Source: Acidovorax sp. SRB_14 | Lineage (GTDB): Bacteria > Pseudomonadota > Gammaproteobacteria > Burkholderiales > Burkholderiaceae_C | DNA length: 64,000 nucleotides | Reading direction: 5' to 3' | Assembly: GCF_012932145.1 (NCBI RefSeq) | Contig: NZ_MWOK01000006.1 | Span: 62,001 to 126,000, forward strand | Shown here: in pieces, positions 1 through 64,000 of the stretch | Position numbering within the stretch: the stretch's first letter is position 1 | Layout: the number at the start of each line of letters is the position of its first letter | Translations under genes and position numbers: made by a program | Notes under the pieces: model-generated | What the model was told of the DNA's origin: nothing | Database searches by the model: none | Seen by the model: the letters and a program-made list of their open reading frames with translations, nothing else

Positions 1-1
1 G

Positions 2-940
2 ACGGACCGCCACTTCGGCACCAGCTTCTTCAACCCCGCGGGCGGCGGTGATCCGGTGATGTACCAACACATTTTCTGGTTCTTCGGTCACCCCGAGGTC
101 TACATCATGATATTGCCGGCCTTCGGCATCGTCAGCCAGATCGTGCCTGCGTTCTCGCGCAAGAAACTGTTCGGTTATGCCTCCATGGTGTATGCGACCT
201 CGTCGATCGCGATCCTCTCGTTCATCGTCTGGGCGCACCACATGTTCACCACCGGCATGCCGGTGACGGGCCAGCTGTTCTTCATGTACGCCACCATGCT
301 GATCTCGGTACCGACGGCCGTGAAGATCTTCAACTGGGTCGCGACGATGTGGAAGGGCTCGATGACGTTCGAGACACCGATGCTGTTCGCTATCGGCTTC
401 ATCTTCGTGTTCACGATCGGCGGCTTCACGGGTCTGATCCTGGCGATGGCGCCCATCGACATCCAGCTGCAGGACACCTACTATGTGGTGGCCCACTTCC
501 ACTACGTGCTGGTGGCAGGCTCGCTGTTTGCCATGTTTGCCGGCACCTACTATTGGCTGCCCAAGTGGACCGGGCGGATGTACAGCGAGCGCCACGGGCA
601 GATCCACTTCTGGTGGTCGCTGATTTCGTTCAACATCACTTTCTTCCCGATGCACTTCCTGGGATTGGCCGGCATGCCCCGCCGCTATGCCGATTACCCC
701 ATGCAGTTTGCCGACTTCAACGCCATCGTCAGTGTCGGTGCCTTTGGCTTTGGTATTGCCCAGGTCTACTTCTTCCTGTTCGTCGTTTTGCCGGCCATGC
801 GCGGCAAGGGCGTGCAAGCACCGTCCAAGCCATGGGATGGCGCAGAGGGGCTGGAGTGGGAAGTGCCTTCGCCAGCGCCGTTCCACACCTTCGAGACACC
901 TCCCAAGCTCGATGCCACGGCCACCCGCGTGATTGGTTGA
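2..940 (+). CDS. ctaD: Cytochrome c oxidase subunit I, 3' part (5' end outside window)
   Basis: Heme-copper oxidase catalytic subunit; reduces O2 to water and pumps protons in the inner membrane. The frame is open from base 2, giving about 312 visible C-terminal residues. Diagnostic motifs are the GHPEVY stretch (CuB histidine and the cross-linked tyrosine), WAHHMF (CuB histidine pair) and VAHFHYVL (heme a/a3 ligands). The C-terminus is the short hydrophilic tail of aa3-type enzymes. The assembly genes ctaG, ctaE, SURF1, ctaA and ctaB follow directly, which supports an aa3 cytochrome c oxidase. The internal ATG at 56 is not the start; the gene begins before the window. Confidence 0.97.
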
Positions 941-945
941 AGACC

Positions 946-1062
946 ATGCCCATGACACCCGAGCAAAAAAAACGCAATCTGCGCATGGCGCTCGTATTGG
1001 CATCCATTGCGGTGGCGTTTTTCGTCGGGTTTCTGGTGAAAATTGCCTTGCTGACCCGTTGA
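946..1062 (+). CDS. Small cytochrome oxidase assembly protein (38 aa)
   Basis: A 38-residue single-span membrane protein: a short charged N-terminus with PEQKKRN followed by one hydrophobic helix at about residues 13-35. It lies 5 bp after ctaD and 9 bp before ctaG, in the slot where beta-proteobacterial oxidase operons carry a tiny single-TM assembly protein. A role in oxidase assembly is inferred from position and size. It sits inside a longer frame with different upstream codons; the ATG at 946 is preferred because the upstream part would overlap ctaD entirely. Confidence 0.7.
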   Translation: MPMTPEQKKRNLRMALVLASIAVAFFVGFLVKIALLTR

Positions 1063-1071
1063 GCACCAGAC

Positions 1072-1692
1072 ATGAACATTCGCCGTGAAAACGCCAAAAT
1101 GGTCGGTAAGCTGGCCGTGATTGCGTTTGGCATGTTTGCCTTTGGCTATGCGCTGATTCCGATCTACCAGCGCATTTGCGAGATGACCGGTATCAACATA
1201 CTGACGCTGTCCGAACGCCAGGTGCCGGGCAATGGGGCGGCGGGACGCAATGTGCGACTGCCGGCCAACACGCAGGTCGATACGAGCCGCACCATCACGG
1301 TCGAATTCGATGCGAATGCGCGCGGGCCCTGGGAGTTCAAGCCAGCCGTGCGTTCCATGAAGGTGCATCCGGGCGAGCTGTCCACCGTGATGTACGAATT
1401 CCAGAACGTGCAGAACCGCCGCATGGCCGCCCAGGCCATCCCCAGCTATGCACCGGCGCGCGCCGCTGCGCACTTCACCAAGCTCGAGTGCTTTTGCTTC
1501 AACCAGTACACGCTGGAGCCGGGCGAGAAAAAGGAATGGCCGGTGGCCTTCGTGATCGATCCGCGGCTGTCCAAGGATGTCACGACCATCACGCTCTCCT
1601 ACACCTTCTTTGAGGTCGGAGGCAAGACGCCGCCTGCGCCGCCATCGACCGCGGCCGTGAGCGGCCTGGGGTTGCAAGGGGCGGGGTCGTGA
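1072..1692 (+). CDS. ctaG: Cytochrome c oxidase assembly protein CtaG/Cox11 (CuB insertion)
   Basis: 206 aa. Copper chaperone that delivers copper to the CuB site of subunit I. One N-terminal membrane anchor (about residues 10-32, with YALIPIYQRICEMTGIN) is followed by a periplasmic immunoglobulin-like domain carrying the copper motif CFCFNQYTLEPGE. Length and motif order match the Cox11/CtaG family. It sits between the small assembly ORF and the DUF2970 gene, overlapping the latter by 4 bp, so co-translation within the oxidase operon is likely. Confidence 0.95.
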   Translation: MNIRRENAKMVGKLAVIAFGMFAFGYALIPIYQRICEMTGINILTLSERQVPGNGAAGRNVRLPANTQVDTSRTITVEFDANARGPWEFKPAVRSMKVHPGELSTVMYEFQNVQNRRMAAQAIPSYAPARAAAHFTKLECFCFNQYTLEPGEKKEWPVAFVIDPRLSKDVTTITLSYTFFEVGGKTPPAPPSTAAVSGLGLQGAGS

Positions 1693-1910
1693 GCGAAGAG
1701 CACGGAAACGACCAGCAGGCGCTGCGCCGCAAAGGTTCATTGCTGCGCACCATCCGGGCGGTGGCGTGGGCCTTCATCGGCCTGCGCAAGGGCAGCGAGT
1801 ACCAGAAGGACCTGGAAAGAATCAACCCGCTGCACATCATTGCCGTCGGGCTGGTGGCGTTTTTCCTGCTGGTGTTCGCGCTGATCGCCGTGGTCAACTG
1901 GGTCGTTTGA
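1689..1910 (+). CDS. DUF2970-type small membrane protein
   Basis: 73 aa with a GTG start overlapping the ctaG stop (GTGA). There is a hydrophilic N-terminus, a segment around LLRTIRAVAWAFIGLRKGSEYQKD, then one C-terminal membrane helix (about residues 49-70). The pattern of a short basic stretch with GLRKG followed by a single TM helix matches small DUF2970-type proteins of oxidase operons. Its biochemical role is unknown; the tight placement between ctaG and ctaE argues for oxidase assembly or stability. Confidence 0.75.
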   Translation: MSEEHGNDQQALRRKGSLLRTIRAVAWAFIGLRKGSEYQKDLERINPLHIIAVGLVAFFLLVFALIAVVNWVV

Positions 1911-1963
1911 AGTGCCAAGGCACGCAAAACCAAATACAAAGATATAGAGAGTCAGGAGCTGAA

Positions 1964-2845
1964 ATGAGTGCATCAACCCAAGGCGCAACGCCGTACTATT
2001 TTGTGCCCGCCGAGTCGCGCCATCCCGTCATGGCGGCGGCAGGGCTGTTCTTCGTCATCCTGGGTGCCAGCCAGTGGATCAATGGCCACGACTGGGGCAA
2101 GTATTCGCTGGCTTTGGGGCTGGCGTGGTGGCTGTTCGTGCTGTACCAGTGGTTCCGCGATGCGGCCCAGGAAAGCGAAGGGGGGCTCTACGGTCACAAG
2201 GTCGACCTGTCCTACCGCTGGAGCATGAGCTGGTTCATCTTCTCGGAGGTCATGTTTTTCGGGGCCTTCTTCACCGCCCTGTGGTGGGCGCGTGCGCACT
2301 CGGTGCCGGCCCTGGGCAGTCTTGACAATGCTTTGCTGTGGCCGGACTTCAAGGCGGTGTGGCCCAGCATGGCCGTTGGCGTGACCGCTTCGCCCGCTGG
2401 CATCGTCGAGCCGTTCCAGACCGTCGGACCATTCTGGCTGCCCACCATCAACACGGCTTTGCTGCTGAGCTCCGGCGTCACGCTGACCATCGCCCACCAC
2501 GCGCTGCGTGAAAGTCAGCGCGCCAAAACCATCGCGTTCATGTGGATCACGGTGCTGCTGGGCTTCACCTTCCTGTGCGTGCAAGGCTACGAGTACTACC
2601 ACCTGTACACCGACCTGAACCTGAAGCTGAACTCGGGCATCTTTGGCTCCACATTTTTCATGCTGACCGGCTTCCATGGCTTCCATGTGTTCCTGGGCAT
2701 GTTGATGCTGCTGACCATCACGCTGCGCCTGCAAAAAGGCCATTTCACCGCCGACAAACACTTTGGGTTTGAAGGTGCCGCCTGGTACTGGCACTTCGTG
2801 GACGTGGTTTGGCTGGGGCTGTACCTCGTTGTCTACTGGATGTAA
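1964..2845 (+). CDS. ctaE: Cytochrome c oxidase subunit III
   Basis: 293 aa, hydrophobic with about seven membrane helices. Subunit III of aa3 oxidase stabilises the core and supports proton uptake. Family signatures include HPVMAAAGLFF near the N-terminus, WWARAHS, the FLCVQGYEYY helix, GFHGFHVFLG and the terminal WYWHFVDVVWLGLYLVVYW. The start ATG at 1964 has an AGGAG ribosome-binding site about 6 bp upstream and gives the normal family length; the longer open frame running back to 1766 overlaps the previous gene. A strong intrinsic terminator follows at 2865. Confidence 0.96.
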   Translation: MSASTQGATPYYFVPAESRHPVMAAAGLFFVILGASQWINGHDWGKYSLALGLAWWLFVLYQWFRDAAQESEGGLYGHKVDLSYRWSMSWFIFSEVMFFGAFFTALWWARAHSVPALGSLDNALLWPDFKAVWPSMAVGVTASPAGIVEPFQTVGPFWLPTINTALLLSSGVTLTIAHHALRESQRAKTIAFMWITVLLGFTFLCVQGYEYYHLYTDLNLKLNSGIFGSTFFMLTGFHGFHVFLGMLMLLTITLRLQKGHFTADKHFGFEGAAWYWHFVDVVWLGLYLVVYWM

Positions 2846-2864
2846 ACACGCCATGCCAACCCCC

Positions 2865-2888
2865 AAGGCGCCGCAAGGCGCCTTTTTG
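2865..2888 (+). terminator. Intrinsic terminator after ctaE
   Basis: GGCGCC, loop GCAA, GGCGCC, then a run of five T (2883-2887), 20 bp after the ctaE stop. AA/TT pairs extend the stem. It separates the ctaD-G-E block from SURF1 and from the convergent small gene on the other strand. Confidence 0.8.
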
Positions 2889-2926
2889 CTGGCCCTTGCG
2901 CGGACCGCCGATGGGAGTGTCCCCGG

Positions 2927-3160
2927 TTACCGTGGGCCGGCCGGCAAGCCGGTAGGCTGGATGTACCCAAGCTTCCAGGCCAGCAAAATGCAGACGAACA
3001 GCACAATGGACAGTCCCACGCGCCAAGCCAGTGCCTTGGCCATGCGGCCGCTCTGGGCCTTGTTGTCGCGGCCATTGCGCATCATGAAGAAGAGCGCAGA
3101 GCCCAGGCTGGCCAGAATGGCCAGGAAGGCGATCACCACGAAATATTTCATGGAGCGCAT
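2927..3160 (-). CDS. Twin-transmembrane DUF2909-type protein
   Basis: 77 aa with two hydrophobic helices (about residues 5-25 and 47-66) separated by a basic, Gln/Arg-rich loop. This matches the small DUF2909/twin-TM family found next to subunit III in beta- and gammaproteobacterial oxidase clusters. It is encoded opposite to its neighbours, with its start only 6 bp from the GTG of SURF1, so the two are divergent. A second ATG at 3151 (MKYF) is a possible start. Function unknown; association with oxidase biogenesis is inferred from conserved location. Confidence 0.75.
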   Translation of the reverse strand: MRSMKYFVVIAFLAILASLGSALFFMMRNGRDNKAQSGRMAKALAWRVGLSIVLFVCILLAWKLGYIQPTGLPAGPR

Positions 3161-3166
3161 TATCCC

Positions 3167-3931
3167 GTGACCTCTGCCACCCGTTTGCGACCGAATGTGC
3201 GTTTTTGGATTGTGGCATTGGCCGCTGGCGTGGGCGTTGCAGCCACCGCATCGCTGGGCCGCTGGCAGCTAGCCCGGGCAGCGCAAAAAGAGGCGCTGCA
3301 AACCGCGATCGAGCAGCGTGCGCAACTGCCGCCGCTGGGCGCTGCGGCGCTGGACGGGGTGGATGGTGGCGCGGCGCTGGCGCGCGTGCTGCACCGCCGC
3401 GTGGCGCTGCAGGGGCGCTGGCTCTCGCGCTACACGCTGTACCTGGACAACCGCCAGATGCACGGCCGGCCGGGTTTCTTTGTCGTGACGCCACTGCAGT
3501 TGGCCCACAGCCCCACCGTCGTGCTGGTTCAGCGCGGCTGGGTGCCGCGCAACTTCCAGGACCGCACGGCCCTGCCTGCCGTGGACAGCCCGCAGGAAGA
3601 AGTGCTGGTAGAGGGTCGCATTGCGCCGCCGCCGTCGAGGCTGTACGAATTCAGCGGCGACCCCGAGGCACAGGGGTCTTCGCGTATCCGGCAAAATCTC
3701 GATCTGGCCGCGTTCCGCGCCGAAACGGACCTGCCTTTGGCAGATGTCTCCGTGCTGCAAACGGGCGCTTCGGGCGATGGTTTGCAGCGCGACTGGCCCG
3801 CCGTCAACTCCGGCGTCGAAAAACACTACGGCTATGCCTTTCAATGGTTCGGGCTCAGCGGCCTGATTGCAATTCTCTATGTCTGGTTCCAACTTGTCCG
3901 ACGTTTCCGCCGCAGCCGCCCCGCCGCCTGA
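3167..3931 (+). CDS. SURF1-family oxidase assembly protein
   Basis: 254 aa, GTG start. SURF1 proteins act in heme a insertion into oxidase subunit I. Two membrane helices frame the protein: one N-terminal (about residues 12-30, ending LGRWQLARAAQKE, the family signature) and one C-terminal (YGYAFQWFGLSGLIAILYVWF, about 222-243). The intervening periplasmic domain has the LDNRQMHGRPGFFVVTPL and VLVQRGWVPRN blocks. It is one of two SURF1 genes in the window; the other is in the cyo operon. The 3' end overlaps the next gene by about 53 bp. Confidence 0.93.
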   Translation: MTSATRLRPNVRFWIVALAAGVGVAATASLGRWQLARAAQKEALQTAIEQRAQLPPLGAAALDGVDGGAALARVLHRRVALQGRWLSRYTLYLDNRQMHGRPGFFVVTPLQLAHSPTVVLVQRGWVPRNFQDRTALPAVDSPQEEVLVEGRIAPPPSRLYEFSGDPEAQGSSRIRQNLDLAAFRAETDLPLADVSVLQTGASGDGLQRDWPAVNSGVEKHYGYAFQWFGLSGLIAILYVWFQLVRRFRRSRPAA

Positions 3932-4616
3932 GGCGGGCAGCGCCCAGCCCCTGGGCCTGACCGTGCACAGCCTGCCGCCCGCGGGTGCTGCGGTGGCGGC
4001 GGCACAAAAAAGCCGCCACGCGCGCTGGAAGATGCTGGGCCTGCTGCTGGTGTGCGCTGCCCCGGTCATTGCCTCCTATTTGACCTATTACGTCGTGCGT
4101 CCCGAAGGCCGGCGCAACTACGGTGAACTGGTCCAGCCGCAGCGCCCCATGCCCGACCTGGTCACCACCAGCCTCGATGGCCAGACGGCCAGCCTGCGCG
4201 CGCTCAAGGACCAATGGCTGCTGGTGAGCGTGGCCCCCGGTGCCTGCGATGCGGCCTGCCAGAACCACCTGTACCTGCAGCGCCAATTGCGCGAAAGCCT
4301 GGGCAAGGAAAAGGACCGCCTCGATTGGATCTGGTTGGTCACGGACGACGCCCCGCCGCCCGCCGCCATGGCGCCGGGCCTGCGCCAGGCGACGGTGCTG
4401 CGCGTGGATGCCGCACCGCTTGCGCAGTGGCTGCAGCCTGCCAGCGGCCATGCGCTGTCCGAGCACCTGTACGTGGTCGACCCCATGGGCAACTGGATGA
4501 TGCGCTTTCCTGCCGGCATGGACGCGCCCGCAGCCGCCAAGGCCAAGCGCGACCTCGACCGCCTGCTGCGCGCATCGGCCTCGTGGGACACCGCAGGGCG
4601 TGCGGAGAAGCCCTGA
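3879..4616 (+). CDS. SCO-like membrane-anchored thioredoxin-fold assembly protein
   Basis: 245 aa from ATG 3879. One TM helix (about residues 46-66) is followed by a periplasmic domain with SCO-like features: GACDAACQ, a CxxxC pair like the copper ligands of SCO1, and a histidine in SEHLYVVDPMGNW matching the third SCO ligand position before a Y-V-D-P strand. Those three positions are seen; copper binding is inferred. It overlaps SURF1 by 53 bp and the next ATG by 1 bp, so the genes are probably co-translated. A TTG at 3867 in the same frame is an alternative start. Confidence 0.75.
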   Translation: MSGSNLSDVSAAAAPPPEAGSAQPLGLTVHSLPPAGAAVAAAQKSRHARWKMLGLLLVCAAPVIASYLTYYVVRPEGRRNYGELVQPQRPMPDLVTTSLDGQTASLRALKDQWLLVSVAPGACDAACQNHLYLQRQLRESLGKEKDRLDWIWLVTDDAPPPAAMAPGLRQATVLRVDAAPLAQWLQPASGHALSEHLYVVDPMGNWMMRFPAGMDAPAAAKAKRDLDRLLRASASWDTAGRAEKP

Positions 4617-5863
4617 TGGCGGACGCGCAGCCTCTGTACGACCTGGCTCCGCTGCTGGAGCTGATGCTGCTCGGCGTGGTGATCGCGCTGGGTCCATTGG
4701 TGTGGGTGTGGCGTCGCCATGCGGGCGGCGCGCGCGGCCGCCGGCTGCAGGCGCTCACGGTGCTGACGCTGTTTCTCACCTTCGACCTGGTGCTCTTTGG
4801 CGCGTTCACGCGGCTGACCGACTCGGGCCTGGGCTGCCCCGATTGGCCGGGCTGCTACGGCAACGCCAGTCCGGTGGGCGCGCACGCAGAAATCTCGGCC
4901 GCCCAAACGGCCATGCCCACGGGGCCGGTGACCCATGGCAAGGCCTGGGTGGAGATGGTGCACCGTTATCTGGCCACCAGCGTGGGCGTGCTCATCATGG
5001 TGCTCACGGCGCTGGCCTGGCGCCAGTGGCTGCGGCTGCGCCCGCAGCGCGTTCCATCGGACGGCGGCGCGCAGAACGCAGTGCCACTGCCCAGTCCCTG
5101 GTGGCCCACTGCCACCCTGGTGTGGGTGTGCCTGCAGGGTGCTTTTGGTGCGCTCACCGTGACCATGAAGCTGTTTCCGGCGATTGTGACGCTGCACCTC
5201 GCCGGTGGCCTGGTGCTGCTGGCCCTGCTGTGCGTGCAGGCCGTGCAGCACACGCAGTGGGCCCAGGGCCTGGCGCCTGCCGTGTTGGCGCCGGGCTTGC
5301 GCGCTCTGATGGCGCTGACGGCCGCCGCCGTGGCCCTGCAGGTGCTGCTCGGCGGCTGGGTCAGCACCAACTACGCCGTGCTGGCGTGCAGCACGTTCCC
5401 GTTGTGCCAGGGCAGCTGGTGGCCCGCCATGGATTTCGCGCAGGGCTTCGAGGTCTGGCGCGCCCTGGGGGTGCTCCAGGACGGCAGCCACGTCAGCTTT
5501 GCGGCCCTCACGGCCATCCACTATGCGCACCGCCTCGTGGCCTATGCGGTCCTGCCGATGCTGGGCCTGTTGGCCTGGCGCCTGCGCCTGGCGGCGCGCC
5601 GCGCTCCAGCCGGTGCGCCGGGCGCCCTGTGGGGGGCGCAGGCGCGCTGGATCGCCGGCCTGGCAGGGCTGCAATTTGCCACGGGCCTGAGCAACGTGGT
5701 GCTCGACTGGCCGCTGATCGCGGCCGTGCTGCACACCGGGGGCGCCGCCGCGCTGGTGGTGGTGCTGACCTGGGCCCTGAGTTCCAGCCGCATGGCCCGC
5801 CGAGCCAGCGACCCCCTGACCGATGACCGTGCGCACGCTGGCGCACCGAGAGTTTCCGCATGA
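4616..5863 (+). CDS. ctaA: Heme A synthase (COX15/CtaA family)
   Basis: 415 aa polytopic membrane protein that oxidises the C8 methyl of heme O to the formyl of heme A. The four heme-binding histidine regions are visible: [37 protein letters not shown] and [13 protein letters not shown]. The [12 protein letters not shown] block is also typical. The start at 4616 (ATG overlapping the previous TGA) is chosen because the longer frame from 4214 overlaps the SCO-like gene. The gene overlaps ctaB by 4 bp. Confidence 0.95.
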
Positions 5864-6756
5864 GCACCGCCACCGCCTTTTCCGAACCCTCGCGCCTGGC
5901 GCAGTACTACGCGCTGACCAAGCCGCGCGTGGTGCAACTCATCGTGTTTTGCGCACTCATTGGCATGGTGCTGGCCGTGCCCGGCCTGCCCACGGCGGCC
6001 GAGTTGCTGAAGATGGCCGTGGCCTGTGCGGGCATCTGGCTCGTCGCCGGTGCGGCGGCCGCCTTCAACTGCCTGGTCGAGAAAACCATCGACGCCAAGA
6101 TGAAGCGCACCGCGTGGCGCCCCACCGCCAAGGGCCAGCTGTCGGACACCCAGGCGCTGGTGTTCTCTGCCGCGCTGTGCGCCGCGGGCTCGGCCGTGCT
6201 CTATGCCTGGATCAACCCACTGACCATGTGGCTCACCTTTGCCACCTTCGTGGGCTACGCCGTCATCTACACCCTGGTGCTCAAGCCGCTCACGCCCCAG
6301 AACATCGTGATCGGCGGCGCCTCGGGCGCCATGCCGCCCGTGCTCGGCTGGGCCGCGCTGCGCGGCGACGTGGGGCCCGAGGCGCTGATCCTGTTCCTCA
6401 TCATCTTCCTGTGGACGCCGCCGCACTTCTGGGCGCTGGCGCTGTACCGCGTCGAGGACTACCGCAAGTCGGGCCTGCCGATGCTGCCCGTGACGCACGG
6501 CAACGAGTTCACGCGGCTGCAGGTGTTCCTGTACACGCTGATCCTGTTCGCCGGCTGCCTGATGCCCTTCGTCTACGGCATGAGCTCATGGATCTACCTG
6601 GCGGCCGCCGTGGTGCTCAGTGCCGGCTTCTGCGCCTATGGATTCCTGTTGTGGCGCGACTATTCCGACGCCCTGGCGCGCAAGACCTTTCGCTTTTCGC
6701 TGATCCACCTGAGCGTGCTGTTTGCCGCGCTGCTGGTGGACCACTACGCTTTGTGA
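5860..6756 (+). CDS. ctaB: Protoheme IX farnesyltransferase (heme O synthase)
   Basis: 298 aa UbiA-family membrane prenyltransferase; adds a farnesyl group to heme B to give heme O. The prenyl-diphosphate motif is [19 protein letters not shown] (about residues 68-86), and [24 protein letters not shown] is the second conserved block. ATGA overlap with ctaA. The cyo operon at 41-46 kb lacks its own cyoE, so this gene may supply heme O for both oxidases; that is inference. Confidence 0.96.
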
Positions 6757-6762
6757 GACACC

Positions 6763-7374
6763 ATGTTGAAACGAAATGCTCTTAAATTAATAGCTGCTTG
6801 CGCAATACCAGCAAGCGTTACAGTGCTTTTAGGTGCTTGTTCCAAGGCCAAGCCCGAATTCCGCGGCGTGGACATCACGGGCGCCGACTATGCGCGCGAC
6901 CTGCCGCTGACCGACCACAACGGCCAGGCGCGCCATCTGCAGGACTTTCGCGGCAAGGTGGTGGTGGTGTTCTTTGGCTTCACCCAGTGCCCCGATGTCT
7001 GCCCGACCTCAATGCAGGAGCTGGCCGAAGTCAAGCAGCAGCTGGGCGCCGACGGCGAGCGGCTGCAGGGCATCTTCGTGACCGTGGACCCCGAGCGCGA
7101 CACGCCCGAGATGCTCAAGGCCTACATGGCCAACTTCGACCCGAGCTTTCTGGCGCTCAGCGGCAGCCCTGCAGAGATTGCTGCCGTCGCCAAGGACTTC
7201 AAGATCTATTACAAGAAGGTCGACGGCAAGACCCCGACCAGTTACACCATGGACCATTCGGCGGGCAGCTACGTGTACGACCCGCAAGGCCGCCTGCGGG
7301 TCTACCACCGCTATGGCAGCGGCACGCAGGCCCTCGCGGCCGATGTGCGCGCGCTGCTGCACGAAGCCGGCTGA
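6763..7374 (+). CDS. SCO1/SenC/PrrC copper lipoprotein
   Basis: 203 aa. It delivers copper to, or maintains the thiols of, the CuA site. The N-terminus is a lipoprotein signal with lipobox LLGAC. The thioredoxin-like domain carries the copper motif CPDVCP and the ligand histidine in TMDHSAGSYVYDPQG. Codons 8-23 of the signal peptide are AT-rich and are contributed by a copy of the dispersed ~50 bp repeat (6784-6831), base usage unlike the rest of the gene. It follows ctaB by 6 bp and ends the oxidase block. Confidence 0.95.
   Translation: MLKRNALKLIAACAIPASVTVLLGACSKAKPEFRGVDITGADYARDLPLTDHNGQARHLQDFRGKVVVVFFGFTQCPDVCPTSMQELAEVKQQLGADGERLQGIFVTVDPERDTPEMLKAYMANFDPSFLALSGSPAEIAAVAKDFKIYYKKVDGKTPTSYTMDHSAGSYVYDPQGRLRVYHRYGSGTQALAADVRALLHEAG
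6784..6831 (+). repeat. Dispersed ~50 bp repeat, copy A (inside the SCO signal peptide)
   Basis: Reads AAATTAATAGCTGCTTGCGC, then ATACCAGCAAGCG and a T-rich end. It aligns base for base with copy B (26784) through the TAGCTGCT core. It is in frame in the gene and encodes residues 8-23 (K-L-I-A-A-C-A...). The AT-rich ends stand out against the GC-rich flanks. Confidence 0.75.
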
Positions 7375-7431
7375 CTGCGCTGCACCGCCGCCCGGGCAGC
7401 GCAGGCGCTGGGGCCGGCCGGGGCGGCAGGC

Positions 7432-8421
7432 TTATTCGGCCGTGATGCCGCGCGCCTTGATCACGCCTCCGAGCAGCTGTGCGTCGCTTTGGATGCGGCG
7501 CGCCAGGCCCTCGGCCGTGGTGCCGGTCACCTGCCAGCCCTGCTGGAACAGCTTGGCGCGCACGTCCGGGCTGCGCGCGATCTCGCTGAACAACGCCGAC
7601 AGGCGCGCCACCACGGGCGCGGGCAACACGCGCGGGCCGGCCACGGCGTTCCAGATTTCCAGGTTGAAGTCTTTCACGCCGGCCTCGGCCAGGCTCGGGT
7701 ACTCAGGCACCAGCGTGCTGCGGCTGCTGGATGTGACGCCGATCACGCGCAGCTTGCCGGCACGCGCCTGCGCCGCCGCCATGGCCGGGGGCAGCAGGGC
7801 CAGCTGGATCTGCCCGCCAATGATGGCGTTGATGACCTGCGGGTTGCTGGGGTAGGGCACATGCACGGGCTGCATGCCGGTCTGGCCCTTGAGCAGTTCC
7901 ATGCCGATGTGCGCCACCGTGCCCACGCCGGGCGTGCCGTAGCTCCACTGGTCGCCTGCACTGCGCGCGGCGGCCAGAAACTCTTGCGCCGTGGCGCCCG
8001 GGGCATTGGCCGGCGCCGCCAGTGCCAGTGGGGCGGTGCCCACCAGGCTGATGGGCGCCAGGTCCTTGAGCGGGTCGTAGCTCACCTTGGGGTTGATGAG
8101 TTTGGCGATCGTCATGTTGCCGTTGATCATCACGCCGATGGTGTGGTCGTCGGTGGCGCGGGCCACGGCGTCGGCGGCAATGTTGCCTCCAGCGCCCACC
8201 TTGTTTTCCACGATCACGGGCTGACCCAGGGCCTTGGCCAGCGGCTCTGCCAGCGTGCGCGCCACCAGGTCGGGCGACGAGCCGCCCGGAAAGCCCACCA
8301 CGATCTTCAGCGGCTTGCTGGGCCAGCCGGGCGTGGCAGGCGCGGTCTGGGCCGAGGCGGCGCCGCACGCAGCGGCAAGTGCCAGCACCAGCGTGGCGCG
8401 GCGAACGGGGCAGGGGGGCAT
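7432..8421 (-). CDS. Bug/TctC-family tripartite tricarboxylate transporter substrate-binding protein
   Basis: 329 aa periplasmic solute-binding protein. The signal peptide (about residues 1-24, ending CGAASAQ) is followed by the typical WPSKPLKIVVGFPGGSSPDLVART entry, the VENKVGAGGNIAADAVARA loop and the SYGTPGVGTVAHIGMELLK region. Such proteins bind small organic acids. No tctA/tctB membrane genes are adjacent, as is usual for the many orphan Bug proteins of Comamonadaceae and Bordetella. The start at 8421 is preferred for its AAGGAG site and signal peptide. The ligand cannot be read from sequence. Confidence 0.92.
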   Translation of the reverse strand: MPPCPVRRATLVLALAAACGAASAQTAPATPGWPSKPLKIVVGFPGGSSPDLVARTLAEPLAKALGQPVIVENKVGAGGNIAADAVARATDDHTIGVMINGNMTIAKLINPKVSYDPLKDLAPISLVGTAPLALAAPANAPGATAQEFLAAARSAGDQWSYGTPGVGTVAHIGMELLKGQTGMQPVHVPYPSNPQVINAIIGGQIQLALLPPAMAAAQARAGKLRVIGVTSSSRSTLVPEYPSLAEAGVKDFNLEIWNAVAGPRVLPAPVVARLSALFSEIARSPDVRAKLFQQGWQVTGTTAEGLARRIQSDAQLLGGVIKARGITAE

Positions 8422-8464
8422 GGGGACTCCTTGGAAGCAGGGCGCGGGGCAGGGTGCGCCGCAA

Positions 8465-8497
8465 GAAAAAAAGCGCGCAACCCATGGATTGCGCGCT
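8465..8497 (-). terminator. Intrinsic terminator of rpoH
   Basis: On the minus strand GCGCGCAA and TTGCGCGC pair around CCATGG-containing loop bases (8473-8496), followed by seven or more T (complement of 8465-8472). It lies 48 bp after the rpoH stop and just upstream of the TctC-like gene, isolating the two. Confidence 0.85.
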
Positions 8498-8544
8498 CGG
8501 ATTATCGCCACTGCGCCCGCGTACCGCAGGCCGGTGGCGCGGGT

Positions 8545-9480
8545 TCAGGCGTACTCGGCCAGCGTCTTTTTCATTTTCTTCATGGCGGCGGACTCGATCT
8601 GGCGGATGCGCTCGGCGCTCACGCCATAGACCGCGGCGAGTTCGTGCAGCGTCATACCGCCCGAGCCGTCGTCGTTGACCTTGAGCCAACGCTCCTCGAC
8701 GATGCGCCGGCTGCGTTCGTCCAAGCCCGACAGTGCCGTGGCAATGCCTTCGGTCGAGAGCACGTCGCGCTGGCGCGATTCGATCATGGCCGTGGGCTCG
8801 TGGGCGGCATCGGCCAGGTAGGCGATCGGGCCAAAGGCCTGCTCGCCATCGTCGGACGGGGCCGGGTCGAGCAGCACATCGCCGCCCGACATGCGGGTTT
8901 CCATCTCCATCACCTCTTCGCGCTTGACGTTGAGCCGGTCGGCCACGAGGTCGATCTCGTTCTCGGACAGCGTGTTGCGGTGCGTGTCGGCGTCGAGTGC
9001 GCCGGCCTTGAAGCCCTGCTTCATGGAGCGCAGATTGAAGAACAGCTTGCGCTGCGCCTTGGTGGTGGCCACCTTCACCATGCGCCAGTTCTTCAGGATG
9101 TATTCGTGGATTTCGGCCTTGATCCAGTGCATCGCATAGCTCACCAGGCGCACACCCTGGTCGGGGTCGAAGCGCTTGACGGCTTTCATCAGACCCACGT
9201 TGCCTTCCTGGATCAGGTCGCCGTGCGGCAGGCCGTAGCCCAGGTACTGGCGCGAAATGGACACCACCAGGCGCAGGTGCGACATCACCAGCCGGCCAGC
9301 GGCATCGAGGTCGTTGTGGGTGCGCAGCGCGCGCGCTGCAGCCTGCTCTTCTTCGAGCGTCAGCAGCGGAATGCGGTTGGCTGCAGAAATGTATGCATCA
9401 AGATTGCCCAGCGGCGGCACCAAAGCCCAAGGATTGGCAGGGGCCAAGGCAGTGGCAGCGGATCCAGTGGGAGTCACCAT
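8545..9480 (-). CDS. rpoH: RNA polymerase heat-shock sigma factor (sigma-32, RpoH)
   Basis: 311 aa sigma-70-family factor for heat-shock promoters. Region 2 shows LVMSHLRLVVSISRQY, GDLIQEGNVGLMKAVKRFDP and the aromatic -10 recognition part YAMHWIKAEIHEYILKNWR. The RpoH-specific box QRKLFFNLR follows at about residues 143-151. Region 4 has the helix-turn-helix LHELAAVYGVSAERIRQIE. The upstream region contains a CIRCE element at 9513-9539, so HrcA repression is predicted. Confidence 0.96.
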   Translation of the reverse strand: MVTPTGSAATALAPANPWALVPPLGNLDAYISAANRIPLLTLEEEQAAARALRTHNDLDAAGRLVMSHLRLVVSISRQYLGYGLPHGDLIQEGNVGLMKAVKRFDPDQGVRLVSYAMHWIKAEIHEYILKNWRMVKVATTKAQRKLFFNLRSMKQGFKAGALDADTHRNTLSENEIDLVADRLNVKREEVMEMETRMSGGDVLLDPAPSDDGEQAFGPIAYLADAAHEPTAMIESRQRDVLSTEGIATALSGLDERSRRIVEERWLKVNDDGSGGMTLHELAAVYGVSAERIRQIESAAMKKMKKTLAEYA

Positions 9481-9512
9481 TCAGGGGTCCTTTACGTTAT
9501 CGATGGTTCATG

Positions 9513-9539
9513 TTAGCACTCTGTTAGAGAGACTGCTAA
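9513..9539 (+). promoter_or_regulatory. CIRCE element (HrcA operator) upstream of rpoH
   Basis: TTAGCACTC, nine bases, GACTGCTAA: the canonical CIRCE inverted repeat TTAGCACTC-N9-GAGTGCTAA with one mismatch in one arm and exact 9-9-9 geometry. It sits 33-59 bp upstream of the rpoH start codon. A -10-like TAACAT is present on the minus strand over one arm, so bound HrcA would overlap the promoter. No hrcA gene is in the window. Confidence 0.85.
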
Positions 9540-9955
9540 AGGCAGAGTTCCTGTCCGCTTGTCAGAAAAATCCTGCCTCCAACCCAGGGTGCGGAAGGGG
9601 AGGGTTGTGCACTGGGCAAGGTCACCGACCAGATCATCCAACGCCGATAAAGACCCCACCCTGCAGCATTGTGGAACCGGGCATCAGAAGCGTACCAAAA
9701 ACGTTGGATTGAGCAGTAGCATTTTGGTTGCATGGATAATGCCTGCAGACCGATGTTTCAACCCGAGCAAGGATATTGGCGTATTTTCCCAATATTTCTT
9801 CTTGGTTCAGGAAATTACTTTTTGTATCGTGGCATCGGCCAAGGCCTACACAAAAGTAGGAGCGCGCTGGCATAAACCATGGATTGATTATAAAACAATG
9901 CCGGCGCAGCAAGAATTTCCCTGCTGTGCATTGTTTTTCATTCAGGAGAATGTTT
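9540..9955. other. Intergenic region, AT-rich, between rpoH and a KGG-tail protein
   Basis: About 415 bp and clearly lower in GC than its surroundings, especially 9700-9950. No convincing gene: the open frames here lack family features or good starts. It should contain the rpoH promoter on one side and the promoter of the 9956 gene on the other; a TATAAA-like hexamer near 9890 is the only candidate -10 seen. No -24/-12 sigma-54 element was found. Confidence 0.5.
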
Positions 9956-10219
9956 ATGTCAACCAATAACCCCCAGGGCCATAATCAGCACACCGCCAGC
10001 GGCGGTCAGCATGGTGGCAAGGGCCAAGGCAGCCACAGCTCCGACAAATCCTCTGCCAAGCCTGGGACGTCCGACATGTCGGGCAAGTCCGGGACAGGCA
10101 AATCCAGTTCAGGGGGCAGTGGCGGAAGCGCGGCGGCAGGCTCGGCTGGCAAGACACAAGGCGGCAGCCACGAACAGCATGTGGAAGCGGGACGCCAGAG
10201 CCACAAAAACGACCGTTGA
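9956..10219 (+). CDS. Small Gly/Ser/Lys-rich hydrophilic protein with KGG-like tail
   Basis: 87 aa, without hydrophobic segments, dominated by G, S, K, H, Q and N; probably intrinsically disordered. The last residues, EQHVEAGRQSHKNDR, nearly match the C-terminus of the KGG stress protein at 48462 (EQHAAAGRQSHKNDR). The ATG at 9956 is favoured over the one at 9950 because the CAGGAG site (9943-9948) has normal spacing to it. Function unknown; a desiccation or general stress role is inferred from composition and the shared tail. Confidence 0.7.
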   Translation: MSTNNPQGHNQHTASGGQHGGKGQGSHSSDKSSAKPGTSDMSGKSGTGKSSSGGSGGSAAAGSAGKTQGGSHEQHVEAGRQSHKNDR

Positions 10220-10550
10220 GGCCAAGCGCCCCCAACCACTGTGATGGAAGGGTGCCCCAGCGGGGGCACCTCGCTGCGTTGCCCGCGCTGGCCCATGGCT
10301 TGCAACACCGCGGCCGGTGCCTTTGCACTTTTCCTTAATGCAGGACTCCAGTTTTTATGGGGGCGAGTGCCACCCGCCATGGAAGCAGTTCTGCGGTGTG
10401 GGGAATTTCAGGGTTCAGCGCGTATATTCCCGCGCATGCGGCATGCGTTCCATTTGCGGGCGGGAAAAGAGATATTGTTTCAAGGCATTTTGCCTTTTGG
10501 CGCTAAGCCCGGCAGCGGTGCGTGCTATCAAAATAAAAGCCACCCGGCGC
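10220..10550. other. Intergenic region with hairpin and a possible degenerate repeat copy
   Basis: 331 bp between the small stress gene and the convergent phr gene. A GGTGCCCC/GGGGCACC hairpin at 10251-10270 lacks a T-run but may end the upstream transcript. Around 10494-10538 the minus strand reads ATAGCACGCACCGCTG... with a TTTT flank, a weak match to the dispersed ~50 bp repeat. No gene recognised. Confidence 0.45.
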
Positions 10551-12026
10551 TTAATGTTGGGAGGTTCCGGCTGTAGCCATCCGGGCCTCGGCCGCTGCAA
10601 AGCCAAAGCGCATCAGCGTGCGCTGGCGCGCCCAGGCGTGGTCCACGATGGGTTTCGGGTAGTCGTGCCCCAGGCGCACACCCGCTTGCGCCAGCACGGC
10701 GGCGCTGGCGCTGGCAGGCGCATGGATGAACTGGTCGGGCAGGCGCGCCAGTTCGGGCAGATAGCGGCGGATGAAACGGCCCTCGGGGTCGAATTTTTGC
10801 GACTGCGTGGTCGGGTTGAAGATCCGAAACCAGGGCTGGGCGTCGCAGCCCGTGGAAGCCGCCCACTGCCAGCCGCCGTTGTTGGCGGCCAGGTCGTAGT
10901 CGTTCAGGTGCTGCGCAAAATGGCGCTCGCCCAGGCGCCAGTCGATGCCCAGGTCCTTGGTCAGGAACGACGCCACCACCATGCGCAGGCGGTTGTGCAT
11001 GTAGCCGGTCTGGTGCAGCTGGCGCAGGGCGGCGTCGACGAGCGGGTAGCCGGTGACCGCCCCGCACCAGGCAGCGAACAGTTCGGGGGCGTCGTCCCAG
11101 GCAATGTGATCGTAGGTCGGCTTGAAAGCCCGCTCCACCACCTGCGGGTGGTGCCACAGAATCATCTGATAGAAGTCGCGCCACACCAGTTCGGACAGCC
11201 AGGTGGCGGCGCCGTCGCCGCCGTGCTGCTGTGCCAAGGCCGCCAGCTCACGCACCGACACGGTGCCAAAGCGCAGGTGCACCGACAGGTAGGACACGCC
11301 CTTGCGCGCCGGGTAGTCGCGCGCTGCGCGGTAGCTGTCGATGCGTGCCGCAAAGTCGGCCAGCAGCTGGCGGCCGCCGCGCGTGCCCGGGGGCAGCGGC
11401 AGGCTGGCGAGGTTGCTGGGCGCAAAGCCGAGCGCGGCCAGCGGCGGCAGGGCTTCGCCCGCCGGTTTCGCGGCCAGGCGCGCCGCGTGCCTTTCGATCG
11501 GGTAGGGCCGCAGCTGCGAGCCGTCCAGCTGTTTGAGCCAGGCCTTGCGGTAGGGCGTGAACACGCCAAACGGCGTGCCGGCCTGGGTCAGCACCTCGTT
11601 CTGCTCGAACACCACCTGGTCTTTGCAGTCGGCCCAGGCAATGCCGTGCGCGGCCAGCTGCTGCGCCACGGCACGGTCGCGCGCGATCGCGGCGGGCTCG
11701 TAGTCGCGGTTGGCCCACACCCGGTCCACGCCCAGCGCCACCGCCAGCTGCACGATGCAGTCGGTGGCCGGCCCGTGGCGCAACCGCAGGCCGCTGCCCT
11801 GGCCGCCCGCCGCGCGCGACAGGGCGTCGAGCGCGCCGTCGAGTTCCTGCAGGCTGGCGTGGATGAAGTCGACGCGCCGGTCGCAGCGTGAGGGCAGGGC
11901 GTCCAGGATGTCGGTGTCGAAAACAAAAGCGCAGTGCACGCGTTCGGCGCTGCGCAGCGCGTGGTGCAGCGCGGCATGGTCGTGGCAGCGCAGGTCGCGG
12001 CGGAACCAGACGAGTGCGGTGGACAT
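10551..12026 (-). CDS. phr: Deoxyribodipyrimidine (CPD) photolyase
   Basis: 491 aa flavoprotein that splits cyclobutane pyrimidine dimers with blue light. The N-terminal antenna domain starts LVWFRRDLRCHDHAALHHAL. The FAD-binding helical domain has WRDFYQMILWHHP, TGYPLVDAALRQLHQTGYMHNRLRM and DYDLAANNGGWQWAASTGCD, the hallmark of class I photolyases. The start at 12026 is chosen over a longer frame because the family begins with this strand. It is the last gene of the ten-gene operon read from 19.7 kb, 38 bp after the NTF2-like gene, consistent with a light-stress role. Confidence 0.95.
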   Translation of the reverse strand: MSTALVWFRRDLRCHDHAALHHALRSAERVHCAFVFDTDILDALPSRCDRRVDFIHASLQELDGALDALSRAAGGQGSGLRLRHGPATDCIVQLAVALGVDRVWANRDYEPAAIARDRAVAQQLAAHGIAWADCKDQVVFEQNEVLTQAGTPFGVFTPYRKAWLKQLDGSQLRPYPIERHAARLAAKPAGEALPPLAALGFAPSNLASLPLPPGTRGGRQLLADFAARIDSYRAARDYPARKGVSYLSVHLRFGTVSVRELAALAQQHGGDGAATWLSELVWRDFYQMILWHHPQVVERAFKPTYDHIAWDDAPELFAAWCGAVTGYPLVDAALRQLHQTGYMHNRLRMVVASFLTKDLGIDWRLGERHFAQHLNDYDLAANNGGWQWAASTGCDAQPWFRIFNPTTQSQKFDPEGRFIRRYLPELARLPDQFIHAPASASAAVLAQAGVRLGHDYPKPIVDHAWARQRTLMRFGFAAAEARMATAGTSQH

Positions 12027-12064
12027 GGCGGGTGAGCGGGCGATTGGGTGAATGGGGTGGTCGA

Positions 12065-12532
12065 TCAGCTGCTGGCCCGTTTCCTCAGCCAGCGCATCAG
12101 GCCGCCGAGCACAGGGATTTTTTCGTACAGCTCCTCGGCCGCATCCCAGTAGTCGCGGTGCACCGCGATGCGGCCGTGGGCGTCGAGCACCAAGTGCGAG
12201 CAGCCGCGCACGGTCTGCGCGGTCGCCGGCTGGATGCCTTTGAAGCGAAAGCAGAAGTTCCAGGTCAGAAAGCACTCGCGGCCCTGCAGCACGCGGCCGG
12301 TGACGACAAAACGGGGCCCGTGCAGCGTCTCGAACATGTGTGCATAGATGCGCATGATTGCCGCGAGGCCTTGCACTTCATTGAACGGGTCCTTGAAGCG
12401 GGCGTCGGCGGCATAGACGCGGTCCAGCGCCCCGATGGTGTCGGGTGTGAGCGTTTCAAAGAACGCTGCGATGGCGGCCACGGAGGCCGCCGCGTCGGCG
12501 GCATCGGCGCTGGTGGTCGGGGTGGAGGGCAT
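12065..12532 (-). CDS. NTF2-like/SnoaL-type protein
   Basis: 155 aa, one alpha+beta cone-fold domain. Visible blocks are FFETLTPDTIGALDRVYAADARFKDPFNEVQG and RFVVTGRVLQGRECFLTWNFCFRF, ending in a strand that includes HRDYWDAAEELYEKIPVLGGLMRWLRKR, typical of the small NTF2-like proteins found beside photolyase and SDR genes. It begins 2 bp after the SDR gene ends. Catalytic activity is unknown; in other bacteria it accompanies the same light-stress cluster. Confidence 0.8.
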   Translation of the reverse strand: MPSTPTTSADAADAAASVAAIAAFFETLTPDTIGALDRVYAADARFKDPFNEVQGLAAIMRIYAHMFETLHGPRFVVTGRVLQGRECFLTWNFCFRFKGIQPATAQTVRGCSHLVLDAHGRIAVHRDYWDAAEELYEKIPVLGGLMRWLRKRASS

Positions 12533-12534
12533 GG

Positions 12535-13317
12535 TCACAGTCCGGTCAGCCGGCGCACGGCCGGGAAGTAGAGCCCATACGGCAGCAGGCGCAGCAGCTT
12601 CATCACGCGCGTGAAGCGCTTGGGGAAATGGATCTCGAACGCGCCGCGCTCCCAGCCGCGCACCATCGCGGCGGCGGCATCCTCGGGCGAGATCAGCGCC
12701 GGCATGGCGAAGTCGTTGGTCGCCGTGAGCGGTGTCGCGACGAAGCCGGGGTTGACCACGCTCACGCCGATGCCGAGGTCGTGCAGGTCCAGGTACAGCG
12801 CTTCCGCCAGGTGGATCAGCGCGGCCTTGGTCGGGCCGTAGGCCAGGCTTTGCGGCAGCGCGCGAAAGCCGGCCACGCTGGCCACCAGGCTGAGGTGGCC
12901 CGGGCGCCCGCCCGCTGCCGCCTGCACCATGGCGGGCAGCACGGCGCCCAGCACCTGCAGGGCGCCCGTGACGTTGACCTGCTGGTGGCGCAGCATCGCA
13001 TCGAGGTCGAAGGCGGTGGCGCGCATCGGCTGGTAGGTGCCGGCGCAGTAGCAGACGAGGTCGAGCGGGCCGCGTGCCAGCAGGTCGGCCGCTGCGGTCT
13101 GCACGGCAGCGCGCTCGGTGCTGTCGAGCACCAGCGCCTGGCTGCCGCTGTGCTGCGCCGTGAATGCATCGAGCGCGGCGGCGCTGCGCGCCGACACCAC
13201 CACCTGCGCGCCGCGCGCATGCAGCGCCGAGGCGGTGGCGCGGCCGATGCCGCTCGAGGCGCCCACCAGCCAGACGCGGCGGCCCTGCCAGTCGGGGATG
13301 CGCGGGTTGAGCGCCAT
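12535..13317 (-). CDS. Short-chain dehydrogenase/reductase of the photo-oxidative cluster
   Basis: 260 aa classical SDR. The cofactor motif is GASSGIGRA (about residues 19-27), the NAG-type motif is replaced by CYCAGTY, the catalytic Ser lies in LVASVAGF, and Tyr/Lys lie in YGPTKAAL. The C-terminus (KLLRLLPYGLYFPAVRRLTGL) is hydrophobic. Substrate unknown; membrane lipid-derived carbonyls are plausible given the cfa-like neighbour. It starts 2 bp after the DUF3833 gene. Confidence 0.88.
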   Translation of the reverse strand: MALNPRIPDWQGRRVWLVGASSGIGRATASALHARGAQVVVSARSAAALDAFTAQHSGSQALVLDSTERAAVQTAAADLLARGPLDLVCYCAGTYQPMRATAFDLDAMLRHQQVNVTGALQVLGAVLPAMVQAAAGGRPGHLSLVASVAGFRALPQSLAYGPTKAALIHLAEALYLDLHDLGIGVSVVNPGFVATPLTATNDFAMPALISPEDAAAAMVRGWERGAFEIHFPKRFTRVMKLLRLLPYGLYFPAVRRLTGL

Positions 13318-13319
13318 GC

Positions 13320-13868
13320 TCAGGGCTTGGTGAACGCCAGCGTGACCTCGCCCAGGCGCACGCCAAACTTGCGCATGGTGGCGCGGTTGAGCATCACGCG
13401 CTCGTCGACCAGCACCATCCAGTCGTCCATCTGCACCTCGTAGACCTTGTCGCCCACCGGCTGGCGCAGGGTGTAGTTCCAGTGGAAGGCGTTGCCGGCG
13501 GTGTACCCCACGGCTTCGCCGACCACATCGTCGGCCGTGCCGGTCACGCGCCCGCCCGCGTGCTGCGTCAGGCGCCAGACGCGCTGGCCGGTGCTGCCGT
13601 CGGAGTAGATGAAGGACTCGTCGAGCACGCCCTGGTTGCCGGTCCACTGGCCGTTGATCGTCACCGTGAAGCGCTTGGCGACCTTGCCAAAGCGGTCCTG
13701 GAACATGCCGTGCGCCAGCACGCGGCCGTTGAAGTAGCGCGCCAGGTCGAGCGCCGGTTTTTCGCCCGCGTAGTCCGAGGCCTGGGGCGCGGCGCAGCCC
13801 GACAGGGCGGCGACGGAGACGCCGGCAGCCACAGCGGCCGCGAGCAGAAGAAAGCGTTTTCGGGCCAT
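13320..13868 (-). CDS. DUF3833 lipoprotein
   Basis: 182 aa with a lipoprotein signal (lipobox LSGC, Cys at about residue 25). The mature part resembles DUF3833: DLARYFNGRVLAHGMFQDRFGKVAKRFTV, then WRLTQHAGGRVTGTADDVVGEAVG and WMVLVDERVMLNRATMRKFGVRLGEVTL. It is a predicted lipid-binding beta-barrel-like envelope protein. It lies in the middle of the operon, 8 bp after the MFS gene and 2 bp before the SDR gene. Molecular role unknown. Confidence 0.88.
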   Translation of the reverse strand: MARKRFLLLAAAVAAGVSVAALSGCAAPQASDYAGEKPALDLARYFNGRVLAHGMFQDRFGKVAKRFTVTINGQWTGNQGVLDESFIYSDGSTGQRVWRLTQHAGGRVTGTADDVVGEAVGYTAGNAFHWNYTLRQPVGDKVYEVQMDDWMVLVDERVMLNRATMRKFGVRLGEVTLAFTKP

Positions 13869-13876
13869 GGGACACC

Positions 13877-15166
13877 TCACACCAAAAGTGGCGCACGCGG
13901 GCTGCGGCGCACAAAAAAGAAGGCCAGCGCCGCCGCTGCCAGCAGCTTGAGCGCGCAGGGCAGCACGGCGTAGGCCAGGCCCAGCGTGCGCAGCGCCTCG
14001 GGGTCGCGCGTCCCGGGGCTGTAGCCGAGGGCGCCCAGCAGCGGCAGGGCCAGGCCCGCGGCCAGCGCCAGGTTGAGCTTGGTGGCGAAGTTCCACCAGC
14101 CGAAATAGGCGCCCTCGTGGCGGCCGCTGTCGCCGTGGGCCGCGATCACCCCTGCCAGCAGCGCGCTGGGCAGGGCCAGGTCGGCGCCCAGCGCCGCGCC
14201 CGAGAGCGCGCACACGGCCACGAAGGCGGCGCTGTCGCCCGCGCCGAGCCCGGCCACGCTGGCGAACACGGTCACCGACAGCAGCATGCCCGCCAGCCAG
14301 GTGCGTGCAAGGCCCCAGTGCGCCACGGCGCGCAGCCACAGCGGCATCGCCAGCGCCGCGCAGACGAAGTAGCTGCCGAGAAACAGCGGCTCCAGGGTCG
14401 GCGGGGCGCGCAGCCGGTCCCGCACAAAGAACAGCACCAGCGTGGCCGGCACGGCGCTGGCGATGCCGCTGAGCATGAACACCGCCAGCAGGCGGCGGAA
14501 CGGCGCGCAGCGCCAGGGGTGCCACGGGCTGGCGGCTGCCGCGCCCGGGTGTGGGGCGTGGGGTGCGGCTGCCGGCGGGCGCGGCGCGCGCGTCCAGGCC
14601 AGCCAGCCCAGCGCCAGCGCGGCGGCAAACACGCCCAGCATGGCGGGCAGCCCGAACAGCCCCGGCAGCACCGAGGCCAGCACCACGCCGGCCAGGCCGC
14701 AGCCTTCGCGCCACGCGACGATGTGCCCGCGCTGCAGGTCGTCGCCGCCCAGACGCGCGCCCCAGGCCTGGTGGGCAATGCTCAGCTGGCTGAACGCGGT
14801 ATACGTAACCAGCAGGCAGCCCAGCGCCCAGACCACCAGTGCCTGCGGCCCGGTGCGCGCCGGATAAAACAGCCCCGTCAAGCCCAACGCCAGCACCAGC
14901 GCCGCCACCGCGCCCACTGCCCACACGGCGCGCAGCGAGCGCGCAAACAGCCGGTCGCTCCAACGGCCCAGCAGCGGGTCGATCGCGGCATCGAACAGTC
15001 GCGCGCCCAGCAGCAGCGCGCCCAGCGTGGCCAGCGGCATGCCGAAGGCGCTGGCGTAGTGGTGCGGCAGCAGCACATACAGCGGCAGCGCCACGAACGC
15101 CAGCGGCAGGCCGAGGAGGCCATACGTCAGGCCCTGGCGGGCGGACAGCGTGGCGGCCGACGTCAT
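13877..15166 (-). CDS. MFS/GPH-type carrier
   Basis: 429 aa with about 12 hydrophobic helices. The DAAIDPLLGRWSDRL block after helix 2 is the MelB/GPH-like variant of the MFS loop motif, and FFGWWNFATKLNLALAAGLALPLLGALGY lies in the C-terminal half. Homologues sit in the FAD-oxidoreductase/cfa/photolyase cluster of many Proteobacteria, where the substrate is not known. Its ATG overlaps the stop of the chalcone-isomerase-like gene (ATGA). Confidence 0.85.
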   Translation of the reverse strand: MTSAATLSARQGLTYGLLGLPLAFVALPLYVLLPHHYASAFGMPLATLGALLLGARLFDAAIDPLLGRWSDRLFARSLRAVWAVGAVAALVLALGLTGLFYPARTGPQALVVWALGCLLVTYTAFSQLSIAHQAWGARLGGDDLQRGHIVAWREGCGLAGVVLASVLPGLFGLPAMLGVFAAALALGWLAWTRAPRPPAAAPHAPHPGAAAASPWHPWRCAPFRRLLAVFMLSGIASAVPATLVLFFVRDRLRAPPTLEPLFLGSYFVCAALAMPLWLRAVAHWGLARTWLAGMLLSVTVFASVAGLGAGDSAAFVAVCALSGAALGADLALPSALLAGVIAAHGDSGRHEGAYFGWWNFATKLNLALAAGLALPLLGALGYSPGTRDPEALRTLGLAYAVLPCALKLLAAAALAFFFVRRSPRAPLLV

Positions 15167-15711
15167 GGCGGGGCCTCGGTGCCCAGCAGCTCGGCGCGCA
15201 GACCCGGCTCGGAGGTCTGGGGCGCAAGCCAGATGCCGAAGAACAGGCGTGCGAACTCGGGATCGGCGACCGTGCCCACGGTACGCCCGCGCATCCGGAA
15301 CGTCGCGCCGCGCCCCGGCTGGTACAGGCCGGTGATGCGGTCGCCGGGCTGCACGTCGGGCAGCGCGGCCTGCAGCGCCTGCTGCCAGCGCGTGGCCTGC
15401 GCGGCGCTGAAGGGCCCGGCGCGGCGCATCTCGGCGATCGAGCGCTCGGCAATGGCCGCGGCGCTGAAGCTGCGCGCGTAGCTCAACTCCAGCGCGAGCG
15501 GCAGCGCGGCGTAGTCGGCGGGGGCGAAGCCCGGACTGACCCAGAGGCGGGCGCGGTAGATCTCCAGCCCCCACACGCGCAGCGTGCCCTCGCCGGCGCG
15601 CTGCAGTCCGGCCAGCGGCGCCGCGGTGTCGGCACCCTGGGCCTGCGCCGTTTCTGCATGAAAAACGGCTGTAGCCCATACCAGTAAAGCGCAAGCAGCT
15701 CTGTTTTTCAT
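15163..15711 (-). CDS. Exported chalcone-isomerase-like protein
   Basis: 182 aa with a signal peptide (about residues 1-25, ending AETAQA). The mature part matches the bacterial chalcone_isomerase-like fold: GLEIYRARLWVSPGF, YAALPLALELSYARSFSAAAIAERSIAEMRR and an RG-rich strand near LYQPGRGATF. Bacterial members generally lack flavonoid substrates; lipid or fatty-acid binding is more likely. Residues 2-18 of the signal peptide are encoded by copy D of the dispersed repeat. 20 bp separates it from the cfa-like gene. Confidence 0.82.
   Translation of the reverse strand: MKNRAACALLVWATAVFHAETAQAQGADTAAPLAGLQRAGEGTLRVWGLEIYRARLWVSPGFAPADYAALPLALELSYARSFSAAAIAERSIAEMRRAGPFSAAQATRWQQALQAALPDVQPGDRITGLYQPGRGATFRMRGRTVGTVADPEFARLFFGIWLAPQTSEPGLRAELLGTEAPP
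15660..15710 (-). repeat. Dispersed ~50 bp repeat, copy D (inside a signal peptide)
   Basis: On the minus strand: AAAAACAGAGCTGCTTGCGC, then TTTACTGG...GGGCTACAGCCG and TTTTT. It matches copies A and B in order and phase and encodes K-N-R-A-A-C-A-L of the exported chalcone-isomerase-like protein, the same reading phase as in copies A and B. Confidence 0.75.
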
Positions 15712-15731
15712 AGTAATGGCCCGGCCGTGCC

Positions 15732-16979
15732 TCAGTCGCGCACCAGCGTGTACTGCACGACGTCGATGTTGTGCATGGCAAAGGCGGCCTCGCTGTAGGC
15801 CAGGTAGAACTCCCACAGGTGCAGGAAGCGCTCGTCAAAGCCCTGCTGCAGGATGAGCGCGCGCTGCGCGACGAAGCGCTCGCGCCAGCGCCGCAGGGTC
15901 TCGGCGTAGTCGGGGCCGAAGGCGAATTCCTGCTGCACGCGCAGGCCCGCGGCCTCGGCCGCGCGCCGGAATTCGCTCGGGCAGGGCAGGCAGCCGCCGG
16001 GGAAGATGTACTGCTGGATGAAATCGGTCGAGCCGATGTAGCGCCGGAACAGCGCGTCGTCGATCACGATGCTCTGGATGCAGGCCTTGCCGCCCGGCTT
16101 GAGCAGGCGGTGCACGGCCTGGAAGTAGGTCGGCCAGTATTCGCGCCCGACGGCTTCGACCATTTCAATCGAACAGACCGCGTCGTAGGGCCCGTCGCCG
16201 ATGTCGCGGTAGTCCTGCAGGCGCAGGTCGGCGCGCCCGGACATGCCCAGCGTCTCCAGGCGCTGCCGGGCAAACGTGAGCTGTTCGGTCGACAGCGTCA
16301 CGCCCGTGAGCGTGGCGCCGAACTCGGTCGCTGCCATCTCGGCCAGCGCGCCCCAGCCGCAGCCGATCTCGAGCACGCGGTCGCCCGGCCGCACGCCGGT
16401 CTGGCGCAGCGCGCGGCGCACCTTGGCGCGCTGGGCACTGGGCAGGTCGGTGCCGGCGCCGCCCAGCCCGCCTTCAAACCAAGCGGACGAATAGTTCATG
16501 GTCTCGTCCAGCCACAGCGCATAGAAGGCGTTGCCCAGGTCGTAGTGGGCGTGGATGTTTTTCTGGCTGTTGGCGCGCGTGTTGCGGTGCAGCAGGTGCT
16601 TGAGGCGAAACAGCAGCCGCCCGGCCCAGCTGCCGTAGACCATGCCCTCGATCTGCTGGCGGTTGGCGATGAACAGCTTGAGCAGTTCGGTCAGGTGCGG
16701 CGTGGTCCAGTCGCCGGCGATGTAGCTCTCGGCAAAGCCGATGTCGCCCGACTTGAGCGCGGCGCTGAACACGTTCCAGTTCTTCAGCGCGATGGCGGCC
16801 ACGGGGCTGCCGTGGCCGTAGTGGCGCAGCGTGCCGTCGGGCAATTGCAGCGTGAGCGTGCCGTGCTGCAGGCGCTGCAGCAGCTGCAGTGCGGTGCGCG
16901 CGGCGGCCGGGACGCCGGGCGGCAGGGCCGCGGCGCTGGAGGGGGAGGCGGTGGTGCTGTTCATGGCTTTTGGGGGCAT
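15732..16979 (-). CDS. Cyclopropane-fatty-acyl-phospholipid synthase family methyltransferase
   Basis: 415 aa SAM-dependent enzyme acting on double bonds of phospholipid acyl chains. The SAM motif is VLEIGCGWGALAEMAA (about residues 199-214), with DYRDIGDGPYDAVCSIEMVEAVG and YIFPGGCLPCPSE as CFAS blocks. In the photo-oxidative clusters of Rhodobacter and relatives, CfaS-like enzymes with a partner FAD oxidoreductase make methylated or furan fatty acids; that role is a possibility here, not shown. MNSTT at 16964 is an alternative start. 9 bp after the DUF1365 gene. Confidence 0.9.
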   Translation of the reverse strand: MPPKAMNSTTASPSSAAALPPGVPAAARTALQLLQRLQHGTLTLQLPDGTLRHYGHGSPVAAIALKNWNVFSAALKSGDIGFAESYIAGDWTTPHLTELLKLFIANRQQIEGMVYGSWAGRLLFRLKHLLHRNTRANSQKNIHAHYDLGNAFYALWLDETMNYSSAWFEGGLGGAGTDLPSAQRAKVRRALRQTGVRPGDRVLEIGCGWGALAEMAATEFGATLTGVTLSTEQLTFARQRLETLGMSGRADLRLQDYRDIGDGPYDAVCSIEMVEAVGREYWPTYFQAVHRLLKPGGKACIQSIVIDDALFRRYIGSTDFIQQYIFPGGCLPCPSEFRRAAEAAGLRVQQEFAFGPDYAETLRRWRERFVAQRALILQQGFDERFLHLWEFYLAYSEAAFAMHNIDVVQYTLVRD

Positions 16980-16988
16980 AAGAAGGGG

Positions 16989-17783
16989 TCAGCGTGTGAC
17001 GCCGGCGGCGGGCGGCGCGGGCTTGCGCTGGAAGCCCACGCGCTTGGCCCACAGCCGCAGCGCCTGCCAGTGGATGCGCGCGGTCACGGCCAGCGTCATG
17101 GCAGGGTAGCCCCACAGGGCGCGGCGCACGGTGCGCGCGCACAGCGGCAGCAGCTCGCCGCTGACGCTGGTCTGCAGCAGCGCACCAGCCTCATCGTCGT
17201 GGTCGATGCGCACCACGGTGCGATCGCGCCCGCCCTGGTTGGAGCGCACAAAGCGGAAGCGGTAGCGGCCTGTGACACGGCAGAACGGCGAGACATGGAA
17301 CACCTTGTGCGCCTGCAGTTCGGCGCCGAGGCGCGGGTGGTCGAGCAGGTAGCAGTGGCGCTCACCGAAGGTGTTGTGAACCTCGACGACGATGGCGCGC
17401 AGCGAGTTGTCAGCGCGGTGGCAGTACCAGAAGCTCACGGGCTTGAAGGTGTAGCCCCACACGCGCGGATAGCAGTGCAGCCAGACCTCGCCGCTGGCGT
17501 CGTCAATGCCCTCGGCCTGCAGCAGCGCGTCGAGCCAGCCGAGCGCGCCGCCGTCCTGCAGGCTGCGGCCATCGCCGTGGTCGCATTCGTGGAAACTCAG
17601 CGCGCCGCGCCGGTTGAAGGCCAGCGCGCCGGCGCTCTCCGGGTGGGCACGCAGGCTGCGCAGCGGCAGCATCAGGAAAAAGGTGCGGTAGCTGAACGCG
17701 TGCCGCGTCGGGCGCAGCCGCGTGTGCCGCACCTGGCCGAAGCCGATCAGCGGCGTGGCGACGGGCAGCGCCGCGGCGGTCAT
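16989..17783 (-). CDS. DUF1365 protein
   Basis: 264 aa. DUF1365 blocks include GQVRHTRLRPTRHAFSYRTFFLMLPL at the N-terminus, WLHCYPRVWGYTFKPVSFWYC in the middle, HKVFHVSPFC, and the C-terminal IHWQALRLWAKRVGFQRKP. The family nearly always lies between an FAD oxidoreductase and a CFA-synthase-like gene, as here, so a step in acyl-chain modification is inferred. ATGA overlap with the FAD gene. Biochemical activity unestablished. Confidence 0.9.
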   Translation of the reverse strand: MTAAALPVATPLIGFGQVRHTRLRPTRHAFSYRTFFLMLPLRSLRAHPESAGALAFNRRGALSFHECDHGDGRSLQDGGALGWLDALLQAEGIDDASGEVWLHCYPRVWGYTFKPVSFWYCHRADNSLRAIVVEVHNTFGERHCYLLDHPRLGAELQAHKVFHVSPFCRVTGRYRFRFVRSNQGGRDRTVVRIDHDDEAGALLQTSVSGELLPLCARTVRRALWGYPAMTLAVTARIHWQALRLWAKRVGFQRKPAPPAAGVTR

Positions 17784-19084
17784 GCGGCCTCCGCGCGCGG
17801 CGTGCGCAGCTCGGCCTGCAAGGCCTCGGCCACGGCCAGTCCCGATGCCAGGCCGTCCTCGTGGAAGCCATAGCCCGTCCAGGCGCCGCAGAACCAGCTG
17901 TGCTGGACGCCCTGCAGCTGTGCCACCTGGGCCTGCGCGCGGATCGCGGCCTGGTCGAACACCGGGTGGTCATAGTCGTATTCGCCCAGGATGTGCTGCG
18001 GTGCAATGGCGCGCACCGGGTTCAACGACGCCAGCACCGGCTGCGCAAACGGCAGCGGCTGGAGCCGGTTGAGCCAGTAGTGCAGGCACACGCGCGCCGA
18101 TTCGCCGGCCTGCGTGGGCGCGCGCTCGTAGTTCCAGGCCGCCCAGGCGGCGCGGCGCATGGGCAGCACCGAGGCGTCGGTGTGCAGCACGGCGCGGTTG
18201 GGCTGGTAGCGGATGGCGCCCAGCACCGCGCATTCCTGCGCCGTGGGCGCGGCCAGCAGCGCCAGCGACCGGTCGGAGTGCGTGGCCAGCACCACGCGGT
18301 CAAAGCGCTCGGCGCCGTGGTCGGTGAGCACGCGCACGCCCGCGGCGTCGCGCTCGATGCGGCGCACTGGCGTGTTGAGGCGCTTGTCGGCCACGCGCGC
18401 GACGATCTTGTCGACATAGTGGCGCGCGCCGCCGACCACGGTGTGCCACTGCGGGCGGCCGCTGATCTGCAGCAGGCCGTGGTTGTGGCAGAAGCGGACC
18501 ATCGTGGCGACCGGAAAGCGCAGCATCTGGTCCGTCGGGCAGCTCCAGATGGAGCCGAGCATGGGCAAAAAGTACCAGTCGCGGAACGCGTCGCCAAAGC
18601 GGTGCGCCTGCAGGAACTCGCCGAGCGGCTGCGCCAGCGCGGCCTCTTCGTTGGCCTCTGCGATGCGTGTGGCCAGCCGGTTGAAGCGCAGCAGGTCGGC
18701 GAGCATGCCCCAGAAGCGCGGGCTCAGCAGGTTGCTGCGCTGGGCAAACACGGTCGAGAGGTGGGAGCCGCTCCACTCCAGCGCCCGGGCGCCCGCCTTG
18801 CCGGGCACCTGCACCGAGAACGACATGTCGGACGGCGCAGTGGCCACGCCCAGCTCGGCCAGCAGCGCGATCAGCTGCGGGTAGGTGCGCTCGTTGAACA
18901 CCAGAAAGCCGGAGTCCACGCCGTGCGTGACCGGCCCCGCGGGCGTGGGCAGCGTCACATCGACGGTGTGCGTGTGGCCGCCGTAGTAGCTGCCGGCCTC
19001 GAACAGCGTGAGCTGCGCCTGGCCCTGCAGCCGGTGCGCGGCCGCCAGGCCGGCAATGCCCGCGCCGACGATGGCGATCTTCAT
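17780..19084 (-). CDS. FAD-dependent amine-oxidase-like oxidoreductase
   Basis: 434 aa. The N-terminal dinucleotide motif is IVGAGIAGLAAAHRL, followed by GGHTHTVDV and GVDSGFLVFNERTYPQL, typical of the NAD/FAD-binding proteins that partner DUF1365 and CFA-like enzymes. The C-terminal FAD motif is SWFCGAWTGYGFHEDGLASGLAVAEAL. A related protein is proposed as the desaturase in furan fatty acid synthesis in alpha-proteobacteria; transfer of that function is inference. 4-bp overlaps with glutathione peroxidase upstream and DUF1365 downstream. Confidence 0.9.
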   Translation of the reverse strand: MKIAIVGAGIAGLAAAHRLQGQAQLTLFEAGSYYGGHTHTVDVTLPTPAGPVTHGVDSGFLVFNERTYPQLIALLAELGVATAPSDMSFSVQVPGKAGARALEWSGSHLSTVFAQRSNLLSPRFWGMLADLLRFNRLATRIAEANEEAALAQPLGEFLQAHRFGDAFRDWYFLPMLGSIWSCPTDQMLRFPVATMVRFCHNHGLLQISGRPQWHTVVGGARHYVDKIVARVADKRLNTPVRRIERDAAGVRVLTDHGAERFDRVVLATHSDRSLALLAAPTAQECAVLGAIRYQPNRAVLHTDASVLPMRRAAWAAWNYERAPTQAGESARVCLHYWLNRLQPLPFAQPVLASLNPVRAIAPQHILGEYDYDHPVFDQAAIRAQAQVAQLQGVQHSWFCGAWTGYGFHEDGLASGLAVAEALQAELRTPRAEAA

Positions 19085-19695
19085 GGCGTGCTCCGGGACG
19101 GTGCCAGGGGCGCTGGCTGGGCCAGCGCCTTTTCAATGGCGCGCACCAGGCCGGCGTTGTCGGGCGCCGTGAGGCTCGAATAGCTGCCTGCCACGCGGCC
19201 GTCGCGCCCCACCAGGTACTTGTAGAAATTCCAGCGCGGCACCTTGCCGGTCTGCTGCGCCAACTGGCGGTACAGCGGCGACGCCCCGGTCCCCGTGACG
19301 CTGCTCTTGGCAAACATCGGGAATTTGACGCCGTAGGTGTTTTCGCAGAACGCGGCGATCTGCGCGTTGTCGCCCCCCTCCTGGGCAAAGTCGTTGGACG
19401 GAAAGCCCAGCACCACCAGGCCCTTGCCCTGGTAGCGCTTGTGCAGCGCTTCGAGCCCCTCGTACTGGCCCGTGAAGCCGCAGTAGCTGGCCGTGTTGAC
19501 CACGAGCAGCACCTTGCCGCTGTACTGGCACAGCGACTGCGGCTCCTCGTCCTGCAGGCGCAGCACCGTGTGCTGCAGGAGCGCGGGACAGGCGGCGGGC
19601 GCCGCAGCCGGCGCCGGTGCACCAGTGGCCTGCGCGATGGCCGGCGCCCAGGGCAAGAGCATGGCGGCAAGGAAAAGAGTGGACAGGGTTCGCAT
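19081..19695 (-). CDS. Exported glutathione peroxidase-family protein
   Basis: 204 aa with a signal peptide (about residues 1-20, ending PAIAQA). The active-site region is VNTASYCGFTGQYEGLEALH with the peroxidatic cysteine; other hallmarks are VLGFPSNDFAQEGG (Gln) and WNFYKYLVGRDG (Trp). It reduces peroxides, using thioredoxin or glutathione. It is the first gene of the ten-gene operon and is divergent from the CarH-like regulator. ATG 19695 has a GGAG site six bases upstream; ATG 19707 and TTG 19719 are alternative starts. Confidence 0.9.
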   Translation of the reverse strand: MRTLSTLFLAAMLLPWAPAIAQATGAPAPAAAPAACPALLQHTVLRLQDEEPQSLCQYSGKVLLVVNTASYCGFTGQYEGLEALHKRYQGKGLVVLGFPSNDFAQEGGDNAQIAAFCENTYGVKFPMFAKSSVTGTGASPLYRQLAQQTGKVPRWNFYKYLVGRDGRVAGSYSSLTAPDNAGLVRAIEKALAQPAPLAPSRSTP

Positions 19696-19711
19696 TAGAC
19701 GCTCCATTGAT

Positions 19712-19724
19712 TTGTCCAAGACAA
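19712..19724. promoter_or_regulatory. Perfect inverted repeat between the divergent regulator and the operon
   Basis: TTGTC-CAA-GACAA, with a second half-site TTGTCCA at 19745-19751. It is the only clean dyad in the 140 bp between the regulator and the glutathione peroxidase gene, so it is a candidate operator for the CarH-like protein. Caution: the minus strand around it (AAATAGCTTCAT...) partly resembles the dispersed repeat, so it may be a decayed repeat copy. Confidence 0.35.
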
Positions 19725-19835
19725 TGAAGCTATTTCAGCACATTTTGTCCACTTGCGCTTTAATCGCTCCTGTGTTCTTTACGCAGCCGAGCGGTTTTTG
19801 CATGCCACTTTTTCGCCCTGAGGGCGCCGATCCCC

Positions 19836-20774
19836 ATGAATGAGCGCGAACGCGTGCTCGCGCAGCACCTGTCCATTGCCGCCGTCGAGCGCGACACAGG
19901 CCTGTCGAAGGACACGCTGCGTGTGTGGGAGCGCCGCTATGGCTTCCCCCGCCCCGAGCGCGACGGTGCGGGCGACCGGCTCTACCCACCCGAGCAGGTC
20001 GAGCGCCTGTGCGCCATCCGCCGCCTGATGGATGCCGGGCACCGGCCCGGGCGCATCGTGGCGCTGGCACCCGAGGCGCTGCAGGCGCTGGCCGATGCGG
20101 CGCCGGCTGCGCCCGTGGCCGCCGCCAGTGCGCCGGCGCTGGAGAGCTACCTGGCGCTGATTGCCCAGCACGACATGCACCGTCTGCGCCACGCGCTCGG
20201 CCAGGACGCACTGCGCCTGGGCCTGGTGGCCTTCGTCACGCAGCTGGTGGCGCCGCTGAACACGGCCGTGGGCGAGGCCTGGATGCAGGGGCGCTTCCAG
20301 GTCTTCGAGGAACACCTCTATACCGAATGCCTGACCGGCGTGCTGCGCCAGGCCATCGCCAGCATCGCGCCGCCGCCGGGCCGCGGCACGCCGCGCGTGC
20401 TGCTGACCACCGTGCCGCAAGAGGCCCATGGCCTGGGCCTGCTGATGGTCGAGGCGCTGCTGGCGCTGGAGGGTTGCCACTGCCTCTCCCTGGGAACTCA
20501 GACACCGCTCGGGGACATTGCGCGCGCTGCCCAGGTGCACGACGCCGACATCGTCGCCCTGAGCTTCACTGCGGTGCAGGGCGCGCCCGCGGTGGTCGCG
20601 GCGCTGCGTGCGCTGCGCCGACAGCTGCCGCCGCGCACTGCCATCTGGGTCGGCGGCGGGTGCCCGGTGCTCTACCAGCGCCCGCTGCCCGGCGTGCTGC
20701 CGGTGCAGGCCATCGGGTCGCTTCCGGCCGAGGTCGCACGCTGGCGACGCGCCGCGGCGTTGGCGGGGGGATAG
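19836..20774 (+). CDS. CarH/LitR-type MerR regulator with B12 light-sensing domain
   Basis: 312 aa. N-terminal MerR winged helix (about residues 10-75) with LSKDTLRVWERRYGFPRPERD. The central helical domain has the CarH signature W-x9-EH (W149, E159, H160). The C-terminal Rossmann-type cobalamin domain has E196-x-H198-x-x-G201, where the histidine is the expected lower cobalt ligand, and a GGG turn near residue 280. Such proteins bind adenosylcobalamin in the dark and release DNA when light breaks the Co-C bond. It is divergent from the glutathione peroxidase-to-photolyase operon, which it probably represses in the dark. Confidence 0.92.
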   Translation: MNERERVLAQHLSIAAVERDTGLSKDTLRVWERRYGFPRPERDGAGDRLYPPEQVERLCAIRRLMDAGHRPGRIVALAPEALQALADAAPAAPVAAASAPALESYLALIAQHDMHRLRHALGQDALRLGLVAFVTQLVAPLNTAVGEAWMQGRFQVFEEHLYTECLTGVLRQAIASIAPPPGRGTPRVLLTTVPQEAHGLGLLMVEALLALEGCHCLSLGTQTPLGDIARAAQVHDADIVALSFTAVQGAPAVVAALRALRRQLPPRTAIWVGGGCPVLYQRPLPGVLPVQAIGSLPAEVARWRRAAALAGG

Positions 20775-20801
20775 GCCCGCCGCAGTGCTGAAGATTTGTG
20801 G

Positions 20802-20849
20802 TCAAAAGCGCCGCAAACGCTGAATGGTAAAGCGCTGCAAGCTATAAAA
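20802..20849 (-). repeat. Dispersed ~50 bp repeat, copy H
   Basis: Minus strand: TTTTATAGCTTGCAGCGC, TTTACCATTCAGCG, TTTGCGGCGC, TTTT. Lies in the 150 bp between the CarH-like gene and cutA. It shares the ATAGCTTGC...GCGCTTT...AGCG order with the other copies. Confidence 0.7.
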
Positions 20850-20927
20850 TGGATAGTGAACGCACCTGCCTTGCGCGCAGCCTGCGGGCCGTGGCAGACT
20901 GTGCGCCCCACGGCCCTCCCCCCACCC

Positions 20928-21269
20928 ATGCCCGCCATCCCCGACCTCTCCCTGGTGACCACCACGGTGGCCACGCCGGCCGACGCGCGCCGCCTGGCCC
21001 AGGCCGCTCTGCAGGCGCGGCTGGCGGCCTGCGTGCAGGTGCAGGCCATCACCTCGCACTACCGCTGGCAGGGCGCGCTGCACGAAGAGGCCGAGCAGCG
21101 CCTGGACTGCAAGACCACGGCGCAGGCCGTGCCCGCGCTGCTGGCACTGCTGCGCGCCCAGCACCCCTACACCGTGCCCGAGCTGGTGGTGCAGCCGCTG
21201 CAGGCCAGCGCCGACTATGCCCAGTGGGTGGCGCAGGAGGTTGCGCCCGGGGCGTCCGGCGCTGCTTGA
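20928..21269 (+). CDS. cutA: CutA-family protein
   Basis: 113 aa trimeric ferredoxin-like protein linked to divalent-metal tolerance. Blocks include LVTTTVATPADARRLAQAALQARLAACVQVQAITSHYRWQG and HEEAEQRLDCKTTAQAVPALLALLRAQHPYTVPELVVQPL, with the conserved HPY-x-PE motif. ATG 20928 is the start that gives the family length; the longer open frame runs into the upstream repeat. Monocistronic, convergent with the GGDEF-EAL gene. Confidence 0.93.
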   Translation: MPAIPDLSLVTTTVATPADARRLAQAALQARLAACVQVQAITSHYRWQGALHEEAEQRLDCKTTAQAVPALLALLRAQHPYTVPELVVQPLQASADYAQWVAQEVAPGASGAA

Positions 21270-21296
21270 GCGCGGTGACCCGCGGCCAGTGGTCGT

Positions 21297-23963
21297 TCAA
21301 GCCGGAACCGGTGCGGCGCCTGCGCTGCGCACGCGCTGCTCAAAGTCCGCCAGCGGCTCGGGGCGGCCAAACAGGTAGCCCTGGAAGCCCCGGCAGCCAT
21401 GGGCCTGCAGGAACGCATGGTGCTCGGCGGTTTCGACGCCTTCGGCGATGATCCCCAGCCCCAGCGTGTCGGCCAGCGCGATGATGGCGTGCGCAATGGC
21501 GGCGTCGCTGGCGTTGTGCAGCACGCCGCGCACGAAGCCCTGGTCGATCTTGAGCTGGTCCAGTGGCAGGCGCTTGAGGTAGTTCAGCGACGAGTAGCCG
21601 GTGCCGAAGTCGTCGAGCGAGAAGCGCAGGCCATGCGCCTTGAGCGCGCGCATGGTGGCAATGACGCCGTCCACGTCGCTCAGCAGCAGGCTTTCGGTGA
21701 GCTCGAGCGTGATGCGCTCGGGGTCGGCGCCGCTGTGCTCCAGCAGGCCCAGCACCTGCGCGACAAAATCGTCCTGGCGGAACTGCCGCGCGCTGACGTT
21801 GATGGCCATGCGCAGCGGCGCCAATGCCGGGTCGCTGCGCCAGCGCGCCTGCTCGCGCAGGGCGGTCTCGAGCACCCACTGGCCCAGCGGCAGGATGAGG
21901 CCCGTCTCCTCGGCCAGCGCGATGAACACCGCGGGCTCGACCAGGCCCTTGGTCGGGTGCTGCCAGCGCAGCAGGGCCTCGGCGCCGGTCACGCGGCCTG
22001 CGCTGTCCACCTGCGGCTGGTAGACCAGAACAAACTGCGCCAGCCGCAGGCCGGCGTGCAGCGCCGCCTCCAGCCGCGCACGCAGGTTGACGGCGTCCTG
22101 CATGTCGGGGTCGAAGAAGCACAGCGTGTTGCGGCCCGCGTCCTTGGCGCGGTACATCGCCATGTCGGCCTGCTTGAGCACTTCGTCGATGGTCACGGAC
22201 TGCTCGCCCAGCACCGTGGCGCCCATGGTGGCGGTGACGTGCTGGCGTTGCCCGGCCAGCGCGTAGGGCTGGCGCAGCCGCGCGAGCATGGCCTCGCCGA
22301 GGTGGCGCACCTGGTCGGCGGCCTCGATCGCGTCGGCGCTGAGGTTTTGCAGCACCACCACGAATTCGTCGCCGCCCAGCCGGGCCACGGTGTCCTGTCC
22401 GCGCACGCAGTCCTGCAGGCGCTGGGCGACTTCGAGCAGCAGCAGGTCGCCGACCGCGTGGCCGCGGCTGTCGTTGAGGGTCTTGAAGTTGTCCAGGTCG
22501 ACGAACAGCACGGCCGCGTGGAGCCCCGAGCGCGCGCTGCCGGCCAGCACCTGTTGCAGCCGGTCCATCAGCAGGCGCCGGTTGGGCAGCCCGGTCAGCG
22601 CGTCATAGAAGGCCAGGTAGCGCGCCTCGCTCTCGGCGGCCTTGCGCCCCGAGATGTCGATGTCGATGCAGAACATCTCGGGCGGCTGGCCCGGCACCGC
22701 GATGTAGGTGTGGCTGGAGAACACGTCCACCGGCGTGCCGTCCTTGCGCCGCAGCTGCACTTCCGCGCCGGGGATCGACGCGCCCGTGGCGAACATCTGC
22801 CGCATCTGGTGGCGCACCTCGGCATGCAAGGCCGGCGGCACGATCAGGTCCAGCAGGTTCTGGCCCAGCGCCTCCTGCGCGCTGTAGCCGTAGAGCTGTT
22901 CGGACGCCTGGTTCCAGTAGCTCACGGTGCCGTCGGCCAGGTAGCCCTGCACCGAGATCGATGGAATGTCGCCCAGCAGCGAGCGAAAGCGCAGCTCGGA
23001 TTCGCGCAGGGCGGTCTCGCTGCGCAGCCGTTCGGTGATGTCGCGTGCGAGGAACACCACGGCCGCCCGTCCGTTGACCGCCGTGCCCAGCGGCTGCGCG
23101 CGGCCCTCGAAGTGGCGCGGCCCCGACAGCGTCTCCATCTCGTATTCAAAGCTCTCGGTCTGGCCGCTGTGCAGCGTCCGCGTGATCAGCTCCATGAAGC
23201 GATCGGCCTGCTGCGTAGGCAGCACGTCGTGCACGCGTTTGCCCAGCAGCGCCGGCGCCTGCGCCACGAGCTGGGATTCGTCGGGCGACAGCACCTCGAC
23301 ATAGCGGCCTTGCGCATCCAGCACCAGCAGCACGTCGGGGATGGCGTGGGCGATGGCGCTGAGCCGCGCAGCGCTGTCGGCCAGGGCCTGTTCGGTGTTC
23401 AGGCGTGCTTCGACGTCGCCCAGCAGCAGGCCTATCAGCACCGTGGCTGGCGTGAAGATGAGCAAAAAGGCCCAGGCCCGCATGCCGTTGAAGTGCCGGG
23501 CCACGTCGGCGGGCAGCAGCTGCAGGCAGGCCAGCACCATGGCATGCAGCAGCAGGCCGAACAGCAGCAGCGCCCCTGGCCCCACGCCCACGCTGCCACG
23601 CCGGCGCGCCTGGCGGTAGCCCAGGCCCAGCAGAGCGCACAGCACGATGACCAGCACCCCCACCGGCGCGCCCGCGCCGCCGATCCACAGGCGCCATGCC
23701 GCCGCCATGGCGGCGGCCATGCCGGCGACCACCGGGCCGCCGAACAGGCCCGCCATGCCCAGCACTACCGATCGCGCGTCGATGATGACCCCGGGCATCA
23801 GCGCCACCGGGCTGAGCATGCCGACCACGCAGATGCCGCCGAACAGCAGGCCCGACATGGCCTGGCCCACCCGTGGCCGGCGGCGCCACAGGCGCATGTT
23901 GGCGCCGTGCAGAAAGCACAGCGCCAGCAGCAGGGCGGCACCTTTGAACAGTTCAAGGAGCAT
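21297..23963 (-). CDS. Membrane GGDEF-EAL protein with 5TM sensor and PAS domains
   Basis: 888 aa. The N-terminal half-kilobase encodes about five to six membrane helices resembling the 5TMR_LYT/LytS sensor (residues about 1-190). Two PAS domains follow (about 210-330 and 340-450), then a GGDEF domain (LTGLPNRRLLMDRL, and ARLGGDEFVVVL with an intact active site) and an EAL domain (GAEALLRWQHP, LELTESLL, DDFGTGYSSLNYLKRLPLDQLKID, AEGVETAEHH). Both cyclic-di-GMP catalytic motifs appear complete, so it could make, degrade or sense c-di-GMP. Stand-alone gene. Confidence 0.92.
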   Translation of the reverse strand: MLLELFKGAALLLALCFLHGANMRLWRRRPRVGQAMSGLLFGGICVVGMLSPVALMPGVIIDARSVVLGMAGLFGGPVVAGMAAAMAAAWRLWIGGAGAPVGVLVIVLCALLGLGYRQARRRGSVGVGPGALLLFGLLLHAMVLACLQLLPADVARHFNGMRAWAFLLIFTPATVLIGLLLGDVEARLNTEQALADSAARLSAIAHAIPDVLLVLDAQGRYVEVLSPDESQLVAQAPALLGKRVHDVLPTQQADRFMELITRTLHSGQTESFEYEMETLSGPRHFEGRAQPLGTAVNGRAAVVFLARDITERLRSETALRESELRFRSLLGDIPSISVQGYLADGTVSYWNQASEQLYGYSAQEALGQNLLDLIVPPALHAEVRHQMRQMFATGASIPGAEVQLRRKDGTPVDVFSSHTYIAVPGQPPEMFCIDIDISGRKAAESEARYLAFYDALTGLPNRRLLMDRLQQVLAGSARSGLHAAVLFVDLDNFKTLNDSRGHAVGDLLLLEVAQRLQDCVRGQDTVARLGGDEFVVVLQNLSADAIEAADQVRHLGEAMLARLRQPYALAGQRQHVTATMGATVLGEQSVTIDEVLKQADMAMYRAKDAGRNTLCFFDPDMQDAVNLRARLEAALHAGLRLAQFVLVYQPQVDSAGRVTGAEALLRWQHPTKGLVEPAVFIALAEETGLILPLGQWVLETALREQARWRSDPALAPLRMAINVSARQFRQDDFVAQVLGLLEHSGADPERITLELTESLLLSDVDGVIATMRALKAHGLRFSLDDFGTGYSSLNYLKRLPLDQLKIDQGFVRGVLHNASDAAIAHAIIALADTLGLGIIAEGVETAEHHAFLQAHGCRGFQGYLFGRPEPLADFEQRVRSAGAAPVPA

Positions 23964-24082
23964 GAAAGCCACGGGAGTGGAGGGCCTCCCATGATCGGGG
24001 AATTGGTGCCGGCCGTAAATGTGCCCGTGCAGCGCCGCCGGACTGCACGGGCATTCCCGCAGAAGGGGCGCTGCTGCGGGCC

Positions 24083-25288
<1,206 letters not shown>

Positions 25289-25316
25289 TGCGGGGTTCTT
25301 AGAATCACTGCATTCT

Positions 25317-26753
25317 ATGAAACGCGCTATCACCTTATTGGGCCTGCTGGCCTGCCTCGCTGCCGGGGCGCAAACCCCTGGTGTCCCTCCCTCCAGCCGT
25401 GCGGCGCCGCCCGCGCCCGGCGCGGCCTCGGGTGCGCAGCAGTTCACGCTCTCCAACGGCATGGCGCTCGTCGTCAAACCGGACCGGCGCGCGCCCACCG
25501 CGATCCACATGGTGTGGGTGCGCGTGGGCTCCATGGACGAGGTCGATGGAACCTCGGGCGTGGCCCATGTGCTCGAGCACATGATGTTCAAGGGCACGGC
25601 CAAGCTGCCGCCGGGCGAATTCTCGCGCCGCGTCGCGGCGCTGGGCGGGCAGGAGAACGCCTTCACCGCGCGCGACTACACGGGCTATTACCAGCAGATC
25701 CCGGCCGAGCGGCTCGAAGAGGTGATGCGCCTCGAATCCGACCGCTTTGCGCACAACCAGTGGCCCGACGCCGAGTTCAAGCGCGAGATCGAGGTCGTCA
25801 AGGAAGAGCGCCGCATGCGCACCGAAGACCAGCCGCGCGCGCTGCTGATCGAACAGCTCAACGCCATCGCGTTCATCGCCTCGCCCTACCGCCGCCCGGT
25901 GGTGGGCTGGATGAGCGACCTCGATGCCATGACGCCCCAGGACGTGCGCCAGTTCCACCGGCAGTGGTATGTGCCGGCCAATGCCGTGGTGGTGGTGGCG
26001 GGCGACGTGGACGCGCAGCGCGTGCATGCACTGGCCGAGAGGACCTATGGCCGCATTCCGGCGCGCGCCGTGCCGGCGCGCAAGCCGCGCACCGAGCCGG
26101 CGCAGCTCGGCGTGCGCCGCATCGTCGTCAAGGCGCCGGCCGAGCAGGCCTATGTCGCGCTGTCGTTCCGCGCGCCCACGCTGCAAAACCTGGCGGCGCT
26201 GTCCGACAGCGACCGCGATGCGCTGTCGCTGATGGTGCTGTCTGCGGTGCTCAGCGGCTACGACGGCGCGCGGCTGGAGCGTGCGCTCAGCCAGGGCCCC
26301 GAGCGCGTGGCCGACAGCGCCGGCAGCTATGCCTCGGTGGTGGGGCGCGGCCCCAGCAGCTTCGTGCTCAGCGGCGTGCCCGCGCAGGGCAAGACGGCGC
26401 AGCAGGTCGAAGACGCGCTGCGCGCCGAGGTGGCCCGCGTGGCCGCCGAGGGCGTGAACGTGGCCGAACTCGAACGCGTGAAGACGCAGTGGGTGGCCAG
26501 CACCGTCTACCAGCGCGACTCGCTCTACAGCCAGGCCAGCGATCTGGGCAGCAACTGGGTGCAGGGCCTGCCGCTCGATGCCGACGACCGGCTGCTGGCG
26601 CTGCTGCGCACCGTCACGCCCGAGCAGGTGCAGTCGGTGGCCCGGCGCTACTTTGGCGACGACCAGCTCAGCGTGGCCACGCTGGCGCCCCAGCCGCTCG
26701 ATCCCCAGCGCAAACGCTCGGCCCCTGCGGCCAATGGCGCGCTGCTCCACTGA
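25317..26753 (+). CDS. M16-family zinc metallopeptidase, catalytic partner
   Basis: 478 aa with a signal peptide (about 1-18, ending AAGAQ). The inverted zinc motif HVLEHMMF (HxxEH) with a downstream Glu (EIEVVKEERR) marks an active insulinase/processing-peptidase-like enzyme. Periplasmic location is predicted. It is followed 18 bp later by a second M16 protein without the zinc motif, so the two probably form the usual active/inactive heterodimer. Substrate unknown. Confidence 0.93.
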   Translation: MKRAITLLGLLACLAAGAQTPGVPPSSRAAPPAPGAASGAQQFTLSNGMALVVKPDRRAPTAIHMVWVRVGSMDEVDGTSGVAHVLEHMMFKGTAKLPPGEFSRRVAALGGQENAFTARDYTGYYQQIPAERLEEVMRLESDRFAHNQWPDAEFKREIEVVKEERRMRTEDQPRALLIEQLNAIAFIASPYRRPVVGWMSDLDAMTPQDVRQFHRQWYVPANAVVVVAGDVDAQRVHALAERTYGRIPARAVPARKPRTEPAQLGVRRIVVKAPAEQAYVALSFRAPTLQNLAALSDSDRDALSLMVLSAVLSGYDGARLERALSQGPERVADSAGSYASVVGRGPSSFVLSGVPAQGKTAQQVEDALRAEVARVAAEGVNVAELERVKTQWVASTVYQRDSLYSQASDLGSNWVQGLPLDADDRLLALLRTVTPEQVQSVARRYFGDDQLSVATLAPQPLDPQRKRSAPAANGALLH

Positions 26754-26771
26754 CCCGCGCCGAAAGCCCCA

Positions 26772-28121
26772 ATGATGACTCTGAAAAATATAGCTGCTCG
26801 CGCTTTGTTCATCGGCGCTGGAGTGGTTTTTTATGCCCAATCTGCCTGGGCGCTGCTACCGATACAGCACTGGACCGAACCCAGCGGCGCGCAGGTCTGG
26901 CTGGTCGAGAGCCCGGCCATTCCGATGGTCGACGTGCAGATCGACTTCGATGCCGGCGACCGGCGCGACCCCGCCGCCCAGGCCGGCCTGGCCAGCGCCG
27001 CGGCCACGATGGCGACCAAGGGCGTGCGCGCCGTGGGCGATGCGCCTGCGCTCGATGAAAACGCGCTCGGCGAAGCCTGGGCCGACCTCGGCGCGAGCCT
27101 GGACGTCAGCGCCGGCAAGGATGCACTGAGCTTTTCGCTGCGCTCGCTCACCGAGCCCGACCTGCTGGACAAGGCGGCGCGCCTGACCGCGCGCGTGCTG
27201 GCCGATCCGGCCTGGCCCGAGCCGATCTGGCAGCGCGAGCGCGCGCGCTGGAGCGCGGCGATCCGCGAGTCACGCACGCGCCCGGGCACCGTGGCGGGCG
27301 ATGCGTTTGCCGCCGCCGTGTATGGCGGCCACCCCTATGGCCAGCGCGTGACCGAGGACAGCCTGGCGCAGATCGGCGTGGCCGACCTGGCGCAGTTCCA
27401 TGCGCGCACGCTGCAGGCCTGCCGCGCACGCGTGGCCATCGTCGGCGCCGTGGACCGCGCCCAGGCGCAGGCGCTGGTGGCGACGCTGCTGGCGCGCCTG
27501 CCCGCGCCGGCGCCGTGCGCGCCTCTGCCCACCGTGCCCGAGGTGCAGCCGCTGGCCGCGCCCGTGCAAGAGAACATCGCCTTCGACTCGGCCCAGGCGC
27601 ATGTGCTTATTGGCCAGCCGGGCTTCAAGCGCAGCGACCCCGACTTCCTCACGCTGCTGGTGGGCAACCACATCCTGGGCGGCGGCGGCTTCACCTCGCG
27701 CCTGACGCACGAGGTGCGCGAAAGGCGCGGCCTCAGCTACAGCGTCTACAGCGGCTTCTCGCCGGGCCTGAACGCGGGGGCCTTCGCGATCGGCCTGCAA
27801 ACCCGCCCCGATCAGGCCGCCGAAGCCGTGCGCGTGGCGCGCGAGGTGCTGGCCCGCTTCGTCGCCGAGGGCCCCACGGCCGCCGAGCTGCGCGCCGCCA
27901 AGGACAACCTGATCGGCGGCTTCGCGCTGCGCATCGACAGCAACAAGAAGCTGCTGGGCAACGTCGTCAACATCGCCACCAACGGCCTGCCGCTGGACTA
28001 CCTGGAGCACTGGACGCAGCGCGTCGAGGCCATCACGGCGGCCGACATCCGCGCCGCCCTGCAGCGCAAGCTGCAGCCCGAGCGCATGGTGACCGTGGTC
28101 GTGGGCGGGGTGCAGCCATGA
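26772..28121 (+). CDS. M16-family protein lacking the zinc motif (partner subunit)
   Basis: 449 aa, signal peptide ending QSAWA. The M16 fold is recognisable (VWLVESPAIPMVDVQIDFDAGDRRD; the glycine-rich loop GNHILGGGGFTSRLTHEVRERRGLSYSVYSGFSP), but no HxxEH is present, so it is presumably the non-catalytic subunit. Residues 5-21 of the signal peptide come from copy B of the dispersed repeat. The stop overlaps the rsmD ATG. MMT/MT gives two adjacent possible starts. Confidence 0.92.
   Translation: MMTLKNIAARALFIGAGVVFYAQSAWALLPIQHWTEPSGAQVWLVESPAIPMVDVQIDFDAGDRRDPAAQAGLASAAATMATKGVRAVGDAPALDENALGEAWADLGASLDVSAGKDALSFSLRSLTEPDLLDKAARLTARVLADPAWPEPIWQRERARWSAAIRESRTRPGTVAGDAFAAAVYGGHPYGQRVTEDSLAQIGVADLAQFHARTLQACRARVAIVGAVDRAQAQALVATLLARLPAPAPCAPLPTVPEVQPLAAPVQENIAFDSAQAHVLIGQPGFKRSDPDFLTLLVGNHILGGGGFTSRLTHEVRERRGLSYSVYSGFSPGLNAGAFAIGLQTRPDQAAEAVRVAREVLARFVAEGPTAAELRAAKDNLIGGFALRIDSNKKLLGNVVNIATNGLPLDYLEHWTQRVEAITAADIRAALQRKLQPERMVTVVVGGVQP
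26784..26832 (+). repeat. Dispersed ~50 bp repeat, copy B (inside a signal peptide)
   Basis: AAAAATATAGCTGCTCGCGC, then TTTGTTCATCGGCGCTGGAG and TGGTTTTTTA. It aligns without gaps to copy A. In frame, encoding K-N-I-A-A-R-A-L of the M16 partner, the same reading phase as copies A and D. Confidence 0.75.
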
Positions 28122-28789
28122 CGCGCCTGTCTCCCGCCCAGGCTGCCGCCGCGCTGCGCGCGCCGGCCACAGCCAAAGCGCTTGCCCCGGCCAAGGCCGC
28201 TGCGGCCGCCCCCAAGCCCTTGCCCGCCGGCGCCGGCGAGGTGCGCATCATCGGCGGCCAGTGGAGGCGCACGCGCCTGCCCGTGGTCCAGCGCCCGGGC
28301 CTGCGCCCCACGCCCGACCGCGTGCGCGAGACGCTGTTCAACTGGCTCGGCCAGGACCTGACCGGCTGGCAGTGCTTCGACGCCTTTGCCGGCACGGGCG
28401 CGCTCGGCCTCGAAGCTGCCTCGCGCGGCGCCGCGGCGGTGCACTTGGTCGAGCAGGACGCGGCCCTGGTTGCGCAGCTGCACCGGCTGTGCCAGCGCCT
28501 GCAGGCGGCCACCGTGCAGGTGCGCCGCGGCGACGGCGTGGCTGCGCTGCGCGCGTGCGCGCCCGCCAGCCTGGACCTGGTGTTGATCGATCCGCCGTTC
28601 GACGGCGACCTGTTCGCGCCCGCGCTGCAGGCCGCCGCCCGGGCCGTGCGGCCACAGGGCTTTGTCTACCTCGAAGCACCCAGCGCCTGGGACGCGGCGG
28701 CGCTGGCGCCGCACGGGCTGGCGCTGCACCGCCACCTGCGCGCGGGCGCGGTGCATGCGCACCTGCTGCGGCCGCTGGCTGCGCCATAG
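28118..28789 (+). CDS. rsmD: 16S rRNA (guanine966-N2)-methyltransferase
   Basis: 223 aa. Methylates G966 of 16S rRNA. After an Ala-rich N-terminal extension (about 1-40) the family blocks follow: RIIGGQWRRTRLPV, GLRPTPDRVRETLFNWLG, DAFAGTGALGLEAASRGAA and the catalytic LIDPPFDGD (DPPF). ATG at 28118 overlaps the upstream stop by 4 bp; longer frames in this phase are antisense artefacts of the M16 gene. The usual genomic neighbour coaD follows. Confidence 0.94.
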   Translation: MTRLSPAQAAAALRAPATAKALAPAKAAAAAPKPLPAGAGEVRIIGGQWRRTRLPVVQRPGLRPTPDRVRETLFNWLGQDLTGWQCFDAFAGTGALGLEAASRGAAAVHLVEQDAALVAQLHRLCQRLQAATVQVRRGDGVAALRACAPASLDLVLIDPPFDGDLFAPALQAAARAVRPQGFVYLEAPSAWDAAALAPHGLALHRHLRAGAVHAHLLRPLAAP

Positions 28790-28791
28790 CA

Positions 28792-28847
28792 CTCCTGATT
28801 CAGGAGCTGTTGGCGCAATACCCATCAGCGCTGGAGCCGTTTTTCAT
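28792..28847 (+). repeat. Dispersed ~50 bp repeat, copy E
   Basis: CTCCTGATTCAGGAG hairpin, then AGCTGTTGGCGC, AATACCCATCAGCGCTGGAG, CCGTTTTTC. Begins 2 bp after the rsmD stop. Copies E and F carry the CTCCTG...CAGGAG stem at their left end. Confidence 0.7.
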
Positions 28848-28883
28848 GCCGATTTGCGGCAGGCCGGTGCTGCACCGCACGGC

Positions 28884-28924
28884 ATAATGCGCGCACGTGG
28901 CCGGGGCGTTTTTTTGTCCCGGCC
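28884..28924 (+). promoter_or_regulatory. Putative promoter and leader hairpin before coaD
   Basis: A -10-like CATAAT (28884-28889) is followed by a stem GGCCGGG (28899-28905)/CCCGGCC (28918-28924) whose loop holds a run of seven T. The layout resembles the segment before secB (38175-38230). No good -35 was found. Confidence 0.4.
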
Positions 28925-28958
28925 TCTGTCCATCCACGCCCTGCAGGAGACCCCCGCC

Positions 28959-29453
28959 ATGGACCAAGACGTGCTCGCCGTCTACCCCGGAACCTTTGAC
29001 CCCATCACGCTGGGCCATGAAGACGTCGTGCGCCGGGCCACGCAGCTGTTCGGGCGCGTCATCGTCGCCGTGGCCGCCGGTCACCACAAGAAGACGCTGT
29101 TCAGCCTGGACGAGCGCATGGACATGGTGCGCGAGTCCGTCAAGGGCTACCCGCAGGTGCAGGTGGAGAGCTTTGCCGGCCTGCTGCGCGACTTCGTCGT
29201 TTCGCGCGGCGGCAAGGCCATGGTGCGCGGCCTGCGCGCGGTGACCGACTTCGACTACGAGTTCCAGCTCGCCGGCATGAACCGCAGCCTCATGCCCGAC
29301 GTGGAGACGGTGTTCCTCACGCCCAGCGACAAGTACCAGTTCATCAGCAGCACCTTTGTGCGCGAGATCGCCACGCTCGGCGGCGAGGTCGACAAGTTCG
29401 TCTCGCCGCTGGTGCAGGAGCGGCTGGCGCGCAAGGTGCGCGCTCCCGGTTAG
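28959..29453 (+). CDS. coaD: Phosphopantetheine adenylyltransferase
   Basis: 164 aa. Converts 4'-phosphopantetheine and ATP to dephospho-CoA. The nucleotidyltransferase motif is YPGTFDPITLGHEDVV (T/HxGH), with MVRGLRAVTDFDYEFQLAGMNRSL and the C-terminal SSTFVREIATLGGEVDKFV. Length is standard. ATG 28959 is preceded by a CAGGAGA site. No overlap with neighbours. Confidence 0.97.
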   Translation: MDQDVLAVYPGTFDPITLGHEDVVRRATQLFGRVIVAVAAGHHKKTLFSLDERMDMVRESVKGYPQVQVESFAGLLRDFVVSRGGKAMVRGLRAVTDFDYEFQLAGMNRSLMPDVETVFLTPSDKYQFISSTFVREIATLGGEVDKFVSPLVQERLARKVRAPG

Positions 29454-29502
29454 GGCCGCAACGCGGTCCTGCACCGCCCTGTTTCTGGGTGCGAGCCCCC
29501 AC

Positions 29503-29541
29503 GGAAAAAGGCTGTGGCCCTCCGCAGAGGGCCACAGCCTT
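29503..29541 (-). terminator. Intrinsic terminator of the BON-domain gene
   Basis: A 15-bp perfect stem: AAGGCTGTGGCCCTC (29508-29522) and GAGGGCCACAGCCTT (29527-29541) with a CGCA loop. On the minus strand it is followed by TTTTT. It also stands 54 bp after coaD and may serve both strands. Confidence 0.85.
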
Positions 29542-29594
29542 GAACGAGGCAGGGCCGCGACGGCGCACGGGCCCTGCCGGGTCAGCAGGCACGT

Positions 29595-29909
29595 TCAGGG
29601 GCGAACGACGATGCTGTTGCGCACATCGCGCACATTCTTGGTGTTGCGCGCAATCGCCTCGGCCTGGTTCTTCTCGGCCTGCGACTTGGCAAAGCCCGAG
29701 AGCTGGACCGTGCCGTTGAGCGTCTCCACGCTGATCGCGGCGGCGGAAACGGTCTTGTCTTCGGCCATTTTCGCCTTCACGGCAGTGGTGATGCCCGCGT
29801 CGTCCACGTATGAGCCCACGGTTTGCTGGTGGCGCGCCACCGAGCAGCCGGTGGTGACGACGGTGATGCCGGCGAGAGCGGCGAAAGCAAGGGCACGGGC
29901 GTATTTCAT
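29595..29909 (-). CDS. BON-domain lipoprotein (OsmY-like)
   Basis: 104 aa. Lipoprotein signal with lipobox VTTGC, then one BON domain: DDAGITTAVKAKMAEDKTVSAAAISVETLNGTVQLSGFAKSQAEKNQAEAIARNTKNVRDVRNSIVV. BON domains bind phospholipid and are common in osmotic-stress proteins. The AGGAAAT site upstream supports ATG 29909. Followed by its own terminator. First of several small stress-type proteins read in the same direction up to 31.3 kb. Confidence 0.9.
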   Translation of the reverse strand: MKYARALAFAALAGITVVTTGCSVARHQQTVGSYVDDAGITTAVKAKMAEDKTVSAAAISVETLNGTVQLSGFAKSQAEKNQAEAIARNTKNVRDVRNSIVVRP

Positions 29910-30016
29910 GGTTATTTCCTCTTTATGTGTTGGAACACGGGTGCTGTGGCAATGGCAGCCGGCCGATCTGTTGCACCCCCCGGATCCGGCCTGCTGTGGG
30001 TGGGGCGAGCGCTCCC

Positions 30017-30568
30017 TCAGAGGGCCAGCCAATCCTTGATTTCGTCGGCATGCTCTTCTTCTTCCGCGAGGATGCCCTCGAGCATGCGTTTGGTGGTGGG
30101 GTCTTTGTCCCCAATCAGGGCAATCATCTGGCGGTAGGCTTCCACCGCAACGCGCTCGGCCGCGAGGTTGGAGCGCAGCATGGCCTGGAGGTCGGCGGAG
30201 GTGTCGTAGGGCGCATGGCTGCGCTCAAGCAGGCTGGTGGGATTGAAGTCCGGCTCGCCGCCCAGCTGCACGATGCGCCGCGCAATCAGGTCGGCGTGGG
30301 CCGCTTCATCGTTGGCATGCACCAGCAGTTCGCTCGCAATGGCCGGTGAGGCCAGCCCGTGCGCGGTGAAGTGGTGCCGCTTGTAGCGCAGCACGCACAC
30401 CAGTTCGGTGGCCAGGGCGTCGTTGAGCAACTTCACGATGGCATCGCGGTAGGGGCTGGAGGCCGGCGTTACCGCCCCTTCTTCCTGTTCGCAGGTGCCA
30501 GCGAAGGTGAGTGCATCTTGGTCCAGTTCGAGCGTGAAGCCCGCCGTGGCGTTGGGATCGTGGGTCAT
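30017..30568 (-). CDS. Ferritin-like/bacterioferritin-type protein
   Basis: 183 aa four-helix bundle. Helices carry candidate di-iron ligands: LLNDALATELVCVLRYKRHHF, ELLVHANDEAAHADLIARRIVQLGG, NLAAERVAVEAYRQMIALIGDKDPTTKRML and ILAEEEEHADEIKDWL, the ExxH arrangement of bacterioferritin/Dps-like proteins. A ~30-residue N-terminal extension is poorly conserved. Likely cytoplasmic iron storage or peroxide detoxification. Stands 55 bp downstream of the DUF883 gene. Confidence 0.85.
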   Translation of the reverse strand: MTHDPNATAGFTLELDQDALTFAGTCEQEEGAVTPASSPYRDAIVKLLNDALATELVCVLRYKRHHFTAHGLASPAIASELLVHANDEAAHADLIARRIVQLGGEPDFNPTSLLERSHAPYDTSADLQAMLRSNLAAERVAVEAYRQMIALIGDKDPTTKRMLEGILAEEEEHADEIKDWLAL

Positions 30569-30623
30569 GTCAGGCCTTGTACGGTGGCGAAGAAGCGGGG
30601 CGGTGCTTTGAGGGCAAATCGCC

Positions 30624-31058
30624 TCAGCGGCGGCGCGACATCGACATGGCGACCATGGCCAAGGCGGCGCCGGCGGCGGCGGCCATGAGCACCGATTTGC
30701 CCGGCTGCTGGCGTACGTAGCGGGTGGTGATTTCACCGTACTCGTCCATCTGCTGGCGCAGCTGGGCCGTGGTGTGCGCGCAGTAATTGATGCCACGCTC
30801 AGCCAGGTCCTGCGCCTTGGCGGCCAGGTCGGAAATGGCGGGATCCACGCCTTCGCGGAGCTTGCGCACGCCGGCTTCCGCCTTGTCGAGCGACGCGTTG
30901 GCCACATTGCGCGTGGCATCGACCGCTTGCTGGGCGCCCTGCATGGCGCCTTCGCCCATGTGGCGCGCGGTGTCGGCCACTTTTTGCACCGTATCGGCCG
31001 CTTTCTGGGTGGAGTCGGGGAAGCTGGTGGTGGTCTTGGGGTCGTTGATGGAGTTCAT
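30624..31058 (-). CDS. DUF883/ElaB-YqjD-like membrane-anchored protein
   Basis: 144 aa: a long amphipathic helical region (about residues 15-115) rich in Ala, Gln, Lys and Glu, then a C-terminal membrane anchor KSVLMAAAAGAALAMVAMSMSRRR. This layout, with RYVRQQPGKSV before the TM helix, matches the ElaB/YqjD (DUF883) family, which in E. coli attaches ribosomes to the membrane in stationary phase. The GGAAATT region upstream of ATG 31058 is a weak ribosome-binding site. Same direction as its stress-type neighbours. Confidence 0.85.
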   Translation of the reverse strand: MNSINDPKTTTSFPDSTQKAADTVQKVADTARHMGEGAMQGAQQAVDATRNVANASLDKAEAGVRKLREGVDPAISDLAAKAQDLAERGINYCAHTTAQLRQQMDEYGEITTRYVRQQPGKSVLMAAAAGAALAMVAMSMSRRR

Positions 31059-31110
31059 GGAAATTTCCTCGGCTGGGGGTGGGAAGGTGGGCGTTGGGTC
31101 CGCAAGCGCG

Positions 31111-31275
31111 TCATCCGCGCTTGATGAGGCCGATGACAAAAGTCACGATGGCCATGATCACGAAGACGAAAAACAGGATCTTGGCAATGCCAACGGCGCC
31201 CGCTGCAATGCCGCCAAAGCCGAAGACGGCTGCGATCAATGCAATGACCAGAAAAACGACTGCGTAATGCAACAT
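31111..31275 (-). CDS. DUF1328 small membrane protein
   Basis: 54 aa, two hydrophobic helices: [39 protein letters not shown] is a textbook DUF1328 (YtjA-like) sequence. The start ATG 31275 has an AAGGAGC site. Small DUF1328 proteins are envelope-stress associated; molecular role unknown. Confidence 0.92.
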
Positions 31276-31468
31276 GTCCAGCTCCTTGGTTGCTGCGGCC
31301 GGGGCCGACAGGTGGAGCGCACTCGCAGAGGGTGTTGTGCGCTTGAAGTCCACTGTAGGTGGCAGCGCGTGCGCGCAGTGCCGGCGCCCGGCGTTTGCGC
31401 TTGTCAGTGCGGTAGCGGCCACTGTGTAGGCCGCGTCTTACAGTGTCCCGTGGTGGGCGGCAGGCTGC

Positions 31469-32830
31469 TCAGGCCGTTTGGGCGGGCAGTGCGGGCTTGG
31501 TGGGCAGGATGGCGGACACGAGCGTGCCCTGGCCCGGCTGCGAGCTCACCGTGAGGCGCCCGCCGGCGGCCTCGACCCGCTGGCGCATGCCCACGAGCCC
31601 GTGTGAGTTGCGGCGGATGCCGGAGGGGTCGAAGCCGTCCCCGTCGTCGCGTATCTGCACTGCCACATGGGTGGGGTAGTTGTGCACGGTGACCAGCACC
31701 TTCTTGGCATTGGCGTATTTGCCGATGTTGGTCAGGGACTCCTGCACCATGCGGTACACCGTCAGCTGCGTGGCTTCGGGCAACTCCACCGTCTCCAGGC
31801 TGGTCTGCACGTCGATGCCGGCGCGGTCGGCATATTCGCGCGTCAGGATTTCCAGGGCCGCAGTCAGTCCGAGGTTGGCCAGCGACGAGGGGCGCAGGTC
31901 TTCGATGATGCGGCGCTTGAGCGCGATGCCGCTGTTGAGTGTCTCGATCAGGTGGTGCAGGCGCTCGGACACCTCGGGGGCCTGCACATCGATCTTGGAT
32001 TTGAGCCGCGCCACATCGAGCTTGGCCGCGGTGAGCAGGGCGCCCAGCTCGTCGTGCAGCTCGCGCGCCAGATGGCCGCGCTCGTCCTCGCGCACCTGCT
32101 GCAGGTGGTCGGCGAGTTCGGACAGCGAGGCGGTGCGGTCGCGCACCAGCCCCTCCAGCCGCGCGCGCTCGACCCGCAGGATTTCCTGCTCGCGCTCGGT
32201 GGCGCGCTGCAGCACGGTGGCCTGGCGCAGGTACATGTAGAACGCCAGCAGGCCGATGGCCGTCACGGCCGCGATGCCCAGGCGCGCCAGCAGCAGCGAG
32301 CGCTCCACCTGGCGCTCGCTCTGGGCAATGCGATCGGTCTTGCGCTCGATCAGGTCGCGGGCCAGGGTGCGGATGGCGTCCATGTTTTCCTTGCCTACAT
32401 CGGTCGACATGACGAATTTCCAAGCGTCCTCATTGCCCTGGCGGCGCAGGCGCAGGCTCAGCTCCATCTCGGAGAGCTTGCGCGAGACCTGGCGCGAGAG
32501 CTGCGCAAACTGCGCAATGTCCGCGGGCGAATCGTGGAACAGGCTGCGCAACTCGTCCAGGTTGGCATTGACCGTGGAGACAGAGCGCTCGTAGGGCTCC
32601 AGGTACCGCTCATCGCCGGTGAGCAGGTAGCCGCGGTGCCCGCTCTCCGCGTCCAGCATGCTCTGCAGCAATTTGTTGAGCGAGGCGCGGGTGCTCTGGC
32701 TGTGCGCCATGTCTTCCAGCGCGTAGCGCGAGCGCTGGTACCCGGCTTCATTGATGCTCACGAGGGTGATCGCGGCAAGGACCGCCAGCGGCAGGCTGAC
32801 GGCGATCTTGCGTAACTGGGACCAGCGCAT
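31469..32830 (-). CDS. CHASE3-domain sensor histidine kinase (NarX-type HisKA_3)
   Basis: 453 aa. TM1 (about 9-27) and TM2 (about 185-205) flank a periplasmic CHASE3 four-helix sensor with LLQSMLDAESGHRGYLLTGDERYLEPYERS. The HisKA_3 dimerisation motif EDERGHLARELHDELGALLTAAKLD contains the phospho-His. The ATPase has RMVQESLTNIGKYANAKKV and DDGDGFDPSGIRRNSHGLVGMRQRV. The NarL-type regulator at 32969 is divergent, 138 bp away, and is the likely partner. Confidence 0.92.
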   Translation of the reverse strand: MRWSQLRKIAVSLPLAVLAAITLVSINEAGYQRSRYALEDMAHSQSTRASLNKLLQSMLDAESGHRGYLLTGDERYLEPYERSVSTVNANLDELRSLFHDSPADIAQFAQLSRQVSRKLSEMELSLRLRRQGNEDAWKFVMSTDVGKENMDAIRTLARDLIERKTDRIAQSERQVERSLLLARLGIAAVTAIGLLAFYMYLRQATVLQRATEREQEILRVERARLEGLVRDRTASLSELADHLQQVREDERGHLARELHDELGALLTAAKLDVARLKSKIDVQAPEVSERLHHLIETLNSGIALKRRIIEDLRPSSLANLGLTAALEILTREYADRAGIDVQTSLETVELPEATQLTVYRMVQESLTNIGKYANAKKVLVTVHNYPTHVAVQIRDDGDGFDPSGIRRNSHGLVGMRQRVEAAGGRLTVSSQPGQGTLVSAILPTKPALPAQTA

Positions 32831-32968
32831 GGGCTTCTCCTGGGCGGGGTGGTGATTTCGGGATAATGGCACTGCTGCTGTGCAGCGAAGTCTGGTCGTC
32901 CGCATTGCCGTGGGCGCCATGTCCATCGAATGTGTGCGGGCGGCGTGGCTGCCCCGGAAAGTAGCTCA

Positions 32969-33601
32969 ATGATCAAAGTCGGTATTGTGGATGACCACGC
33001 CATCGTCCGCTCCGGACTGCGGCAGTTTCTGGCAGAGCACGTGGACCTGCGCGTTGCGGGCGAAGCCTCGAACGGTCGCGAAGCCATCGATCTGGTGCGC
33101 AACACGGAAATCGATGTGCTGATCATGGACCTGTCCATGCCGGGCCAGACCGGTCTCGACGCCCTGGCCATGCTGCGGGCCAAGGCGCCCGACATGGGCA
33201 TCCTCATCCTGAGCGGCTACCCCGAAGAGCATTACGCGATGAACCTGATCCGCCAGGGCGCCAGCGGCTACCTGAACAAGGAGTGCGAGCCCAAGGAGAT
33301 CGTCGAGGCTATCCGCACCATTGCACTGGGGCGCCGCTACATCACGCCCGCTGTGGCGCAGTTGCTGGCCCAGCAACTCAACCGCAAGGACGACGCGCCA
33401 CCGCACGAACAGCTCTCCGAGCGCGAATTCCAGGTGTTTCTGAAACTCGCCAAAGGCGAAACCGCGGGCGACATCGCCAAGACGCTGTCGCTGAGCGTGA
33501 AGACCGTGAGCACCTACCGCACGCGCCTGATGGAAAAAATGGGCCTGGCCTCGAACAGCGACCTGACCTATTACGCGCTCAAGAATCGCCTGATCGACTG
33601 A
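32969..33601 (+). CDS. NarL/FixJ-family response regulator
   Basis: 210 aa. Receiver domain with DD (VGIVDDHAIVRSGL), phospho-acceptor in LIMDLSMPGQTGLDAL and Lys in GASGYLNKECEPKEI; LuxR-type HTH at the C-terminus: LSEREFQVFLKLAKGETAGDIAKTLSLSVKTVSTYRTRLMEKMGL. Divergent from the CHASE3 kinase. ATG 32969 is selected because the receiver begins immediately; the longer frame from 32930 has no receiver sequence. Confidence 0.93.
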   Translation: MIKVGIVDDHAIVRSGLRQFLAEHVDLRVAGEASNGREAIDLVRNTEIDVLIMDLSMPGQTGLDALAMLRAKAPDMGILILSGYPEEHYAMNLIRQGASGYLNKECEPKEIVEAIRTIALGRRYITPAVAQLLAQQLNRKDDAPPHEQLSEREFQVFLKLAKGETAGDIAKTLSLSVKTVSTYRTRLMEKMGLASNSDLTYYALKNRLID

Positions 33602-33686
33602 CGGGACCTGCCTAGCGGCGGCCACACCGCAAGGCGTGGCCGGCCCGCCACGCAAAGGTGGCGCGGAACTGGCGCCCAGGCGGCGT

Positions 33687-34073
33687 TCACACGCGCTGCG
33701 ATACGCTGCCTTGCTCGATGCAATAGTCGACCAAAGCGTCGATTTCATTGGACTTGTCGAACACCGCATCCACACCCAGTTGCGCGCAGCGCATGCGCAC
33801 GTCGGGTGTCGCGTAGTTGCTCAGCACCACGACGCGCTGGTGGGGCTGCCGTGCCCGGCACGCGGCCAGCACGCCCAGGCCGCTGCCCTGGCGCAGGAAC
33901 AGGTCCACGATGGCCAAGTCCCACTGTGCGGCATGCTGGGTGAGCCACGAGGTGCCTTCGTGCTCGGTCTCAGCGACCCCGACAGACTCCACGGCGGCCA
34001 GTTCTTCCAGCGTCCCGATCAGGTTCTCGCGGATGGTGGCGTTGTCTTCAACGATGTATGTCTTGAGTTTCAC
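33687..34073 (-). CDS. Single-domain response regulator (receiver only)
   Basis: 128 aa from GTG 34073: VKLKTYIVEDNATIRENLIGTLEEL, phospho-acceptor in LAIVDLFLRQGSGLGVL, and VFDKSNEIDALVDYC with the conserved Lys. No output domain. Longer starts (ATG 34115 or 34163) are open but add a non-conserved tail. It faces the NarL-type regulator and could be a phosphate sink or a third component of that pair (inference). Confidence 0.78.
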   Translation of the reverse strand: MKLKTYIVEDNATIRENLIGTLEELAAVESVGVAETEHEGTSWLTQHAAQWDLAIVDLFLRQGSGLGVLAACRARQPHQRVVVLSNYATPDVRMRCAQLGVDAVFDKSNEIDALVDYCIEQGSVSQRV

Positions 34074-34184
34074 TGTCGGGTCCGTTGCTGGGTCGAGGCA
34101 GGAAGCGATGACCATGCAGTCAATGTAGGTGCGTTTGGGCCCGGATTGTGCCAGCGATGGCACGCCTCTCTTGTAGGCTGGTTC

Positions 34185-34937
34185 TTACCCCGCGTGCGCA
34201 CAGACGGGACAGGCCCGGTTGCGGCGTGCCTGCAGTGCGCTCCACTCCATGGTGCGGGCATCCAGCATCAACAGGCGGCCCGCCAGCGACGGCCCGGCGC
34301 CCGCCAGCAGCTTGAGCGCTTCGGCCGCCTGCATGGCACCGATGATGCCCACCAGCGGCGCCAGCACGCCCATGGTGGAGCACTGCACTTCCTCGAACTC
34401 GGCATCGGGCGCGAAGATGCAGGCGTAGCAGGGCGCATCGGCCACGCGCGGGTCGACCACGGTGATTTGCCCGTCAAAGCGGATCGCGGCGCCCACCACC
34501 AGCGGCTTGCCCTGGCGCACGCAGGCGGCGTTGATGGCATGGCGCGTGGCGTAGTTGTCGGTGCAATCCAGCACCACGGTGGCCTGCGCCGCCAGGCGGT
34601 CGAGCAGCGCGGCATCGGCGCGTTGCTGGATGCAGGTGACGCGCACTTCGGGATTGATCGCCTGCACGGCCTGTGACAGGGACGCCACCTTGGGTTCGCC
34701 GACGCGCGCCGTGGTGTGCGCGATCTGGCGCTGCAGGTTGGTCAGGTCGACCGTGTCGTCGTCCACCACCGTGATCTGGCCCACACCGGCCGAGCCCAGG
34801 TAGAGCGCCGCCGGCGACCCCAGACCGCCAGCGCCAATGATCAGCGCGTGCGCGCCGAGGATGCGCTCCTGCCCTTCGATGCCGATCTCGTCGAGCAGGA
34901 TATGGCGCGAATAGCGCAGCAGCTGGTGGTCGTTCAT
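34185..34937 (-). CDS. moeB: HesA/MoeB/ThiF-family adenylyltransferase
   Basis: 250 aa E1-like enzyme that adenylates the C-terminal Gly-Gly of a sulfur-carrier protein (MoaD or ThiS). Blocks are RYSRHILLDEIGIEGQERI, the nucleotide loop IIGAGGLGSPAALYLGSAGVG, DDDTVDLTNLQRQ, the zinc pairs CYAC and CPVC, and CSTMGVLAPLVGIIGAMQA. MoeB versus ThiF cannot be settled without the partner gene; neighbours are unrelated (ctpA). Confidence 0.9.
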   Translation of the reverse strand: MNDHQLLRYSRHILLDEIGIEGQERILGAHALIIGAGGLGSPAALYLGSAGVGQITVVDDDTVDLTNLQRQIAHTTARVGEPKVASLSQAVQAINPEVRVTCIQQRADAALLDRLAAQATVVLDCTDNYATRHAINAACVRQGKPLVVGAAIRFDGQITVVDPRVADAPCYACIFAPDAEFEEVQCSTMGVLAPLVGIIGAMQAAEALKLLAGAGPSLAGRLLMLDARTMEWSALQARRNRACPVCAHAG

Positions 34938-34983
34938 GGCGTTGCGGGCACGCGGGTGCCGGGAGCATCTGAGAGGGACATCA

Positions 34984-35019
34984 AAACGAAAGGCCGGGCC
35001 CCTGCTGGAGTCCGGCCCT
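34984..35019 (-). terminator. Intrinsic terminator of ctpA
   Basis: On the minus strand GGCCGG (35017-35012) and CCGGCC (34997-34992) pair around a 14-nt loop, followed by TTTCGTTTT. 42 bp after the ctpA stop and before the moeB-like gene. Confidence 0.6.
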
Positions 35020-35060
35020 TGGGCGCACGAGCCTGGGCGGGTGGCCGCGGCCGACAGGTC

Positions 35061-36500
35061 TTACTGGATTTCCTTGGGCTCTTCCTTGCGCTCGGTCTGC
35101 GTCTTGCTGACCAGGACCGGACGGCCCTTGAGTTGGTTCAGCGCCTGGGCGAGCTGGAAGTCCTTGTCGGTGCCGAATTCGGGCATCTTGCGCTCGGCCA
35201 CCGGCTTCTTGGACTCTTCTTCGAGCCGCTTGCGGGCTTCCTCGCGGGCCTTCTCGCGCACGGCGTCTTTCTGTTCCTCGCCCTGGCCGCTGACCAGGTG
35301 CTTTTCGAGGTCGGCCTCGCGCATGCGCAGGATGGCAAACGGGCTGCCTTCCTCGGTCTCGTCGATCATCACGTCGGGCACGATGCCCTTGGCCTGGATC
35401 GACTTGCCGCTGGGCGTGTAGTAGCGCGCCGTCGTCAGCTTGATGCCGGTGTCGGGCCCGAGCGGGCGCACGGTCTGCACCGAGCCCTTGCCAAAGGTCT
35501 GGCTGCCCAGGATGGTCGCGCGCTTGTGGTCTTGCAGCGCGCCGGCCACGATCTCGCTGGCCGAGGCCGAGCCTTCGTTGACCAGCACCACCAGCGGCAC
35601 CTTCTTGAGCGCGGCGGGCAGGCGCTTGAGCGGGTCTCCGCTGCCGCGGCGCGCATAGAACTCGGGCGCGGCCTTGTAGGTGGCCTTGCTTTCGGCGAGC
35701 TGGCCATTGGTGGAGACCACGGTGACGTCTTCGGGCAGGAAGGCGGCAGACACGGCCACGGCCGCATCGAGCAGGCCGCCCGGGTCGTTGCGCAGGTCCA
35801 GCACCAGCCCCTTGAGGTGCGGGTCGGCCTTGTAGAGCTCCTCCACCTTGCGCACGAAGTCGTCCACGGTGCGCTCCTGGAACTGCGACAGGCGGATCCA
35901 GCCGTAACCGGGCTCGATGATCTTGCCCTTGACCGATTGCGTCTTGATCTCTTCGCGCGTGATGGTCACGGGGAAGCTGCGGCTTTCCTCCTTGCGCAGG
36001 ATGGTCAGCATGACCTTGGTGTTCGGTTCGCCGCGCATCTTCTTGACGGCGTCGCTCAGCGACAGGCCCTTGACCGCGGTGTCGTCGATCTTGGTGATCA
36101 GGTCGTTGGTCTTGAGCCCGGCGCGGAACGCGGGCGAGCCCTCGATGGGCGAGACGATCTTGATGAGGCCGTCCTCCTGGGTGATCTCGATGCCGACGCC
36201 GACGAAGCGGCCGCTCGTTCCCTCGCGGAATTCGGAAAACGACTTCTTGTCGAAATACTGCGAATGCGGGTCCAGGCTGGCCACCATGCCGGTGATGGCA
36301 TCGGTGATCAGCTTCTTGTCGTCCACGGGCTCGACATAGTCGGTCTTGACCAGGCCGAACACGGCCGACAACTGCTGGATCTCTTCCAGCGGCAGCGGCG
36401 CCATCGCTCCGCGCGCCACGGTCTGCAAGGACACGGTGGTCATGGCGCCGGCCAGTACCCCGGCGGAGACCCAGCCTGCGATTTTCAGTTTGTGGCCCAT
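35061..36500 (-). CDS. ctpA: S41 carboxyl-terminal processing peptidase
   Basis: 479 aa periplasmic serine protease anchored by an N-terminal TM helix (about 8-28). Domain order: N-terminal helical part, PDZ (VGVGIEITQEDGLIKIVSPIEGSPAFRAGLKTNDLITKID), then the S41 fold with GLVLDLRNDPGGLLDAAV, catalytic Ser in NEGSASASEIVAGAL and Lys in GSQTFGKGSVQT. A Lys/Glu/Arg-rich tail (about 420-479) is charged and probably disordered. Same strand as gpmA, 127 bp downstream of its stop. Confidence 0.95.
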   Translation of the reverse strand: MGHKLKIAGWVSAGVLAGAMTTVSLQTVARGAMAPLPLEEIQQLSAVFGLVKTDYVEPVDDKKLITDAITGMVASLDPHSQYFDKKSFSEFREGTSGRFVGVGIEITQEDGLIKIVSPIEGSPAFRAGLKTNDLITKIDDTAVKGLSLSDAVKKMRGEPNTKVMLTILRKEESRSFPVTITREEIKTQSVKGKIIEPGYGWIRLSQFQERTVDDFVRKVEELYKADPHLKGLVLDLRNDPGGLLDAAVAVSAAFLPEDVTVVSTNGQLAESKATYKAAPEFYARRGSGDPLKRLPAALKKVPLVVLVNEGSASASEIVAGALQDHKRATILGSQTFGKGSVQTVRPLGPDTGIKLTTARYYTPSGKSIQAKGIVPDVMIDETEEGSPFAILRMREADLEKHLVSGQGEEQKDAVREKAREEARKRLEEESKKPVAERKMPEFGTDKDFQLAQALNQLKGRPVLVSKTQTERKEEPKEIQ

Positions 36501-36627
36501 ACAACACCTTTCACCGATTCATTGGATACACCTTGGAAAGGTGCGGCCCACTGCAGTTCCGCACGGGCCTCCGTTTTTGTGCCGCCGGCCGGGGCTTCAC
36601 GCCGCCGGCCAGCTGCTTCTCGCCACT

Positions 36628-37371
36628 TTACGCCTTTGCTTGCGACGCCACTGCGGCGGCGGCGCGCTCGGCCGCTTCGGCATCCCCCAGATAGTAGTGG
36701 CGCAGCGGCTTCAGTTCGTCGTCGAGTTCGTAAACCAGTGGAATTCCGTTGGGAATGTTCACGCCGACGATGGCGTCGTCCGAGATGTTGTCGAGGTACT
36801 TGACCAGCGCGCGGATCGAGTTGCCGTGCGCGGCCACGACCACGCGCTGGCCCGAGCGGATGGCGGGGGCCATGGTGTGGTTCCAGAACGGCAGCACGCG
36901 CGCCACCGTGTCCTGCAGGCACTCGCTCAGGGGCACGTCCTCGGACGAGAGGCCGGCGTAGCGCGGGTCGCTGCGTTCGCTGCGCGGGTCGGCGGCGTCC
37001 AGGGGCGGCGGCGGCGTGTCGTAGCTGCGGCGCCAGACCAGCACCTGCTCATTGCCGTATTTCTGCGCGGTCTCCGCCTTGTTCAGGCCTTGCAGCGCGC
37101 CGTAGTGGCGCTCGTTGAGGCGCCAGCTCTTGTGCACCGGCAGCCAGGTGCGGTCCATTTCGTCGAGGCAGTACCACAGCGTGTGGATGGCGCGCTTGAG
37201 CACGCTGGTGTAGGCCAGGTCGAACTCGTAGCCCTCGGCCTTGAGCAGCTTGCCGGCCGACATGGCCTGCGACACGCCGGTAGGGGTCAGGTCGACATCG
37301 GTCCAGCCGGTGAAGCGGTTTTCAAGGTTCCAGGTGGATTCGCCGTGGCGGATCAGAACGAGTTTGTGCAT
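36628..37371 (-). CDS. gpmA: 2,3-bisphosphoglycerate-dependent phosphoglycerate mutase
   Basis: 247 aa glycolytic enzyme interconverting 3- and 2-phosphoglycerate. Phosphohistidine motif [18 protein letters not shown] at the N-terminus, [20 protein letters not shown], second His in [17 protein letters not shown]. Length normal. Divergent from the rhodanese gene, starts 71 bp apart. Confidence 0.97.
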
Positions 37372-37442
37372 GGTTTCCCTTGGGCAAGCGGGTCAAAACC
37401 ACCCATTCTAAAATTGTCTGGTTTGCCAACCCAAGGAATAAC

Positions 37443-37850
37443 GTGAACTTCATCGTCGACAACTGGTATTTGATTCTTCTTGCGCTCGTCTCGGGTGCCC
37501 TGCTGGTGGTGCCGGTGCTCAAGGGCGCGGCCAGCGGCGGGCTCTCGGCCGCCATGGCCGTGCAGCTCATCAACCGCGAAAGGGCCGTGGTGATCGACGT
37601 GTGCGGCGCCGACGAATACGCCGCCGGCCATGTGGTGGGCGCGAAGAACGTGCCCCTGGCCGACCTCGAGCAGCGCCTGCCGGCCGTCGCCAAGAACAAG
37701 GCGATTCCGCTGGTGCTGGTGTGCGCCAGCGGCGTGCGCGCCCAGCGCGCCGTGGCCGTGGCGCAAAAGCTCGGCTACGCCAACGCCCAGGCACTGGCCG
37801 GCGGCATCAAGGCCTGGCAGGCTGCGGGGATGCCGGTTGAAAAGGCCTGA
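37443..37850 (+). CDS. Membrane-anchored rhodanese-like protein
   Basis: 135 aa. GTG start; one N-terminal membrane helix (NWYLILLALVSGALLVVPVL) followed by a single rhodanese domain with the active-site Cys in LVLVCASGVRAQRA. It lies upstream of grxC and secB, the usual order in beta- and gammaproteobacteria, so it may supply or handle sulfane sulfur in the envelope. GTG 37443 is chosen because the TM segment begins there. Confidence 0.9.
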   Translation: MNFIVDNWYLILLALVSGALLVVPVLKGAASGGLSAAMAVQLINRERAVVIDVCGADEYAAGHVVGAKNVPLADLEQRLPAVAKNKAIPLVLVCASGVRAQRAVAVAQKLGYANAQALAGGIKAWQAAGMPVEKA

Positions 37851-37886
37851 AACGCCCCCACCCCCAGAGAAAGCAAAGGAGATCCC

Positions 37887-38147
37887 ATGCAAGCCGTGAA
37901 GATGTACACCACCGGTGTCTGCCCCTACTGCATCCGTGCCAAGCAGTTTCTCAAGTCCAAGGGGGTCGAGCAGATCGAAGAGATCCGCATCGACACCGAC
38001 GCGGGCGCGCGCAACCACATGATGGAAGTCACCGGCCGGCGCACGGTGCCGCAGATCTTCATTGGCGCCACCCATGTGGGCGGCCACGACGACCTGGTCG
38101 CGCTCGACGCGCGCGGCGGTCTGCAGCCCCTGCTGGGCGCGGCCTGA
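37887..38147 (+). CDS. grxC: Glutaredoxin 3
   Basis: 86 aa dithiol glutaredoxin. Active site TGVCPYCIRA (residues about 9-18), the cis-Pro region RRTVPQIFIG and GGHDDLVALDARGGL. AAAGGAG site before ATG 37887. Between rhodanese and secB. Confidence 0.96.
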   Translation: MQAVKMYTTGVCPYCIRAKQFLKSKGVEQIEEIRIDTDAGARNHMMEVTGRRTVPQIFIGATHVGGHDDLVALDARGGLQPLLGAA

Positions 38148-38174
38148 TCGCCGCGGCGGCCCGGGCCTGCGCTG

Positions 38175-38230
38175 CATAATGCTGCCCCATGTGCCCGCTG
38201 CGGGGTCGCCTCCGTAGCGGGCTTTGTTTT
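38175..38230 (+). terminator. Hairpin with T-tract between grxC and secB, preceded by a -10-like box
   Basis: An 11-bp stem (GCCCGCTGCGG at 38193-38203, CCGTAGCGGGC at 38212-38222, one G-T pair) followed by TTTGTTTT. It could end grxC transcripts. A CATAAT box lies just upstream (38175-38180), so if a promoter starts there the same hairpin would be in the secB leader. Confidence 0.6.
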
Positions 38231-38263
38231 GCAACACCCTGTTTGGGCTGAAAGACTTTCACC

Positions 38264-38722
38264 ATGGCCACCGAAGAAACCCCCGTGTTCCAGATCCAGC
38301 GCGTCTACCTCAAGGACATGTCGCTCGAACAGCCCAATTCGCCCGGCATCCTGCTCGAGCAAGAGCAGCCCAGCGTGGACATCCAGCTCGGCGTGGAAGC
38401 CACGCCCGTGGCCGAAGGCATCTATGAAGTGGCCGTGACGGCCACCGTGCAGACCAAGATCAAGGACAAGACCGTGTTCCTGGTCGAAGCCAAGCAGGCC
38501 GGCATCTTCGAGATCCGCAACATCCCCGAAGACCAGATGGGCCCCATCATGGGCATCGCCTGCCCGCAGATCGTCTACCCGTACCTGCGCGGCAACGTGG
38601 CCGACATCGTCAACCGCGCCGGCTTCCCGCCCGTGCACCTGGCCGAAATCAACTTCCAGGCCATGTACGAGCAGCAACAGGCGCAGGCCGCCGGCGAAGC
38701 GCCCGCGACCCTGGCGCAATAA
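38264..38722 (+). CDS. secB: Protein-export chaperone SecB
   Basis: 152 aa tetrameric chaperone that keeps preproteins unfolded for SecA. Blocks: [121 protein letters not shown], a full-length family match. Followed 52 bp later by gpsA, with a repeat copy between. Confidence 0.97.
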
Positions 38723-38732
38723 GCATTTCCAG

Positions 38733-38782
38733 TCTTTTTGGCCTCCAGCGCTTGCTGGTCAAGCGCGAGCAGCTATGAAAAT
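38733..38782 (-). repeat. Dispersed ~50 bp repeat, copy C (contains the gpsA start codon)
   Basis: Minus strand: TTTTCATAGCTGCTCGCGC, TTGACCAGCAAGCGCTGGAG, GCCAAAAAGAC. The clearest inner dyad of the family, GCGCTTG/CAAGCGC. The gpsA ATG (38775) lies within its left end, and the repeat supplies the bases directly upstream, so the gene has no clear ribosome-binding site. Confidence 0.8.
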
Positions 38783-39782
38783 AGTAGTGATTGGGGCCGG
38801 TGCCTGGGGCACGGCCATGGCCATCAGCGCCACGGTCCATCCGGCGGGCCATGCGGTCACGCTGTGGGCGCGCGACGCGCAGCAGCTGGCGGACATGCGC
38901 GCCGCACGCTGCAATGCGCGCTACCTGCCGGACATCGCATTGCCGTCCCCACTGGTGCTGGCCGGTGGCGACGTGGCGGCGCTGGCCGCCGCGGCCGACC
39001 TGGTGATCGTTGCCACGCCGATGGCCGCGCTGCGCGCCATGCTGGTGCAGTTGCGCGGCTGCCCCGTGCCCGTGGCCTGGCTGTGCAAGGGCTTCGAGGC
39101 CGCTGCCGACCCCGGGTCTTTTGGGCTGATGGCCCATGAGGTGCGCGCGCGGGCAGCGCCTGATCTGATCGCTGGCGTGCTCAGCGGCCCGAGCTTCGCG
39201 CTCGAGGTCGCGCGCGGCCAGCCGACCGCGCTCGTCGCCGCCAGTGCGCATCAACGCGTGCGCGACGCCCTGGTGCACGCCTTTCACAGCCCCAGCGTGC
39301 GCGTCTACGCCAACGACGACATCGTGGGCGTGGAAGTGGGCGGCGCCGTCAAGAATGTGCTCTCGATCGCCACCGGTCTGTGCGACGGCCTGCACCTGGG
39401 CCTGAATGCGCGCGCCGCGCTGATCACGCGCGGCCTGGCCGAGATGACGCGCCTGGGCCTGGCCCTGGGCGCGCGCGCCGACACCTTCATGGGCCTGTCG
39501 GGCCTGGGCGACTTGGTGCTGACGGCCACGGGCGACCTCTCGCGCAACCGCCGCGTGGGCCTGCTGCTGGCGCAGGGCCAGACGCTGCCGCAGGCGGTGG
39601 CATCGCTGGGCCATGTGGCCGAAGGGGTGTACAGCGCCCGCACCGTGGTGCAGCGTGCGCGCCACCTGGGCGTGGACATGCCGATCAGCGAGGCCGTGGT
39701 GGCCCTGCTCGATGGCCGCATGCAGCCGGCCGACGCGGTGGCGGCGCTGATGGAGCGCGGACCCAAGGGCGAGGGCGCTTAA
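38775..39782 (+). CDS. gpsA: NAD(P)-dependent glycerol-3-phosphate dehydrogenase
   Basis: 335 aa, makes sn-glycerol-3-phosphate for phospholipids. Cofactor motif [38 protein letters not shown], catalytic Lys in [18 protein letters not shown], and [23 protein letters not shown]. Start codon inside repeat copy C. Convergent with the MHS transporter; a CGGGCCCGC/GCGGGCCCG hairpin (39792-39811) without a T-run separates them. Confidence 0.96.
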
Positions 39783-39791
39783 GTGTGCACG

Positions 39792-39811
39792 CGGGCCCGC
39801 GTGCGGGCCCG
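39792..39811. terminator. GC-rich hairpin between convergent gpsA and the MHS transporter gene
   Basis: CGGGCCCGC and GCGGGCCCG pair perfectly over 9 bp around GT. No T-run on either side; 10 bp after gpsA and 5 bp before the transporter stop. Possibly bidirectional. Confidence 0.4.
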
Positions 39812-39815
39812 GGGT

Positions 39816-41147
39816 TCAGCCGCGCAATTCGCGCGTGCGGTTGATGTGCAGCGCTGCCAGCGTGCAGGCCACGCCCGAGAGCAGGTAGCCGCTGACCGCC
39901 GCGAGCCCGAGCCACGACGACAGGCCCAGCACCACCAGCGGCGCGAACGCGGCGCCGAGCAGCCAGGCCAGGTCCGAGGTCAGGGCTGCGCCCGTATAGC
40001 GAAAGCGTGCCTCGAAGTTGGCCGACACGGCGCCCGCCGCCTGCCCATAGGACAGGCCGAGCAGCGCAAAACCGACCAGGATGAATGCATCCTGTCCCCA
40101 GCGCCCGCCCTGCAGCAGCGTGGGCGCGAACAGCGCAAACACGCCGATCAGGCCCGCCAGCAGCCCCAGCGTGCTGCGCCGGCCGATGCGGTCGGCCAGC
40201 AGCCCGGAGGCGACGATGCAGGGGATGGCAATGGCCGCGCCGGCGATCTGCACGGCCAGCACCTCGGTGACCGGCTGGCCCGCATGCAAGCTGATCCATG
40301 ACAGTGGGAACACCGTCACCAGGTGGAACAGCGCATAGCTGGCCAGCGCCGCAAACGCGCCGATGAGCAGGTTGCCGGCGCGCGCGCGCACCAGCTCCGC
40401 CACGGGCGCGGGCACCAGATGGCGCTCCTCGATCAGGCGCTGGTAGCCCGCGGTCAGCACCAGCCGCAGCCGCGCGAACAGCGCCACCACATTGATCGCA
40501 AACGCCACGTAAAACGGATAGCGCCAGCCCCAGGCCAGAAAGTCGGCCTGCGAGAGGCTGGCGTGGAGGTACAGGAACAGGCCGCTGGCCACGATGAAGC
40601 CGACCGGCGCGCCCAGCTGCGGCACCATGGCGTACCAGCCGCGCCGGTGCGCCGGCGCATTGAGTGCGAGCAGCGAGGGCAGGCCGTCCCACGAGCCGCC
40701 CAATGCCAGGCCCTGGCCGATCCGCAGCAGCGCCAGCAGCACGATGGCGGCAGGCCCCAGGCTGGCGTAGCCGGGCAGGAAGGCCATGCCGGCGGTGGAC
40801 ACGCCCAGCAGGAACAGCGCGCCCGAGAGCTTGGCGCCGCGCCCAAAGCGGCGCTGGATGGCCATGAAGGCCACGGTGCCCACGGGGCGCGCGATGAAGG
40901 CCAGCGCAAACACGGCGAAGGCCCAGAGCGCGCCGGCCAGCGGCGCCTGCATGGGGAAGAACACCGCGGGAAACACCAGCACCGAGGCGATGCCGAAGAC
41001 GAAAAAGTCGAAGTACTCCGAGGCCCGGCCAATGATGACGCCGACGGCGATCTCGCTGGGCGCGATGGCGCTGTGGCCCGTCTGCGCGCCGCGGCGGCGC
41101 GGCGCGGGCGGAATGCCGGCAGTGGACGGGTGACTGAGGGCTGTCAT
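39816..41147 (-). CDS. MHS-family metabolite:H+ symporter (MFS)
   Basis: 443 aa, about 12 TM helices. Begins GRASEYFDFFVFGIASVLVFPAVFFP, the MHS signature of shikimate/alpha-ketoglutarate/proline-betaine-type carriers; ARPVGTVAFMAIQRRFGRGAKL and ADRIGRRSTLG are MFS loop motifs. ATG 41147 gives the family N-terminus; the frame upstream is antisense to cyoA. Divergent from cyoA, 156 bp apart. Substrate not predictable. Confidence 0.88.
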   Translation of the reverse strand: MTALSHPSTAGIPPAPRRRGAQTGHSAIAPSEIAVGVIIGRASEYFDFFVFGIASVLVFPAVFFPMQAPLAGALWAFAVFALAFIARPVGTVAFMAIQRRFGRGAKLSGALFLLGVSTAGMAFLPGYASLGPAAIVLLALLRIGQGLALGGSWDGLPSLLALNAPAHRRGWYAMVPQLGAPVGFIVASGLFLYLHASLSQADFLAWGWRYPFYVAFAINVVALFARLRLVLTAGYQRLIEERHLVPAPVAELVRARAGNLLIGAFAALASYALFHLVTVFPLSWISLHAGQPVTEVLAVQIAGAAIAIPCIVASGLLADRIGRRSTLGLLAGLIGVFALFAPTLLQGGRWGQDAFILVGFALLGLSYGQAAGAVSANFEARFRYTGAALTSDLAWLLGAAFAPLVVLGLSSWLGLAAVSGYLLSGVACTLAALHINRTRELRG

Positions 41148-41303
41148 GGCGCTTACTCCCTTTTGAAATGCTGCGTCAAGCGGGCATGTACCGGTTGCAG
41201 GTCGTTGAAAAAAGCCCCCTGGGACAAAACGTCCAATGGGCAAAGGGCCTGGATGCACGTAGATTCTGCGCCTTCCCTGATCTCGATCAACACATTTCCC
41301 GGC

Positions 41304-42374
41304 ATGCCTTCCTTCAAGACCCTCCGCGGGCTGCTTCTGCTGCCCGCCATCGCCCTGCTGGCAGGCTGCAATGCCGTGCTGCTCAGCCCTTCGGGCGACA
41401 TCGCGGTCCAGCAACGCAACCTCATCTACATCGCCACGGGGCTGATGCTGCTGGTCATCGTCCCGGTGATCGTGCTCACGTTCGTGTTTGCCTGGCGCTA
41501 CCGCCAGGCCACGCCGCGCGACGACTACGACCCCGACTGGCACCATTCCACCCAGCTGGAGCTGGTGATCTGGACCGTGCCGCTGCTCATCATCATCGTA
41601 CTGGGCGCCATCACCTGGACCAGCACCCACAAGCTCGACCCCTACCGCCCGATCGAGCGCCTGGACGCGCAGCGCGCCGTGCCCGCCGACGCCAAGCCGC
41701 TGGTGGTCGAGGTGGTCGCGCTCGATTGGAAGTGGCTGTTCCTCTACCCCGAGCAGGGCATTGCGCTGGTCAACGAGGTCGCGGCGCCCGTGGACCGGCC
41801 GATCCAGTTCAAGATCACCGCGTCCAGCGTGATGAACTCGTTCTTCATCCCCGCGCTGGCCGGCCAGATCTATGCCATGCCGGGAATGCAGACCCAGCTG
41901 CACGCGGTGATCAACAAGCCCGGCGAATTCAGTGGCATGTCGGCCAACTACAGCGGCGCGGGCTTCTCGGGCATGCACTTCAAGTTCCATGGCCTCGACG
42001 AAGACGGTTTTGCGCAGTGGGTGCAGCGCGTCAAGGCGGGCGGTGGCGAACTCAGCCGCGCCACCTACCTGCAGCTGGAAAAACCCAGCGAGCGCCACCC
42101 CGTGCAGCGCTATGCCACGGTCGCGCCCGGCCTCTACGAGGCCATCCTCAACCGCTGCGTCGAGCCCAACAAGATGTGCATGAACGACATGATGGCGATC
42201 GATGCGCAGGGCGGCCTGGGCCTGCCCGGCACGGACAACGTGGCTTCGCTGGACGCGGCCACGCGCGAGCGCCTGGGCCTGGACGGCCAGCCCGAGCGCC
42301 AGTATGTGGGCGCCATGTGCACCGTGCAGGACCCGCTGGGCGCGCTGGGTACGGCACCCGCCCAGACGCTCTGA
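41304..42374 (+). CDS. cyoA: Cytochrome bo3 ubiquinol oxidase subunit II
   Basis: 356 aa. Lipoprotein signal (LLAGC, Cys 22), two TM helices (about 40-62 and 86-107), then a cupredoxin domain without the CuA Cys/His ligands, as in quinol oxidases: VVEVVALDWKWLFLYPEQGIALVNE, SVMNSFFIPALAGQIYAMPGMQTQLHAVIN. C-terminal COX_ARM. Start 41304 places the lipobox correctly; an upstream in-frame ATG exists. First gene of cyoABCD. Confidence 0.95.
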   Translation: MPSFKTLRGLLLLPAIALLAGCNAVLLSPSGDIAVQQRNLIYIATGLMLLVIVPVIVLTFVFAWRYRQATPRDDYDPDWHHSTQLELVIWTVPLLIIIVLGAITWTSTHKLDPYRPIERLDAQRAVPADAKPLVVEVVALDWKWLFLYPEQGIALVNEVAAPVDRPIQFKITASSVMNSFFIPALAGQIYAMPGMQTQLHAVINKPGEFSGMSANYSGAGFSGMHFKFHGLDEDGFAQWVQRVKAGGGELSRATYLQLEKPSERHPVQRYATVAPGLYEAILNRCVEPNKMCMNDMMAIDAQGGLGLPGTDNVASLDAATRERLGLDGQPERQYVGAMCTVQDPLGALGTAPAQTL

Positions 42375-42446
42375 CACCGGCACCCCGGACTTTTCCTACA
42401 CCGCAAACCCTCACGGCAGCGCCCCTTCCGGCCTGCCGGTCCCCTG

Positions 42447-44450
42447 ATGCTCGACAACCTTCACTTCACGCAGCTCCTCTTTGGCCGCCTCACCTGGGAG
42501 GCGATACCGCTCCACGACCCCATCCTGCTGGCGACGTTTGTGGCCACCGTCCTGGGCGGCCTGGCGCTGGTCGGCGCCCTGACCTATTTCAAGGTCTGGG
42601 GCACGCTCTGGCGCGACTGGTTCACCAGTATCGACCACAAGAAGATCGGCATCATGTACTGCGTGCTGGGCCTGGTGATGCTGCTGCGCGGCTTTGCCGA
42701 CGCGCTCATGATGCGGCTGCAGCAGGCCATGGCCTTTGGCGACCAGCTGGGCTACCTGCCGCCGCACCACTACGACCAGATCTTCACCGCGCACGGCGTG
42801 ATCATGATCTTCTTCGTCGCGATGCCACTGGTCACCGGGCTCATGAACTACCTCGTGCCGTTGCAGATCGGCGCACGCGACGTGGCCTTCCCCTTCCTCA
42901 ACAACTTCAGTTTCTGGATGACCGCCAGCGGTGCCGTTCTGGTGATGGCCTCGCTGTTCGTGGGCGAGTTCGCGCGCACCGGCTGGCTGGCCTATCCGCC
43001 GCTCTCGGGGCTCGCGCAGAGCCCGGACGTGGGGGTGGACTACTACATCTGGTCACTGCAGCTGGCGGGGGTGGGCACGCTGCTCTCGGGCATCAACCTG
43101 CTGGCCACCATCGTCAAGATGCGCGCGCCCGGCATGAAGATGATGCAAATGCCCGTCTTTACCTGGACCGCGCTGTGCACCAACGTGCTGATCGTCGCCG
43201 CCTTCCCGGTGCTCACCGCCGTGCTCGGCCTGCTGTCGATGGACCGCTACGTCGGCACCAACTTCTTCACCACCGAGTTTGGCGGCAACGCCATGATGTA
43301 CGTGAACCTGATCTGGATCTGGGGCCACCCCGAGGTCTACATCCTGATCCTGCCGCTGTTCGGCGTGTTCTCCGAAATCGTCGCCACCTACAGCAAGAAG
43401 CGCCTGTTCGGCTACGCGTCGATGGTCTACGCCACGGTGGCCATCACGGTGCTGTCGTACCTGGTGTGGCTGCACCATTTCTTCACCATGGGATCGGGGG
43501 CGAGCGTCAACTCGTTCTTCGGCATCACCACCATGATCATCTCGATCCCCACGGGGGCGAAGATCTTCAACTGGCTGTTCACCATGTACCGCGGCCGCAT
43601 CACCTTTGACCTGCCCATGATGTGGACCATCGGCTTCATGGTCACCTTCGTGATCGGCGGCATGACCGGCGTGCTGCTGGCCGTGCCACCGGCCGACTTC
43701 GTGCTGCACAACAGCCTGTTCCTGATCGCGCACTTCCACAACGTCATCATCGGCGGCGTGCTGTTCGGCCTGTTCGCCGGCATCACCTACTGGTTTCCCA
43801 AGGCCTTCGGCTACAAGCTCGACCCGTTCTGGGGCAAGTGCTCGTTCTGGTTCTGGCTGGTGGGCTTCTACCTGGCCTTCATGCCGCTGTACTTGCTCGG
43901 CTTCATGGGCGTGACGCGCCGCCTGAGCCACTTCGAAGACCCGTCGCTGCAGATCTGGTTTCAGATCGCCGCCTTCGGCGCCGTGCTGATCGCGCTGGGC
44001 ATCGCCTCGATGATCATCCAGTTCATCGTCAGCTACCTGCGCCGCGACACGCTGCGCGACGAGACAGGCGACCCCTGGGGTGGGCGCACGCTCGAATGGT
44101 CGACGGCCTCGCCGCCGCCGGACTACAACTTCGCCTTCACCCCCGTGGTGCACGACAGCGACGCCTGGTGGGACATGAAAAAGCGCGGTTATGTGCGCCC
44201 CGTGGACGGCTTCATCCCCATCCACATGCCCAAGAACACGGCCGCCGGCGTGGTGATTGCCGCCCTCTGCACGGTCTGCGGCTTTGCGCTGATCTGGCAC
44301 ATGTGGGCGCTGGCGGCGGTGTCGTTCGCCGCCGTCATCGGCGCCGCCATCTTCCATTCGTTCAACTACCAGCGCGACTACCACATCCCCGCCGACGAAG
44401 TGCGCCGCACCGAAGACGCACGCACCCGCCTCCTGGCCCGCCATGCATAA
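42447..44450 (+). CDS. cyoB: Cytochrome bo3 ubiquinol oxidase subunit I
   Basis: 667 aa, about 15 TM helices, heme-copper oxidase core. Ligand motifs: [14 protein letters not shown] (low-spin heme His), [17 protein letters not shown] (CuB His, Tyr), HHFFTMG (CuB His pair), [11 protein letters not shown] (heme His). Length and the extra C-terminal helices match CyoB. 8-bp overlap with cyoC. Confidence 0.97.
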
Positions 44451-45084
44451 CCACACCGCTTCCCTGACCGCCGGCGCCCCGGGGGCGTCCGCCACGCCGC
44501 GTTTCTACGAAACGACCGAGCACCACCCGCAAAACGGCACGCTGCTCGGGTTCTGGCTCTATCTGATGAGCGACTGCCTCATCTTCGCCTGCCTGTTCGC
44601 GGTGCATGGCGTGCTGGGCCGCAGCTATGCGGCCGGCCCTTCGGGCGCCGACCTGTTCGATCTGCCGCTGGTCGCGCTCAACACCGCGATGCTGCTGCTG
44701 TCCTCCATCACCTATGGCTTTGCCATGCTGGAGATGCAGAAGCGGAACCAGCGTGCCGTGCTGGTCTGGCTCGGCATCACCGGGCTGCTGGGCGCGGCCT
44801 TCATCGGCCTGGAACTGTACGAGTTCGCCCACCTGCTGCACCTGGGCGCGACGCCGCAGCGCAGCGCTTTCCTGTCGTCGTTCTTCACGCTCGTGGGCAC
44901 GCACGGCCTGCACGTGACCTTCGGGATCGTCTGGCTCATCACGCTGATGTTCCAGGTGTCGCGCCACGGCCTGGGCCTGGAGAACCGGCGCCGCCTGATG
45001 TGCCTGTCGATGTTCTGGCACTTTCTGGACGTGGTCTGGATTGGCGTTTTCACCTTCGTTTACCTGATGGGAGTGCTGCCATGA
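44443..45084 (+). CDS. cyoC: Cytochrome bo3 ubiquinol oxidase subunit III
   Basis: 213 aa, five TM helices. Starts with [44 protein letters not shown] and [21 protein letters not shown] are family blocks; ends [24 protein letters not shown] overlap with cyoD. Confidence 0.96.
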
Positions 45085-45479
45085 GCGCGAATGCCAATCC
45101 TTACGCCGTGCAGCACCCGCACGATGACCATGATGACCATGATGGCGCGAGCCAGAGCACGTTCAAGGGCTACGCCACGGGCTTCGTGCTGGCCGTCCTC
45201 CTCACGGCCATCCCGTTCTGGCTCGTGATGGGCAAGGTGTTCCAGAACTCCAACGTGACCGCCCTCGTGGTGCTGGGCTTTGCGGCCGTGCAGATCGTTG
45301 TGCACATGGTGTACTTCTTGCACATGAACACGCGCTCCGAAGGCGGCTGGACCATGCTGGCCTTGGTCTTCACGCTGATGCTCGTGGTCATCACGCTGAG
45401 CGGCTCGCTCTGGGTCATGTACCACCTCAACACCAACATGATGCCAATGGGCGTGCACGACATGGGCAGCATGCCCTGA
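45081..45479 (+). CDS. cyoD: Cytochrome bo3 ubiquinol oxidase subunit IV
   Basis: 132 aa, three TM helices after a His/Asp-rich N-terminus (HPHDDHDDHDG). FKGYATGFVLAVLLTAIPFWLVM and VQIVVHMVYFLHMNTRSEGGWTMLALVFTLMLVVITLSGSLWVMYHLN are typical. Followed 2 bp later by the second SURF1; no cyoE follows, unlike in E. coli. Confidence 0.94.
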   Translation: MSANANPYAVQHPHDDHDDHDGASQSTFKGYATGFVLAVLLTAIPFWLVMGKVFQNSNVTALVVLGFAAVQIVVHMVYFLHMNTRSEGGWTMLALVFTLMLVVITLSGSLWVMYHLNTNMMPMGVHDMGSMP

Positions 45480-45481
45480 CC

Positions 45482-46291
45482 GTGACACGCCAGCCCGCCG
45501 CCACGCCGTCCCCGGCCCTGCCGGGCGACGCGCTGCCACGCCCGCCCTGGGTGCGGGCGCTGGTGGCGCTGTGTGCCTTGGCGCTGTTCCTTGGCTTCGT
45601 GGCGCTGGGCAGTTGGCAGGTGCAGCGGCGCGGCTGGAAGCATGAACTCGTCGCGCGCGTCGAAGAGCGCGTGCATGCGCCCGCGGTGGCCGCCCCCGGC
45701 CCGGACCAATGGCCGCAGGTGAACGCGGCCGACGACGCCTACCGCCATGTGCGCCTGAGCGGCATGTTCCTGCATGCGCACGAGGTGCTGGTGCAGGCGG
45801 TCACGGTGCACGGCCCGGGCTTCTGGGTGCTGACCCCGCTGCGCGCCACCGACGGCACCGTGCTGGTCAACCGCGGCTTCGTGCCACCCGCGCTGCGCGA
45901 CCCCGCCACGCGCCCCGTGGCCGACCCGCAGGCCCCTGTCAGCGTGACCGGGCTGCTGCGCCTGAGCGAGCCCGGCGGCGGCTTTCTGCGCCGCAACGAT
46001 CCGCAGAACGGGCGCTGGTATTCGCGCGATGTGCAGGCCATCGCCGCCGCGCGCGGCCTGGGGCCGGTGGCGCCGTTTTTCGTCGATGCCGATGCGGCCC
46101 CGCCGCAGGCCGGCGCTGCAGCGCCGATTGGGGGACTCACCGTGGTGCAGTTCACCGACCACCACTTGGCGTACGCGCTCACCTGGTATGCGCTGGCGCT
46201 GATGGTCGCCGCCGGCACCTGGCACGCGCTGCGCGGCGGGCACGGGCGCGCGAGAGGCCACAGCGCGCGCAGGGCGCCGCCCGCCGGCTGA
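45482..46291 (+). CDS. SURF1-family protein of the cyo operon
   Basis: 269 aa, GTG start. N-terminal TM (about 22-42) ending LGSWQVQRRGWKHELV, periplasmic domain with VLVQAVTVHGPGFWVLTPLRATDGTVLVNRGFVPP, C-terminal TM near YALTWYALALMVAAGTWHAL. SURF1 fold but distant from the copy at 3167. Its placement directly after cyoD suggests it serves the bo3 enzyme. A Pro/Ala-rich start is weakly conserved. Confidence 0.9.
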   Translation: MTRQPAATPSPALPGDALPRPPWVRALVALCALALFLGFVALGSWQVQRRGWKHELVARVEERVHAPAVAAPGPDQWPQVNAADDAYRHVRLSGMFLHAHEVLVQAVTVHGPGFWVLTPLRATDGTVLVNRGFVPPALRDPATRPVADPQAPVSVTGLLRLSEPGGGFLRRNDPQNGRWYSRDVQAIAAARGLGPVAPFFVDADAAPPQAGAAAPIGGLTVVQFTDHHLAYALTWYALALMVAAGTWHALRGGHGRARGHSARRAPPAG

Positions 46292-46301
46292 AAATGTGCC
46301 G

Positions 46302-47648
46302 ATGCCCGCCCGCCTGACGCCCGCCGCCGCTGCGCTCCCGCCGCCCAGTGCCGCCGCGCGCAGCGCCGAGCGCGGCGATGCCACGGGCTTTAAGAACATG
46401 CAGCAGCTGATCCAGCTGCGCTGGTTCGCCGTGGTCGGGCAGATCCTCACCATCGAGGTAGCGCGCTACACCTTTGGCGTGCCGCTGCCGCTGCCGCAGA
46501 TCGGGACCGTGATCGCCTGCCTGGTGCTGTTCAATGCGGCCAGCATGCTGCGCTGGCGCCGGGGCCGCCGCGTCGCCAATGGCGAGCTGTTCTTTGCGCT
46601 GCTGGTCGATGTGCTCATGCTCACCGCGCTGCTGCACCTCAGCGGCGGCGCCACCAACCCGTTTTCTTTCCTGTATCTGTTGCAGGTGACGCTGGGCGCG
46701 GTGCTGCTCAGCGGCTGGACGGTGTGGGCGATGGTGGCCATCACCACGGCCTGTTTTGTCGCGCTGGCCGCGGTCAGCCCGCCGCTGGTGTTCGCCCAGG
46801 GGCTGGAGGCGGGGCTGGCGAGCCCGCAGATGCAGGGCTTTCTGGTCTGTTTCGTGCTCAATGCGGCGCTGGTCGGGGTCTTCATCACCCGCATCAGCCG
46901 CAACCTGCGCCTGCGCGACGCACGCCTGGCCAGCCTGCGCCAGCGCGCCGCCGAGCACGAGCACATCGTGCGCATGGGCCTGCTGGCCTCGGGCGCCGCG
47001 CACGAGCTGGGCACGCCGCTGGCCACGCTGGCGGTGATCCTGGGCGACTGGCGGCGCATGCCGGCCTTTGCCCAGCAGCCCGAGCTGCTGCAGGAAATCG
47101 CCGAGATGGAGCACGAGCTGCAGCGCTGCAAGACCATCCTCAGCGGCATCCTGCTGTCGGCCGGCGAGGCGCGCGGCGAATCGTCTGCGGGGACCACGCT
47201 GCACGCGTTTCTCGACGGCCTGGTGCAGATGTGGCGCGCCACACGCTCGTCGGCGGCGCTGGCCTATACCAACCGCATCGGCCCCGATCTGCCCATGGTC
47301 TCGGACTCGGCGGTGCAGCAGATGATCTGCAACGTGCTCGACAACGCCCTGGAGGCCTCGCCCGCCGGCATGCACCTGGACGCCACGCGCGAGGACGGCA
47401 TGCTCGTGCTCACCGTGACCGACACGGGACCGGGCTTCGCCCCCGGCATGCTGGCGAACTTCGGCACGCCCTACCAGTCCACCAAGGGCCGCCCCGGCGC
47501 GGGCCTGGGCCTGTTCCTGGCGGTGAACGTGGCGCGCACGCTGGGCGGCACGGTGAGCGCCTGCAATCGCCCCGGCGGCGGTGCCAGCGTGACCCTTCGG
47601 CTGCCGCTGTCGGCCGTGACCCTGGAGGACGCTGCCCATGCCGACTGA
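46302..47648 (+). CDS. regB: RegB/PrrB/ActS-family redox sensor histidine kinase
   Basis: 448 aa, about six TM helices in residues 35-200. The quinone-binding-type heptapeptide GGATNPF (residues 115-121) matches the RegB GGxxNPF motif. The H-box is SGAAHELGTPLATL (H234). ATPase: NVLDNALEASPAGMHL, DTGPGFAPGML, GRPGAGLGLFLAVNVARTLGG. RegB senses the redox state of the quinone pool. It overlaps regA by 11 bp and follows the cyo-SURF1 genes. GTG 46296 is an alternative start. Confidence 0.92.
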   Translation: MPARLTPAAAALPPPSAAARSAERGDATGFKNMQQLIQLRWFAVVGQILTIEVARYTFGVPLPLPQIGTVIACLVLFNAASMLRWRRGRRVANGELFFALLVDVLMLTALLHLSGGATNPFSFLYLLQVTLGAVLLSGWTVWAMVAITTACFVALAAVSPPLVFAQGLEAGLASPQMQGFLVCFVLNAALVGVFITRISRNLRLRDARLASLRQRAAEHEHIVRMGLLASGAAHELGTPLATLAVILGDWRRMPAFAQQPELLQEIAEMEHELQRCKTILSGILLSAGEARGESSAGTTLHAFLDGLVQMWRATRSSAALAYTNRIGPDLPMVSDSAVQQMICNVLDNALEASPAGMHLDATREDGMLVLTVTDTGPGFAPGMLANFGTPYQSTKGRPGAGLGLFLAVNVARTLGGTVSACNRPGGGASVTLRLPLSAVTLEDAAHAD

Positions 47649-48174
47649 ACGATTGCTGCTGGTGGTCGAGGACGACGCGGCCTTTGCGCGCACGCTCGGC
47701 CGCTCGTTCGAGCGGCGCGGCTACCGCGTGCTGCTGGCCAGCAGCCAGGGCGAGGCGCTGGCGCTGCTGCGCACGCATTCGCCGGGCTACGCGGTGGTCG
47801 ATCTCAAGCTCCACGGCGACGCCTCGGGCCTGGCCTGCGTGCAGGCGCTGCACGCGCACAGCGCCGACATGCTGATCGTCGTGCTCACCGGCTTCGCCAG
47901 CATCGCCACCGCGGTCGAGGCCATCAAGCTGGGGGCCTGCCATTACCTGGCCAAGCCCTCGAACACCGACGACATCGAGGCGGCCTTCGGCCGCGCCGAG
48001 GGCCGCACCGAGGTCGAGCTGACCAACCGCTCCTCCTCCATCAAGACGCTGGAGTGGGAGCGCATCCACGAGGTGCTGGCCGAGACAGGCTTCAACATCT
48101 CCGAGACCGCGCGGCGCCTGGGCATGCACCGGCGCACGCTGGCGCGCAAGCTCGAAAAGCAGCAGGTCAAGTAG
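47638..48174 (+). CDS. regA: RegA/PrrA/ActR-family response regulator
   Basis: 178 aa. Receiver with VEDDAAFARTLGRSFERRGY, phospho-acceptor D55 in YAVVDLKLHGDASGL and Lys in HYLAKPSNTDD; C-terminal Fis-type helix-turn-helix NISETARRLGMHRRTLARKLEK, nearly invariant in RegA proteins. Global regulator of respiratory genes according to redox state. Ends the cyoABCD-SURF1-regBA run; repeat copy F lies just after it. Confidence 0.94.
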   Translation: MPTERLLLVVEDDAAFARTLGRSFERRGYRVLLASSQGEALALLRTHSPGYAVVDLKLHGDASGLACVQALHAHSADMLIVVLTGFASIATAVEAIKLGACHYLAKPSNTDDIEAAFGRAEGRTEVELTNRSSSIKTLEWERIHEVLAETGFNISETARRLGMHRRTLARKLEKQQVK

Positions 48175-48193
48175 CGCGCGCACAGGGTTTTGT

Positions 48194-48246
48194 GCTCCTG
48201 AAACAGGAGCTTCATGCGCTTGTCCCATAAGCGCCAAAGCCCCAAA
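48194..48246 (+). repeat. Dispersed ~50 bp repeat, copy F
   Basis: GCTCCTGAAACAGGAGC hairpin, then TTCATGCGCTTGTCCCATAAGCGCC and AAAGCCCCAAAA. It lies 20 bp after regA and may act as its transcription end because of the stem. Confidence 0.7.
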
Positions 48247-48373
48247 ACGCCCGAAATTTTTGGAGGGCCGGTGCAGCCCGGCATGGCCGCCGGTAAGCCT
48301 TGTTGCAAGCCTTGCCCGCGGGCGTGCCGGCGCCGCCTTTTCCGGCCCGGACGGAGGCGCCCCGGCCGTTTGC

Positions 48374-48389
48374 GGGCACGCTGTTTGCC
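48374..48389 (+). promoter_or_regulatory. Candidate sigma-54 promoter of the KGG gene
   Basis: GGGCACG-CTGT-TTGCC: -24 GG at 48375-48376, -12 GC at 48387-48388, spacing 12, matching TGGCACG-N4-TTGC except the first T. 73 bp before the ATG at 48462. Confidence 0.65.
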
Positions 48390-48461
48390 GCCCTGCTGTG
48401 CGAACTGAAATCCTTTCAGCGCATCACTACGTTATGTATTCACTTTGCACAGGAGATCACC

Positions 48462-48905
48462 ATGGCTTCGACCAACCAAGGCGGAAATCAAGGCAACCAG
48501 GGCGGCAACCAAGGCGGCAGTGGCGGTCGCAGCAGCGGCAGCGGCAGTCAAGGGGGCAGCGATTCTTCCCATCGCGGTTTTGCTGCAATGGACCCTCAAC
48601 AGCAGCGTGAGATTGCTGCAGAAGGAGGCCGTGCCGCCCACCAGAGCGGCAACGCCCATGAATTCACCTCTCAAGAGGCCCGCGAAGCGGGCAAAAAGAG
48701 CCATGGCGGCTCCGGCTCTTCCAGCGAAGGAGGCTCGTCGGGCAGCCGGTCCTCCGGCAGCGGCAGCGACTCCGGCAGTGGCAACCGCTCCGGCAGCGGC
48801 GGCGGGCAGACCGCGGGGTCGGGGGGATCGGGTTCGAGCACCCGGGGCGGCACCAGCGAACAGCATGCCGCAGCCGGGCGCCAGAGCCACAAGAATGACC
48901 GCTGA
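48462..48905 (+). CDS. KGG-motif general stress protein (YciG/Con-10-like)
   Basis: 147 aa, hydrophilic and Gly/Ser-rich. The core RGFAAMDPQQQREIAAEGGRAAHQSG and EFTSQEAREAGKKSHGG are two KGG (stress-induced/Con-10) repeats (about residues 42-85). The flanks are low-complexity Ser/Gly runs. The last 15 residues (EQHAAAGRQSHKNDR) form a third, degenerate KGG-like unit shared with the protein at 9956. ATG 48462 follows an AGGAG site. Upstream sigma-54 element at 48374; strong terminator downstream. Confidence 0.88.
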   Translation: MASTNQGGNQGNQGGNQGGSGGRSSGSGSQGGSDSSHRGFAAMDPQQQREIAAEGGRAAHQSGNAHEFTSQEAREAGKKSHGGSGSSSEGGSSGSRSSGSGSDSGSGNRSGSGGGQTAGSGGSGSSTRGGTSEQHAAAGRQSHKNDR

Positions 48906-48955
48906 CCCCCGCGCCGATCGGCCGATGGTGCGATAGAAGCGCACGCATCGCCTTT

Positions 48956-48994
48956 GCGCCCTGCTTCGGTTCCGAAGGCAGGGCGCAGTTCTTT
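48956..48994 (+). terminator. Strong hairpin terminator after the KGG gene
   Basis: GCGCCCTGC (48956-48964) pairs with GCAGGGCGC (48978-48986), and the stem continues with TTCGG/CCGAA (one bulged G) to a TT loop, then AGTTCTTT. 50 bp after the KGG stop. Confidence 0.7.
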
Positions 48995-49025
48995 CTGCCT
49001 TTTTTGCGCATGCGCGCCGACCGCC

Positions 49026-49420
49026 ATGCCCGAAAGCAAGCGGCCTTCCTTGCCGTCCTCGCGCGCCGTGCCCTGCCCCGCCTTCGAGCCGCGTGGCGCT
49101 GCTGCTGCTCGATTTCATCCCCCGCTGGACTTCGAGGGGGCCGAGGGTTGGCTGGCGCCGGGCACGGGCGATCTGACGGTGCTCAAGCCCCGCCATTCGG
49201 CCTTTTTTGCCACGCCGCTGGACATGCTGCTGCGCGAGATCGGCGGGGAAAAGATCGTCCTCGTGGGCCTGGCGGCCGACATGTGCGTGCATTTCATGGC
49301 GGTCGATGCGTTCATGCGCGGTGATGCCGTGGGGGTGCCGGCGACTGCGTGGCCGCCGCAACCGCACAGGCGCATCGGGCGCTGCAGCACATGGCGCACA
49401 CGCTCAAATGCGGCCCGCTC
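49026..49420 (+). pseudogene. Decayed isochorismatase-family hydrolase
   Basis: Remains of a cysteine hydrolase spread over three frames. VALLLLDFI (catalytic Asp block) is in one frame; DFEGAEGWLAPG and LTVLKPRHSAFFATPLDMLLREIGGEKIVLVGLAADMCVHFMAVDAFMRGD (Lys and Cys catalytic blocks) are in a second; DCVAAATAQAHRALQHMAHTLKC (C-terminal helix) is in a third. Two frameshifts and loss of the ~60-70 residues normally found between the Asp and Lys blocks make it non-functional. The start at 49026 is approximate. Confidence 0.8.
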
Positions 49421-49942
49421 GCGCGGGCGCCATCCATTCGACAGCGTGCGGCGCAAAAAAGCCGGGGGCTGATCGGGAGGCGCAGCCCACGGGAAGCCTT
49501 GCGGCCATGCCACCCACCGCAGGGGAGGCGTTGCATGGGCCTGGCATCTTTTGCGGCAAATAGTGCGACCGTGCCCCCCGGAGCAGGCCAACGGGGCCGG
49601 CCGCACAGGCGCGCTTAAGCGCTTGAGCGCGGCCTCCAGCTGGCTTTTGGTCATGTTCGAGCGCCCGGCAATGCCGCGCTGGCGTGCCTCTTCGTACAGC
49701 TGTGCGCGCGTGCGGCCGCGCGCGCCGCTGTGCGAGCGCAGGCCACCGCGCCGGCTGGGCGAGAGATCGTCGGTCGAGGTGCGGCTGCTCGCGCGCGCTT
49801 CCCCCTTTTGCGCGCGCACTTTGTTGACGGTGCGGGCGGCAATCTCCTCGGCCACCGGGGCAGACTTGCCTTCCTTGAGCTCGCTGCCTTTGATGTGTTC
49901 GTACTGGCGTTCGCGCTTGGCGCTCCATTGGCTTTTAGGCAT
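49115..49942 (-). CDS. Small Rho-N-like basic protein with an aberrant C-terminal extension
   Basis: 275 aa. The conserved part is the first ~110 residues: MPKSQWSAKRERQYEHIK, AEEIAARTVNKVRAQKGEARASSRTSTDDLSPSRRGGLRSHSG, then a SAP/Rho-N-like helix pair RTRAQLYEEARQRGIAGRSNMTKSQLEAALKRLS. Homologues I know of end about there. Here the frame continues for ~165 residues, the last ~100 of them antisense to the isochorismatase pseudogene, so the original stop appears lost. Start 49942; a sigma-54 element lies 38-50 bp upstream. Confidence 0.75.
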   Translation of the reverse strand: MPKSQWSAKRERQYEHIKGSELKEGKSAPVAEEIAARTVNKVRAQKGEARASSRTSTDDLSPSRRGGLRSHSGARGRTRAQLYEEARQRGIAGRSNMTKSQLEAALKRLSAPVRPAPLACSGGHGRTICRKRCQAHATPPLRWVAWPQGFPWAAPPDQPPAFLRRTLSNGWRPRERAAFERVRHVLQRPMRLCGCGGHAVAGTPTASPRMNASTAMKCTHMSAARPTRTIFSPPISRSSMSSGVAKKAEWRGLSTVRSPVPGASQPSAPSKSSGG

Positions 49943-49978
49943 GAAAGCTCCCGGGTTGGTGGAGACACCATGGACGGG

Positions 49979-49994
49979 AGCAAAAGCTGTGCCT
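49979..49994 (-). promoter_or_regulatory. Candidate sigma-54 promoter of the Rho-N-like gene
   Basis: Minus strand AGGCACA-GCTT-TTGCT: -24 GG at 49993-49992, -12 GC at 49981-49980, spacing 12. About 38 bp before ATG 49942. Divergent from, and 10 bp away from, the element at 50003. Confidence 0.6.
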
Positions 49995-50002
49995 GCTTGG
50001 CC

Positions 50003-50018
50003 GGGCACACCGATTGCC
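50003..50018 (+). promoter_or_regulatory. Candidate sigma-54 promoter of the glycine/tyrosine-rich gene
   Basis: GGGCACA-CCGA-TTGCC: -24 GG at 50004-50005, -12 GC at 50016-50017, spacing 12. 103 bp before ATG 50121. Confidence 0.6.
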
Positions 50019-50120
50019 GAAGAGACACCGTGCACACCGGCGGCTGCCCCCAACGGCAGCCGCTGGCTATGCCACTTGCGGCAGATGGCTGCCGAACTCG
50101 TTTTACTGAAAGGATCTTCC

Positions 50121-51239
50121 ATGCAATCGCGTAACTATCAGGATCAGAGCCGGGGCAACGACGATCGCGGTTCCCAGCAGGGCAACCCGGGACAGGGCAA
50201 TACGGGCGAGTACGCCAATTACGGCATGCGCGATGACAGCCGCCAGGGCGGCGGCTCGCAGGGCTACCAGGGTGGCCAAAGCCAGCAAGGCAGCTACGGC
50301 GGCCAGAGCCAGCAAGGCGGCTACGGCGGTCAAGGGCACCAAGGCGGCTACGGCGGTGGCCAGAGCCAACAGGGTGGCTATGGCGGCCAGGGCCAGCAAG
50401 GTGGATACGGCGGTGGCGCGTCGTATGGACAGGGTTCGAGCGGTGGCTATGGCGGCTACGGCGGCAGCTCCTACGGCCAGGGCGGCCAGCAGTCGGGCCA
50501 GGGCTCGCAGGGCATGCGCCATGACCTGACCGGTGAGATGGACTACGGCATCGAGGGCGGCCAAAGCCGCAACTACGGCGGTAACTCGACCCAGGGCTAC
50601 GGCGGCTCGCAAGGCGGCCACTGGGGTTCCCAGCAGGGCGGCGGCTCCTCGTACCAGGGCCAGGGGGGATACGGCGGCGCGCAGGGCGGCTACGGTTCGC
50701 ACCAGGGCGGCTATGGCGGTGCCTCGCACCAGGGCGGCTACGGCGGTTCGCAAGGCGGCTACGGTGGAGGCTCGCAGGGCAGCTATGGCCCGCAGCAAGG
50801 CGGTGGCCAGGGCGGCATGCACCACGACCACGACTACCACCAGTGGCGCAACGACCAGCTGCGCCAGCTCGACGAGGACTACGACGCCTGGCGCCAAGAG
50901 CGTTACAGCAAGTTCTCCGATGAGTTCGGCAAATGGCGCAGCGGCCGCCGCAGCGGCCAGGGGCAGGACCAGGGGAGCAGCGGCTCGCAAAGCGGCGGCA
51001 GCACCTCGACTTCCTCGGGCGGCCACACCAGCGCTTCCGGGGCAGGCTCACCCGGCCAGCATGGCACGGCTTCGGGCAGCGGCAGTTCGGGCTCCCAGGG
51101 CACGGCGGGTTCCGCCAGCAGCACGGGCAGCAGCGGAGCTACGGGAAGCAGCGGTTCGGGCAGCAGCGGCAGCAGCGGCTCTTCCGGCACGGGCAGCGAC
51201 AGCTCCTCCTCCGGCTCGAGCAGCAGCCGCCATAAATAA
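50121..51239 (+). CDS. Gly/Tyr/Gln/Ser-rich low-complexity protein
   Basis: 372 aa. Residues about 40-235 are repeats of the type GGYGGQ/QQGGYGG/SYGG, rich in G, Y, Q and S with almost no hydrophobic or charged residues, a composition like prion-like phase-separating domains. A compact conserved core follows (about 238-280): HDYHQWRNDQLRQLDEDYDAWRQERYSKFSDEFGKWR. The C-terminus is a Ser/Gly tail. No signal peptide. AGGAT site before ATG 50121. Function unknown; stress or dormancy assembly is an inference. A sigma-54 element and a strong terminator bracket it. Confidence 0.85.
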   Translation: MQSRNYQDQSRGNDDRGSQQGNPGQGNTGEYANYGMRDDSRQGGGSQGYQGGQSQQGSYGGQSQQGGYGGQGHQGGYGGGQSQQGGYGGQGQQGGYGGGASYGQGSSGGYGGYGGSSYGQGGQQSGQGSQGMRHDLTGEMDYGIEGGQSRNYGGNSTQGYGGSQGGHWGSQQGGGSSYQGQGGYGGAQGGYGSHQGGYGGASHQGGYGGSQGGYGGGSQGSYGPQQGGGQGGMHHDHDYHQWRNDQLRQLDEDYDAWRQERYSKFSDEFGKWRSGRRSGQGQDQGSSGSQSGGSTSTSSGGHTSASGAGSPGQHGTASGSGSSGSQGTAGSASSTGSSGATGSSGSGSSGSSGSSGTGSDSSSSGSSSSRHK

Positions 51240-51289
51240 CGGGAATGCCCCCGCGTGCGCCGGCGGGCCGGCGTGCGGTCGGGCGACAG

Positions 51290-51318
51290 GGCCGTGCCTT
51301 GGGGTGCGGCCTTTTTTT
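51290..51318 (+). terminator. Intrinsic terminator after the low-complexity gene
   Basis: GGCCGTGCC (51290-51298), loop TTGG, GGTGCGGCC (51303-51311), then seven T. Two G-T wobbles in the 9-bp stem. 51 bp after the stop. Confidence 0.8.
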
Positions 51319-51320
51319 GG

Positions 51321-51370
51321 CTGAAAACGGCTCTGTCGCTGAACTGGCAAGCGCATGAAGCTATGGAAAA
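51321..51370 (-). repeat. Dispersed ~50 bp repeat, copy G
   Basis: Minus strand: TTTTCCATAGCTTCATGCGC, TTGCCAGTTCAGCGACAGAG, CCGTTTTCAGC. It follows the terminator T-run directly and matches copy F at AGCTTCATGCGCTTG. Confidence 0.7.
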
Positions 51371-51577
51371 GAGAGCGAATCGCGGCAGAGGAAGGGGGTT
51401 TGGATCGCCTTGCGGTTTTTTGCGGCCGCTGGGGTGATCGCGCCGATGTTGCCCTGGGCGCCATCTCGGCCAGACTGGTAGACAGGCCAAACGGTCCCTC
51501 GCTCGAACCCGGTGGATCGGATCTCGCGACAGACGCGGATAGCAGGCGGGGGCTGAAGGGGCAGCCCGCGGGGGCCT

Positions 51578-53095
51578 TCAGTGCGGAGGGCCCGCAGCGC
51601 GCTGCTCGGCCGGCGGCAGGCCCAGCTGCTGGCGGTATTTGGTCACGGTGCGGCGCGCCACGTCGATGCCCTGGCGCTGCAGCTGCTGCGCGATGGCCAC
51701 GTCCGAGAGGCGCTGCAGCGCGGATTCGCTGGCGATCATCTCCTGCACCAGACCGCGGATGGCAGTGGGCGAGTACCCGGCGCCTGTTTCGGAGGACAGC
51801 GCACGCGAGAAGAAGTGCTTGAGCTCGAACGTGCCCGAGGGCGTGGCCATGTATTTCTGGTGCGTGACGCGCGAGACGGTGGAGATGTGCACGCCCAGTT
51901 CATCGGCCACCTCGCGCAGGCCCAGCGGCCGCATCGCCATGGGTCCATGGTCGAAAAACGGCTGCTGGCGCCGCAGGATCGACTGCGCCACCTGCAGGAT
52001 GGTGGAGAAGCGCTGCGCCACGTGCCGCACCGTCCAGCGCGCCTCATTGAGCTGCGCGGTCAATTCGCTGCAGGCACCGCGCGGGCTCTTCTGCAGCAGG
52101 GTGGCATAGGTGGTGTTGACATGGACCTTCGGCACCACCGCGTCGTTGAGCATCGCCGTCCAGCCGCTGCGCGTGCGCCGCACGATCACATCGGGCGTGA
52201 TGTAGCGCGTCGGGGGACCGCCCACCTGCCAGCCCGGGTGCGGGTCGAGCCGGCGCAGGCCCTGCAGCGCGTCGTGCGCGGCCTCGGCGGTGCAGCGCAG
52301 GGTGCGCGCCACCTGGCGCGCATCGCCCAGCGTACCGGTGCGGTGCACGTGCTCCAGCAGCCGAGCACACAGGGCGCGCGCGCGCGCGCAGGGCACGGCT
52401 CCGAGCTGCAGCGCCAGGCATTCGGCCAGATCGCGCGCGCCCACGCCCGCGGGCTCCAGGCTTTGCACGCACGCCAGCGCCGTTTCGAGTTCCTCTGCGG
52501 TGGCGCACGGCGCCAGGTCGGCGGTCGCGGCCAGTTCGCGCAGGTCGCAGCGCAGGTAACCGTCGTCCTGCAGTTCCTGCGCCACCAGGCAGGCCAGCAC
52601 GAAGCTGCGGTCGGGCAGCCGCATCAGGCGCAGCTGGGCCTGCAGGTGCTCGTGCAGCGTGGTGCCCATGGCCACAGCGTCCATCGGGTCGAAAGGCGCT
52701 GCGCTCTGGCGCTCGCCGCCGGCATCGGACAGGGTGGCGGCCTCCCACGGTGCGGTGTCGGGCGCGCCGGCCCAGGCTTCGTCCGCGGTGTCACCGGGGG
52801 ACTCGGACGGGCCGCGTGCATCGGCGGAACCGGGGTCGGCATCCGTGGGCCCGCCGGCGCCGAGGGCCGCCTCCGCGGCCGCAGCGTCTGCCGCGCTGGC
52901 AGCTCCTGCGGTGCTCGGCGCAGGCGGCGGCGCGCCGTGCTCCTCGGCTTCCAGGAACGGGTTGTCTGCGAGGGTCGATGAAATGGCTTGGTTGAACTCG
53001 GCCGTGGACATTTGCAGCAGGGCCACCGCTCTTTGCAGCCGTGGCGACATGGTGTGCTGCTGGGCATGCTGGAACTGAAGGGCAAGCACAGGCAT
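51578..53095 (-). CDS. rpoN: RNA polymerase sigma-54 factor
   Basis: 505 aa. Region I: LQFQHAQQHTMSPRLQRAVALLQMSTAEFNQAI; an Ala/Asp/Pro-rich linker (about 50-130); core-binding domain LAQELQDDGYLRCDLRELA and GVGARDLAECLALQL; HTH LREVADELGVHISTVSRVTHQKYM; RpoN box ARRTVTKYRQ (about 480-489). Complete. It is not flanked by the lptB/hpf/ptsN-type genes that usually accompany the housekeeping rpoN, so it is probably a paralogue. It sits beside an EBP, a hybrid kinase and seven -24/-12 sites. Confidence 0.94.
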   Translation of the reverse strand: MPVLALQFQHAQQHTMSPRLQRAVALLQMSTAEFNQAISSTLADNPFLEAEEHGAPPPAPSTAGAASAADAAAAEAALGAGGPTDADPGSADARGPSESPGDTADEAWAGAPDTAPWEAATLSDAGGERQSAAPFDPMDAVAMGTTLHEHLQAQLRLMRLPDRSFVLACLVAQELQDDGYLRCDLRELAATADLAPCATAEELETALACVQSLEPAGVGARDLAECLALQLGAVPCARARALCARLLEHVHRTGTLGDARQVARTLRCTAEAAHDALQGLRRLDPHPGWQVGGPPTRYITPDVIVRRTRSGWTAMLNDAVVPKVHVNTTYATLLQKSPRGACSELTAQLNEARWTVRHVAQRFSTILQVAQSILRRQQPFFDHGPMAMRPLGLREVADELGVHISTVSRVTHQKYMATPSGTFELKHFFSRALSSETGAGYSPTAIRGLVQEMIASESALQRLSDVAIAQQLQRQGIDVARRTVTKYRQQLGLPPAEQRAAGPPH

Positions 53096-53668
53096 GGGAC
53101 AGGAACTCCAGGCATAAGACAAACAGGACGGCACCGCTCTCTGCCACGCCATGGGCGCTTCGCCGGGGCCGGTCCACTGCGCCGGCCCCGCGTTTGCCGA
53201 AGCATCTGCCCCGGCCCCCGGTCCTTGGTCCGCGCGGAGAGGAAGGTCTGCCCCCCCACCGAGAGGGCCCGAAGGCGGGGAGGCGGTGCGGCACCACCTG
53301 TTCGCACTGCAAGGTGCATGCCACGCGGTGGCTTGGCGGGCCCACCCCGGACGCAGGGGGAGCCGGCCGCCCACCTGGGCTTGACTGGGCCGGTGCCCGG
53401 TGGCCACCGGCGGCCCATGCCATCGGGTGCTCTCAGGTAACTATTGCGGCAAACTCTGCGCCAGCGGATGCGCAGGGCGTGGCCCATCGGCGTTGAATCC
53501 CAGGCCTGGATCTGCCGACCCCAGGCACCGGTGCCGCCGGCGGTTTCGCACCGATGCGCGTGGCGCCGCACCCAAGCGCACGACCCGCCCGTGGGGGCAC
53601 GGCGCAACGTCCCCGCAGAAAGCAGGCGCGTTGTTTGCTTTACCGCAGTGAGGCGGAGGTGTCTACGT
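53096..53668. other. Long intergenic region upstream of divergent rpoN and hybrid kinase
   Basis: 573 bp, very GC-rich. No credible gene on either strand; the open frames here are long only because stops are rare. It holds a candidate sigma-54 promoter at 53624. The rpoN promoter should lie near 53100-53200 but no confident box is visible. Confidence 0.5.
53624..53639 (+). promoter_or_regulatory. Candidate sigma-54 promoter of the hybrid kinase gene
   Basis: AGGCGCG-TTGT-TTGCT: -24 GG at 53625-53626, -12 GC at 53637-53638, spacing 12, with a perfect TTGCTT -12 and one change (A to G) in the -24 box. 29 bp before ATG 53669. Confidence 0.5.
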
Positions 53669-56600
53669 ATGCATTCATGGAGCAAGCGGCGTGCCGTGAT
53701 GGGAAAAAAAATGCGTTTTGCCCGGCTGTGGTGCCGGCGCCGGATGCGCCGTGCCACTGCGCGGCTGGATCGGCGCATGCCGGCCGCCTCGCTCAAGACC
53801 TATTTGGTCGCGGTGATTCTGCTGGCCACGGTGCCCGTGGCGCTGTTGCTGACCTACAAGGTCGCCAGCGACGTGCGCAGCGGGCGCCACAGCGCGGTCG
53901 CCATGCTCCAGCAGGCCGCGGCGGGCCTGGCGCAGATGGCCGAACAGGACCTGACCGCGTCGTTCGACGCGCTGACCTCGCTGAGCATGGCCCAGGCGCT
54001 GCAGGACGGCGACATGCCCGCCTTCGAGAAATACCTGCGCCAGATGCCGCTGCGCCGCTCGCAGTGGCGCAGCGTCTTCGTCACCGATGCCATGGGGCGC
54101 ATGCTGCTCGACACGGCCGCACCGCCCCATGGGCTGCTGCCGGTGCACGAGGAAACGCGCGCCCTGGTGTTCAAGGTGCTGGCGCGGGGGCGCGGCGCCG
54201 TCTCCGACCTGTCATGGCACACGGCGGAGGGCACGCAGGTCGTGGTGTTGGCCGTGCCGGTCTACCAGAACGGAGTGGTCCAGCACGTGCTGGGCACCCG
54301 CATGTCGGCCGCTTCGTGGCTGCGGCTGCTCGACAGCGCGGCGGTGCCCGAGGGCGGATACGCCGCACTGTTCGACACGAACGAGCGCGCGATTGCGATC
54401 AAGGAGGCGCCGCTGGCCCCCGCTCCGCCCGGCCCGGACCAGGCCACGCCCGAGACGCCGGCGCAACTGGCCTCCGAGGCCGCGCGCGGGTTCCAGCGCC
54501 GCAACGACAGCGCCCGGCAGACCGTGGTGCTGCAAACCGACGCGGTGCTCTCCACCTGGCACCGGGTCGGGGACACCAGCTGGAGCGCCAGCGTCGGCCT
54601 GCCGGCCGGGCCCATCCGCGCCGCAGAGCACATCATCGTGCTGTCGGCCCTGACGACCATGGGCGCATCGCTGCTGCTCGGGGTGACGCTGGCGCTGCTG
54701 CTGGCCTGGCGCCTGGCCGAGCCGCTGCGCCGCCTGGCCGCGGGCGGCCTGGTGCCGCCCGGCCAGCATCTGCCGGTGCTCGAGATCGCGCAGCTGGGCC
54801 GTTCGCTGCAGCGGGCGCGCCAGCGCGACAACGCCGCACGCGAGGCGCTGCAGAACAAGGCCGCGGAGTTCGAGACGCTGTTCAACAGCAGCCCGATCGG
54901 GCTGGCGTTTGCCGAGGACAGCATGGGGCGCAGCATCCTCTACAACCCGGCCATGAAGCAACTGCTGGGGCTGGATGCCCAGCGCCGTCCTGGCGGCGTG
55001 CAGGTGTTCTACCGCGGCCGGCGCCTGGAGCCCGGCGAGCAGCCGCTGCTGCGCGCCTGCATGCACGCCGAAACCGTGGGCGCGATGGAGATGGAGATGC
55101 GCGTCGAAGGCCGCTCGCCCGCGTTCGTCGTGGCCAGCGCGGTGCCGCTGCTCGACGCGCAGGGGCGTGCACGCGGCGCCGTGAGCGCCGTCATGGACAT
55201 CACCGAACTCAAGCAGGTGGTGGCGCTGTGGCTGGCGGCCGACGAGGGCCAGCATGCGCGCCAGCGCCTCATCGACCTGGCGCAGGAGGCGGGCCATGTC
55301 GGCTTCTTCGAATACAGCTACGGCAGCGACGCGCTGGTGTGCACGCCCGGCATGCGGCAGCTGCTGCGCGCGCCCGAGCCAGCGCCGCTGGCGCACCTGC
55401 AGGACTGGCTGGAGCTGGTCGACGCACGCGATCGGCCGGTGCTGCGCCGTGTGCTGGCCGAGGCGGTGGCGCAGCGGGCCGAGCGCGCGAGCCTCGAATA
55501 CCGCGTGAAGGCGGCGCCCGGCGAAGGCATCGAGGACGCCGAAGGCACGGTGGTGCGCTGGCTGTCGTGCCGCGTGCTGCTGCGCTACGGCCCCGATGGC
55601 CAGCCCGAGCACGCCTCGGGCACGATGGTGGACGCGACCGAACAGAAAGAGGCGCAGCTGCGCGGCCAGCGGCAGACCGAGCAGGAGCAGGCCGCGCGCC
55701 GGCAGGCCGAGGCCGCCAACCGCGCCAAAGACGAATTCCTGACCATGCTCAGCCACGAACTGCGCAACCCGCTCGGCGCCATCACGGCCGCGCTGGAAGT
55801 GCTCGACAGCGGCGCGGGCGGGCCGGCCACGGCCCAGCGCGCGCTGGCGGTCGTCACGCGCCAGACGCGCCACCTCACCCACATGGTGGGCGACCTGCTC
55901 GACGCCGGGCGCGTCGCGACTGGCAAGGTGCGCATGGTGCGCGCGCCCCTGGACCTGGCGCAGGTGGTCGAGCGCGTGCGCGACGCGCTGGAGCTGTCCG
56001 GGGAACTGAACGCGCACGCGTGGTCGTTCTCGCTCGAGACCGTGCTGGTGTGCGGCGACAGCGTGCGCCTGGAGCAGGTGGTCGTCAACCTGCTGGCCAA
56101 TGCCATGCAGTATTCGCCCGCCGGCGCACCGATCCGCGTGGAAGTGCGCCCCGAGGGCGGCAGTGCACTCTTGCGCGTGAGCGACGAGGGCAGCGGCATT
56201 GCGCCGGCGCTGCTGCCGCAGGTTTTCGAGCTGTTCGTGCAGGGCGAGCGGCCGCTGCACCGGCGCGGCGGCGGGCTGGGCGTGGGCCTGACGATGGTGC
56301 GCCGCCTGGTCGAACTGCACGGCGGCACCGTCGAGGTGCACAGCGTGCCCGGCGAAGGCGCGGTCTTCACGGTGCGCCTGCCGACCTGGGCGGCCGACCA
56401 GCCCGGTGCCGCGCTGGCGCACAGCGCCGCGCCGGGCCCGCCACCGGCCGTGCCATCCGCGGCGCAGCGCGGCGGCCGGCGCAGCAGGCCGCTGGCCGTG
56501 GTGCTGATGGAAGACAACGACGACGTGCGCCAGTCGATGCAGGCCATGCTCGAACTCGACGGGCACGGCGTGGCCACGGCGGCCGACGGGCGCACGGGCC

Positions 56601-56842
56601 TGGCGCAACTGCTCACCCAGCGCCCCGATGCCGCCATCGTCGACATCGGCTTGCCCGGCCTGGATGGCTTCGAGGTGGCACGGCGCGCGCGCGCCGGTGG
56701 CTATGCCGGGCGCATGGTGGCCGTCACGGGCTACGGCCAGGCGCACAGCCGGCGCGACGCGCTCAAGGCAGGGTTTGACGCCTACCTGGTCAAGCCGGTC
56801 GATGCCGCGCAGTGGCGCGCAGCGCTCTACAGCGAGGCCTGA
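53669..56842 (+). CDS. Hybrid histidine kinase with Cache-like sensor, PAS domains and receiver
   Basis: 1057 aa. TM1 (about 43-63) and TM2 (about 318-345) enclose a periplasmic dCache-like sensor. Two PAS domains (about 400-520 and 530-660) lead to HisKA with LTMLSHELRNPLGAITAALEVL (H696), HATPase (LLANAMQYSPAGAPIRVEV, DEGSGIAPALLPQVFELFVQG, GGGLGVGLTMVRRLVELHGG) and a C-terminal receiver (LMEDNDDVRQ, D992 in AAIVDIGLPGLDGFEV). ATG 53669 follows a GGAGG site at 9 nt; the longer frame from 53444 is unlike the family. A likely input to the EBP at 58016 (inference). Confidence 0.92.
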   Translation: MHSWSKRRAVMGKKMRFARLWCRRRMRRATARLDRRMPAASLKTYLVAVILLATVPVALLLTYKVASDVRSGRHSAVAMLQQAAAGLAQMAEQDLTASFDALTSLSMAQALQDGDMPAFEKYLRQMPLRRSQWRSVFVTDAMGRMLLDTAAPPHGLLPVHEETRALVFKVLARGRGAVSDLSWHTAEGTQVVVLAVPVYQNGVVQHVLGTRMSAASWLRLLDSAAVPEGGYAALFDTNERAIAIKEAPLAPAPPGPDQATPETPAQLASEAARGFQRRNDSARQTVVLQTDAVLSTWHRVGDTSWSASVGLPAGPIRAAEHIIVLSALTTMGASLLLGVTLALLLAWRLAEPLRRLAAGGLVPPGQHLPVLEIAQLGRSLQRARQRDNAAREALQNKAAEFETLFNSSPIGLAFAEDSMGRSILYNPAMKQLLGLDAQRRPGGVQVFYRGRRLEPGEQPLLRACMHAETVGAMEMEMRVEGRSPAFVVASAVPLLDAQGRARGAVSAVMDITELKQVVALWLAADEGQHARQRLIDLAQEAGHVGFFEYSYGSDALVCTPGMRQLLRAPEPAPLAHLQDWLELVDARDRPVLRRVLAEAVAQRAERASLEYRVKAAPGEGIEDAEGTVVRWLSCRVLLRYGPDGQPEHASGTMVDATEQKEAQLRGQRQTEQEQAARRQAEAANRAKDEFLTMLSHELRNPLGAITAALEVLDSGAGGPATAQRALAVVTRQTRHLTHMVGDLLDAGRVATGKVRMVRAPLDLAQVVERVRDALELSGELNAHAWSFSLETVLVCGDSVRLEQVVVNLLANAMQYSPAGAPIRVEVRPEGGSALLRVSDEGSGIAPALLPQVFELFVQGERPLHRRGGGLGVGLTMVRRLVELHGGTVEVHSVPGEGAVFTVRLPTWAADQPGAALAHSAAPGPPPAVPSAAQRGGRRSRPLAVVLMEDNDDVRQSMQAMLELDGHGVATAADGRTGLAQLLTQRPDAAIVDIGLPGLDGFEVARRARAGGYAGRMVAVTGYGQAHSRRDALKAGFDAYLVKPVDAAQWRAALYSEA

Positions 56843-57191
56843 GGCCCGCGCAGGCGCCGCTGCGTTCGGGTGCCAAGCGGTGGCTGCCGCATGGCGCTAT
56901 ATTTTGTATAGCAGTATACGATTGGCAGGTAAGGGCTGAGGGCCGATTTGGCTTGAATCCGCGGCGGCGCGGACGCCCTGGTGCCCTGCGCCCGGAGGGT
57001 CGCGCGGCCGGGCCGGCTGCGCCGCCCGCGCACACGGTTCGTGGCACAGAAACCGGTCCCCCGCGGCAGCGCCGCGGCGCCCGGGCATGCGGCTTGCCGG
57101 TTTTGCATGGAGCTGGCCGCCCGCACGGCGGAAGGGGTGCGGCGCCGTGGTCGGATGGGCAGCATCTTTTTCCAGGGCTGAAAGGACAGGC
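56843..57191. other. Intergenic region with a dyad and a sigma-54 element
   Basis: 349 bp without a gene. At 56906-56919 GTATA-GCAG-TATAC forms a perfect inverted repeat in an AT-rich patch (56895-56930), a possible regulator site or promoter. The -24/-12 element at 57083 lies 165 bp further on. The rest is GC-rich and unremarkable. Confidence 0.5.
57083..57098 (+). promoter_or_regulatory. Candidate sigma-54 promoter of the YciE-like gene
   Basis: GGGCATG-CGGC-TTGCC: -24 GG at 57084-57085, -12 GC at 57096-57097, spacing 12, one change (C to T) from GGCACG. 94 bp before ATG 57192. Confidence 0.6.
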
Positions 57192-57710
57192 ATGAAAGCT
57201 TCCGAACAAAACCTGACGGACTGGCTGCGCGAGGCGCATGCGATGGAAGAGCATGCCGAACGCATGCTCACGGGTGCCGCGGCGCGCCTGGGCCACTGCC
57301 CCCGGCTGCAGGAGCGCCTGCAGCTGCATGCCTGCGAGAGCCGCCAGCAAGGCCGCCTGCTGCGCGAGTGCATTGAGCGCCGTGGCGGTTCCGTCCCCTG
57401 GGCCATGCCGGCGGTCGCCCTGGCAGAGCCCGTGGCGCAGTGCGCCAGTGGCCTGCGCGTGTCCGACGCAGGTGCCGAGGCGGTGCTGAGCGTCTATGCC
57501 TTCAAGCACCTCGAGATCGGCTCGTACCGGATGCTGCAGAGCGGCGCCCACCAGGTGGGCGACACGCAAACCCAGCAGGTGTGCGAGCGCATCCTGGCGC
57601 AAGAAAGGGCCATGGCCGATTGGCTTTTCGGCCAGATTCCCGCGATCACCCAGGAATTTCTTCAGCACGCCGACGGCCCGGCCGAGACCGCCCATCAGGC
57701 TGCGCCCTGA
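57192..57710 (+). CDS. YciE/DUF892-like ferritin-fold protein
   Basis: 172 aa, all-helical. LTDWLREAHAMEEHAERMLTGAAARL and HACESRQQGRLLRECIERRGGSVP form the first helix pair, and VYAFKHLEIGSYRMLQSGAHQVGD with ILAQERAMADWLFGQIP the second, the layout of DUF892 (YciE/YciF). Conserved E/H positions could bind a di-metal site. In E. coli the yciGFE genes are stationary-phase stress genes with a KGG protein; a KGG protein is also present in this island. AAAGGACAGG site before the ATG. Confidence 0.78.
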   Translation: MKASEQNLTDWLREAHAMEEHAERMLTGAAARLGHCPRLQERLQLHACESRQQGRLLRECIERRGGSVPWAMPAVALAEPVAQCASGLRVSDAGAEAVLSVYAFKHLEIGSYRMLQSGAHQVGDTQTQQVCERILAQERAMADWLFGQIPAITQEFLQHADGPAETAHQAAP

Positions 57711-58015
57711 GCCGCACGCTCGGCGCGGCCCCCCCGTTCCCCTCGTGGCGCCGCGCGGCGGGGGCGCAGCCTTTTGGGGCCTTTTCTTTTTTGTTTCCCA
57801 CCCCCCCAGCGTGCAAGGATTTTTGCGGGCCTGAACCGGGGTGACCGCGGGGCGGGGGTCCGCGGACGCCCGTGTTTGCGCCAGCCCTGGACCCGCAAAG
57901 CGGCCAGCACCGCAGCGGCACGGACAGGCCTTGTGGGTACAGGGCGTTACAGGCGCGCGCGGGCCGGCCGAGATAATTGCGCTTCACGTGGCAGAACAAC
58001 AAGTGGAGCGTTTGC
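57711..58015. other. Intergenic region upstream of the sigma-54 activator gene
   Basis: 305 bp. A T-rich stretch at 57772-57798 after a short GC stem may end the upstream transcript. No convincing -24/-12 element was found before the activator: the nearest GG...GC pairs have 13-14 nt spacing. No gene seen. Confidence 0.45.
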
Positions 58016-59413
58016 ATGGGACTTGCGCTGATCGTTGACGACGATGCCGACGCGGCAGAAATGCTCGCAGCACTGATCGAGTCCGAAGGCTACAACGTTG
58101 CCACCGCCCATTCGCTGGCAGAAGCGCGCAAGTGCATGGCGCTGCAGCCGCCCGATCTGGTGCTGCTCGATCTGCACCTGCCCGACGGCAGCGGCCTGTC
58201 GCTGTTCGGCGAGCAGTCGCTGCTGTGCAACGCGCAGGTGGTGCTGGTCACCGGCCACGCCACGCTCGAGACCTCGATCGAGGCGCTGCGCCTGGGCGCG
58301 GCCGACTACCTGGTCAAACCCGTCAACCTCACGCACCTGCGCGGCGTGCTCTCGCGCGTCATGCGCCCCTCGGTCATCGCGGCCGAGCTGCAGTCGTGGC
58401 GGCAAAGCCTGCACGACACCGGGCGCTTCGGCCACCTGGTCGGCCGCTCCGAACCGATGCAGCGCGTGTACGAACAGATCGCCCGCGTGGCGGGCACGTC
58501 GGTGACGGTCTTCATCGTCGGCGAAAGCGGCACCGGCAAGGAACTGGTGGCGCAGACGGTGCACGACCTCAGCCGCCGGCGCAAGCAGCCTTTTCTGGCG
58601 GTGAACTGCGGGGCCATCTCGCCGCACCTGATGGAGAGCGAGATCTTCGGCCACGAAAAGGGCAGCTTCACCGGCGCCGACCGCCAGCACCAGGGGTTCT
58701 TCGAACGCGCCCACGGCGGCACGCTGTTCCTCGACGAGGTGACGGAGATGCCGCTGGAGCTGCAGGTCAAGCTGCTGCGCGTGCTCGAGACCGGCACCTT
58801 CATGCGCGTGGGCTCGGGCGTCGAGCGCAGCACCGACGTGCGCATCGTCGCCGCCACCAACCGCGACCCGATGGGCGCGGTGGAGGCCGGCGCGCTGCGC
58901 GAAGACCTGCTCTACCGGCTCAACGTGTTTCCCATCGTGCTGCCGCCGCTGCGTGCGCGCCTCGAAGACATCGAGCTGCTCGGCCAGCACTTCCTGCGCG
59001 ACATCGGCCAGCGCGAGGGCGCGCCCAAGCAGCTCACGGCCGCGGCGCTGCAGCGGCTGCAGGCCTACCAGTGGCCGGGCAATGTGCGCGAGCTGCGCAA
59101 TGTGCTGCAACGCGCCTATGTAATGGCCGAAGGCGCCGCCATCACCGACGAATGGCTGCCGACCAATGGCTCGGGCCCCGCGATCGCGCCGCGCGGCGTG
59201 GGCGCCGGTGCCCCGGCGGGCAGCGATGCGCTGAGCTTTCCGGTCGGCAGTTCGCTGGCGGACGTGGAGCAGCAGCTCATCCTGCGCACCCTGCGGCATT
59301 TCGACAACCACAAGGAGCGCACGGCCGCCGCGCTCGGGGTGAGCCTCAAGACGCTCTACAACAAGCTCAAGGGCTACGAAGCCAACGACGCCGCGGCCAC
59401 GCACGGCAAGTAA
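58016..59413 (+). CDS. NtrC-family sigma-54-dependent response regulator
   Basis: 465 aa. Receiver (ALIVDDDADAAEML, phospho-acceptor D52, Lys in ADYLVKPVNL), AAA+ domain (Walker A GESGTGKE, sigma-54-contacting GSFTGA, Walker B GGTLFLDEV, ATNRD, second region of homology YRLNVFPIVLPPLRAR) and a Fis-type HTH (NHKERTAAALGVSLKTLYNKLKGY). The GAFTGA loop has Ser for Ala, a tolerated variant. It is the obvious activator for the -24/-12 promoters around it. Confidence 0.95.
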   Translation: MGLALIVDDDADAAEMLAALIESEGYNVATAHSLAEARKCMALQPPDLVLLDLHLPDGSGLSLFGEQSLLCNAQVVLVTGHATLETSIEALRLGAADYLVKPVNLTHLRGVLSRVMRPSVIAAELQSWRQSLHDTGRFGHLVGRSEPMQRVYEQIARVAGTSVTVFIVGESGTGKELVAQTVHDLSRRRKQPFLAVNCGAISPHLMESEIFGHEKGSFTGADRQHQGFFERAHGGTLFLDEVTEMPLELQVKLLRVLETGTFMRVGSGVERSTDVRIVAATNRDPMGAVEAGALREDLLYRLNVFPIVLPPLRARLEDIELLGQHFLRDIGQREGAPKQLTAAALQRLQAYQWPGNVRELRNVLQRAYVMAEGAAITDEWLPTNGSGPAIAPRGVGAGAPAGSDALSFPVGSSLADVEQQLILRTLRHFDNHKERTAAALGVSLKTLYNKLKGYEANDAAATHGK

Positions 59414-59426
59414 AAATTGCCGTGCG
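59400..59426. terminator. Inverted repeat spanning the activator's stop codon
   Basis: CGCACGGCAA (59400-59409) and TTGCCGTGCG (59417-59426) pair perfectly over 10 bp; the loop GTAAAAA contains the TAA stop. No T-run follows. Between convergent genes (the DUF4142 gene ends at 59443). Confidence 0.45.
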
Positions 59427-59442
59427 CGGCCCGGTGCGGCGC

Positions 59443-60171
59443 CTAGGCGCCGGTGGCGCTGCGGGCCTTGCCGGGCTTGATGTTCTGCGCATGTTCCAGG
59501 TGTTCGCGCAGGGTGGGGAGTTTTTGTGCGACCCAGGCTTTCAAGTCCGCGTCCTTGGCCGAGGTGCTGGCTTTTTCAAACAGCGCCACGGCCGCCTTGT
59601 GCTCTTTCACGCCGGTGTTGCGCATGTATTCGGCATCGAAATCCTTGGCCTTGGAGAGCCGGTCCAACTCCTTGCGCTTGTCCGCAGGCATGTCCTGGGG
59701 CAGGGTCACGCCGCGGGCGCTGGCCAGCGCCATCAGTTCCTGGTTGGCCTTTTCATGGTCGGAGACCATCATCTGCGCGAAGTCCCGCACCTCGCCGCTG
59801 CTGGCGCGCTGCGCGGCCAGGCGCGAGGCCTCGACCTCGTACAGGCCCGAGCCGGCGGCCTTGGTCATAAAGGTGCGGTCCGCCGCCGCCATGGCACCGG
59901 CCGTCGCCTGCCCACTGGCGCTGCTGGGCGTGCTGGCGCCGGCTGCGGCGGGGGCAGCGGTGCTGCGGGGCGTGCTGGCGGCCGGGCCGCTGCCCATGGG
60001 GCTGCTGCTTCCACTTGGTCCGGTGCCGCCGCCGGGCCCGCCGGAACTGCTGGTGCCCGTGCTGCCGGTGCCGCCGGTACCACCGGCAGAGCCGCCCATT
60101 TGCGCTGCGGCAGGCAAGGCCAGCGCCATGGCGACCGCCAGGGCGACAGGGGTCAGGGAAAACGATTTCAT
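59443..60171 (-). CDS. DUF4142 exported protein
   Basis: 242 aa. Signal peptide (about 1-23, ending PAAAQ), a Gly/Ser/Thr-rich linker (about 25-95), then DUF4142 helices: AADRTFMTKAAGSGLYEVEASRLAAQRASSGEVRDFAQMMVSDHEKANQELMALASARGVTLP, and VALFEKASTSAKDADLKAWVAQKLPTLREHLEHAQNI. Ferritin-like helical bundle in the periplasm; function unknown. Divergent from the SDR gene, each with its own sigma-54 element. Confidence 0.9.
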   Translation of the reverse strand: MKSFSLTPVALAVAMALALPAAAQMGGSAGGTGGTGSTGTSSSGGPGGGTGPSGSSSPMGSGPAASTPRSTAAPAAAGASTPSSASGQATAGAMAAADRTFMTKAAGSGLYEVEASRLAAQRASSGEVRDFAQMMVSDHEKANQELMALASARGVTLPQDMPADKRKELDRLSKAKDFDAEYMRNTGVKEHKAAVALFEKASTSAKDADLKAWVAQKLPTLREHLEHAQNIKPGKARSATGA

Positions 60172-60215
60172 AGCGGGGCTCCTGTGGGGGTGGCAAATGA
60201 ACACACCCCGACCCC

Positions 60216-60231
60216 AGCAAACGGCGTGCCG
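60216..60231 (-). promoter_or_regulatory. Candidate sigma-54 promoter of the DUF4142 gene
   Basis: Minus strand CGGCACG-CCGT-TTGCT: -24 GG at 60230-60229, -12 GC at 60218-60217, spacing 12. The best match of the seven. 45 bp before ATG 60171. Confidence 0.75.
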
Positions 60232-60259
60232 CACCGGGCTGCTGGCGGTCATGCCCAAC

Positions 60260-60275
60260 GGGCACGGCGCTTGCT
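60260..60275 (+). promoter_or_regulatory. Candidate sigma-54 promoter of the SDR gene
   Basis: GGGCACG-GCGC-TTGCT: -24 GG at 60261-60262, -12 GC at 60273-60274, spacing 12. 48 bp before ATG 60323 and back to back with the element at 60216. Confidence 0.75.
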
Positions 60276-60322
60276 TCGTATGGGATCGGTTTGATGCATT
60301 CCGCTTATCAGGAGGTATTTCC

Positions 60323-61366
60323 ATGCACGCCAAGAAGAACGGCAGCGGCAGCGCTGCTTCTGGCCCACACACCGCGCCAGGCGCCCAGGCCACCGCAGAA
60401 CCACAGGCCCGCCTGCAGCAAGGGCAAGACCAGCACGACGCCGCCACACCAAAAGCCCCCAAGGGAAAGGAAGACGACCAGAAAGCGGCGGCCCCCGGCC
60501 CCGGCCTTGCCGAACCCGCACCGCCCCTGCCCCGGCAGCACCTGCGCAAGCCCGGCCGCGAAGCGGACATGGAACTCCCACCCCGCTTCGAAGCCCCGCA
60601 CTACCGGGGCAGCGGCAAGCTCCAAGGCTTTTCCACGCTGATCACCGGCGGCGACTCGGGCATTGGCCGCGCGGTCGCGGTGCTGTTTGCGCGCGAAGGC
60701 GCCAACGTGGCCATCGTCTACCTCAACGAACACGAAGACGCCGAGGCCACACGCGCCCAGGTCGAGAAGGAGGGCGGGCGCTGCCTGCTGATCCCAGGCG
60801 ACGTCAAGGACGCGGCGTTCTGCAAGGCAGCGGTCGAGCAGACCGTCAAGGCGTTTGGCGGCCTGCAGGTGCTGGTCAACAACGCGGCCTTCCAGGAGCA
60901 CGCGGCGTCGCTCGAGGAGCTGAGCGAAGAGCGCTTTGACGAGACGCTGCGCACCAACGTCTACGGCTACTTCCACATGGCCAAGGCGGCTCTCGCCCAC
61001 CTCGAGCGCGGCTCGTGCATCATCAACACCGGCTCGGTGACCGGCCTGCGCGGCAGCAAGGGGCTGCTCGACTATTCGACCACCAAGGGGGCCATCCACG
61101 CCTTCACCAAGGCGCTGGCGGCCAACGTGGCCGACAGGGGCATCCGGGTCAATGCCATCGCGCCCGGCCCGGTGTGGACGCCGCTCAACCCGGCCGACCA
61201 GTCGCCCGACGACATTGCGCAGTTTGGCCAGGACACCGACCTGGGCCGCCCCGCGCAGCCCGAGGAGCTCTCGCCCGCATACGTGTTCCTCGCGGCGCCG
61301 TGCTGCTCGAGCTACATCACCGGCATCGTGCTGCCCGTGACCGGCAACGTCGGCGATGGTGCCTGA
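60323..61366 (+). CDS. YghA-like SDR oxidoreductase
   Basis: 347 aa. A disordered Lys/Gln/Ala/Pro-rich N-terminus (about 1-75) precedes PPRFEAPHYRGSGKLQGFSTLITGGDSGIGRAVAVLFAREGANVAIVYLNEHEDAE, the extended-N-terminus SDR subgroup of E. coli YghA. Catalytic Ser (INTGSVTG), Tyr/Lys (YSTTKGAIHAF). The AGGAGG site 7 nt before ATG 60323 is nearly ideal. Substrate unknown; relatives are stress-induced. Confidence 0.9.
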   Translation: MHAKKNGSGSAASGPHTAPGAQATAEPQARLQQGQDQHDAATPKAPKGKEDDQKAAAPGPGLAEPAPPLPRQHLRKPGREADMELPPRFEAPHYRGSGKLQGFSTLITGGDSGIGRAVAVLFAREGANVAIVYLNEHEDAEATRAQVEKEGGRCLLIPGDVKDAAFCKAAVEQTVKAFGGLQVLVNNAAFQEHAASLEELSEERFDETLRTNVYGYFHMAKAALAHLERGSCIINTGSVTGLRGSKGLLDYSTTKGAIHAFTKALAANVADRGIRVNAIAPGPVWTPLNPADQSPDDIAQFGQDTDLGRPAQPEELSPAYVFLAAPCCSSYITGIVLPVTGNVGDGA

Positions 61367-61417
61367 CGCGGCGCGCTCGCTAAGGCCAGCGGCGCCCGCT
61401 GGAGGGCCGCATGGCCT

Positions 61418-62047
61418 TCAGCCGCCCGGCCACGGCGCTGGCACTTCGCGCCACTGGCCCGGCTGCAGACCGTCCAGCGCCCAGGGGCCGATGGCCACGC
61501 GCACCAGGCGCAGCGTGGGCAGGCCGACGGCGGCCGTCATGCGCCGCACCTGGCGGTTGCGGCCTTCGCGGATCACCAGTTCGAGCCAGTGCGTGGGAAT
61601 GCTCTGGCGAAAGCGCACGGGCGGGTCGCGCGGCCACAGGTCGGGTGAGACCAGCAGGCGGGCCTGTGCGGGCAGGGTCATGCCGTCGTTGAGCCGCACG
61701 CCCGCGCACAGCTGCTGCAGCTGCGCCACGCTGGGCGTGCCTTCGACCTGCACCCAGTAGGTCTTGGCGAGCTTGTGGCGCGGGTCGGCAATGCGCGCCT
61801 GCAGCTGGCCGTCGTTGGTCAGGAGCAGCAGGCCCTCGCTGTCGCGGTCCAGACGCCCGGCCGGGTAGACGCCGGGCACGTCGACAAAGTCCTTGAGCGT
61901 GGCGCGGCCCGCCCCGTCGCTGAACTGCGTCAGCACGTCGAACGGCTTGTTGAGCAGCAGCAGGCGCGGCGCGGCGGGTGCGGCCTGGGCCACGCGGCGC
62001 TGCGGCGGCCGCGCCGGCCCGCGGCGGGAAGGAAAAGGTGCGGGCAT
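61418..62047 (-). CDS. rluE: RluE-like 23S rRNA pseudouridine synthase
   Basis: 209 aa, RsuA/RluB/E/F family without the N-terminal S4 domain. [16 protein letters not shown], the catalytic [17 protein letters not shown] (Asp), [13 protein letters not shown] and [17 protein letters not shown]. Lacking S4 and being short, it fits RluE (U2457) best. ATG 62047 is used; an in-frame GTG at 62062 (MSEPA) is possible. Convergent with the SDR gene. Confidence 0.85.
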
Positions 62048-62068
62048 GGCGGGTTCGCTCACACCTTC

Positions 62069-62944
<876 letters not shown>

Positions 62945-62945
62945 T

Positions 62946-62993
62946 CAAAAAAGGAGCATCCGGCGCATGCTCATCAAGGGCTAGAGCCCTCAA
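62946..62993 (+). repeat. Dispersed ~50 bp repeat, copy K
   Basis: AAAAAAGGAGCATCCGGCGC, ATGCTCATCAAGGGCTAGAG, CCCTCAAAC, then a CACCTGAAATTCAGGTG dyad. Between panB and panC; more diverged in the core than copies A-E. Confidence 0.55.
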
Positions 62994-63023
62994 ACACCTG
63001 AAATTCAGGTGCGCGCAGACGGG

Positions 63024-63920
63024 CTACCAGGCGTGTTGCGCGTTGTCGGGAAAGCGCCCTTGCTTGACGGCCTGCACATAGGCCTCGATGGCGCCGCGCA
63101 CGCTGCCCGCGCCCTGCATGAAGTTGTGCACGAAGCGCGGCATCTTCCCGAGGTTCATGCCGAGCATGTCGTGCAGCACCAGCACCTGGCCGGCCGTGCC
63201 CTGGCCTGCGCCGATGCCGATAGTGGGGCAGTGCGCCAGCTCGGCGGTCAGCTCGGCAGCGAGCTGCGCCGGCACCATCTCCAGCACCAGCAACGCGGCG
63301 CCCGCGTCCTGCAGCTCGCGCGCGTGGCGGCGCAGGGTCTGCGCGGCCTGGTCGGTCTTGCCCTGCACGCGGTAACCGCCGAGCGCGTGCACGGTCTGCG
63401 GCGTCAGGCCCAGGTGGGCGCAAACCGGAATGCCGCGCTCGACCAGGAAGCGCACGGTCTCGGTGGTCCAGCCGCCGCCTTCGAGCTTGACCATGTGGGC
63501 GCCGGCCTGCATCAGCGCGCAGGCGCTGTGCAGGGCCTGCTCCTTCGAGGCGTGGTAGCTGCCAAACGGCAGATCGGCCACCAGCCAGGCCGTGCCCTGC
63601 ACGCGGTGCAGGCCGCGCGCCACGCTTTCGGTGTGGTAGACCATGGTGTCCAGCTGCACGCCCACCGTGCTGGGCAGGCCCTGGCAGACCATGCCGAGCG
63701 AGTCGCCGACCAGCAGGCACTCGACGCCGGCGGCATCGGCCACGGCCGCGAAGGTCGCGTCGTAGGCCGTGAGCATGGTGATCTTCTCGCCGCGCGCGCG
63801 CATCTCCTGCAGGCGCGGCAAGCTCACGGGGCGGCGCTGGGGCAGGGGCGAGGCCGGAGGCAGGGTGCCGTAGGGCGTGGCGCTGGCCGGCGCGGAGGGC
63901 TGCGCGGGGGTATCTGGCAT
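63024..63920 (-). CDS. panB: 3-methyl-2-oxobutanoate hydroxymethyltransferase
   Basis: 298 aa. First step of pantothenate synthesis: ketoisovalerate plus methylene-THF gives ketopantoate. [117 protein letters not shown]. An N-terminal extension of about 30 Pro/Ala-rich residues precedes the family domain; a start further in is possible. Confidence 0.95.
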
Positions 63921-64000
63921 GGCGGCGTTCTTCCAAAGTCCTCGGGAGCGGCGAGTCTAGTCGAAGCCGCTATGCTTCACGGCATGACATATTTCGCAGA

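Follow-up and report, generated by a model that had tools for sequence, protein, structure and literature searches.

Organization of the locus and of the encoded protein

The window, i.e. the whole stretch of 64,000 nucleotides of Acidovorax sp. SRB_14 DNA that was analyzed, carries a gene for a low-complexity protein (hereafter the 50121 gene and the window protein), a convergent rpoN paralogue (rpoN2) adjoining its 3' side, and several genes preceded by sigma-54-type elements (Table 1). A reading made beforehand from the sequence alone had described the neighbours as stress-type; Pfam confirmed this for the KGG, DUF892, DUF4142, short-chain dehydrogenase (SDR), RpoN and NtrC-type activator genes. 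The divergent 49942 (-) ORF has a relative in locus L067 (72% over the N-terminal part). A shortened isochorismatase-like ORF at 48954-49472 (+), matching Pfam positions 82-144 of 175, overlaps the 3' part of the 49942 (-) ORF and is probably a pseudogene remnant.

Table 1. Features around the 50121 gene, in window coordinates.
Feature	Position	Strand	Basis
Sigma-54-type element GGGCACGCTGTTTGCC, before KGG gene	48374..48389	+	pattern scan
KGG-motif stress protein, also Gly/Ser-rich	48462..48905	+	PF10685, 31.9 bits
Divergent ORF MPKSQWSAKRERQYEHIK..., weak Rho_N match below cut-off; 3' end uncertain	49115..49942	-	ORF list, Pfam
Divergent sigma-54-type element AGGCACAGCTTTTGCT, for 49942 (-) gene	49979..49994	-	pattern scan
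Sigma-54-type -24/-12 element GGGCACACCGATTGCC, 102 nt before start codon of 50121 gene	50003..50018	+	pattern scan
Low-complexity protein CDS, 372 aa	50121..51239	+	ORF list; start kept in L027
Gly/Gln/Ser/Tyr low-complexity region (LCD), residues 43-232	50247..50816	+	composition, aromatic spacing
Conserved core, residues 236-276	50826..50948	+	profile, AlphaFold2, 15-residue repeats
Ser/Gly-rich tail, residues 277-372	50949..51236	+	composition
rpoN paralogue (rpoN2), RpoN box VARRTVTKYRQ; likely start residue 105 (53095)	51578..53407	-	Pfam
TGG-type sigma-54 element TGGCATGCACCTTGCA, 212 nt before likely rpoN2 start	53308..53323	-	pattern scan
PAS hybrid histidine kinase reading frame; likely start near 53777	53678..56842	+	Pfam
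Sigma-54-type element CGGCACGCCGCTTGCT, 585 nt before likely rpoN2 start	53681..53696	-	pattern scan
Sigma-54-type element GGGCATGCGGCTTGCC, before DUF892 gene	57083..57098	+	pattern scan
DUF892 ferritin-like protein	57192..57710	+	Pfam
NtrC-type sigma-54 activator (REC-AAA+-HTH_8)	57977..59413	+	Pfam
DUF4142 protein; N-terminus signal-peptide-like by eye	59443..60171	-	Pfam
Sigma-54-type element CGGCACGCCGTTTGCT, before DUF4142 gene	60216..60231	-	pattern scan
Sigma-54-type element GGGCACGGCGCTTGCT, before SDR gene	60260..60275	+	pattern scan
Short-chain dehydrogenase (SDR)	60323..61366	+	Pfam

The N-terminus MQSRNYQDQS is also found in the nearest relative detected, from Simplicispira psychrophila DSM 11588 (L027; MQSRNYQDQSRG...), whose core is 90% identical to that of the window protein. 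A short polar N-terminus is followed by a 190-residue Gly/Gln/Ser/Tyr region, a 41-residue core and a 96-residue Ser/Gly tail. A charged/aromatic core and a Ser/Gly tail had both been noticed before, and both are present; the core limits given at that time, residues 238-280, are replaced here by 236-276. The LCD is composed of 45.3% G, 19.5% Q, 12.1% S and 10.5% Y. Of its 190 residues, 6 are charged and 4 are I, L, V or M, a composition that bears out its earlier description as a FUS-like Gly/Tyr/Gln/Ser domain almost free of charged and aliphatic residues. Adjacent aromatic residues in it lie 3-10 residues apart, with a gap of 24 as the single exception. Pfam assigned zero families to the window protein, KGG (PF10685) and DUF2171 both being absent.

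Hydropathy peaks at -0.15 (15-residue value) over the whole protein, so that neither a signal peptide nor a membrane segment can be seen; on hydropathy alone, the claim that the protein lacks a signal peptide held. This bears on the possibility of a cell-surface or extracellular matrix protein, or an adhesive glycine-rich protein, that would leave the cell by non-classical secretion. Gly/Tyr-rich repeats and Ser/Gly tails may resemble those of structural matrix proteins, and some of the genes linked to sigma-54-type sites encode exported-looking proteins (DUF4142, BON lipoproteins). The hydropathy profile, with neither a hydrophobic segment nor a signal peptide, argues against such a role, as do the Pfam matches of the scanned window neighbours, which include no secretion genes. 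The matrix role, which the sequence-only reading had offered next to a condensate, gained no positive support, and we consider it quite unlikely.

An RGG-type RNA- or nucleoid-binding chaperone, with an LCD that binds nucleic acid, would fit the existence of R-rich relatives, which have up to 20% R before the core. The LCD of the window protein contains about 2 Arg in 190 residues, however, and Pfam and NCBIfam scans detected no RNA-binding domain (RRM/ZnF) or other nucleic-acid-binding domain. The core is acidic (net charge -2) and the whole protein has a net charge of -4, leaving no evident handle for nucleic acid and making this role highly unlikely.

A core-defined family and the spacing of its aromatic residues

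Searches against Pfam, NCBIfam and PDB sequences gave no relevant match, and in particular none to a known secreted or structural family, the finding that had been set in advance as evidence against a condensate or matrix role in stress. An NCBIfam match to SclB was rejected as due to chance (16 bits, cut-off 325). The PDB sequence search returned four weak matches, all to the tail or to low-complexity parts (best E 0.011).

A search with the core matched, at E<=0.01, 22 genomes out of 150 from the same family, among them the window genome. The core profile matched 9 of 398 genomes of the phylum and, in a draw from the class, 1 of 274, which was the window genome itself. A search of a contig collection revealed relatives encoded in 129 contig stretches, the best 80 of which were studied; these all come, judging by their titles, from Betaproteobacteria. 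The core has the consensus DPDYHQWRxEQxRxLDxDYxxWRxERYxKFSDEFxxWRxxR. In the full-length relatives inspected, a polar, Gly-rich disordered half, the core and a tail follow each other in this order (the weak matches L023, L025 and L026, short or not seen whole, were left out of the comparison). The core-bearing proteins are thus a conserved uncharacterised family that is absent from Pfam and NCBIfam. The sequence-only reading mentioned neither this family nor the paralogous nature and altered RpoN box of the neighbouring rpoN.

The core also has other settings. In L111, from the same phylum, it follows a disordered-looking N-terminus and precedes a DUF2171 domain (Pfam), and an SWFGD motif is present too; in L143, on a Sphingomonas plasmid, the core match is annotated as DUF2171. 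These cases indicate that the core is a module that occurs in more than one setting. The window protein shares the core with these alphaproteobacterial-type DUF2171 proteins but has neither DUF2171 (assigned by Pfam in L111 and by annotation in L143) nor the SWFGD motif of L111. A further alphaproteobacterial core, 58.5% identical, lies in a hypothetical protein of a Gemmobacter aquarius plasmid (L142, 4001-4123), next to PRC-barrel, glycine-zipper, DUF1328 and Crp/Fnr genes. Giant forms of 1018-1188 aa, with starts chosen by script, were found in Azohydromonas (L098, L101, L104); they have the core and the promoter motif.

The core is built of 15-residue repeats, YxxWR / YxxWR / FxxWR, the third cut short. 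In a profile of 50 sequences, self-similarity peaked at lag 15 (0.37), no other lag from 5 to 20 exceeding 0.15, and the ten hydrophobic columns (4, 7, 12, 15, 19, 22, 27, 30, 34 and 37) follow a helical period of 3.75, i.e. 15/4. AlphaFold2, run as a monomer with 50 sequences, gave a single helix over residues 12-55 of 61 (block pLDDT 86-97-96-90, pTM 0.50). For the core, the prediction is therefore one helix, made of 15-residue repeats, that carries a straight Tyr/Trp/Phe/Leu stripe. Such a stripe on a lone helix would imply a partner, most simply the helix itself.

In the region before the core, the medians of 88 relatives were 34% G, 14% Q, 11% YFW, 11% S, 6% R, 7% DE, 0% K and 2% ILVM. 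Of 83 distinct proteins, the window protein among them, 81 space Y, F and W more evenly than shuffled sequences do, 71 at an empirical p<=0.05 (median z -2.27); relatives' start codons were chosen by a script rule, and shared ancestry means that the proteins do not amount to 83 independent trials. Applied to S, Q, R, DE, A, T, N and G, this test gave median z values from -0.49 to +1.61, with n from 9 (T) to 83 depending on the residue class, and pooled DEKR residues were blocky (median z +3.47). The window protein itself has an aromatic z of -1.99, and 0 of 300 shuffles were as even. Even spacing is therefore specific to aromatic residues and is kept while composition is kept, which suggests selection for pattern in the low-complexity half. 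Besides composition, this family-wide regularity gives the FUS comparison quantitative support. In one study, regular aromatic spacing is reported to favour phase separation by the FUS, HNRNPA1 and TDP-43 domains, and human transcription factor regions phase-separated more readily in vitro once their aromatic dispersion was raised (PMC11321997).

In part of the coding sequence the DNA repeats in tandem, at periods of 27 nt, 57 nt and other lengths, and the window protein is among the more repetitive members of the family (19% repeated 6-mers). Low complexity made by slippage and drifting without function beyond the core would leave such repeats. Against this, 71 of the 83 proteins have little internal repetition and still show an aromatic z of -2.18, and the promoter motif described below is conserved; we regard repeat drift as extremely unlikely.

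Sigma-54-type sites and the adjacent rpoN2

A sigma-54 promoter had been guessed for the 50121 gene, and the element concerned is GGGCACACCGATTGCC at 50003-50018, which shows the GG-N10-GC spacing of sigma-54-controlled genes. The classical pattern TGGCACN5TTGCW, with up to two mismatches, was no commoner in the window than expected (51 vs 50.65), so that a single site alone could not carry a promoter claim. The intergenic matches of that scan share VGGCACN5TTGCY, which in its exact form occurs 6 times in the window vs 0.63 expected (0 of 100 shuffles). The related pattern VGGMAYN5TTGCY occurs 7 times, always between 48 and 61 kb and never between 1 and 48 kb. Six of these seven sites are correctly oriented and lie 36-102 nt from a start; the genes behind them are the KGG, 49942 (-), 50121, DUF892, DUF4142 and SDR genes.

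The refined VGG pattern was first spotted in the window and afterwards checked in other loci. In 36 of 94 scorable relatives' loci, VGGMAYN5TTGCY was present in the 300 nt before the inferred start, vs 2.3% of 4700 random 300-nt windows from the same loci; the strict motif was absent from the other 58. The 94 were left from 112 inputs after 18 were dropped (16 without the core in the one-strand script, 2 without a start), and they include some loci counted twice and one upstream region, in L019, of only 9 nt. Across 20 loci and the window between 40 and 64 kb, the strict pattern was found 85 times and the reversed pattern once. Spacer length was the decisive control. In the 18 loci with an adjacent rpoN (212 kb), the motif with a 5-bp spacer occurred 67 times and spacers of 2-4 and 6-9 only 1-5 times; the corresponding counts in the other 60 loci, with no adjacent rpoN, were 50 and 3-10. 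Other spacer-5 forms were also enriched in the 18 loci (VGG..TTGCR 20, TGG..TTGCY 9, TGG..TTGCW 5), and T precedes GG in about 14 of the 101 spacer-5 counts. The VGG form is a preference and not a rule, as TGG-type spacer-5 sites also occur. Together, the excess of the refined pattern and the spacer-5 enrichment in relatives indicate that the promoter before the 50121 gene is very probably real, and regulation of this gene by sigma-54, as predicted from the sites, is well supported.

Exact VGGCACN5TTGCY was found 23 times across the genome, with 17 copies outside the window; the reversed control gave 12. Genic and intergenic sites are not separable at that scale, since in GC-rich DNA of this kind even the six exact sites of the window fall within long frames free of stops, and the regulon in this genome is claimed for the cluster only. 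As a candidate activator site, a CGGCA-N5-TGCCG palindrome was detected in 9 of the 94 upstream regions (<=5 in 20 shuffles), at scattered positions, with only 6 of 11 copies upstream of a site. Between the -12 element and the start codon, at 50040-50094, inverted repeats are visible by eye (GCGGCTGCC...GGCAGCCGC and CGGCAG...CTGCCG) that could form leader hairpins.

The window genome has two rpoN genes, one of them within the window. By tblastn, rpoN was detected in 20 of the 80 relatives' loci. It is convergent and 3' of the core gene in 18, separated from it by 65-240 bp in 16 and by ~1.3-1.4 kb in 2; in L029 and L094 it is far from the core gene or at the locus edge. The looser motif was present in 19 of 20 loci with rpoN and in 16 of 57 without (Fisher p 1.2e-7; 3 of the 80 loci not scorable). 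Among the 150 family genomes, at least two Sigma54_DBD matches were found in 13 of 22 core-bearing vs 13 of 128 core-less genomes (p 1.2e-6). The remaining 9 of the 22 core-bearing genomes have a single rpoN, which, with the 58 motif-less upstream regions, means that the link between the protein and RpoN2 is not a strict one.

The RpoN box contacts the -24 element (PMC7057263). It reads ARRTVTKYRQ in the window copy and in all 18 adjacent copies, and ARRTVAKYRE in the other copy of the window genome. Among the second copies read, the T..Q box was found in 12 core-bearing and at least 11 of 128 core-less genomes; the exceptions were G068 (ordinary box in the copy read), G018 (no second match to the query used) and G045 (fragments only). 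RpoN2 is thus more widely distributed than the 50121-type protein. By association, a sigma-54 clade with a changed reader of the -24 element appears to go with sites that mostly lack T before GG. Window rpoN2 is unusually diverged: over its last 420 residues, identity is 39% with the second RpoN of the genome and 44-48% with the adjacent RpoN copies of relatives, and its RpoN box carries the changes A to T and E to Q. The rpoN-adjacent version from Piscinibacter sakaiensis 201-F6 (L037), presumably the PET-degrading Ideonella sakaiensis strain, has several sigma-54-type sites.

As a paralogous RpoN, window rpoN2 resembles the RpoN2 of Rhodobacter, Bradyrhizobium and Ralstonia. It differs from these in its ARRTVTKYRQ box, in its position among stress genes and, by association, in the surrounding sites, which are mostly VGG-type rather than TGG-type. 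Published work mentions small promoter differences for the second sigma-54 copies of Rhodobacter and Bradyrhizobium and two sigma-54 variants in some Burkholderiales (PMC3162934), the presence of rpoN2 in Ralstonia (PMC4371752) and a proposed stress-response role for the second RpoN of Bradyrhizobium (PMC13207237). Among the matches listed in a search of open-licence literature, nothing concerned this protein, the ARRTVTKYRQ box variant or the regulon.

Apart from rpoN, the window neighbours themselves are rarely conserved. Across the 80 loci, 20 of which are shorter than 12 kb, the KGG, 49942 (-) and DUF892 genes were each found once and the PAS kinase never; an NtrC regulator lies near the core gene in 3, with weak matches in 9 more. 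Cluster membership varies, while the sigma factor and the core protein recur together. The 18 loci contain 86 looser-pattern sites: 16 lie before the core gene, 49 before other ORFs, and the remaining 21 have no acceptable ORF within 150 nt. Pfam matches among these 49 ORFs were to hemerythrin (11), RpoN (6), CBS (5), BON (4), SDR (3), AsmA (3), and kinase, receiver and FMN reductase (2 each), with singletons including DUF892 and DUF2383. The sites before RpoN ORFs suggest rpoN autoregulation in six loci. Much of the site-linked set would correspond to the gene content of a general stress response. Similar stress genes are run elsewhere by RpoS, SigB or PhyR-EcfG, and the genes linked to the sites here suggest that sigma-54 offers a route to them.

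Proposed function of the window protein

The architecture, family conservation, aromatic patterning, -24/-12 sites and rpoN2 linkage were all computed; from them we infer oligomerization, condensation and protection, and likewise the inducing stress, the activator and the use of RpoN2 rather than the housekeeping RpoN at the sites. We propose, as a reading with about an even chance of being right, that the protein is a sigma-54(RpoN2)-controlled, stress-induced cytoplasmic self-assembling scaffold in which a helical oligomer carries sticker-spacer arms. Sigma-54, most likely RpoN2, would switch on the stress-gene cluster with the PAS kinase and the NtrC-type activator. The protein would then build up and its core helices oligomerize, raising the valence of the Gly/Gln/Ser spacer arms. 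Evenly spaced Tyr residues would act as stickers that cross-link the oligomers into a reversible condensate, network or gel when the protein is abundant or the cell loses water, and this material may hold or shield cytoplasmic content.

FUS-like composition by itself is no proof of condensation, and a simple hydrophilin role is the main rival of the scaffold. Hydrophilins are defined by a Gly content above 6% and high hydrophilicity, and the window protein, with 33% Gly and a GRAVY of -1.39, fits this compositional definition. As a dispersed, LEA-like protectant, it would shield proteins or hold water in drying or osmotic stress and form no separate phase. The promoter type common to the 50121 gene and the nearby KGG gene, as well as the stress families among the site-linked genes, are consistent with such a protectant. 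The aromatic pattern sets the protein apart from hydrophilins: to our knowledge these need no evenly spaced aromatic residues, whereas even spacing is kept in 81 of 83 relatives, and the aromatic helical core suggests assembly. We judge the dispersed protectant possible but unlikely. Another comparison is with the PF10685 KGG stress proteins, which are GsiB/Con-10-like. Like them, the window protein is hydrophilic and Gly-rich and has a stress context, with a KGG gene 1.2 kb away under the same promoter type; unlike them, it has no KGG match, is aromatic-rich and contains the 15-residue repeat core.

The closest known systems include the FUS/FET prion-like domains of eukaryotic RNA-binding proteins, which are Gly/Tyr/Gln/Ser-rich and poor in charged and aliphatic residues. 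The window protein shares this composition and the evenly dispersed aromatic residues. It differs from these proteins in being bacterial and in having a repeat helix and a Ser/Gly tail where no RNA-binding domain was found. By analogy, it would work like FUS-type proteins without being a member of that group.

More broadly, and tentatively, since we find this wider picture somewhat doubtful, Burkholderiales may possess a dedicated sigma-54 stress system, with an RpoN2 of altered RpoN box, an altered -24 element and a local kinase and activator. Its signature product would be a bacterial FUS analogue, combining a conserved helical oligomerizer with evolvable sticker-and-spacer arms that form stress condensates. 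Prion-like condensate domains have been studied mostly in eukaryotes. If the picture is true, aromatic-patterned prion-like scaffolds arose independently in bacteria, under direct control of a stress sigma factor. A bacterial family whose sequence drifts while its aromatic spacing is kept would provide a natural test of stickers and spacers, with dozens of divergent homologues, and the paired change in RpoN box and promoter element is directly testable.

Directly upstream of the stress cluster, at 46296-48174 (+), lies a pair formed by a sensor kinase and a REC-Fis regulator (Pfam for the regulator alone). The pair looks like RegB/RegA (PrrBA), and it adjoins ORFs that look by eye like cytochrome oxidase and SURF1.
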